Positions 1 through 33,284 of a stretch of 33,284 nucleotides of DNA are shown piece after piece. The DNA comes from an uncultured Campylobacterales bacterium (lineage in GTDB: Bacteria; Campylobacterota; Campylobacteria; Campylobacterales; Sulfurimonadaceae): assembly GCA_903885085.1 (NCBI GenBank), contig CAISHH010000130.1, positions 1 through 33,284 of the forward strand, written 5' to 3'. The position numbers and the translations under genes are program-made. The notes beneath the pieces were generated by a model, which saw nothing but the letters and a program-made list of their open reading frames with translations, searched no databases and was not told where the DNA came from. Numbering within the stretch: the first letter of the stretch is position 1; each line of letters begins with the position of its first letter.

Positions 1-3000
1 ATTAATATCAAGTTTTGTCTTAACCTCTTTTGTCGTCTCTTGCGTTGCTTGTACTGGAGCAAATATGATTCGAGTTGGATCTATTTTTTGTTTGACTACT
101 AGATACTCAGAGATCACTTTTGCTCTTGAAGCAGCAAGCGTTTTTAACTCATCTTCACTCACGGGCATAAAACTACTGTCCTCAACTGCGAGTTTTGCCG
201 TATACTCTTCATTGAACTCTTTAATATCTTTATACTGCTCTTTAAATTTATTTTTTATATTGTTTAAATTATCACGTGTTGAGTTTTTAAGAAAGATCCC
301 CTCAAGCATCTCTGCATTTAAAGCATTTCTTCGCTCTTCCTCATTTGTCGCACCACTTTTTTTCACGATCAAGTCGATCAATTTTTGTGTTTGAATCGCT
401 TTTTTATCTGTATTTGTATCATAAGTAACTCCAACACTCAGAGATATACTGAGACGTTTTTGCAAAGCTTTTGTAATGTTATCCAGTTTTTCAATCTCAG
501 GAGGGAGTAAAACTGTCTTACCCGGCTCAAAATCTATCGATTGTAAGTTATCCCCGTTAAATCCTAGCATTGACCCTAAAAGTCTAAAAGGGGCGGTAAC
601 GGCTTTTGTGACTAAATTACCAAGAACTTTCCAAACCATCGCTCCATATCTAAAATCAGGATTATTAAGATCGCCTTTGATAGGCAGATCGATATCTATA
701 ACGCCATCACTATCTTCTAAAAGAGCAACTGCGAGGCGAAGCGGCCAAACAGTAATACTTGGATCTTTAACGGTTTCACCAAGCTTAATATGCTTAATAA
801 CAACGCTATTTGCAGCATCAAGTTTGCCATCATTTATTTTATATCCGAGCTTAACAAAAAGTTTGCCATCATCTATTTTATACCCTGCAAATGTTGCCGA
901 GTAGGCTGTAAGGTTATTAAGAGCTAAATTACTAAAATTCACATTCATATCTGTATATTTTTTAGGATTTGCCGCATTGATGGAACCTTGGATTTTTGCA
1001 GAACCATATTGGTCTACAACACCGTCAAGATCGATATTACTTGTCTCATTTGGTTGAGAAGAAACCCCATAAATTTTTCCATTAAGATCATGGATGTGTG
1101 TTTTAAATACATAAAAAAGAGATTGATCCATAAAATCTGCGCTCCCATTTTTCACTGTAATATCCATAATCTTTATCGGAAACGGTTCTGATTTTTTGGC
1201 TGTTTGTTTTGAGGCCATAGATGTGTTGTGATCGACTTTTGCGGGTTTCATGAGTTTCGCAAAGTTGATCGTTTTATTTTGATCAATCATTGTGTTTGCG
1301 TAGAGTGAATCTATAAGGACTTTATCAATATAAAGCCTGTTTGGTGCATAATCAAAAGTATATCCAAGATCAAGTTTATTAAATGATGTTATTAGTGTAT
1401 GATCTCTGCTATCTTTCAATATTATTTTTTCAAGTCCAAAGTTCCCCTTCGCGTTCATTTTCGGCGATTTTGAAACGCTGTTAAAACTCTCTTTACCATT
1501 GACACTTAAAGCACCATCTTCTATGCTTAGATAGGTGTAAGGGTTGATATATGGATTTAAAAACTTTAATCCAAACGTGTTTATAGCAAACTCTCCTTCT
1601 TGTCTGAGTGGCTCACGCTGAAGTTTTCCAGCCAAGCTAATCGAGCCTGTTTGATTGATATGTGTACGGATATCATACTTAAACCAGCTTTTTGCATCCA
1701 AGTCAAAATCGCTTACATGTAAGAGGAAATTGTTAAGCTTTATCGTTTGATTTGGCTTGATGTTTGTATCTGTCAAAGCAAGAGCCGAGCTGTTTACATC
1801 AAAGTTTTTGAGTAGAAATTTTGGCTTACTTGTTTTGGATGTTGCCTCAGCTGCGCTAAAACTCTCCGAGCCACTCAAACTTAAAGCTCCATCAGCTTTG
1901 ATGGGAGCAGTATATTTTGCAATATATGGGTTTAAAAATTTGGATGTAAGGTTTGTGATGGAAAATTCACCCTCTTGTTTGAGCGGCTTTAACTGTACTT
2001 TACCACTTGCTCCAAGAGCTGTCTCATGGTTAAGATCAGTGTGAAAATCGTAACTTAACCAACCATCTTTTCCAAGGACGAGATCGCTTACATGTAAAGA
2101 TACATTTTCAAGAGCGATAAGCTGTGATGGCGTAAGCATCGTGTCGTTAAGAATTATTTTCGAACTCTCTAAAGCGAGTTTATCGAGAGTGACCTTCCAC
2201 GGTTTTGTTTCATTTTTATCTTCTGCTTCAGGCTTATCTGAAGTTTTATTGACTTTTATATACTCTTGCCAATCGATTTTATTGCCTGCGAGTCTTTGCG
2301 CTTTAAGATCCACTCCGTTAATCGTAACAGCTTCTACATGCACCTCTTGTTGTAAGGGTAAAGCGCTAATTTTATTCACTTGTAATGTTGCGATACTTAA
2401 AATATCTGATGGTTTATTTTTAGCTTTTATTCTCAACCCTGAAAGACTCACTGAACTATTATCGATTTTTAGATTTTTGAGCTCATCGAGATCGACATGA
2501 TATTGGACGTAAGTGCTAAGTTTGCCATCTGCGATTTCGATATTGAGCATATCTTTTATATATTTCCATCCAGAGTAGAGCGTAACTGATTTTAAATCTA
2601 GAGTTCCATCAACAACAAAGGGAGAGATAGATTTTATACTGTTTACAAGCTCAAAGCTACCTCCATTATTAAAATCAAATTGCAACACAGAAGAGCCTAC
2701 TTTTGTACTCTTCTTTCCAGTATCAATATTTTTGATCTTAAATTCTAGATCATTGAGAGCCATTTTATATGGAGAGGTTTTTGTATAATCTTCATAAGCG
2801 ATTGTTCCATCTGTCACTGCCAAATCATCAAGAATGAAACGAAAATCTTTTTTTGAAGCAGTTTTGTTTTGATCTTTTGAAGGTTTTGCAATGTTGAGAA
2901 GATTAAGCTTTTTATCTTTTGCATATACAACATCCAAAAAAGGCTCTTGAAGTTCTACACTTTTTACATGTATCGTTTTATCTAAAAGAGCCAATACTTG

Positions 3001-3249
3001 CAGATTGACATTAAGCTCACGAAATGAAAATATCTTCTTTTTCTCAGTCGAATCAAGCTCTACTGAGCCCAATTTCACTCGAAAAGTATATGGATTAAAG
3101 CTAGCTGTTGCGATAGAAAGCTTCCCGTTGATCTTTTCATTGGCGATTTCAATAACTTTCGTTTTGATAAGATAGGGGACTAAAAAAAAGCCAGCTAAAG
3201 TATAAAGTGCCACTAAAATATAAACTGATCTTCTAAAAAATTTCATCAT
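1..3249 (-). CDS. DUF748/AsmA-like large envelope protein, C-terminus runs off the left edge (partial)
   Basis: Open minus-strand frame from ATG at 3249 to window start (sampled lines have no stop in this frame; missing from ORF track because there is no stop in the window). N-terminal hydrophobic segment, repetitive beta-rich modules, and C-terminal region resembling DUF748 proteins. Confidence 0.8.
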   Translation of the reverse strand, partial: MMKFFRRSVYILVALYTLAGFFLVPYLIKTKVIEIANEKINGKLSIATASFNPYTFRVKLGSVELDSTEKKKIFSFRELNVNLQVLALLDKTIHVKSVELQEPFLDVVYAKDKKLNLLNIAKPSKDQNKTASKKDFRFILDDLAVTDGTIAYEDYTKTSPYKMALNDLEFKIKNIDTGKKSTKVGSSVLQFDFNNGGSFELVNSIKSISPFVVDGTLDLKSVTLYSGWKYIKDMLNIEIADGKLSTYVQYHVDLDELKNLKIDNSSVSLSGLRIKAKNKPSDILSIATLQVNKISALPLQQEVHVEAVTINGVDLKAQRLAGNKIDWQEYIKVNKTSDKPEAEDKNETKPWKVTLDKLALESSKIILNDTMLTPSQLIALENVSLHVSDLVLGKDGWLSYDFHTDLNHETALGASGKVQLKPLKQEGEFSITNLTSKFLNPYIAKYTAPIKADGALSLSGSESFSAAEATSKTSKPKFLLKNFDVNSSALALTDTNIKPNQTIKLNNFLLHVSDFDLDAKSWFKYDIRTHINQTGSISLAGKLQREPLRQEGEFAINTFGLKFLNPYINPYTYLSIEDGALSVNGKESFNSVSKSPKMNAKGNFGLEKIILKDSRDHTLITSFNKLDLGYTFDYAPNRLYIDKVLIDSLYANTMIDQNKTINFAKLMKPAKVDHNTSMASKQTAKKSEPFPIKIMDITVKNGSADFMDQSLFYVFKTHIHDLNGKIYGVSSQPNETSNIDLDGVVDQYGSAKIQGSINAANPKKYTDMNVNFSNLALNNLTAYSATFAGYKIDDGKLFVKLGYKINDGKLDAANSVVIKHIKLGETVKDPSITVWPLRLAVALLEDSDGVIDIDLPIKGDLNNPDFRYGAMVWKVLGNLVTKAVTAPFRLLGSMLGFNGDNLQSIDFEPGKTVLLPPEIEKLDNITKALQKRLSISLSVGVTYDTNTDKKAIQTQKLIDLIVKKSGATNEEERRNALNAEMLEGIFLKNSTRDNLNNIKNKFKEQYKDIKEFNEEYTAKLAVEDSSFMPVSEDELKTLAASRAKVISEYLVVKQKIDPTRIIFAPVQATQETTKEVKTKLDIN
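1712..1723. repeat. CTTACATGTAAG palindrome
   Basis: Exact 12-mer; encodes LHVS in the DUF748 gene. Confidence 0.95.
2088..2097. repeat. TTACATGTAA palindrome
   Basis: Exact 10-mer; LHVS in the DUF748 gene (duplicated module with the 1712 copy). Confidence 0.95.
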
Positions 3250-3344
3250 AACTCACCTCAGTTTTTATAACATTTTATCCAATAAAGAGTGAAGTATACA
3301 TGTAAAAGGGGATTTTTCGCCATTTCTGACAAAATGAAGTGTTC

Positions 3345-3370
3345 AGCATAGGAAAACCTATGCTTTATTT
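3345..3370 (-). terminator. Hairpin downstream of infC, possible terminator
   Basis: AGCATAGG-AAAA-CCTATGCT, perfect 8-bp stem just past the infC stop; the T-rich tail is clearer on the + strand than on the infC strand. Confidence 0.45.
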
Positions 3371-3385
3371 AAAGAGTTTTACCTT

Positions 3386-3904
3386 CTATTTGATCGGGAG
3401 AAGGTACATATTATAATAACGACCTTCGAAAATAGGCGGTTTTTCCATTGTTGCTACATCTTCAAGCATTGGCCATACACGAAGTAAAACTTCTTTACCA
3501 GCTTCTGGATGCGCCATTTCACGACCGCGAAGGAAAACGCGAAATTTCACATGTTTGCCCTCTGCTAAAAATTCTCTTGCATGTTTTACTTTGTAAGAGA
3601 TATCATTTTCAGCGATTTTTACAGAAAGTTTGATCTCTTTAACATCGATCTTCGTCTGGTTCTTGCGCTGTTCTTTGAGTTTTTTCTCTTCTTGGTATTT
3701 GAACTTACCGTAGTCCATAATTTTCGCGACCGGTGGTTTAGCAGTCGGAGCGATAAGAACTAAATCAAGTCCCATTTGATTCGCTTTTTCCATAGCTTCA
3801 TCAGTAGATATAATACCTAAAGACTCACCACCATCTACGTTACAACGTACTTCAGGGACTCTGATATCGTCATTCATTATGACACGGTCTTGTTTTTTGA
3901 TCAA
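3386..3904 (-). CDS. infC: Translation initiation factor IF-3
   Basis: 172 aa; [54 protein letters not shown] motifs; start overlaps the thrS stop. Confidence 0.96.
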
Positions 3905-5724
3905 AAATTTACCTCGTTTATTTTAGTTTGTATAAGCGCAACAAATTCTGCTTCGCTTAGATTGTATTGTTCACGCGTTCTTCTGTCTCTTATGGCAATC
4001 GTTTTGTTTGCGACCTCTTCGTCACCTAACACGATTATCATAGGAACACGCGCCTTCTCAGCTGTACGGATACGTTTGTTCAAACTATCATTTTTACTGT
4101 AGATCTCACTGTCCGCACCGATATCAAGCAGTTTATCTGCCAACTCTTTAGCATATGCGTTATGAGTTTCTGCAATTGGAACGATCGCAACCTGCGTAGG
4201 TGCGACGAACATTGGAAACTCCCCAGCATAGTGTTCCGTCAATATACCAACAAAACGCTCAAAAGAACCTAAAATTGCTCTATGAATCATAACAGGTTGA
4301 ATTTTATCGTTATCATCTCCTGTATATTCAAGCTCAAATCTCTGTGGCAAGTTAAAGTCTAACTGGATAGTTCCACACTGCCACTCACGCCCGATAGCAT
4401 CGGTTATCTTGATATCAATTTTTGGTCCGTAAAATGCTCCGCCGCCCTCATCTATCTCATAAGCAAGACTGTGTTTGTCCATCGCATTTTTTAGCGCCTG
4501 TGTAGATATTTCCCACACAGCATCATCGCCCACGGCTTTTTCGGGTTTTGTAGAGATCATCATTTTATAATCAAAATTAAAAGTTGTCATAATTTTATCG
4601 ACAAAATCCACAACTTCTATAATTTGCTCTTCAACTTGTGCCGCTGTACAGAAAATATGCGCATCATCTTGAGTAAATTCACGAACACGAAAAAGCCCGT
4701 GAAGTGCACCTGTCATCTCATGACGGTGAACAACACCATATTCAAAATATTTTAGAGGAAGATCGCGGTATGAACGAAGATCCTCTTCATATACTTTAAT
4801 ATGTCCGACACAGTTCATCGGTTTGATACCAAACTCGATTTTTTTGTCTTCTGACTCTTCTATCTGAGTGAAGTACATATTTTCGCCGTAGTTTTGGTAA
4901 TGTCCTGAAACTTTCCAAAGATCACTTTTAAGCATCTCAGGTCCGCGAACCGGCTCATAACCACGTTTTCTGTGTGCCTTAAAGAGCAGTTGCTCCAAAC
5001 GGCTTCTAAGACGCGCGCCAGCAGGAAGCCAGAGTGCAAAACCAGAACCTACCTCTTCACGAAAAGAGAAAAGTTTCATCTCCGCACCGATCTTTCTATG
5101 GTCACGTTTTTCAGCTTCTGCCATCATATCAAGATAGTTTTTGAGTGCTTCTTTATCTGCAAATGCAATTCCGTAAATACGAGTAAGCACCTCATTTTTA
5201 GAGTCTCCACCAAGATATGCGCCAGCGATTTTCATCAGTTTAAAGTATCTGATAAATCCAACATTTGGCAAGTGAGGTCCACGGCAAAGATCTTCAAAAT
5301 CACCTTGTTTATAGATAGAAACCGTCTCACTTGGAATGCGTTTCATAACTTCAAGCTTCAAATGGTCGTTTGCAAATTTAACTTTTGCTTCATCCATAGA
5401 GATATCATATTTTTCTATCTCTGTTTTTTTCTTTGCAAGATTAAGCATCTCTTTTTCTATCGTTTTAAGATCAGATTCTCCGATAGTCGCAGAGGTTTTA
5501 AAATCATAATAAAATCCCTCTTTTACAACCGGCCCGACATAAAACTCAGCGTCAGGATAGAGTGATTTGATAGCTTGTGCCATTAAGTGCGCCGTCGAGT
5601 GACGTAAAACTTCTAATGACTCTTTTGAGTTATCTAGTTCTATCGCCTCACCCTCTATACCAAGCACTTTTGCAGTCTGCAGGTCAACAATTTCATCATT
5701 GTATTTCAATGCGATTCTATTCAC
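3901..5724 (-). CDS. thrS: Threonyl-tRNA synthetase
   Basis: TGS, HxxxH editing region ([18 protein letters not shown]), class II motifs. ORF track starts at 5751, but GTG at 5724 ([11 protein letters not shown]) is the likely start because the upstream codons overlap a hairpin. Confidence 0.96.
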
Positions 5725-5742
5725 GAATATTATCCTATTAAA

Positions 5743-5763
5743 GCATACCAAAAGTGGGTATGC
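5743..5763 (-). terminator. Hairpin in thrS leader (aroC-thrS gap)
   Basis: GCATACC-AAAAGTG-GGTATGC inverted repeat immediately upstream of thrS; could be a terminator or leader structure. Confidence 0.4.
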
Positions 5764-5826
5764 CGATTTTTAAAATTTTTGCATTATGCCTAAATATTGC
5801 TTTATATCGGATGAATTTTAGAAAGA

Positions 5827-5846
5827 AACCCTTATATGCAAGGGTT
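5827..5846 (-). terminator. Probable aroC terminator
   Basis: AACCCTT-ATATGC-AAGGGTT hairpin, followed on the minus strand by TCTTTCT, 11 nt after the aroC stop. Confidence 0.5.
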
Positions 5847-5856
5847 GTGCAGTAGC

Positions 5857-6930
5857 TTATTTATAGTAATTTTTAACGCCACTCATCGTTCTACCCATAT
5901 TAAGCAAAACCATATCAGCGACCACGATTGCGGCCATCGCTTCACACACGATAGTTCCGCGGATTGCGACACATGGATCATGACGTCCTTTAAGTGAAAA
6001 ATCAACCTCTTCATTGTTACATGTAAGCGTATGTTGCTCTTGAAAGATTGATGGTGTCGGTTTGAAATAGACGTTTAAAATAATATCTTCGCCATTTGTG
6101 ATACCGCCTAAAATTCCGCCTGCATGATTGCTAAGAAATCCATTTGCACGAATCTGGTCATTATTCTCTGAACCTTTTTTTGTTGCGCTCACAATGCCAT
6201 CGCCGATCTCTACGGCTTTGACGGCATTGATGCCCATCATCGCGTCTGCTAAGAGAGCATCCATTTTGTAGTACATCGGTTCGCCAAGGCCTAACGGCGC
6301 ATTTTTGATTACAACACGAGATACACCACCGACGGAATCATGAGCATCTTTTGCCTTGAGTACAGCTTCTTTTTGAGCCTCTTCAACAGAAGCATCAAGA
6401 GCATAAATGATACTTTCTTTTGCATATTCATAATCAAAATTAGTCGCTTGTATGCCATCAATCGCACAGATTCCGCTTACTATTTCAACACCCAACTCTT
6501 GTAACATCAGTTTTGCAACAGCTCCAGCGGCAACGCGAGCGGCTGTTTCTCTTGCCGATGAACGCCCGCCGCCTCGATAATCACGAATACCGTATTTATG
6601 AAAGTAAGTAAAATCCGCATGTCCAGGACGAAACACATCTTTGATGTTTGAGTAGTCTTTTGATTTTTGATCTGTATTGTAGATCACCATCGCGATGGGT
6701 GTTCCAGTTGAAAGACCTTCAAAAATACCGCTGAGGATTTCAACTTTATCATCTTCTTTACGTGCTGTTTCAAACTTGCTTTTTCCCGGCTTCCGGCGAT
6801 CGAGTTCACTTTGGATAAATGCTTCATCTATAAGAAGTCCAGCAGGAACACCATCTACGACACAACCAAGCGCTTTTCCGTGAGATTCTCCAAAAGTTGT
6901 GAAACTAAATCTTTGTCCAAAGCGGTTCAT
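5857..6930 (-). CDS. aroC: Chorismate synthase
   Basis: 357 aa; [48 protein letters not shown] motifs. Confidence 0.97.
6017..6026. repeat. TTACATGTAA palindrome
   Basis: Exact 10-mer in aroC, read as LTCN (a different codon phase). Confidence 0.95.
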
Positions 6931-7598
6931 ACATGTTCCTTTTGTAAAATCTCTATCGCAGTAAATGCTGCTTCTTGTTGTGCGGCTTTTTTACTTTTGC
7001 CCAGCGCTCTTGCATACTCTTTACCCTCGATGATAACAGCGACTTCAAACTCTTTTTTATGATCAGGGCCGCTGCTGCCTACAAGGCGATACTCTGGAGT
7101 TTCACTAAATCTTGCTTGTGTGAGTTCCTGAAGTGTTGTTTTATAATCACGAAAAAGTGAATCAAGAGAGATCTCTTCATAATTTTCTTCAAGCAAAGAG
7201 ATCATAATCTCTTGAACTTTATGCAATCCTGCTTCAAGATAGATTGCGCCCATCAACGCTTCAAAGGCATTGGATAAAAGTGAAGGTTTTGTTCGCCCTT
7301 CATTGTTTTCCTCAGCATTGGACAAAAAGATATGTTCTCCTAGTCCAAGTACATTTGCAAGCTTATTGAAGCCGTTTTCATTGACAAGTGACGCGCGGAT
7401 CTTAGAGAGTTTTCCCTCATCTGAAGTTGGAAAGTTTTTGTACAGATACTCACCGACGATGAGATCTAAAACTGCATCTCCCAAAAATTCAAGACGCTCA
7501 TTATCGTAGGGCTGTTTATAGCTTTTATGTGTCAGCGCTTCGATAAGGAGCTGTTTGTTTTTAAATGTATACCCAAGTTGTTTCTCTAAAGAATCCAT
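6927..7598 (-). CDS. rnc: Ribonuclease III
   Basis: [21 protein letters not shown] signature, C-terminal dsRBD; overlaps aroC start. Confidence 0.97.
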
Positions 7599-7612
7599 AG
7601 TGCCCTCTTCCT

Positions 7613-8044
7613 TTATTTTAATTGATCTTTTTGCTTTTGCGCTTGCTCTTTTGCAAGTAGATCACATTTTTCATTTTCATCATGTCCATTATGCCCACGA
7701 ACCCAAGTTGCTTTTATCTTATGCGGTTTTGAGACTTCAAGATAATCAGTCCACAAATCTGGATTTTTTACCTTTTTAAAATCTCTTGCAATCCATCCGC
7801 CGAGCCATTCATTGATCCCTTTGACTACATAAGAAGAGTCAGAGATTACCTCGACTTGACAAGGCTCTTTCAGTGCACGAAGCCCTTCAATAACGCCAAG
7901 AAGCTCCATACGGTTATTTGTCGTATGAGCTTCTCCGCCGCTTATGATCCGTTCTTTGTCGTTATAACGGAGGATAGCTCCATATCCGCCTGGTCCAGGG
8001 TTGCCAAGCGCACTTCCATCACTGAAAAGAGTTATTGTTTTCAC
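7613..8044 (-). CDS. rnhA: Ribonuclease HI
   Basis: [54 protein letters not shown]. Confidence 0.96.
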
Positions 8045-9083
8045 TGTATTCCTTCGAGATAATCGGTTCGCTCATCACTGAATCTATCGCATGACATGAG
8101 GGACATCGCTGAAACGCAAAAGGGTAAATCTGCTTACACTCTTTGCAGATATACTCAAAATTCAGTGTCGCACCTTTATAATCAGTTTTTCGAAGATTGA
8201 TAAGAAGATCAAACTCAAAGACTGAACTGCTTTTTTCTAAGGCGACAAAACCTTTTGCACTGAAAAGTTCACGCAAATAGACATTTTGTGAAATTATATC
8301 AAAATCGATAGCATCAGGAGAAAGATTCCATAAGAGATCACTCACTCTTTCACATTGAGACTGGTCGAGATTTTGCCATGCTAATTTTGGATGCTTTCTA
8401 AATAAATATTCAAAAATAAGGTAAGTTAATCTTCTATGCTCTTTATATAAAGCTAAAAGTTTCTGCGTTTTTTCATTTTCATCTATCGTATAATCATTTA
8501 AGAGTAAAATCGCTTCAAGATAGATCTTATCACTTTTCACATCTTCGCCAAGTTCATCTAAAGGCTCTAAAACACTAAGCGCCGATTTATAATCTCGAAG
8601 ATGCTCATAGATAAGAAGAAGGTAGCGCAAAGCTTGCGGGGTTCTTGGATTTGCTTTGAGTATCTCCAAAAAAACGTTTTTGCTGCGTTCTAAAAAACCA
8701 GCTTTAAAGTAGGTTCTTCCAAGTAAAAACATAATCTCTTTTTTATTGATATCTTCTTGCTTATTTGCCAAAAGTCCATAATAGATCTCTATACTTTTTT
8801 CATATTGACCATTTTTAGAATACGAATCCGCAAGTAAAAGCCAAGACTTGGATGATATTTTAGAAGAAGACAGTAGCTCTTTTAGCTCTGTTTCGGAGGG
8901 TGCTGTTTTAAACTGACGTAAAAATCTGTCCAAATGTTGGTGATCATCTTTTGTTTTAAAACGTCCCCACCAGTAGCTAAACAAGGCGATCACAAAGACC
9001 AAAACAAAAAAAACGATGATCCCAAACAAAGGGTCTCTATATTCTATAAACAGACTATTCATAAATGCGATTATATCAAACAA
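8019..9083 (-). CDS. TPR-repeat membrane protein with C-terminal zinc ribbon (LapB-like)
   Basis: N-terminal TM helix, TPR-like repeats, C-terminal CKEC...CPSC. Confidence 0.75.
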   Translation of the reverse strand: MFDIIAFMNSLFIEYRDPLFGIIVFFVLVFVIALFSYWWGRFKTKDDHQHLDRFLRQFKTAPSETELKELLSSSKISSKSWLLLADSYSKNGQYEKSIEIYYGLLANKQEDINKKEIMFLLGRTYFKAGFLERSKNVFLEILKANPRTPQALRYLLLIYEHLRDYKSALSVLEPLDELGEDVKSDKIYLEAILLLNDYTIDENEKTQKLLALYKEHRRLTYLIFEYLFRKHPKLAWQNLDQSQCERVSDLLWNLSPDAIDFDIISQNVYLRELFSAKGFVALEKSSSVFEFDLLINLRKTDYKGATLNFEYICKECKQIYPFAFQRCPSCHAIDSVMSEPIISKEYSENNNSFQ

Positions 9084-9125
9084 AAATATAAAGAACTCAT
9101 CTTGACGAAAAAAACATTTTTTTTA

Positions 9126-9155
9126 TTGACTTTATACGTCAAAAAACACTATAAT
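9126..9155 (+). promoter_or_regulatory. Sigma70-type promoter with overlapping inverted repeat
   Basis: TTGACT (9126-9131) - 18 nt - TATAAT (9150-9155); TTGAC-N7-GTCAA inverted repeat at 9126-9142. Confidence 0.65.
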
Positions 9156-9195
9156 GACGATGAAACTAAAAGTCAAGAGGAGTTTTAACGCTATT

Positions 9196-9840
9196 ATGAT
9201 TCACACTTATATTCGTTCAGACAAAAATTTTGAAACTGCATATGAACAACTAAAGTTCATAAGTTTATATGCTAATAAAAAAGGGATAGTTGTAGACGAA
9301 GAATTCATAGACCAAAAATCTCAGAACAAACGCTTAGATGAAAGAGATGAAGTTGCTTCATACTTTAAACATGGAGCAGGCGGGACTCTTTTAGTTTATG
9401 ATACTTGGGTTTTGAGTACAAATATGGAAGATGCTGTTCAGATGTTTAGCTGTCTTCTTAAGAACTCTTATGAAGTCCACTTTGTAAAACAATCTGTTAT
9501 AATTACCCGCGAGAGTGATGTAATGCTTGTTTTAGGCCTTATCGACGAGCTACGACAAACTCTTCAGGATAACTCAAAGAAGTCTATAGGTAGACCTAAA
9601 GGGAGCCGATCATCATCAAAATTCGATCAATATCATAATGAGATTTTATCTCTTATAAAGTCAAATAAAACCGTAAGCGAAATCGCTCGGGTCTTACATG
9701 TAAGCCGCAGTTCTTTGAAGGATTACATAGAATCACGTGAGCTAAAAAATTTCGCTTCAGGTTACACAGTTCACGAAACACCAGTAAATGCCGAGGAAAT
9801 GGTGATAAACAAAATCACTTGCCCTCAAACAACCAAATAA
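9196..9840 (+). CDS. Resolvase/invertase-like N-terminal domain fused to HTH; probably a non-catalytic DNA-binding regulator
   Basis: IHTYIRSDKNFETAYEQL... resolvase-like fold and GRPKGSRSS + HTH (VSEIARVLHVSRSSLKDYI). The ORF-track start (9154) lies in the -10 box; ATG at 9196 fits the resolvase N-terminus. Confidence 0.75.
   Translation: MIHTYIRSDKNFETAYEQLKFISLYANKKGIVVDEEFIDQKSQNKRLDERDEVASYFKHGAGGTLLVYDTWVLSTNMEDAVQMFSCLLKNSYEVHFVKQSVIITRESDVMLVLGLIDELRQTLQDNSKKSIGRPKGSRSSSKFDQYHNEILSLIKSNKTVSEIARVLHVSRSSLKDYIESRELKNFASGYTVHETPVNAEEMVINKITCPQTTK
9693..9704. repeat. CTTACATGTAAG palindrome
   Basis: Exact 12-mer in the HTH of the recombinase-like gene (LHVS). Confidence 0.95.
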
Positions 9841-9849
9841 GGAGAAACA

Positions 9850-11307
9850 ATGGCTACTATTGAAAAGCCCTTAAAAAAAGAAAAAGCTACCCCTTGGAGA
9901 ATGATGAGATACGTTGGATTTGGTATCGCAACGATCATCTCTCTTTCGATTCCATGGATCACGATGGATGGAAATCATCTATTTTTACTAAGTTTTGACA
10001 AACTCAAGCTTCACCTTGGATTTGTACAGTTTGATATGCAAGAGATGTATCTTATGCCATTTCTGCTGATGATTATGTTCCTTGGCGTCTTTGGTCTTAC
10101 AGTTCTTGGCGGACGTGTTTTTTGTGGATGGATCTGTCCTCAAACCGTATTTCGCGTTATCTACCGTGACTTAATCGAAACAAAAATCTTAGGTCTTCGC
10201 AAACGCATCAAAAATAAACAGCAAGAACCTGACATGAGTAAACCAGAAAACAAAGTCAAAAAGTTGATCGCTGTTCTCATCTGGATAGTTCTTGCAACTC
10301 TTGCAGCAGCTGACTTTATGTGGTTTTTCGTACCGCCTGAAGACTTTTTTGTTTATATGCAACATCCGAGTGATCACATGGTCGTTGTTGGCTTTTTGGC
10401 TGGTGTCGTCGCATTTTTAGTCTATGACATCATCTTCTTAAAAGAAAACTTTTGTGTTTATGTTTGTCCATACTCAAGAATCCAGTCGGTTCTTTACGAT
10501 GACGATACAGTTATGGCCATCTACAATCCTCACCGTGGAGGCGACATCTATAATGACGACAAAGAAAAACAGTTTACAAAACAAAAAGACCTTTTAGCAG
10601 TAAACCCAACGGCTGAGTGTACTGCGTGTGAAAGTTGTGTAACTGTTTGTCCTACACATATCGATATCCGTAAAGGTCTACAACTTGAATGTATCAACTG
10701 TCTTGAGTGTGTTGATGCATGTACAACGGTAATGGGAAATCTTGGAAAAGAGAGTCTAGTTGTTTGGTCAAGTGAGCATGAGATCTATGATCAAGGTAAA
10801 ACAAGATACTTCAGACCAAAGATCATTGGTTATGCTGTTATTTTGGTATTGCTTGCGGTCATCGTCGGAGTTATGGGAAGTAAAAAAGAGCATATGCTTT
10901 TAAATATCAATAAAGAAACTCGTCTTTACTCTGTAGAAAAAACTGTTGATGGAAAATATGATGTTAAAAACTCATATATATTCCTGTTGCAAAATACTCA
11001 AGATCAAAAGTACAAATTTTTCTTTGATATCATCCCGCCAAAAGGTATGGAAGGCAAAATCAAACTTGAACAACCTACAGGTCCGTTTGAAGTTTCACCT
11101 GACGTGAAAAAGAAAAAGATCGTCACACTGCATACAACTGACGAACTCGTAGATGATAAAACAAAAGATACTGTTATCCCTATCACTATCAAAGCATACG
11201 CTTTAGATAAAGATGGCAAGATCATAGATAAAATAGTTGTTTTCAGACAAGCAACATTTACTTACCCTCGTGAAGATATGCTCGTAAAAGAAACAGAAGG
11301 GAAGTAA
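9850..11307 (+). CDS. ccoG: Cytochrome c oxidase accessory protein CcoG (RdxA/FixG family)
   Basis: GRVFCGWICPQTVFR, two ferredoxin CxxCxxCxxxCP-type clusters (CTACESCVTVCP; CINCLECVDAC), TM helices, C-terminal Ig-like domain. Confidence 0.95.
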   Translation: MATIEKPLKKEKATPWRMMRYVGFGIATIISLSIPWITMDGNHLFLLSFDKLKLHLGFVQFDMQEMYLMPFLLMIMFLGVFGLTVLGGRVFCGWICPQTVFRVIYRDLIETKILGLRKRIKNKQQEPDMSKPENKVKKLIAVLIWIVLATLAAADFMWFFVPPEDFFVYMQHPSDHMVVVGFLAGVVAFLVYDIIFLKENFCVYVCPYSRIQSVLYDDDTVMAIYNPHRGGDIYNDDKEKQFTKQKDLLAVNPTAECTACESCVTVCPTHIDIRKGLQLECINCLECVDACTTVMGNLGKESLVVWSSEHEIYDQGKTRYFRPKIIGYAVILVLLAVIVGVMGSKKEHMLLNINKETRLYSVEKTVDGKYDVKNSYIFLLQNTQDQKYKFFFDIIPPKGMEGKIKLEQPTGPFEVSPDVKKKKIVTLHTTDELVDDKTKDTVIPITIKAYALDKDGKIIDKIVVFRQATFTYPREDMLVKETEGK

Positions 11308-11322
11308 CCCTTCTCTTCTTTG
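11295..11322 (+). terminator. ccoG terminator
   Basis: AGAAGGG-AAGTAA-CCCTTCT hairpin followed by T-rich CTTCTTTG; the stop codon lies in the loop. Confidence 0.6.
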
Positions 11323-11357
11323 TAGTGCTTTTTAGGAAAGGTGCATACTAAAAATAC

Positions 11358-13067
11358 TTACGCTTCTAACTTTCCCGCCAACTTTTTATAGCTCTGCGAA
11401 TTTTCCAATAATTCTTGATGTGTTCCACTTGCAACTATCTGACCAGCTTGAAATACAAGTATCTTGTCTGCATCTATTATAGTGCTGAGTCTATGTGCGA
11501 TGGTAATGGTGATCTTATCTTTTGCATAGTTTTTAAGCGCGTTTTGTATCCGTTTTTCACTCTCATTATCAAGTGCGGAAGTTGCTTCATCAAACAGTAA
11601 AAGTGAAGCATGTTTGTAGATGGCACGAGCGATGGCGATTCTCTGACGCTGACCGCCTGAGAGGTTTGCACCAAACTCTTCCATCATCGTGTCTATACCG
11701 TTTTCAAGCTTTGAAGTGAACTCCCATGCATCAGCAAGGCGAAGCGCTTCTTCTACTCTTTCTCGCTCTATCTCTTGCCCATACGCAACATTTGCTGCGA
11801 GTGAATCTTGAAAGATATACACACGTTGAGAGACTAGTGAGATGTGATGGCGAAGCGACTTCTGCGTATACTCTTTGATATCTCTGCCATTGATGCGAAT
11901 CTCTCCACTTGATGTCTCATAAAAACGAAGTATAAGATTTATAAGTGTACTTTTCCCGCCTCCACTATCGCCGACAAGTGCGATGTTTTGCCCATCTTTT
12001 GCACTAAAGTTTATATCTTTAAGCGCCTCTTTATTTCCATAAGAAAGGCTTACATGTAAGCCCTCTATGGAAGTGATATCTTCCTCTAAAACTAATTCGC
12101 CATCTTTGATCGCATTATCAATATCGAGCACTTCAAACACGCGCTCACTCGCAGCCACTGCATCTTGGATCTTTGAGTAAATAGAACCAATACGGCGAAT
12201 CGGCTGAAATACAAGCCCCACAGCCGTTAAAAATGCCGTAAACTCTCCTACTGTCATATGGTTGTTATACACTTCATGTCCACCTACGAAGATGACCGCC
12301 GCAAGTCCTCCGGCACCTATGACTTCCATGATAGGAGAGACAAGTTCACCCACATACACTGACTTCATATTTATCTTAAAAAAGTTCCAATTTTCCAAAG
12401 AAAAGCGCTTCATCTCATACGCTTCTGTTGCGTTTGCTTTTATGATCTCGCTGTTATTAAAAACCTCTGTCAGTCTTGTCATAACATCGGCATTTTTCGC
12501 TTGTGAACGGTGGGAATACTTTTTCAGCTTTCTAGTAACTGCCATTAAAGGATAGATAATCAGAGGAACCAATATAAGCGAGTAAAAGGCAAGTTTTGGA
12601 TTCAAATAGATCACATATCCGATGAGAGCAATAACGGTAATACCCTCACGAAAGAGTTCAGGAAGCATATTTGAGACAAAATACTGAATACGACCAATAT
12701 CATTTGTCACGCGAGAGATAAGCTCTCCACTGCGATTGAGATATAAAAAACTCATATCCATTGAGATGATCTTTTCTAAAAGAATCTCTCTAAAACGGCT
12801 CACAATATGCATCCCAATATAGTCCATATACACTGATTGTACATACCGTCCTAAAGCTTTTATGACATATATACTAAGCATTCCAAGTGGAATAAAATAG
12901 AGCATACTCTCATCGCGTTTAATAAACATATCATCCATCAAAGGCTTCATAATCTGTGCTGTTGCCGTTGTTGCGACAACTGTCAAAATGATGCCTATGA
13001 GTACATAAATATATTGGAGTTTGTACTCTTTGATATAGGGTAAATAACGCTTATAGATTTTTTTCAA
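11358..13067 (-). CDS. MsbA-like ABC exporter (permease + ATPase)
   Basis: 569 aa; ABC TM domain plus GDSGGGKSTL Walker A, LSGGQRQRIAIARA signature, LLLFDEATSALD Walker B. Confidence 0.92.
   Translation of the reverse strand: MKKIYKRYLPYIKEYKLQYIYVLIGIILTVVATTATAQIMKPLMDDMFIKRDESMLYFIPLGMLSIYVIKALGRYVQSVYMDYIGMHIVSRFREILLEKIISMDMSFLYLNRSGELISRVTNDIGRIQYFVSNMLPELFREGITVIALIGYVIYLNPKLAFYSLILVPLIIYPLMAVTRKLKKYSHRSQAKNADVMTRLTEVFNNSEIIKANATEAYEMKRFSLENWNFFKINMKSVYVGELVSPIMEVIGAGGLAAVIFVGGHEVYNNHMTVGEFTAFLTAVGLVFQPIRRIGSIYSKIQDAVAASERVFEVLDIDNAIKDGELVLEEDITSIEGLHVSLSYGNKEALKDINFSAKDGQNIALVGDSGGGKSTLINLILRFYETSSGEIRINGRDIKEYTQKSLRHHISLVSQRVYIFQDSLAANVAYGQEIERERVEEALRLADAWEFTSKLENGIDTMMEEFGANLSGGQRQRIAIARAIYKHASLLLFDEATSALDNESEKRIQNALKNYAKDKITITIAHRLSTIIDADKILVFQAGQIVASGTHQELLENSQSYKKLAGKLEA
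12047..12062. repeat. GGCTTACATGTAAGCC palindrome
   Basis: 16-bp perfect palindrome containing TTACATGTAA, in the ABC exporter gene. Confidence 0.95.
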
Positions 13068-13076
13068 ACTTTGCCT

Positions 13077-15065
13077 TTATTTTTGCGATTTTATTAAGTA
13101 TTCCGTCACTGCCAAAGCAGCTTTATACTGCGTGTCACACTCTTTTTGCAAGGCAGTTTTTGGCTGAGTCGCTTTAAATCCACCATCATTTGCAATAAGC
13201 ACTCCTTCATCATTAAATCCGCAGTGAAGTCTGCTCTTATCTAAAAGATTTGTTCCTATGGCTGTATATTTTGCATTTGAAAGTGTAAGATTATACAGAG
13301 TTGGGAAGATGTCCTTATCTGAACCTGCCACTTTCATATCTGCTCCATCCATTTTATGCTTCAAAGTAGGTGGCAAATAGAGATAAAAAGGAATTCGTTT
13401 CGTTTGCGTATAATAATCATCATAATGCATAGCGCCTTCAACAGTGTTGTTATCGCCCGTAATGGCTACAACGGTGTTATCTTTAAGCGGTGAAGATTTG
13501 ATAGCATCCATAAACTGTCCAACCATATCTAGCGCATACTGATAATCCTGAAATCTTTGATGATTCAAAGCAAGATCGCCGACAAGATGTTTTTTCAGAT
13601 CATCTGAAAATGTCAAATTCTTACTCGGATAATTCACATCCAACTTATATGGAGGATGATTATTTGTAGTCATTACTACGATCAAGAGCGGTTTTTTTGC
13701 TTCTTTGAGTTTTGCTAACACAAACTGGTGCAGATATTTATCATATACACCCCAATCGTGTGAGACCTTTGTCTCATCTAGATGCAGTGTTGCTATGATA
13801 TTAGCTTTACCATACACATGGTCAAACCCTTGGCGAGCGAAAAATGCTCCCACATTTCTCCAAGAAAGATCTCCGCCATAGATAAACATCGTTTCATATC
13901 CGGCTTTTTGGTATACCTTTGCACTTGCCTGAGAAAAAGAGGTGTTAAGATAGCTACTTTGTCCAAAAGGAGTAGAGTTTGGACGTGCTGTGATGTTAAG
14001 CATCAAAGGTTCTAAATCGACAATAGTTCCATTTGAAGTGGAGATAAAATTTGAGAAAAGATAATCTGCATCAAAATGTTTTTTTAAAGCACGCATAATG
14101 TCAAAACTCTCACTTTGATACGCCAAAATCGGCATCCCAAAACTCTCCACAACTTGAAGCACCACATTTGGATGATTTTTTTCTAGGTATGCATCATGAG
14201 GTGTTTCATAGACGATATTTGATAAAAGATCTTTTTCATTGATCACTTTTTTACCCGTTTGCACTCTAAAAGCTTCTGGCATTTTGCCGCTGTAACCGCT
14301 CATCTTTATAAGGTCATAATTACCGCTTTTACTTTTTTCGTACTGATCCTCAGCTTTTATCATTGCATGCACAGCGTTTTGCGGGAGTTTATTTATCACA
14401 GGATCGGTTGAAACTTCTGGAATATACACAGCCAAAGGAAAAAGCCCGATAGAACCTCGCACCGCTAAAAACACGACCAAGAAAAGCGCTACAAAGAAAC
14501 CACTTTGTTTAAAAAAATGCCAATCTTTTTGTTTTACATCTTTTGTATCTTTTATAAATTTATGAATTGCGTAGTATCCAACTCCAATATATAAGGTTGT
14601 AAAAATTCCATATAACCAAAGGTTGTAATTTTTTTGTGCTATCTCAAAAAGTGCTTTTGTATCATCATCAAAAACACCAAATACCATCAAAGTAAGGTGA
14701 TCGCCAAAAAATGAAAAGTAGCTAACATCTGTCATAATAAGTGCAGAAAGAATTACAAAGATCAGAAAAAAGTAAAACTTAAAAAAGCTATTTACAAGGG
14801 TGTTTAAAAACCGAAGCCGAAAAATCCACAAAAGAAAAAGTACAAGTACGGGCATAGCAAAGGTGTAGCCCAAAGCACTTACATCAAGACGAAAACCTAA
14901 AAAAAATGCATCAAAAAGCTCTGTTGCACTGTATTTTGCATCCATGCCATAACGTACAAAAAAGTAAACGCGAACCAAGGTTAACATCAATAAAAAAAGA
15001 AGTTCGACCTTCAAAAACAGCTTCAACTGATGAAGCAAAAATGAGAAATGTTGAGTTTTATTCAT
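13077..15065 (-). CDS. LTA synthase family sulfatase (membrane phosphotransferase)
   Basis: N-terminal TM helices; NVVLQVVESFG...SNGTIVDLEPLML...MTTNNHPPY...ITGDNN sulfatase-type motifs. Likely start MNKTQHF at 15065 rather than 15137. Confidence 0.85.
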   Translation of the reverse strand: MNKTQHFSFLLHQLKLFLKVELLFLLMLTLVRVYFFVRYGMDAKYSATELFDAFFLGFRLDVSALGYTFAMPVLVLFLLWIFRLRFLNTLVNSFFKFYFFLIFVILSALIMTDVSYFSFFGDHLTLMVFGVFDDDTKALFEIAQKNYNLWLYGIFTTLYIGVGYYAIHKFIKDTKDVKQKDWHFFKQSGFFVALFLVVFLAVRGSIGLFPLAVYIPEVSTDPVINKLPQNAVHAMIKAEDQYEKSKSGNYDLIKMSGYSGKMPEAFRVQTGKKVINEKDLLSNIVYETPHDAYLEKNHPNVVLQVVESFGMPILAYQSESFDIMRALKKHFDADYLFSNFISTSNGTIVDLEPLMLNITARPNSTPFGQSSYLNTSFSQASAKVYQKAGYETMFIYGGDLSWRNVGAFFARQGFDHVYGKANIIATLHLDETKVSHDWGVYDKYLHQFVLAKLKEAKKPLLIVVMTTNNHPPYKLDVNYPSKNLTFSDDLKKHLVGDLALNHQRFQDYQYALDMVGQFMDAIKSSPLKDNTVVAITGDNNTVEGAMHYDDYYTQTKRIPFYLYLPPTLKHKMDGADMKVAGSDKDIFPTLYNLTLSNAKYTAIGTNLLDKSRLHCGFNDEGVLIANDGGFKATQPKTALQKECDTQYKAALAVTEYLIKSQK

Positions 15066-15091
15066 ACGCAATTCTATCCTAAAGATGATTT

Positions 15092-15105
15092 GCTTACATG
15101 TAAGC
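15092..15105. repeat. GCTTACATGTAAGC palindrome, intergenic
   Basis: 14-bp perfect palindrome between divergent sulfatase and TA genes. Confidence 0.95.
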
Positions 15106-15165
15106 GATTTAAAAATTTTATCTGAATTTAGATACAATTTTACGAATATAGTGCAAAGGATTACG

Positions 15166-15465
15166 ATGCAAACGATTAGATTGGAAGTTGAAGATTCAAA
15201 ACTTGAAACAGTTTTAAATATAATTCAAAATCTCAAAGAGAGTCTCATTACAAAGTATGAAATTTCAAATGATGGACAAGAGTTTAGCGAGGATATAGTA
15301 AACAATTCAGAAGATAGTATCTATGACAAATTTTTACAAATCAGTAAAAATGAAGCTGCTGCTCGAGTCACTCAGGCAGTCGAAGAAGTAAAAAGTAACA
15401 AAGCCACTCTTTTCAATCAAGAAGAGTATGACAATGATATGAATAAGTTTATGAAGAGTCTTTAG
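15166..15465 (+). CDS. Antitoxin of type II toxin-antitoxin pair
   Basis: Small acidic protein (MQTIRLEVEDSKLETVLNIIQNLKESLI...) immediately upstream of a RelE/ParE-like ORF; start reassigned from 15085 to 15166. Confidence 0.75.
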   Translation: MQTIRLEVEDSKLETVLNIIQNLKESLITKYEISNDGQEFSEDIVNNSEDSIYDKFLQISKNEAAARVTQAVEEVKSNKATLFNQEEYDNDMNKFMKSL

Positions 15466-15744
15466 GTGACGATACAAAGAAGACAAGAGTATTTAAGTGC
15501 ATTAAAAGCTATAATTTTCTTTATTTCAAAAGATAGTAAAAATAAAGCTCTCAATTTTAAAAATCAATTAGACAATAAAATAGGGGAATTGATCCATTTT
15601 CCTTATAAATTTCAGCAATCAAAAAATCATAATGATGCAGATGTAAGAGATATGACTTTTAAAGGCTACACCATTACATATCTGGTCGAACATCAAAAAG
15701 ATAGAATTGTAATTCTTGATATTTATAAATGGATCGACAAATAA
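15466..15744 (+). CDS. RelE/ParE family toxin
   Basis: 92 aa; GTG start directly abutting the antitoxin stop; ...FPYKFQQSKNHNDADVRDMTFKGYTITYLVEHQKDRIVILDIYKW typical RelE/ParE C-terminus. Confidence 0.8.
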   Translation: MTIQRRQEYLSALKAIIFFISKDSKNKALNFKNQLDNKIGELIHFPYKFQQSKNHNDADVRDMTFKGYTITYLVEHQKDRIVILDIYKWIDK

Positions 15745-15768
15745 ATTTATTTCAAAAAAAGAGAGAAA

Positions 15769-16635
15769 ATGAAGAAAAAGATATTAGTCACCGGTGGAGC
15801 TGGATTTGTTGGAAGCCATCTTTGTGAAAGATTGGCTCAGGATGAAAACAATGAGGTTTACTCTCTTGACAATTACTTTACTGGTAGTAAAGCGAATCAT
15901 GTCCCAAATGTCACCTATATCGAGGGGCTAACAGCAGACATTGCAGAACTTATCACTTTTACTCCAGATATGGTCTATCATTTGGGAGAATACTCAAGAG
16001 TTGAGCAGAGTTTTGATGACATCGAAAAAGTTTGGAAATTTAACAAAGATGGTATTTTCGCTGTTTTAGAGTTTGTGCGCCGTGCTGGCTGTAAGATCCT
16101 CTACGCAGGAAGCTCTACAAAGTTTGGTGATGGCGGACTAGGACGTAGTGCTTCTCCATACGCTTGGACAAAAGCGACAAACACAGAACTTGTCATGAAC
16201 TACGGAAACTGGTTCAATGTCCCTTATGCAATCACCTATTTCTATAATGTCTATGGACCTCGCGAGATCCAAACTGGCAAGTATGCAACCCTCATCGCTC
16301 TTTTTAAAGAGAAGATGAAAAATGGCGAACCACTTACAATTGTAAGCCCAGGAAATCAAAAAAGAAACTTCACGCATATAGATGATATCATCAACGGTTT
16401 GATTCTTGTGGGAGAAAATGGTTATGGCGATGAGTTTGGTATAGGAAGTCCTGAAGCGTACAGCATCAAAGAGATCGCTGAGATGTTTGGCGCCAATATT
16501 GAGATGCTTCCAGAACGTGCTGGAAACCGCATGACAGCTGATGTCATGACTGCTAAAACAGAAGCACTTGGATGGAAGCCGACACGTACTATTGGAAAGT
16601 ATATAGAAGAGTTAAGAATGAAAGAGTGGAGATAG
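15769..16635 (+). CDS. NAD-dependent epimerase/dehydratase (extended SDR)
   Basis: ILVTGGAGFVGSHLCERL Rossmann motif; SASPYAWTKATNTEL active site; NVYGPRE. Confidence 0.92.
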   Translation: MKKKILVTGGAGFVGSHLCERLAQDENNEVYSLDNYFTGSKANHVPNVTYIEGLTADIAELITFTPDMVYHLGEYSRVEQSFDDIEKVWKFNKDGIFAVLEFVRRAGCKILYAGSSTKFGDGGLGRSASPYAWTKATNTELVMNYGNWFNVPYAITYFYNVYGPREIQTGKYATLIALFKEKMKNGEPLTIVSPGNQKRNFTHIDDIINGLILVGENGYGDEFGIGSPEAYSIKEIAEMFGANIEMLPERAGNRMTADVMTAKTEALGWKPTRTIGKYIEELRMKEWR

Positions 16636-16953
16636 CGAGTATAGATGTGAGAGGTTTTACGAAGGTGGTTGAGAGTGAAAAGATAAAGAGGCAATAATCC
16701 AGCTTGCAAAAAAAGCATCAAAACGAATAATAAAATTTTAGCTTTTGGAAGCAGAGTCAACGGTCAAGCGCACGAAACGAGTGATCTTGACCTTGTCGTA
16801 GTTGCAAATGATAAAAAGAAGATAGCCTAGGATGATCTTTTGGATTTTAAGGAAAGCTTGCAAAACTCAAATATTTTAATCATCGTACAAGTTTTTGACT
16901 GGTATAAAATAATTCACAAGAGAGAAAATGAAAAACATAATCAATCAGTTTAA
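16626..16953 (+). pseudogene. Degraded MNT-type nucleotidyltransferase
   Basis: Fragments in three frames: ...SIDVRGFTKVVESEKIK / EAIIQLAKKASKRIIK / KILAFGSRVNGQAHETSDLDLVVVANDKKKIA* (TAG at 16828-16830) DDLLDFKESLQNSNILIIVQVFDWYKI. GSx(n)DLD nucleotidyltransferase motif. Confidence 0.75.
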
Positions 16954-18184
16954 AACTATCAATTTAGACAAAATTTTCTTTTATAGTCTCATCCTTTTTG
17001 CATTTACTATGCCATTATCTCGGGCAGCTATTAGCTTTTTTGGGATTCTCTTTATCGTTTTATATATAATTGAAGGCAACTTCAGAGAAAAATTTCTTTT
17101 TATTAAAAATTCGTCGGCTTTAAAAGGCATTTTATTCTTTATACTTTTTGAATCGCTTACATTTTTTTATTCGCAAGATCAAGCGCAAGCAGTGAAAGTA
17201 TTGCAAGATTATTTTTTTTGGCTTCCTGTTTTAGCGTTGAGCTACAAGATTAAGAAAGAGCATATACAGCCTATTATTACCTCATTTTTATTTGGTATGT
17301 TTGTGAGTGAAATACTCGCATATATTATCTTTTTTGACATCTACCCTTTCAATGGAAGGACTCCTGATTATCCAAGTCCTTTTATGTTCCACATCGACTA
17401 CAGTGTATTTTTGGCTTTCACATCTATCTTACTTCTCAATAGACTTTTCTCTAAAGCCTACACAAACAAAGAAAAGTTTTTTATTTTGATCTTCTTTTCA
17501 ACAGTTACGCTCAATCTTATGATATCCGTCGGAAGGACTGGACAACTTGCATATTTGATTGCATTATTTGTCTTAAGCATCTTACATTATAGGATTTCAT
17601 TCAAATCGTTATTTGTTTTTATGTCGATCTCATTTTTACTATTTTTTAGTGCTTACAAAATATTACCTATATTTGAAAACCGTGTAAATATGGCAAAATC
17701 CGACCTCGTACAACTCTCGCACAGTAACTTTAACACATCTTGGGGACTACGCGCTGCGTTTTGGATCATAACGTATGATGCCCTGAAAGAAAACCCACTT
17801 TTTGGTGTTGGCATAGGCGACTACAAACTAGAAGCTGCTCGTATAGTAAAAGAGCGAGTACCAAATACTATAAACTTTAGCCAAGCCACGAAAGAATGGA
17901 TTACGGATAACCACTACCATAACCAATACCTTATGATTTTAGTCCAATCTGGAATTGTTGGCTTTTTTCTTATGTTTTTTATGTTTTACACTTTATTTCA
18001 AATGAAAATTGAAGATAAAGAGATGAATGATCTCAAAATAGTCTTTTTGACTATCTTTCTAGTCTCATTTATAGCAGAACCTCTATGGATGAAGCAATTT
18101 ACAATGGCATTGTTTGTACTTTATCTAGGTATGTTTATTTCTCAGAAAAATGAACAATTAGAACACAATAATATTCGACAATAA
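16928..18184 (+). CDS. O-antigen ligase/polymerase family membrane protein
   Basis: Many TM helices; GVGIGDYKLEA...DNHYHNQYLMILVQSGIVG typical of the Wzy_C/O-antigen ligase family. Confidence 0.85.
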   Translation: MKNIINQFKTINLDKIFFYSLILFAFTMPLSRAAISFFGILFIVLYIIEGNFREKFLFIKNSSALKGILFFILFESLTFFYSQDQAQAVKVLQDYFFWLPVLALSYKIKKEHIQPIITSFLFGMFVSEILAYIIFFDIYPFNGRTPDYPSPFMFHIDYSVFLAFTSILLLNRLFSKAYTNKEKFFILIFFSTVTLNLMISVGRTGQLAYLIALFVLSILHYRISFKSLFVFMSISFLLFFSAYKILPIFENRVNMAKSDLVQLSHSNFNTSWGLRAAFWIITYDALKENPLFGVGIGDYKLEAARIVKERVPNTINFSQATKEWITDNHYHNQYLMILVQSGIVGFFLMFFMFYTLFQMKIEDKEMNDLKIVFLTIFLVSFIAEPLWMKQFTMALFVLYLGMFISQKNEQLEHNNIRQ

Positions 18185-18291
18185 GAGATTCAACATGACA
18201 ACAAGTATTATAATTTCAGCAACTAAAGATGTTGTTGTACAGAAATCTAAAAGAAAAAATCTTATAATTTATTATCTAAAAGGAGTTAGCC

Positions 18292-19131
18292 TTGTCAAAA
18301 GTTTATGATTGTTTTACATTTTTTAATGAGATTGAACTATTAGAGATTCGTCTCAATGAGTTAGATAACGTTGTAGATTACTTTGTAATCGTCGAATCTA
18401 CACGCACTTTTCAAAAAAAAGACAAACCTTTATACTTAAATTTAGATGATGAACGTATCATCAAATTTAAAGATAAAATTATTCATGTGGTTGTAGATGA
18501 TTTTCCAAACTTTTTTACACACTGGCGAATTCCAAAAACATGGGACTATGAAAATCACCAGCGAAATGCTATCAGTAGAGGCTTAGTGAATGCAATGCCT
18601 GATGATATTATTATAATTTCTGATGTTGATGAAATTCCAAATGTAGATAAGTTGACTGAAAATTTAAAGTTAAATAAGCCAATTGTGTTTGAACAACGAT
18701 TTTTTTATTACTTTTTAAATTATATGATTACTAAAGCTGCTCCCGAAACATGTATTGTTAAAAAAAACAATTTAATTTTTTGGAGAGGTTCAGTAATGAT
18801 CAGATATAGAGATTTTACAAGTGCTCAGAAAGTTCGTAATCTTAGAAATGATCTAACAATAGCTGGAATAGAAGAGGGAGGATGGCATTTCAGCTATATA
18901 GGTGGTATTGATACAATCATAAGTAAAGTACAGTCATTTTCTCATGCCAAAGAGGCTAAACAGATACTTAATAATACAAATGATGAAGAAAAAATATCTA
19001 AAATAATAGCTGAGGGCAATGATCTGTTTGATAGAGACATGTCCTTTAGAGCAATCCCATTCAGTGAACCGTTTCCAAAATATCTTACAAATAATCTACA
19101 AAAATATGATAGATTATTATACAAAATTTAA
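18292..19131 (+). CDS. Glycosyltransferase family 17 protein
   Basis: YDCFTFFNEIELLEIRLNELDNVVDYFVIVESTRTFQ...DIIIISDVDEIPN; TTG start preceded by AAGGAG. Confidence 0.85.
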   Translation: MSKVYDCFTFFNEIELLEIRLNELDNVVDYFVIVESTRTFQKKDKPLYLNLDDERIIKFKDKIIHVVVDDFPNFFTHWRIPKTWDYENHQRNAISRGLVNAMPDDIIIISDVDEIPNVDKLTENLKLNKPIVFEQRFFYYFLNYMITKAAPETCIVKKNNLIFWRGSVMIRYRDFTSAQKVRNLRNDLTIAGIEEGGWHFSYIGGIDTIISKVQSFSHAKEAKQILNNTNDEEKISKIIAEGNDLFDRDMSFRAIPFSEPFPKYLTNNLQKYDRLLYKI

Positions 19132-19146
19132 AGTGTGGATTTTACC

Positions 19147-20034
19147 ATGAAAGATTCTATTAGTATTATTCTTCCAAACTATAACGGAAGAAATTTACTT
19201 TTAGAGAATTTGCCGAGTATTGTGAATTCTCTAGAAAATGCCAAAAGTGATTTTGAAATAATTGTCGTCGATGACTGTTCAACAGATGATAGTGTGAATA
19301 TGTTGAAAAAAGAGTTTCCAATTGTTAAAATTATTATAAATGAAGTAAACCAAGGTTTTTCTGCTACATGTAATAGAGGTATTCATGCTGCAAAAAATGA
19401 CTTACTTTGTTTAATCAATACTGATGTAACAGTGGATATAAATTATTTTAAAAATGCATTTCAATATTTTGACAACGATAATCTTTTTGCTATTAAAGGG
19501 GATATCATAAACTATGACACAACTTTTGACAATGTTATTGATGTCCAAAAAACCTCCCAATTGTACATAAAAAGAGGATTTTTAAAATCAAATCAGAAAA
19601 TCGAACATATTGCTCAAGAATTGAGTGGTGCTATAGGTGGTCAATTGGTTTATTTAGGCTGTGTATTTATCTGTGATAGAGTCAAAATGTTGCAGTTAAA
19701 TGGATTCGATGAAATTTTTTCACCTTACTATTGGGAAGATTTTGATTTAGGACTCCGTGCGTTAAGACATGGTTATGATGTTGTATATGCTCCGGAATGT
19801 TTCGCTTATCATAAAACGAGTTCAACACTATCTAAATATGTATCAAAAACTAAAAAAAAGCTTGTTTCTACTAGAAATAAATTTCTTTTTAGCTGGAAAC
19901 ATTTACAGGGTCTTCAGCAGTGGTCTGCACACATTTTTTTCACGATTATAGGACTCTTCACACGATGGATCTTATTAGACTGGAAATATTATTTTGGATT
20001 CTTTAGCGCACTATATAGAAAAATACAAAATTAA
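19147..20034 (+). CDS. Glycosyltransferase family 2 protein
   Basis: ISIILPNYNGRNLL...FEIIVVDDCSTDDS...NQGFSATCNRGIHAAKNDLLCLINTDV; probable ATG start at 19147. Confidence 0.92.
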   Translation: MKDSISIILPNYNGRNLLLENLPSIVNSLENAKSDFEIIVVDDCSTDDSVNMLKKEFPIVKIIINEVNQGFSATCNRGIHAAKNDLLCLINTDVTVDINYFKNAFQYFDNDNLFAIKGDIINYDTTFDNVIDVQKTSQLYIKRGFLKSNQKIEHIAQELSGAIGGQLVYLGCVFICDRVKMLQLNGFDEIFSPYYWEDFDLGLRALRHGYDVVYAPECFAYHKTSSTLSKYVSKTKKKLVSTRNKFLFSWKHLQGLQQWSAHIFFTIIGLFTRWILLDWKYYFGFFSALYRKIQN

Positions 20035-20063
20035 CATATTGTTAGACGTAATAACACTCCACG

Positions 20064-21185
20064 TTAAGCTCGTATATAATTTAAATTTTCCAAAATAGTA
20101 TAAAGTTTTTCAAACTGCTTTTCACTATCAAACATCTCTTTTGCCTTTAGCTTTCCTGCTTGGGCAAGGTTGTGTTTTAAACTTTCATCTTTAGCTAAAA
20201 GCTCTATTTTTTTTGCCAAATCACCACTATTTCCTTGCTCAAACAAAAGCCCATTTTTTGCCTCATCTATGATCTCAAGAGGTCCAGCGTTGTTGGTGCC
20301 TATGGTACAGATTTCACATGCCATCGCTTCTATAAGCACCAAACCAAAAGTCTCTCTATCTGTTGCTAACACCAGACAATCAAAAATCTGCATCAGTTTT
20401 TGGGCTTCTCGTGTAAACCCGCTAAAAATGATCTTATCTTCTAGATGATCTTTTTTGATGCCATCTTTTAAACTCTCCAGATAACGCTCATTCATCGCAT
20501 GTCCAACGATAAGTGCTTGTACATGTAAGCCCTCCCCGAGAAGTTTCTTCACCGCATCTATCACTAGATACTGCCCTTTTCCCTCTTCGATACGTCCAAC
20601 GATTCCAACCGTAAAAGCATCGCTTAGTCCATATTGCTTTTTGAGAGTTTCTTTTTCTTCGTCTGTTGCTAGCTCGGGCATCTCTGCACCCATATAAAGC
20701 ACTTCCACTTTTGGACAGATATCTTGAGGAACGAAACGCTCGATCTGCTCTTTTACCTGATGCGTCACAGCCAGCATCATATTCATATTTTTATAGAGCC
20801 ATCGATGATAAAAATCATCTTTAAAACGGGTCATCGTCATGTTTCTTGTCTGAACTAGTTTTGGCTTACATGTAGAGAGTTTTTTTGCTAGTACCGCTAC
20901 GGGGATATCTTTTGTCCAGTGCAAATGAACGATATCGATTTTATTTTTATCTATGATGCGGGCTAATCTTTTTGCGCTCAAAAAAGAGGAGATCGTTGAG
21001 GATCTTTTTATCTTTTCATATCTGTATGAACTGTTTTTGTAATACTGTTCAAGTTTTCCGTTCACATTTATAACACTTATAACATCTGTTTTTTTATGCA
21101 AAAATTGTGAAGCTCTGACCATATAAAGTTCAAGCCCTCCTAAATCCTGGGAGAGACAGAGTTCTAAAATCTTTTTATTTTGCAT
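20064..21185 (-). CDS. Glycosyltransferase family 4 protein
   Basis: GIVGRIEEGKGQYLVIDAV...ETFGLVLIEAMACEICTIGTNNAGPLEII. Confidence 0.93.
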   Translation of the reverse strand: MQNKKILELCLSQDLGGLELYMVRASQFLHKKTDVISVINVNGKLEQYYKNSSYRYEKIKRSSTISSFLSAKRLARIIDKNKIDIVHLHWTKDIPVAVLAKKLSTCKPKLVQTRNMTMTRFKDDFYHRWLYKNMNMMLAVTHQVKEQIERFVPQDICPKVEVLYMGAEMPELATDEEKETLKKQYGLSDAFTVGIVGRIEEGKGQYLVIDAVKKLLGEGLHVQALIVGHAMNERYLESLKDGIKKDHLEDKIIFSGFTREAQKLMQIFDCLVLATDRETFGLVLIEAMACEICTIGTNNAGPLEIIDEAKNGLLFEQGNSGDLAKKIELLAKDESLKHNLAQAGKLKAKEMFDSEKQFEKLYTILENLNYIRA

Positions 21186-22204
21186 AGATTTTATCTATAA
21201 GTGCAACCGTAGAGAGATATACACTTTCTATATTCGGACTTGTATGGTCGGGATTAAAAACACAGTCATGTTTTCCGTCCCGCGGCCAATATCTAAAAGC
21301 TCCTGTCATGAAAAATATCCCTACTGTCGGTGTTTCAACTGCAATCGCCATATTTCTAAGACCTGTATCATTTGCAATAACACATTTGCTGTTAGATAAA
21401 AACTGCATTGCTTCATCTAAAGGCATCGCTTTTTGAAGAAGAACATTTGTTCTTTCTTTCAATGATTCATATAAATCTAAAAACTTTTCACTTGCATTTA
21501 CGCCCTGTAAGATTATATGTTTGTCACTTGGATATCTATCAGAAAGTTTTTCAATCAAACTTTTAAACTTCTCCTGCTCCCAACATTTAAAGTTTGCAGA
21601 TGCACCTGCGAAATAAACAATCTGATTGACAACATTTTTCGGATACTTCTCTTCAAATCCATATCTTAAAGGAGCATTGTTTTTATAGCCAAGCATATTT
21701 AACATATGCTGTACAGAATCGGCTTCTAAGACATATTCACTTCTTAATGTAGCCATATCATAAAAGTATCTTCTTATTGATCTATACGGATACCCCACTT
21801 TTAATTTAGCCCCTGAAAGAAACGTGATCCATAATGATAAAGTACTGTCAGTAAGATCAAAAATAATATCTTGTTGTTTTAATGTTTTTGCTTGTCTTAT
21901 TCTGTAAAAAAGTCCCGTTTTTTTTACTTTTGTCTTTAGGACAAACCTTATCCATTACATGAATTTCATCGACGAGGTCTTGCGGCAGACCGTACACTGC
22001 ACTGCTGTTGACGCTAAGAGTGATCTTTGCATTAGGGAAAAATTCCCTCATACCTATCAAAAAAGGACGAATATTCATAAAGTCACCAATTGCCGCATGT
22101 CGTATTACTGCAATATTTTTTATATCTTCTGGATTTTTGTCTTTTAAATATACTTTGGCTTTTTTTGAAGCAAATGCACTCACTGGTCTAAAGTTTAATC
22201 TCAT
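21175..22204 (-). pseudogene. Glycosyltransferase family 9 (heptosyltransferase-like), frame-disrupted at an A8/T8 tract
   Basis: N-terminal ORF 21857-22204 (IAVIRHAAIGDFMNIRPFL) and C-terminal ORF 21175-21798 (NDTGLRNMAIAVETPTVGIFF). Removing one base from T8 at 21918-21925 gives one frame: ...CPKDKSKKTGLFYRIRQAKTLKQQDIIFDLTDSTLSLWITFLSGAKLKVGYPYRS...; 1030-1=1029 nt. Confidence 0.88.
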
Positions 22205-22248
22205 TTATGCACCTTTATATCAATTAAAATATTTTTCAAATTACGACA

Positions 22249-22292
22249 CCCTTTAAAATTTACAAAATAGTAACATTTTTTTCTTTAAAGGG
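22249..22292. promoter_or_regulatory. 9-bp inverted repeat in divergent promoter region
   Basis: CCCTTTAAA (22249-22257) and TTTAAAGGG (22284-22292), 26-nt spacer, between divergent GT9 and LPS-kinase genes. Confidence 0.4.
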
Positions 22293-22322
22293 CATCTTTA
22301 GAATTTAGCTATAATTTTGCCC

Positions 22323-23066
22323 ATGAAAAAATATAAAATTAATCCAGACTATGAAACTACTTTTAAAGATTTCACACTCAATATAAAAAACTATTTTTAT
22401 AACAATGCAAACACCATCCATAAGGCTAGAAATGAACTTAAAATCATTTCTCACAATGCCCTTGAAACCGTTGTAAAATCATTTCGAGTTCCAAATATTT
22501 TTAACCAAATTGTTTACTCATTTTTTAGAGAATCCAAGGCAAAAAAATCTTATGATTATTCCCTCAAGATTGGACATTTCGCACCAAAACCAATCTCTTA
22601 CATAGAGTTTTACCACTTTTTTCTTTTAAAAGAGAGCTACTTTATCAGTGAAAAATTCGATTATGATTTTACGATTCGAGAGCCTTTGCTTGATGACACT
22701 TTTGAAGATAAAGAAGCTATATTTAAAGCCTTTGCACGCTTTAGTCTAGAACTTCACAACAGCAATATTTTTCATAATGATTACTCACCGGGAAATATTC
22801 TCATCAAAAAAGAGAACTCCACCTACATTTTTAAAATAGTTGATGTTAACCGTATGAAGTTTTTTGAACTCAGCCAAAGAGATCGTGCGAAAAACTTCTC
22901 CAAGCTTTGGGCGAGCGATGCCATCTTAAGAGTTATAGCAGAAGAATATGCAAAAGATTATCAGTGCGATGCAGATTTCACAAACCAAGTTTTGATGTTC
23001 TCAAATAAAAATAAAAAGATAAAAAACTTCAAAAAAAGACTCAAAGGCAAACCTGTCAATGACTAG
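22323..23066 (+). CDS. LPS core kinase-like protein (Kdo/InaA/WaaY-like)
   Basis: ARFSLELHNSNIFHNDYSPGNILIKKE...FKIVDVNRMKF kinase-like catalytic motifs (HNDYSPGN, DVNR). Confidence 0.8.
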   Translation: MKKYKINPDYETTFKDFTLNIKNYFYNNANTIHKARNELKIISHNALETVVKSFRVPNIFNQIVYSFFRESKAKKSYDYSLKIGHFAPKPISYIEFYHFFLLKESYFISEKFDYDFTIREPLLDDTFEDKEAIFKAFARFSLELHNSNIFHNDYSPGNILIKKENSTYIFKIVDVNRMKFFELSQRDRAKNFSKLWASDAILRVIAEEYAKDYQCDADFTNQVLMFSNKNKKIKNFKKRLKGKPVND

Positions 23067-23814
23067 AATTACAGATATTTCCTGCGTTATCATCGCCAAA
23101 AATGCGCAAGAGACACTCGGTACTACACTAGATTCTTTAAAAGATTTCGATGATGTTGTCGTTTATAGCAATAACTCAAACGACAATACCGATATTATCG
23201 CCAAAAGCTACCCAAACGTACAACTCATTCAAGGTGAATTTTTAGGCTTTGGACCGACAAAAAATGCAGCTTCAAAGTATGCAAAACATGAATGGATATT
23301 CTCGCTAGATGCGGATGAAGTTTTATCTCTAGAGTTTGTACAACAACTCTTACATGTAAGCCTAAATAGTGCCAATGTATATGCCATCAAAAGAATAAAT
23401 TTCTATAAATCTACGCAGATCAAACACTGTTGGGGAGATGATATTATCGTGCGTCTTTACAACAAAAATACAACCTCTTTTACAAACAGTAAAGTTCATG
23501 AAAAGATTGTTGATGAGGGCTTACATGTAAAAACCCTTGATGGAGATGTTCAACACTTTCCCTATGCTTCCATCAGCGATTTTATCGTAAAACTTGATCG
23601 ATACTCTACAATCTTTGCTCAAGACAACGTAGGTAAAAAAAGCTCTTCACCCACAAAAGCGTTTTTCAATGGACTCTTCTCATTTTTCAAAACCTACTTC
23701 ATCAAAAAAGGTTTTTTAGACGGCTACGCAGGTCTTGTGATAGCTTTTTCACACATGGCAACAAATTTTTATAAATATATAAAACTCTATGAACTCAATA
23801 AGGAGCAAAACTAA
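23059..23814 (+). CDS. Glycosyltransferase family 2 (WaaE/KdtX-like)
   Basis: ISCVIIAKNAQETLGTTLDSLKDFDDVVVYSNNSNDNT...KHEWIFSLDADEVLS. Confidence 0.9.
   Translation: MTRITDISCVIIAKNAQETLGTTLDSLKDFDDVVVYSNNSNDNTDIIAKSYPNVQLIQGEFLGFGPTKNAASKYAKHEWIFSLDADEVLSLEFVQQLLHVSLNSANVYAIKRINFYKSTQIKHCWGDDIIVRLYNKNTTSFTNSKVHEKIVDEGLHVKTLDGDVQHFPYASISDFIVKLDRYSTIFAQDNVGKKSSSPTKAFFNGLFSFFKTYFIKKGFLDGYAGLVIAFSHMATNFYKYIKLYELNKEQN
23349..23360. repeat. CTTACATGTAAG palindrome
   Basis: Exact 12-mer in a GT2 gene (LHVS). Confidence 0.95.
23521..23530. repeat. TTACATGTAA palindrome
   Basis: Exact 10-mer in the same GT2 gene (LHVK). Confidence 0.95.
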
Positions 23815-25213
23815 ATGCTCTTCAACTCCTACTCATTCATCTTCGCATTTTTACCACTAACCTTTTTTATCTACTTTTATCTCAACTCAAAAAGATTGAC
23901 GGTCGCGGCTAAAGGGTTTTTAGTCTTTGCTTCACTCTTTTTTTATAGTTATTGGAATATTGTTTATCTTCCTCTTATCTTAGGGAGTATTTTATTTAAC
24001 TTCATGGTGGGAAGTGGGTTAAGTAAAGAGAGCAAATTTTCTAAGAAGTCTGTTTTAATATTTGGTATTGTTGCCAATGTTGCTTTGCTTGGATATTTTA
24101 AATATAGTGACTTTTTTATAACAAATTTCAATCTCGCGATGGGCTTATACCCAAAGGGCACTTCGCATGTAGAGCTTTTACATCTCTTGCTTCCTCTAGG
24201 TATCTCATTTTTTACTTTCACACAAATAGCATTTTTAGTAGATGCCTACAAAGGAAAAGTAAAAGAGTATGACTTTTTAAACTATGCACTGTTTGTGACT
24301 TTCTTTCCTCACCTTCTTGCCGGACCTATCATCCATCATGCCGATATGATGCCGCAGTTTGCTTCACGCTGGAATATGGCTATTCGTTATAGAAATGTAG
24401 CAGCCGGTCTGTTTTTATTTTCCATAGGGCTTTTTAAAAAGGTAGTGATTGCTGATACCTTTGCCACTTGGGCAAATAATGGATTTGATGTCGCAACCTC
24501 ACTTAATCTCATCGAAGCATGGGCAACAAGTCTAAGCTATACCTTTCAGCTCTACTTTGACTTCTCGGGCTATACCGAATATGGCAATCGGTGTGAGTTT
24601 GATGTTAAACATCAAGCTTCCTGCAAACTTTAACTCGCCCTATAAAGCAAAAGATATTCAAGACTTTTGGAGAAGATGGCATATTACTCTTTCTAAGTTT
24701 TTAAGAGATTATATTTATATACCTCTTGGAGGTAATCGAGTCTCTAGTTATCGTAACTCTTTTAATCTTTTTAGTGTTTTTCTCATCGGTGGGCTTTGGC
24801 ATGGAGCGAGTTGGATGTTTGTTCTTTGGGGAGCCTTGCATGGTGTGGCAATGGTGATACACCGCATCTGGAAAGATATGGGCTTTAAGATGAACAGTTT
24901 ATTAGCATGGTTTATTACTTTTAACTTCATTAACATCACTTGGGTCTTCTTTAGAGCTAAGCATTGGGATGATGCTTTGAAGGTTTTGGGTGGGATGAGT
25001 TCATTTGGAAGTTTTTCATTTTCTTTATTCAACAACGATATTTATTGGCAACTCATAGTTATGCTTATTTTAGTTGTGACGCTTAAAAACTCAATGCAAA
25101 AACTGGAAGGCTTTAAACTTAACACGCTACATTTAGTCTTCAGCATAAGTATACTTTTAATAGCACTATCAGTTCAAAATAGTGTATCTGAATTTTTGTA
25201 TTTTAATTTTTAG
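23815..25213 (+). pseudogene. MBOAT family O-acyltransferase (AlgI-like), frame-disrupted
   Basis: N-terminal ORF 23815-24633 and C-terminal ORF 24557-25213. One extra A at 24578/24579 breaks FDFSGYT(D)MAIGVSLMLNIKLPANFNSPYKAKDIQDFWRRWHITLS; 1399-1=1398 nt in frame. Confidence 0.9.
24145..24172 (+). repeat. 28-bp extended element, copy A (in MBOAT gene)
   Basis: TTATA-CCCAAAGGGCACTTCGCA-TGTAG; encodes YPKGTSHV. Confidence 0.85.
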
Positions 25214-25220
25214 GATTCTT

Positions 25221-26267
25221 ATGACAGCAAAAAGATATCTCCAAATATTCTTCACTATATTACTACTCTTTATACTCTTTCATTTTACGATATGGCATTT
25301 GTATACAAAACAATTATTTCAAAATAATGATAATACTCATGTTGGTGATTTAGGAAGAATGTCATATCATAATGACTCTTTAATTTTTAAAGAAAATAGA
25401 GTAAATTTGCCAAAAAAACATATTGACTTTACAAAAATTGAAAAAGTAGATGTTATCACAATTGGAGACTCGTTTTCTAATGGAGGAGCGGGAGGATTAA
25501 ATCCATTTTACCAAGACTATATTGCTTCATTTTATAATTTTAAAGTATTAAATTTAGAACCTTCAAAGGAAGGATGGGTAGAATCAATCTTGCGTTTAAA
25601 TAGCAGTGGAATTTTAGATAAACTACATCCAAAAGTGATTATTTTAGAATCTATAGAAAGGGGTTGTGTTGACCGATTGTCAAAAAAAATCGATTGGAAT
25701 CTCACCGCAGATGAAAAAACAGTTATTCAAGATATGAAAAAAAGATATCCAACTCAAAAAGAAAAAACATCATTTATAAACAATTTGAACTATAACGCTT
25801 TGCTTTACAATCTTTTATACAAATTTAACGACCATGCCTACTCTTCCAAAGTCTATATCGCTCCAATCTCAAAACAGCTCTTTTCATCTCAAAATCCTAA
25901 GGAACTACTTTTTTATTTTGAAGATATTAAGAATCTGAAAAAATCAAACCAAAAATCGATCGCCTTACTCAATGAAAATCTTAATCATCTCCAAGAGATA
26001 TTAAAGAAGAAAAACATACACCTATATTTTATGCCAACACCCGATAAATATGATATTTATTCCAAATACATCATCAATAATCAATATGAGCAAAGCCACT
26101 TCTTTGAATTGCTACGTGGTCTAAAAAAAGAGTATACCTTCATAGATACAAAAGCTATTATAAAACAACTTATAGACGACAATGAAAAAGATGTTTACTA
26201 TCCTGATGATACACACTGGAGCTATAAAGCGAGTGCAAAAATATTTGAAGAGACTAAATTTAACTAA
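25221..26267 (+). CDS. SGNH/AlgX-AlgJ-like O-acetyltransferase partner
   Basis: N-terminal TM; VDVITIGDSFSNGG (GDS) and YYPDDTHWSYKAS; directly downstream of MBOAT. Probable start MTAKRYLQ at 25221. Confidence 0.8.
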   Translation: MTAKRYLQIFFTILLLFILFHFTIWHLYTKQLFQNNDNTHVGDLGRMSYHNDSLIFKENRVNLPKKHIDFTKIEKVDVITIGDSFSNGGAGGLNPFYQDYIASFYNFKVLNLEPSKEGWVESILRLNSSGILDKLHPKVIILESIERGCVDRLSKKIDWNLTADEKTVIQDMKKRYPTQKEKTSFINNLNYNALLYNLLYKFNDHAYSSKVYIAPISKQLFSSQNPKELLFYFEDIKNLKKSNQKSIALLNENLNHLQEILKKKNIHLYFMPTPDKYDIYSKYIINNQYEQSHFFELLRGLKKEYTFIDTKAIIKQLIDDNEKDVYYPDDTHWSYKASAKIFEETKFN

Positions 26268-27247
26268 AGCAGCTGAATTGTTTTAGCTACTTCCTCAAAC
26301 ATCTCACTTCTTTTCCTCTCATCATGAGGGATCATATAGTGTTTTTGCATTGATTCGTCGCTAATACTTTTCCAGCGTTTTCCACTCGCAAAAAGTGAGT
26401 CTCCAAAGAAGGTCATCGTTGGAGTTCCGACAAGTGCGGCTAAATGATACGTGCCTGTAGAGGTTGAGATGAAGAGTTTGAAGTTGCTTATAAGTTTTGC
26501 AAAATTGACAAGCCCATCTTTTGAGATATAAAACACGACATCCGCGTTTTGAAGTGCATTTTTGCAATATTCATAAAGAGTTTGCTCATCAGGTCCAAAG
26601 GTCATCACGACTTGATAACTGTTTACATGCGAAGTACCCTTTGGGTGTAAGGCATTTTTTACCAACTCGATATACTCATCAATACTCCAGTTAGCATCAC
26701 TTGAACCGCCAAATCCCGGGTGAAAAGCGATCACCTCTTTTTTGATGCTATTCTCTTTGCAAAAACTCTCATACATCTCTTGCGCATCATCAAACTTTAA
26801 AAGCGGCTTTTCAAAATGCAAATCCATCTTAGGAAATAACACTTTTGCAAGCTCTAAATTGTACTCAAACTCCGTCATCTTCACTTCACTGCGTCTTTGC
26901 TTGACTCTCTTGGTGTAAAAGATTTGGGCTATCTTTGTAGCCGGTGCTATGCGCTTTGAAATGCCCGCTAAAAACTGCGCAATTGCTACACGGGTGTTTG
27001 AAAAGAGGGTAAGTGAAACATCTGCTTTGGCTTTGCGAAGCTTTTGTGCAAGCTCCCACACCGAGCTCTTGCCATCATCGACAATCACCTCATCGATAAA
27101 ATCACACGCACGAGCCAAACTCTCATTTAATGGTGCCACGCAGACTATGATGTGGTTACGCGGATCATACTGTTTTAAAACCTTACATGTAGGCAATGCT
27201 GTGATAAAATCTCCGAGTTTATCGGTACGAACAACAAGAATGTTCAA
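26264..27247 (-). CDS. Glycosyltransferase family 9 (ADP-heptose:LPS heptosyltransferase-like)
   Basis: MNILVVRTDKLGDFITALPTCKVLK...IAFHPGFGGSSDANW...FISTSTGTYHLAALVGTPTMTFFG. Confidence 0.92.
   Translation of the reverse strand: MNILVVRTDKLGDFITALPTCKVLKQYDPRNHIIVCVAPLNESLARACDFIDEVIVDDGKSSVWELAQKLRKAKADVSLTLFSNTRVAIAQFLAGISKRIAPATKIAQIFYTKRVKQRRSEVKMTEFEYNLELAKVLFPKMDLHFEKPLLKFDDAQEMYESFCKENSIKKEVIAFHPGFGGSSDANWSIDEYIELVKNALHPKGTSHVNSYQVVMTFGPDEQTLYEYCKNALQNADVVFYISKDGLVNFAKLISNFKLFISTSTGTYHLAALVGTPTMTFFGDSLFASGKRWKSISDESMQKHYMIPHDERKRSEMFEEVAKTIQLL
26623..26650 (-). repeat. 28-bp extended element, copy B (in GT9 gene)
   Basis: Minus strand TTACA-CCCAAAGGGTACTTCGCA-TGTAA; encodes HPKGTSHV. 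Confidence 0.88.
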
Positions 27248-28053
27248 TCTTTTCTCACATGCATAAATGAGGCAAATCTTGGTTTGCCCTTCTTTGTAAA
27301 GCCAAAATATTTAAAAGTGATGATGGAACCAAGTGCTGGAGGATTTTTTCTATTCTCTTGACTAAAACCAGATCCTATGAAAAGGTGTGTACCGTTTTCA
27401 AGTTCCACTTCCAGACTTCCCATCAAGCCACTATTCTTGCCAACGCCTTTTTTATAGCCGATAACTTTTCCTTCCATATCTTGAGCCAGTTTGACCTTTA
27501 AAACAGAATCGCTTCTGCCATCAAAATAACCTCTTGAGCCCTCTTTTATGACCGCTCCTTCTCCCCGTTTTTTCACCACTTCATGCAAAAATACCTTCAA
27601 CTCTTTTGAATTGTGACAGATTTTTTGTTCTACGATTCTTACATGTAAGAGGTGATGTGCATCAATGTAATCTTGCGCTTTTTGAAGTCGTTGCGTGAAA
27701 TTTCCCTCAGCGTTTGGCACTTCAAAGATATTGTAAGTGATCTCTTTCCATTTTTCGCTTGGCTTGTCATCCATCACAATCGACTGGATATTTTCAAAAT
27801 CCGCGCGCGCAGTCCAAAGCTCGCCATCAAGTGCAAACGGAGGTAGATCTTTTATAAACCATGCAGGAGCGTTTATAGGTTTATTTTGACGAGAGAGAAG
27901 TTGTTTTCCATCCCAATATCCACGGATGCCATCAAGTTTCTCAGACATCATCCAGCCGGAGATATTTTGATCAGTGTAGATATTTGGTTTTTGCAGAGTT
28001 AATGCGCTTACATGTAAGGCAAATAGAAATAAAACTGCAAAAACCTTGAACAT
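27244..28053 (-). CDS. Exported ATP-dependent DNA ligase (LigE-type, minimal)
   Basis: Signal peptide MFKVFAVLFLFALHVSA; SEKLDGIRGYWDGKQLLSR (KxDG), FALDGELW, GEGAVIKE, DSVLKVK ligase motifs. Confidence 0.9.
   Translation of the reverse strand: MFKVFAVLFLFALHVSALTLQKPNIYTDQNISGWMMSEKLDGIRGYWDGKQLLSRQNKPINAPAWFIKDLPPFALDGELWTARADFENIQSIVMDDKPSEKWKEITYNIFEVPNAEGNFTQRLQKAQDYIDAHHLLHVRIVEQKICHNSKELKVFLHEVVKKRGEGAVIKEGSRGYFDGRSDSVLKVKLAQDMEGKVIGYKKGVGKNSGLMGSLEVELENGTHLFIGSGFSQENRKNPPALGSIITFKYFGFTKKGKPRFASFMHVRKD
27638..27649. repeat. CTTACATGTAAG palindrome
   Basis: Exact 12-mer in the DNA ligase gene (LHVR). Confidence 0.95.
28007..28018. repeat. CTTACATGTAAG palindrome
   Basis: Exact 12-mer in the DNA ligase signal peptide (LHVS). 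Confidence 0.95.
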
Positions 28054-28055
28054 TT

Positions 28056-29381
28056 TTAATTCACACCGATCTGGAAATATTCAAATCCCATCTTCGCCAT
28101 TTTCTCTTTTGCAAACTGATTACGTCCATCAAAAAATATTGGAGTTTTGAGTAATTTTTTTATCTCATCAAAATCAGGACTTCTAAACTCTTGCCATTCG
28201 GTTACAAGGATTACCGCGTCAGCGTCTTTGAGAGCATCATATTTACTATCGACATAACTTACTTTATCATTGCCTTTAAGATAATGAGTCTGGGCTTCAT
28301 GACGTGCTTTTGGGTCATACGCTATAATATTTGCGCCACGTGAAGTGAGCTCGTTGATGATAGTAATCGCACTTGCCTCGCGCATATCATCCGTCTCAGG
28401 CTTAAAGCTCAGTCCCCAAACTCCAAAAGTTTTGCCCTCTAAGTTTTCGCCAAATCTTGTGATCACTTTATTTGAGATCACATATTTTTGTGCATAGTTG
28501 ACAGCTTCAACAGCATCCAAGATACGAGGTGTATAGCCAAAATCTTTTGCGGTTTTTGCTAATGCTTGCACATCTTTTGGAAAACAGCTTCCACCATATC
28601 CGCAACCCGGATAGATAAAACTGTAACCGATGCGGCTGTCGCTTCCTATGCCGTTTCTTACTTTGTTGATGTCCGCTCCCACGCGCTCACAAATCTGGCT
28701 CATCTCATTCATAAAAGAAATTTTCGTCGCAAGCATCGCGTTTGCCGCGTATTTTGTCATCTCTGCTGATTTGATATCCATCGCTATAAATCTATCATGA
28801 TGCTTCATAAAAGGAGCGTAGAGTTCACGCATAACCTCTAATGCTTTTTCACTCTCCGCACCGATAACCACGCGGTCAGGATGCATAAAGTCATTGATTG
28901 CAGCGCCCTCTTTTAAAAACTCAGGATTACTAACAACATCAAACGTAATACTAACACCGCGTTTGTCAAGCTCTTCTTGAATGGTCGCTCTTACTTTTTC
29001 AGCCGTTCCTACAGGAACAGTCGATTTGTCCACGACGACGATATAATCTTGCATACTTTGCCCAATTTTTTTAGCAACAGCTAAAACATATTGAAGATCG
29101 GCACTTCCATCTTGACCCATCGGAGTTCCCACGGCGATAAAAGAGATAAGCGATGAAGCAATCGCTTCAGTCGCGTTTGTCGTGAACTTTAATGTCCCTT
29201 TTTTATAGTTTTCAAGCGTCATATCCTCTAAACCCGGTTCATAAATCGGGATGATTCCCTTTTCTAGTTTTGCTATTTTGTTTTCATCTATGTCGACGCA
29301 AGTGACTTTGTTTCCCATCTGAGCAAAACATACACCGCTTACTAATCCAACATAACCTGTTCCGATAACTGATATTTTCAT
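28056..29381 (-). CDS. ugd: UDP-glucose 6-dehydrogenase
   Basis: [69 protein letters not shown]. Confidence 0.96.
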
Positions 29382-29462
29382 AAATAAATTCCTATATTCT
29401 TAATATCTATGATTTTACATTAAAAAGGATATAATTTGACTTATTCCCTATGAGAAAGTCTT

Positions 29463-30182
29463 ATGAAACATATAATTTTAACTCTCTTCTTATTTTTATT
29501 TCTTGGTTGCAGTCAAACTAGTCTGCAAACAGCGTGGACAAGGACTAAAGATGCTTCCTACTCAGCAGTAACAGATCCCGTCACTTGGGCTCCTATGGCC
29601 GTGGGCATTACACTTTATGCGACAAACACAGATCAGAGAATATCAAAAGATATCATGAATCATCCTCCCTTTTATCTGGCAAATGATGATATGTATAGAG
29701 AGATCAATGGAGCCGAAACTTATCTTACGGCTCTCATGATTGATGATAATGATTCAGTAACAAAACTCAAACGTGTTGCCGTAGAAGCTACTGGCTTTGC
29801 CGTTGCAAGAACTGTGACAGATACATTGAGTTACTCAATTGAAAAAGAAAATCCTTCACATACAAGAGATGATGCCATCGGCTCGCATCATGCCATTGAC
29901 ACATTTACGGGTTCTGCTATGAACAGACGCAATGTCGACCAGCTTGATATCCCAGAGTGGGGGAAATATACCCTTAATGGTATTAGTTACTTCACAGCAT
30001 CTGCTAGTGCTTTTGCCCGTGTACAAGAGGGTGGACACTCGCTCGGAGATCAATTCATACATGCATCTATAGGCAATTTTCTAGGTCTCTTTATTCATGA
30101 TCTTTTTATGAAAGAGGACACACATATAGAACTCTCAGTTGCAAATGATGCCGCTTACATGTACACCAACTGGAAATTTTAA
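29463..30182 (+). CDS. PAP2-like phosphatase lipoprotein
   Basis: Lipobox FLGCSQ; GSHHAIDTFTGSAM; ARVQEGGHSLGD (Rx5Hx3D). Confidence 0.75.
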   Translation: MKHIILTLFLFLFLGCSQTSLQTAWTRTKDASYSAVTDPVTWAPMAVGITLYATNTDQRISKDIMNHPPFYLANDDMYREINGAETYLTALMIDDNDSVTKLKRVAVEATGFAVARTVTDTLSYSIEKENPSHTRDDAIGSHHAIDTFTGSAMNRRNVDQLDIPEWGKYTLNGISYFTASASAFARVQEGGHSLGDQFIHASIGNFLGLFIHDLFMKEDTHIELSVANDAAYMYTNWKF

Positions 30183-30203
30183 ACGAGTGGCTATAAAACT
30201 CAA

Positions 30204-31469
30204 ATGGATAAAACTTTGAAAGAACCTTTTATCTGGGATAAATTCTCAGATCAGCCTTATCAACTCAAAGATAGAAAATTTAAAAAGATGATGCGTCGGC
30301 GTGAGCTAGTATCAAATCTCAAAACCTTTTTTATCGCTCTTTTCATCCTTCCACTTTCAATGTTGCTCATCCCTTTTGTGCCTCGAAAAAATGTGGACAG
30401 TGATAACTTTTTTGCGATGAGTGTCAATCTTGAGAAAGAGCCTTCTATGACTCCTGAACTTTTAGAGGAGTTGGGAGTTGATCATATTTTAGTGCGCTGT
30501 AAGCTTTGGGAGATGGATAAACTTCAAGAACTATACGATTTTATCCTTTCTTGCCAAGCAAAAGAGGTTACACTAAACATCCTTCAAGACCGCGAACATA
30601 TTGAAGATCTTGAGCTTTTAAAGAGAGATCTTCGCACGATATTTTCAATTCCTCAAATCAGAAGATTTCAGATCGGTTCTACTATCAATCGCGCGAAATG
30701 GGGTTTTTTCAGCGTGGATGAATACAACAAGTTTTACAAAGTAGCTTACGATTTGAAGCTTCATGAGTTTCCCGATATTATTCTCATCGGCAGTGGAGTG
30801 ATCGACTTTGAGTACCACTTTACAGCGCATACGCTTTTTAACTTTTTCCCTTACATGTACGACGGCGTTGCCTCACTTTTATATGTCGATAGACGCGGAG
30901 CACCTGAAAATACACAGATGGGATTTAATCTTTTAGATAAGATCGCACTGCTTAGTACGATGGTCTCTCTGAGCCCAAAAAGTAGGAACCGCCTTTACAT
31001 CACAGAGACAAACTGGCCCATCTCAAACACCGCACCATATGCACCCACAAGTGAACATGAGTGTGTGGATGAAGAGAGTTATGCGAACTTTTTAGTACGC
31101 TATTATCTTCTCGCATTTGCTTCACAACAAGTCGATGCCGTGCTCTGGCATCAGCTCATCGCTCCGGGATACGGACTCATAGACAATCGCAAGGAAGTGA
31201 GAAAACGTAGCGCATTTTATGCGTTTAAAACAATGCTTGTATTTTTAAAAGGTTCACAATTTTTACGCCTTGATATAAAAAGAGGTTATCATATTCTCCA
31301 ATGTCTTAAAGAAAACAAACTCATACAAGTTCACTGGTCTTTGAATGAACAAATCATTAAAAATGAAGACTACTTTGATGCTTATTCTCGAGATGGAGAG
31401 CTCATAACAAGCAATGAAATAAAAATTTTTAATGCCCCTATTTATTTACAAATCAAGGATAAGTTATAA
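30204..31469 (+). CDS. Membrane-anchored glycoside-hydrolase-like (TIM barrel) protein
   Basis: One N-terminal TM; GVDHILVRCKLWEMD...RFQIGSTINRAKWGFFSVDEY...LYITETNWP resembling clan GH-A folds. Confidence 0.6.
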   Translation: MDKTLKEPFIWDKFSDQPYQLKDRKFKKMMRRRELVSNLKTFFIALFILPLSMLLIPFVPRKNVDSDNFFAMSVNLEKEPSMTPELLEELGVDHILVRCKLWEMDKLQELYDFILSCQAKEVTLNILQDREHIEDLELLKRDLRTIFSIPQIRRFQIGSTINRAKWGFFSVDEYNKFYKVAYDLKLHEFPDIILIGSGVIDFEYHFTAHTLFNFFPYMYDGVASLLYVDRRGAPENTQMGFNLLDKIALLSTMVSLSPKSRNRLYITETNWPISNTAPYAPTSEHECVDEESYANFLVRYYLLAFASQQVDAVLWHQLIAPGYGLIDNRKEVRKRSAFYAFKTMLVFLKGSQFLRLDIKRGYHILQCLKENKLIQVHWSLNEQIIKNEDYFDAYSRDGELITSNEIKIFNAPIYLQIKDKL

Positions 31470-31477
31470 TTTCATCT

Positions 31478-32152
31478 ATGAATAAAAAAATAATCAATGT
31501 CCCGCTGTATGTATGGATAGCATTTCTCCTCACTTCACTCATTTTTGTCCTTTTCCCGCAGATCGATATTTTTGTAAGCTCTCTTTTTTACTCTAAAGAA
31601 AGCGGTTTCTTTACAAATAACACTTGGTATGAACCAATTTTATACAATTCGATACAACCTGTTGTCACTCTAGCCATCATTTTGCCTATGCTTGTATGGC
31701 TTTATAATATTGCAGCAAAAAAAGATCTCTATCATGTAAATAGAAAAGTGATTCTCTATCTTTTGTTAATCATCGCTATTGGTCCAGGTCTCATCGTGAA
31801 CAGTACTCTTAAAGATCATTGGGGGCGCGCTCGCCCAGCTGAGACAATACTATTTGGAGGAACGAAAGAGTTCACTCCAGCTTTTATCATCAGCGATCAA
31901 GGCGGTTACTCTTTTAGCTGTGGTCACGCTGCTGGAGCATTTTTTCTCATCGCTCTTGCTCTGCTTGCTCAAAAAAGACGTATGTTATGGATGAGTCTCG
32001 CAGTTGGTTATGGGATTGCTATCAGCTATATTCGTATCGCCGCAGGTGGACACTTTTTTAGCGATACCGTAGTCTCATTTTTCATCGTTTATATCACGAC
32101 ACTCATCTTTTATGGACTCTTTTTCAAGGAAAAAACTAATGAAATTTCGTAA
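31478..32152 (+). CDS. PAP2 family membrane phosphatase
   Basis: KDHWGRARP, FSCGHAAG, RIAAGGHFFSD PAP2 motifs; TM helices. Confidence 0.9.
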   Translation: MNKKIINVPLYVWIAFLLTSLIFVLFPQIDIFVSSLFYSKESGFFTNNTWYEPILYNSIQPVVTLAIILPMLVWLYNIAAKKDLYHVNRKVILYLLLIIAIGPGLIVNSTLKDHWGRARPAETILFGGTKEFTPAFIISDQGGYSFSCGHAAGAFFLIALALLAQKRRMLWMSLAVGYGIAISYIRIAAGGHFFSDTVVSFFIVYITTLIFYGLFFKEKTNEIS

Positions 32153-33284
32153 TCAACTCACACAGATTCTTTCACTCATTCTTTTTAGCTTCGTTGTTTT
32201 GATGGCAATCAGGCTCTCTCTTTATGAATTTTATAAAACTGATTTTTCTAACCTCACTACTAGTGAGTTTTATGCATCACTTTTGATGGGATTTCGTGTT
32301 GACATGATTACTATTTTCACGTTTTCCTCAGTCTTTGTCCTTTTGCTTCTCTTTGTCAAATCGCCAAGAACAAGAGGACTTATCGGGATTGTATGGGCGC
32401 TCATCTTAACGACTATTTTTATTCTCAGTTTCAGCGATGTTCTTTACTATGACTATATCCATAGACATATGTCAAATGAGCTATTTAACCTCGGTAGTGA
32501 TACCGACATTATCACTGGAATGGCATTTGGTTCTATGCTTCCTTATACGCTAGGCGCATTTATTTTATCTGCTATATTTTTATATGTCGTTTATAAAATT
32601 TTTACACATAGACCAAGACATTTTATCTCAGGTAAACAACTCTTCATCACGACTTTAGTTGTTGTCTTAGTTCTTTTTATTGGAATACGCAACAACTTTT
32701 CAGGTAAAGGTTTTGGTACAAGTGATGCCTATGCTGTTGATAAAGTAAGCAGTGGAAACCTCGCGCTTAACAGATTTTTTACCATGTATAGAACCGCTAA
32801 ATCTCCTGCAAAACACCATCTTATGAAACTAGATAAAGCAATAGAGATCACACGTTCACAACTTGCCTCACCAAATACACCTTTTCTGGATGACAAATAT
32901 CCACTCGAACGTGAATATAAAGCAAAAGAAACCCCAAAATACAATGTCGTTATCGTACTCTTAGAATCTTTTGGAGCTGAACATTTGGATGGTTTTACTC
33001 ACTACAAAGAGTTGGGTATCACACCATATTTTAAACAACTGAGCAATGAAGGGCTGAAATTCACTAACTTTTATTCAAACGGTTATCGCTCTATTTTTGG
33101 AATCACCTCTATCTTTACAGGTATCACGATCCCTTCAGGATTCGAGTATCTTGGACATGGACTTGAGCTCTCAAATCTCAGCTATCTGGGCAGAGTTGCA
33201 AAACAAAACGGTTACTCAACCCTCTCGATGCAAGCGGCGAACAAGCGTTCATATCGAGTCGATGCAGTGAGTGGACTTGCAGGA
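32139..33284 (+). CDS. LTA synthase family sulfatase (partial, runs off right edge)
   Basis: Open frame from ATG 32139 to the window end: MKFRNQLTQILSLILFSFVV...NVVIVLLESFGAEHLDGF...LGITPYFKQLSNEGLKFTNFYSNGYRSIFGITSIFTGI. Not in ORF track because there is no stop. Confidence 0.88.
   Translation, partial: MKFRNQLTQILSLILFSFVVLMAIRLSLYEFYKTDFSNLTTSEFYASLLMGFRVDMITIFTFSSVFVLLLLFVKSPRTRGLIGIVWALILTTIFILSFSDVLYYDYIHRHMSNELFNLGSDTDIITGMAFGSMLPYTLGAFILSAIFLYVVYKIFTHRPRHFISGKQLFITTLVVVLVLFIGIRNNFSGKGFGTSDAYAVDKVSSGNLALNRFFTMYRTAKSPAKHHLMKLDKAIEITRSQLASPNTPFLDDKYPLEREYKAKETPKYNVVIVLLESFGAEHLDGFTHYKELGITPYFKQLSNEGLKFTNFYSNGYRSIFGITSIFTGITIPSGFEYLGHGLELSNLSYLGRVAKQNGYSTLSMQAANKRSYRVDAVSGLAG

Follow-up and report, generated by a model that had tools for sequence, protein, structure and literature searches.

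Element copies and host genes

The window, that is, the whole stretch of 33,284 nucleotides that was analysed (contig C130 of the window genome G000; 2.34 Mb, 172 contigs), contains two copies of a short repeat, one within an MBOAT (AlgI-type) gene and the other within a GT9 heptosyltransferase-like gene (Table 1). Both copies (24150-24171, + strand; 26624-26645, - strand) match CCCAAAGGGYACTTCGCATGTA with 0 mismatches, and by chance no match to this sequence is expected in the window. The two near-identical elements, in frame and on opposite strands, were found as described in an initial annotation. The segment reported there as a 28-bp insertion is indeed absent from relatives; its size was corrected to 18 bp, the actual unit being placed inside a pre-existing 12-bp palindrome (arms CTTA...CATGTAA).

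Table 1. Positions of the repeat copies, their host genes and the palindrome sites in the window.
Feature	Position	Strand	Remarks
Host gene 1: MBOAT (AlgI-type), PF03062	23815-25213	+	split by 1-bp frameshift near 24578
30-mer copy 1	24144-24173	+	MBOAT gene, in-frame peptide LYPKGTSHVE
Palindrome arms, copy 1	CTTA 24144-24147; CATGTAGA 24166-24173	+	split by 18-bp module
18-bp inserted module, copy 1, TACCCAAAGGGCACTTCG	24148-24165	+	
Host gene 2: GT9 heptosyltransferase-like, PF01075	26264-27247	-	
30-mer copy 2, CTTACACCCAAAGGGTACTTCGCATGTAAA	26622-26651	-	GT9 gene, in-frame peptide LHPKGTSHVN
18-bp inserted module, copy 2, CACCCAAAGGGTACTTCG	26630-26647	-	relatives exactly 18 bp shorter
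Palindrome TTACATGTAA, empty site	1713-1722		window count
Palindrome TTACATGTAA	2088-2097		window count
Palindrome TTACATGTAA	6017-6026		window count
Palindrome TTACATGTAA	9694-9703		window count
Palindrome TTACATGTAA	12050-12059		G007 has CTCTACGTGATTGA instead, same length
Palindrome TTACATGTAA	15094-15103		window count
Palindrome TTACATGTAA	23350-23359		in frame as LHV, GT2-like gene
Palindrome TTACATGTAA	23521-23530		window count
Palindrome TTACATGTAA	27639-27648		window count
Palindrome TTACATGTAA	28008-28017		window count

At the MBOAT site, a paralogue in the relative G001 (L120) has TCTACATGTAGA and is exactly 18 bp shorter (window: GGCTTA-TACCCAAAGGGCACTTCG-CATGTAGAGC; G001 paralogue: GGTCTA------CATGTAGAAC). 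At the GT9 site, exactly 18 bp are missing from the relatives G002, G003, G004, G006 and G007, and in the protein alignment six residues are absent at the insert position in all six orthologues. An empty palindrome is present at this site in G004 (CTACATGTAAAT), G005 has TTTACATGTAAA, and in both of these genomes the palindrome is read as HVN. In a structure prediction of the GT9 protein (seven sequences, mean pLDDT 75, local pLDDT at the insert about 61), residues 201-210 are placed between helix 189-200 and strand 211-217; for the GT9 insert, the loop location that had been suggested is thus borne out by the predicted model.

Three further features of the window were recorded in comparison with G001. 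The MBOAT gene is put out of frame by a one-base difference at 24578, while its orthologue in G001, with the same insert, is open across 466 codons; the frameshift is either an assembly error or a real mutation. A run of 8 T at 21918 (7 T in G001) splits a GT9-like gene and is a possible homopolymer error or case of phase variation. Between 16904 and 25233, identity to G001 amounts to 95%, versus 78-86% in the flanking regions, and to judge from these identities the segment is probably a surface-polysaccharide block that was recently exchanged.

The palindrome and its distribution

In G000, 222 copies of the 12-bp palindrome CTTACATGTAAG, which has TACATGTA as its core, were counted; the reversed control gave 0. 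Composition statistics were based on 0.45-Mb samples; with both strands of such a sample counted, 94 occurrences were obtained versus 0.04 expected, and the 10-mer form TTACATGTAA was found 10 times in the window versus 0.05 expected. Abundance far above the genome-wide expectation is one mark of a HIP. Bias of deviations to the outermost bases is another: in G001, all 71 single-mismatch sites deviate in the outer two positions of either end and none (0/71) in the 8-bp core. About 80% of the palindrome sites fall within genes, solely in the two stop-free frames.

Between G000 and G001, 20 of 25 palindrome sites are conserved, compared with 27% of background 10-mers. Where the palindrome is absent from a relative, the counterpart shows 0 bp length difference in 34 of 36 comparisons, so the palindrome overwrites existing sequence and is not inserted. 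Among 80 relatives sampled, four congeners have 337, 140, 129 and 113 copies and three others 7-10; two other genera (g3 and g6) have 165-343, with almost no 30-mers, and the count is 0 in the remaining genera of the family. A wider sample of the order revealed a second family (f20) and scattered low counts elsewhere, including 1-16 in some g2 species. Species of f20 have anywhere between 0 and 193 copies, so the palindrome must be gained or lost quickly.

As with HIP1 in cyanobacteria, the behaviour of the palindrome is that of a recognised motif under maintenance. A search of an open literature library yielded no description of the palindrome from bacteria. Its density, its invariant core with soft edges, its gain by substitution and its mostly in-gene position also resemble those of uptake sequences. 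It nevertheless appears unlikely that transformation spreads the palindrome as a DNA-uptake-type signal, with the 18-bp module hitch-hiking as a by-product: uptake alone leaves the precise 18-bp insertion unexplained, and the palindrome is perfect, unlike, as far as we know, the known uptake sequences.

The 18-bp module and the 30-mer family

From an alignment of copies, the repeat is a 30-nt unit, CTTA-YACCCNNNGGGYACTTYR-CATGTAAG, the ends of which are the two parts of the palindrome CTTACATGTAAG. The 18-bp module YACCCNNNGGGYACTTYR sits within the palindrome at CTTA^CATGTAAG, a single fixed point as in SDR5-type repeats, and is flanked by a 2-bp repeat (CA...CA). A search of G000 (both strands, up to 3 mismatches) gave 46 places, with 0 for the reversed control, in keeping with the initial view of a small dispersed element tolerated inside unrelated coding sequences. 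Of the two outcomes named in the initial annotation as refuting its reading, neither was encountered: further copies exist in the genome, and the segment is missing from orthologues. G001 has 40 copies and G002 has 11, all three genomes being at least 99% complete. The genomes compared are for the most part drafts, with the relatives G003 and G006 each consisting of one contig.

Across the loci read, 97 distinct strong copies were collected (matrix control 0), and the 30-mer is conserved at the nucleotide level across unrelated genes and intergenic sites. A search for the inserted core alone, with no condition set on the arms, gave 85 places, about 80 of which lay between palindrome arms (72 by both of the strict arm tests and the rest by eye). 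The exact 30-mer pattern had 0 matches in viral contigs. To our knowledge, the 18-bp insert is among the smallest mobile-looking elements.

Two unusual sites were noted. At L133, a compound site, both module orientations lie between palindromes and form a longer inverted repeat. In G026, which belongs to another genus, the 30-mer at L173:17511 is itself extended by an insertion of about 15 bp, which suggests nested modules.

REP/REPIN elements are likewise short, palindromic and dispersed, the present repeat is partly intergenic-enriched, and some Y1_Tnp genes occur in the family. It is, however, very improbable that the repeat is REP/REPIN-like and owes its movement to a RAYT/Y1 transposase. 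No PF01797 match (no RAYT) was obtained in G000, G001 and G002, which carry 46, 40 and 11 copies, and a RAYT/Y1 transposase was rejected as the mover on account of its absence from these three carriers. Moreover, about two thirds of the copies lie inside genes, unlike REPs, and the module is inserted inside another repeat.

Gain into existing palindromes

When sites with a 30-mer were compared with a relative without it, the difference was exactly 18 bp in 42 of 62 non-redundant comparisons, and a recognisable 12-mer was left in 15 of these 42; in 12 further comparisons, beyond the 62, the 30-mer was present in both genomes. At the intergenic locus L010, about 20 bp separate two palindromes. 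In G006 and G002 neither is filled; the left one is filled in G007 and the right one in G000 and G001. Because of the empty/empty state in G006 and G002, gain into pre-existing sites is polarised at this locus. The GT9 insert and the right insert of L010 are common to G000 and G001 and absent in G007. As G007 is nearer to G000 than G001 is, in both the GT9 and the L010 regions, the history must also include either a precise loss from G007 or insertion repeated in G000 and G001.

The same absences from G007, which suggest precise losses, and the CA...CA repeat on either side of the module would suit the converse history, in which the 30-mer is ancestral and the 12-mers are scars of an 18-bp deletion, for example by CA/CA slippage. 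This history is rated as quite improbable. Palindromes arise without length change (34 of 36 comparisons, as above), so most of them were never 30-mers, and a deletion-scar origin for all 12-mers is contradicted; in addition, g3 and g6 are rich in palindromes and almost devoid of 30-mers, and neither L010 site is filled in the outgroups G006 and G002. The module has a precise target, is found in either orientation, has multiplied and has been gained into empty sites. A two-layer anatomy with insertion of a dispersed 18-bp module is therefore held to be highly probable, and sister species in which one and the same site is filled in some and empty in others constitute test material for the mechanism.

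Coding consequences

A total of 100 copies (97 strong) was divided into 64 in genes and 36 intergenic ones. The in-gene copies occur in both the sense and the antisense orientation, with two phases for either; they thus use four of the six reading contexts and encode four peptides (LHPKGTSHV, LTPKGHFACK, LHAKCPLGV and LTCEVPFGCK). The stop-containing phase was seen in a single case, at the margin of a possibly spurious ORF call (L002). Length variants (29 or 31 nt) account for 6 of the 36 intergenic copies versus 0 of the 64 in genes (Fisher p=0.0016), and all in-gene copies keep the 18-bp module length. Since 18 is divisible by three and, of the six contexts, four are open, in-frame additions of six residues are survivable, and non-homologous proteins are thereby provided with a route for the repeated acquisition of six identical residues.

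The PKGTSHV peptide to which the initial annotation had drawn attention is gained in both window genes; it is one of the four peptides, the choice depending on orientation and frame. Its sense frame is the commonest within genes (33 of 64), as would be expected of a convergent protein motif under selection. Such selection is nonetheless so improbable as to be negligible: the other peptides are encoded as well, 22 copies are antisense and 36 intergenic, and the DNA itself is conserved across unrelated genes and intergenic sites. Selection of PKGTSHV as a peptide was accordingly rejected on the intergenic and antisense copies. The module is not peptide-selected and is tolerated where the frame stays unbroken.

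Comparison with known systems

As far as we know, a close parallel to the insertion of a module into a palindrome has been described only in cyanobacteria. The source for SDR5 inserted in HIP1 is reportedly Elhai et al. 2008, Genome Res 18:1484. According to a later account, SDR5 is inserted between nucleotides 3 and 4 of HIP1 and the deviations of HIP1 are biased to the outer bases (PMC4390886). Both cases combine a very small dispersed repeat at a fixed, near-centre point of an iterated palindrome with palindrome deviations concentrated at the outer bases. They differ in that the sequences are unrelated, the phylum is another and the module here has 18 bp; HIP1 (GCGATCGC) is an 8-bp, GC-rich palindrome (GATC/CGATCG), whereas the present one is a 12-bp, AT-rich palindrome with a CATG core. 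By analogy, the Campylobacterales case looks like an independent HIP/SDR pair. The module was classed as analogous to SDR5 as described, and not as a member; no convincing compensatory changes were found among copies in which most stem positions hardly vary, whereas some SDR families have a conserved secondary structure supported by such changes. The SDR5/HIP1 arrangement might have been peculiar to cyanobacteria, and its recurrence in an unrelated palindrome and module suggests a shared mechanism.

The alternative HIPs of cyanobacteria share with the present palindrome a sporadic, clade-by-clade gain to hundreds of copies and a suspected methyltransferase link (PMC4390886). The difference lies in the taxon, here Campylobacterales, and in the methyltransferase link, which is here a correlation with exceptions. 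Rickettsia palindromic elements, with which the repeat had initially been compared, are also repeats within ORFs that add in-frame peptides; the comparison fails in size and target, in that those elements have roughly 100-150 bp and no known fixed palindromic target, and the insert here is far smaller (18 bp) and has one. Mitochondrial double-hairpin elements are similar as tiny, hairpin-prone and apparently mobile modules; they are organellar and are not known to have a fixed genomic palindrome as target.

Proposed mechanism

In the first of two layers, the iterated palindrome CTTACATGTAAG would be maintained by a DNA-recognising process, possibly linked to methylation of the central CATG. 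In the second, the 18-bp small dispersed repeat YACCCNNNGGGYACTTYR has entered existing palindromes at a precise point and in either orientation, thereby creating the 30-mer, and would spread without a self-encoded protein. A break or gap at a palindrome might be repaired by use of a 30-mer from elsewhere, with DNA, or an RNA or ssDNA hairpin copy of the 30-mer, serving as the template and the palindrome arms as short homology. Repair-templated spread of the module is the mechanism we prefer; it is proposed tentatively and is, on balance, somewhat doubtful. We consider it somewhat less probable than its contrary that an 18-nt selfish, protein-free module homes into a genome-wide palindrome written in place, which would give two phyla independent HIP/SDR pairs and would imply a general bacterial process of templated repair by which short palindromes are overwritten and filled.

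No mobilising enzyme or intermediate was seen, and no enzyme is known to be encoded by the module. When the bottom strand of the consensus was folded as RNA, -12.5 kcal/mol was obtained (z -3.9); variants fold less well, and position 10 of the 30-mer varies freely, which contradicts the inner hairpin favoured by folding. Among 91 copies no convincing covariation was detected, most stem positions hardly varying. A two-hairpin cloverleaf, compatible with the sequence, was rejected as the selected fold for want of covariation; as no definite fold is supported, an RNA intermediate is simply possible.

With regard to the maintenance of the palindrome, a D12-type adenine methylase is present in 8 of 9 palindrome-rich genomes versus 15 of 71 others (Fisher p=1e-4, kinship ignored). 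Some of its homologues in phage records bear the name of the H. pylori ulcer-associated methylase, which we take to be one and the same enzyme as hpyIM. The sequence recognised by hpyIM is CATG (PMC4450513). Because the D12-type methylase is absent from the palindrome-bearing G002 and present in many genomes that lack the palindrome, it is treated as a candidate lead only. In G026, the candidate methylase gene (L256) encodes a protein with several LHV peptides, LHV being what the palindrome encodes when read in one of its frames.

Follow-up and report, generated by a model that had tools for sequence, protein, structure and literature searches.

The window, by which we mean the whole analysed stretch of 33,284 nucleotides, belongs to a Campylobacterales assembly (G000) of 2,337,789 bases in 172 contigs. 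It contains two 28-nt sequences, called here the long elements (copies A and B), and ten sites of the short palindrome TTACATGTAA, for which 0.05 sites are expected. The 18-nt insert of the long elements has two matches in the window, in copies A and B, against 0 expected. The features are as follows.

26623..26650, minus strand: long element, copy B, TTACA-CCCAAAGGGTACTTCGCA-TGTAA, encoding L-H-P-K-G-T-S-H-V in its host gene
26628..26645, minus strand: 18-nt insert of copy B in the register TTACA^TGTAA
26630-26647, minus strand: the same insert in the equivalent register TTA^CATGTAA
26264..27247, minus strand: host gene of copy B, glycosyltransferase family 9 (LPS heptosyltransferase-like; PF01075, E 1.1e-15), ORF intact
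24145..24172, plus strand: long element, copy A, TTATA-CCCAAAGGGCACTTCGCA-TGTAG, encoding L-Y-P-K-G-T-S-H-V
23815..24633, plus strand: 5' part of the host gene of copy A, an MBOAT acyltransferase; the frame is lost near 24600 and goes on in the ORF 24557-25213
1713..1722, unstranded: short palindrome TTACATGTAA
2088..2097, unstranded: short palindrome
6017..6026, unstranded: short palindrome inside the aroC-like ORF 5857-6930
9694..9703, unstranded: short palindrome; exact in the G016 orthologue, substituted at the same length in the G030 orthologue
12050..12059, unstranded: short palindrome
15094..15103, unstranded: short palindrome
23350..23359, unstranded: short palindrome
23521..23530, unstranded: short palindrome
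27639..27648, unstranded: short palindrome inside a DNA ligase-like ORF
28008..28017, unstranded: short palindrome inside a DNA ligase-like ORF

When the middle 18 nt were deleted from copy B on the minus strand, exactly TTACATGTAA was left, and copy A has the same architecture. This agrees with the preliminary description, in which the long element was taken to be the short palindrome plus 18 nt. The insert was also said to lie at the exact centre of the palindrome. This holds to within 2 nt, but the register is ambiguous since CA both precedes the insert and ends it. The copy B locus is 18 nt longer than its insert-free orthologues. For copy A, the best-matching copy in the sister genome G052 is also long, and a second copy of the gene in G052 reads CTACATGTAG and is 18 nt shorter. 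The MBOAT gene (23815-25213) shows two overlapping frames near 24,600 (FDFSGYTE..., then MAIGVSLMLNIKLP in the other frame); the split reflects either a sequencing error or a broken gene. Another part of the window, 15085-15744, holds a pair of small genes, the second with a ParE toxin domain; the first carries a short palindrome among its first few codons.

Beyond the window, genome-wide counts were taken from pattern searches, and the anatomy of the elements was taken from about 1.55 Mb of bulk-sampled stretches of four genomes of the window's genus (g1). TTACATGTAA occurs at 493 sites in G000, compared with 2 for the reversed control word, and 101 sites were observed in 370 kb of this genome against 0.57 expected. 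The core is TACATGTA with a flank preference C...G, and about half of the sites extend to CTTACATGTAAG. Of the 84 sites with one deviating base in G000, 48 deviate at the outermost base; counted inwards from the end, the numbers are 48, 3, 15, 12 and 6. Among 150 family relatives surveyed, all sampled genomes of the window's genus were rich in the palindrome (48 to 757 per genome). Genera g3, g5 and g6 carried 213 to 1062 per genome, a minority of g2 genomes had it in abundance, and the remaining genera were near zero. In G005, with 52% GC, 53 sites were found in 160 kb; the abundance is thus independent of GC content. These counts show that TTACATGTAA is a highly iterated palindrome, with hundreds of sites in some Campylobacterales genomes; no description of it was found in the searched literature. 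One further family in the phylum sample, f10 of the same order, includes two genomes of genus g39 (G201 and G253) with more than 1200 sites each, and a sister genus has 7. The palindrome in f10 may be of independent origin or may have been transferred.

When short sites were compared with their orthologues, the orthologue mostly had a sequence of the same length with 2-6 substitutions, and not a gap. Since empty alleles equal short ones in length, the short sites arise mostly by substitution, a mode of origin that the preliminary description had not foreseen. Such same-length gain and loss at hundreds of sites means that the palindrome is under some bias specific to its sequence, whether selection, biased repair or biased uptake. 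Between G000 and G052, 17 of 33 short sites were conserved, compared with 11 of 83 random 10-mers (P 5e-5). The sites are mostly genic and use two frames, read as LHV or LTC(K/N), and the frame that gives a stop is almost never used. They are also enriched in non-coding DNA relative to its share. Regular spacing was ruled out: the spacing is nearly random apart from an excess of close pairs. Intergenic palindromes are found as closely spaced pairs; each pair forms a hairpin, after which the DNA is T-rich. Examples are L137 (G052:C92) 5671-5700, L080 (G000:C144) 2700-2750 and L066 (G058), and the arrangement varies by species. These pairs resemble paired uptake sequences that serve as terminators. 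The sister single-contig genomes G030 and G016 have 48 and 367 palindromes, respectively; several sites in G030 look decayed, for example TTATATGTAA, a natural case of loss.

The preliminary description had called for a genome-wide search for further long copies. In G000 we found 36 copies at no more than 3 mismatches, compared with 0 for the control, so that the two window copies are not alone. Short copies outnumber them about 14 times. The long copies are near-identical and align as CTTAYACCCANAGGGYACTTYGCATGTAAG, with an 18-nt insert of approximately YACCCANAGGGYACTTYG. Because the flanks of different copies are unrelated, the shared unit is only about 30 bp (28-30 nt). A gap scan with CTTAYA-N(0..119)-TRTAAG over 370 kb of G000 and 381 kb of a sister genome gave 18 as the sole clear peak besides 0, and no peak was seen in g1 at insert lengths other than 18 ± 1. 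In G116, G005 and G002, no insert family was found apart from a single long copy (in G005) and chance spacings. Long copies are present in five of the eight genomes of the window's genus (36, 36, 11, 10 and 3); elsewhere there is one copy, in G005. None was found in the palindrome-rich g3 and g5 genomes or in the enriched g2 genomes, and g6 has one. An exact 24-mer scan of 85,488 species gave matches in two MAGs only, a scan from which the window genome's own records were perhaps excluded, and no long element was found in viral contigs.

The genes in which long elements occur are unrelated and keep an open frame, with the element in either orientation and in several reading frames; ORFs of 150 codons or more hold 24 of the 35 G000 copies. 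Among the host genes are those for RNase HII (rnhB), RarA, TruA, heptosyltransferase I, a PanE-like protein, a metal P-type ATPase, DapF, a MurF-like protein and PseG. Relative to orthologues, the additional 18 nt are in frame in dapF, murF, rnhB, truA, rarA, pseG and others. Inserts of 17, 19 or 20 nt were found only outside long ORFs, which is what the loss of frame-breaking events from genes would produce. The idea that an 18-nt insert is frame-neutral was therefore borne out. As judged from the gene sequences, the insert would add six amino acids to ordinary, even essential, enzymes and leave their frames open.

With respect to the register, T is found at position 5 in 12 of 33 long copies, compared with 7 of about 108 exact and one-off short sites of the gap-scan set. 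The register TTA^CATGTAA would accordingly fit slightly better than the dyad TTACA^TGTAA, or else an arm may have travelled with the insert. Any target-site duplication, by the criterion used for MITEs, would be at most the 2-bp CA repeat, which is indistinguishable from the register ambiguity.

A fold with TTACA/TGTAA as outer stem and CCC-AAA-GGG as inner hairpin had been suggested for the long form. The complementary (CTTACATGCGAAGTGCCCTTTGGGTGTAAG) strand is predicted to fold better: its 12 bp, interrupted by one mismatch and closed by a 4-nt loop, make a single imperfect hairpin with an RNA folding energy of -12.5 kcal/mol (z -3.9). The suggested fold is thus not the favoured one. The paired columns showed no covariation among 68 distinct copies; for example, position 26 changes from G to A in 22 of 68. 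An Rfam search returned one sub-threshold, irrelevant match. A structural role for the predicted hairpin is possible.

To follow the states of individual sites, 15 long-form loci of G000 were compared with up to seven congeners. The insert-free orthologues were nearly always exactly 18 nt shorter. The short palindrome, with no more than one mismatch, was present at the site in 31 of 64 insert-free orthologues (21 exact, 10 one-off), compared with 0.85% of random 36-nt stretches (P ~1e-46, although the cells are not independent). Thus, the proposal that short palindromes are the targets of the insert stood. At least one exact short allele was found at 13 of the 15 loci; the two without an exact short orthologue in the tabulated comparison were the copy A MBOAT gene and an outer-membrane efflux gene. 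Loci that alternate among empty, short and long states across sister species, as had been looked for, were seen, including that of copy B. There, G000 and G052 are long (with the six residues PKGTSH), G038 has exact TTACATGTAA, G063 has CTACATGTAA, and G016, G030, G046 and G058 are empty, with non-palindromic sequence equal in length to the short form. In dapF, G016, G058, G038 and G063 have the exact palindrome, G046 and G030 a one-off, and G000 and G052 the long form. A reciprocal locus is long in G052 and short in G000 and G016. At rarA, the long form is found in G000 and G046, G016 lacks it and G052 is altered, a pattern that needs parallel gain or loss. The altered G052 locus (L140:8855) carries the variant CTTACATGTAAAGGGCACTTTGCATGTGCC, a long element whose left side is now an exact short palindrome. 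Some of the orthologue comparisons may involve paralogues or transfer.

The order of the two forms was read on a species tree from three proteins, with internal supports of 52-100. The tree is ((G000,G058),G052), (G046,(G016,G030)), and G038 and G063 are the outgroups. In G038, the loci of the DMT-family transporter, pseG and copy B are short, and long alleles of these loci are found in the ingroup only. Since the outgroups tend to be short and the long form is restricted to the ingroup, most clearly in dapF, short-first is the better reading, and we consider it probable from these allele patterns that the short form preceded the long one. The pattern itself, insertion into a pre-existing palindrome, is nearly certain on the same comparisons. 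In G058, dapF is short although the tree (support 75) places this genome beside G000; exact reversal from long to short could have occurred at single loci.

The opposite order would make short palindromes excision scars, one of the two roles raised in the preliminary description, with an ancestral long form that loses precisely 18 nt. The exact length difference would fit such a loss, and rarA and the dapF gene of G058 can be read as losses. However, short copies are about 14 times more numerous than long ones, no long copy occurs in the palindrome-rich g3 and g5 or the enriched g2 genomes (one in g6), G038 and G063, as outgroups, have the short form at loci that are long in the ingroup, and the equal length of empty and short alleles shows that the short sites arise by substitution. 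This explanation is disfavoured, and we regard it as very improbable. That the elements are an assembly artefact, or conserved as protein and not as DNA, might be suspected from the fragmented assembly of the window genome and from PKGTSHV in both window copies. It is already refuted, since the same elements recur in independent assemblies, including the single-contig 2.24-Mb genome G016, and since unrelated genes carry them with their frames open, in several reading frames and either orientation; we give it practically no weight.

Several known systems share features with the elements. HIP1 (GCGATCGC) of cyanobacteria has one-off variants concentrated at outer positions, and a methyltransferase link has been proposed for it (PMC4390886). 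Like HIP1, the palindrome occurs in hundreds of copies, is largely genic and lineage-specific, is gained and lost by substitution, exceeds expectation and has its one-offs at outer positions. It differs from HIP1 in being AT-rich, 10-12 nt long, less dense and in a different phylum, and in having a derived 18-nt insertion form; we know of no insertion form of HIP1. Rickettsia palindromic elements (RPE) are 105-146 bp long and, like the elements here, form a palindromic repeat family that lies in frame within conserved protein genes and also in intergenic DNA (PMC2229807). In-frame insertion in conserved genes relative to orthologues was likewise found here. In contrast to RPE, the element is only 28-30 nt, below the RPE length range, with a net insertion of 18 nt, and its target is the iterated palindrome itself. 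Double-hairpin elements of fungal mitochondria are small, hairpin-forming, thought to be mobile and also found within genes; they are organellar, larger than the present element and have no iterated palindromic target. REP sequences are mainly extragenic. REP/BIME, mobilised by RAYT, are also short imperfect palindromes in many copies; the RAYT-type Y1 transposase is absent here (G000, G052 and G046). The uptake sequences DUS of Neisseria and USS of Haemophilus are short overrepresented motifs, genic and in intergenic inverted pairs, but they have no insertion form and, to our knowledge, are not palindromic.

We consider that the elements form a two-layer system. The iterated palindrome is the first layer. 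As the second, alleles of sister species demonstrate, at the level of sequence, the repeated placement of one particular 18-nt sequence into palindromes already present, in a single genus; the product is an imperfect hairpin of 28-30 nt. The whole explanation, in which the 18-mer is placed into the palindrome by templated copying, is the one towards which we lean slightly. A resident long element would act as the template, from which the 18-nt insert would be copied into a short palindrome elsewhere. Long and short forms have about 4-6 nt in common to the left (CTTA, CTTACA) and 7-9 nt to the right (CATGTAAG), and these shared arms would be used in the copying. A strand stalled at a palindrome might switch to a long copy and then back, or short ectopic conversion might produce the same result; a dedicated mobility enzyme would not be needed, though one may take part. 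Whatever the mechanism, it has to bring one specific 18-mer to many palindromes that already exist. Retention would be filtered by the reading frame: within genes the insert would be kept because 18 nt make six codons without a stop in the frames used. The copying step between palindromes is plausible, with a chance a little short of even. Donor and recipient cannot be matched up, as the long copies are all near-identical. Moreover, under unbiased conversion the commoner short copies should erase the long ones, so that the spread of the long form needs some bias.

A dedicated mobile micro-element, the main rival, would instead require a putative enzyme that cuts near the centre of the palindrome (TTA^CATG or TTACA^TG) and inserts the 18-mer; in a variant, a 16-nt element plus a 2-nt duplication would behave as a very small non-autonomous transposon or in the manner of RPE. 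In its favour are the recurrence of a single fixed insert, always in the same target, at some three dozen unrelated loci, near-consensus copies that are missing in close relatives, and CA..CA ends that permit a 2-bp target duplication. However, RAYT mobilisation was rejected, as G000, G052 and G046, which have the most long copies, lack Y1_Tnp domains, and the long form was not found in any viral contig. As far as we know, 18 nt without terminal repeats is also far below the size of any known transposable element. A serine-recombinase-like gene of the window (9154-9840) was rejected as a mobility factor, since its distribution does not follow the motif: it is present in motif-poor genomes and missing from the motif-rich G038 and G063. 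The product has 228 aa, with a helix-turn-helix and, at its N terminus, a resolvase domain; the gene itself, upstream of one that is CcoG-like, is conserved through much of the family, motif-rich or not. We judge the micro-element rather unlikely. Two further readings seem to us unlikely to much the same degree. If a site of the HIP1 type were made through DNA methylation and biased mismatch repair, with the long form as a by-product, then gain by substitution, the outer-position one-offs (48 of 84 in G000) and the independence from GC content in G005 would be accounted for. The 18-mer would be left unexplained, and methyltransferases of the three families compared, D12, N6_N4 and C5, do not track palindrome abundance: all three domains are missing in G053 and G116, which have 340 and 397 sites, and one or two are missing in several g1 genomes. 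If the palindrome were a signal for DNA uptake or for another recognising protein, spread by molecular drive, the long form would be an alternative recognised version. A density of one site per 2-6 kb, sites gained inside genes by substitution and the excess of close pairs in intergenic hairpins agree with such a signal; the non-palindromic nature of known DUS and USS does not, and a copying step would still be needed for the 18-mer.

The two-layer system joins two puzzles that have mostly been studied apart, namely highly iterated palindromes and palindromic DNA in frame within conserved genes. Since empty, short and long alleles of the same sites exist in sister species, gain, loss and polarity are directly measurable. 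If the 18-mer is copied through 4-9 nt of shared sequence, dispersed repeats would have a smaller minimum size than known so far, and copying would offer essential enzymes a route to gain small loops. We tentatively suggest that the 18-nt unit may be the smallest self-spreading DNA unit yet described, one that copies itself into palindrome landing sites genome-wide. If so, essential proteins would be lengthened by six residues as the 18-mer spreads.
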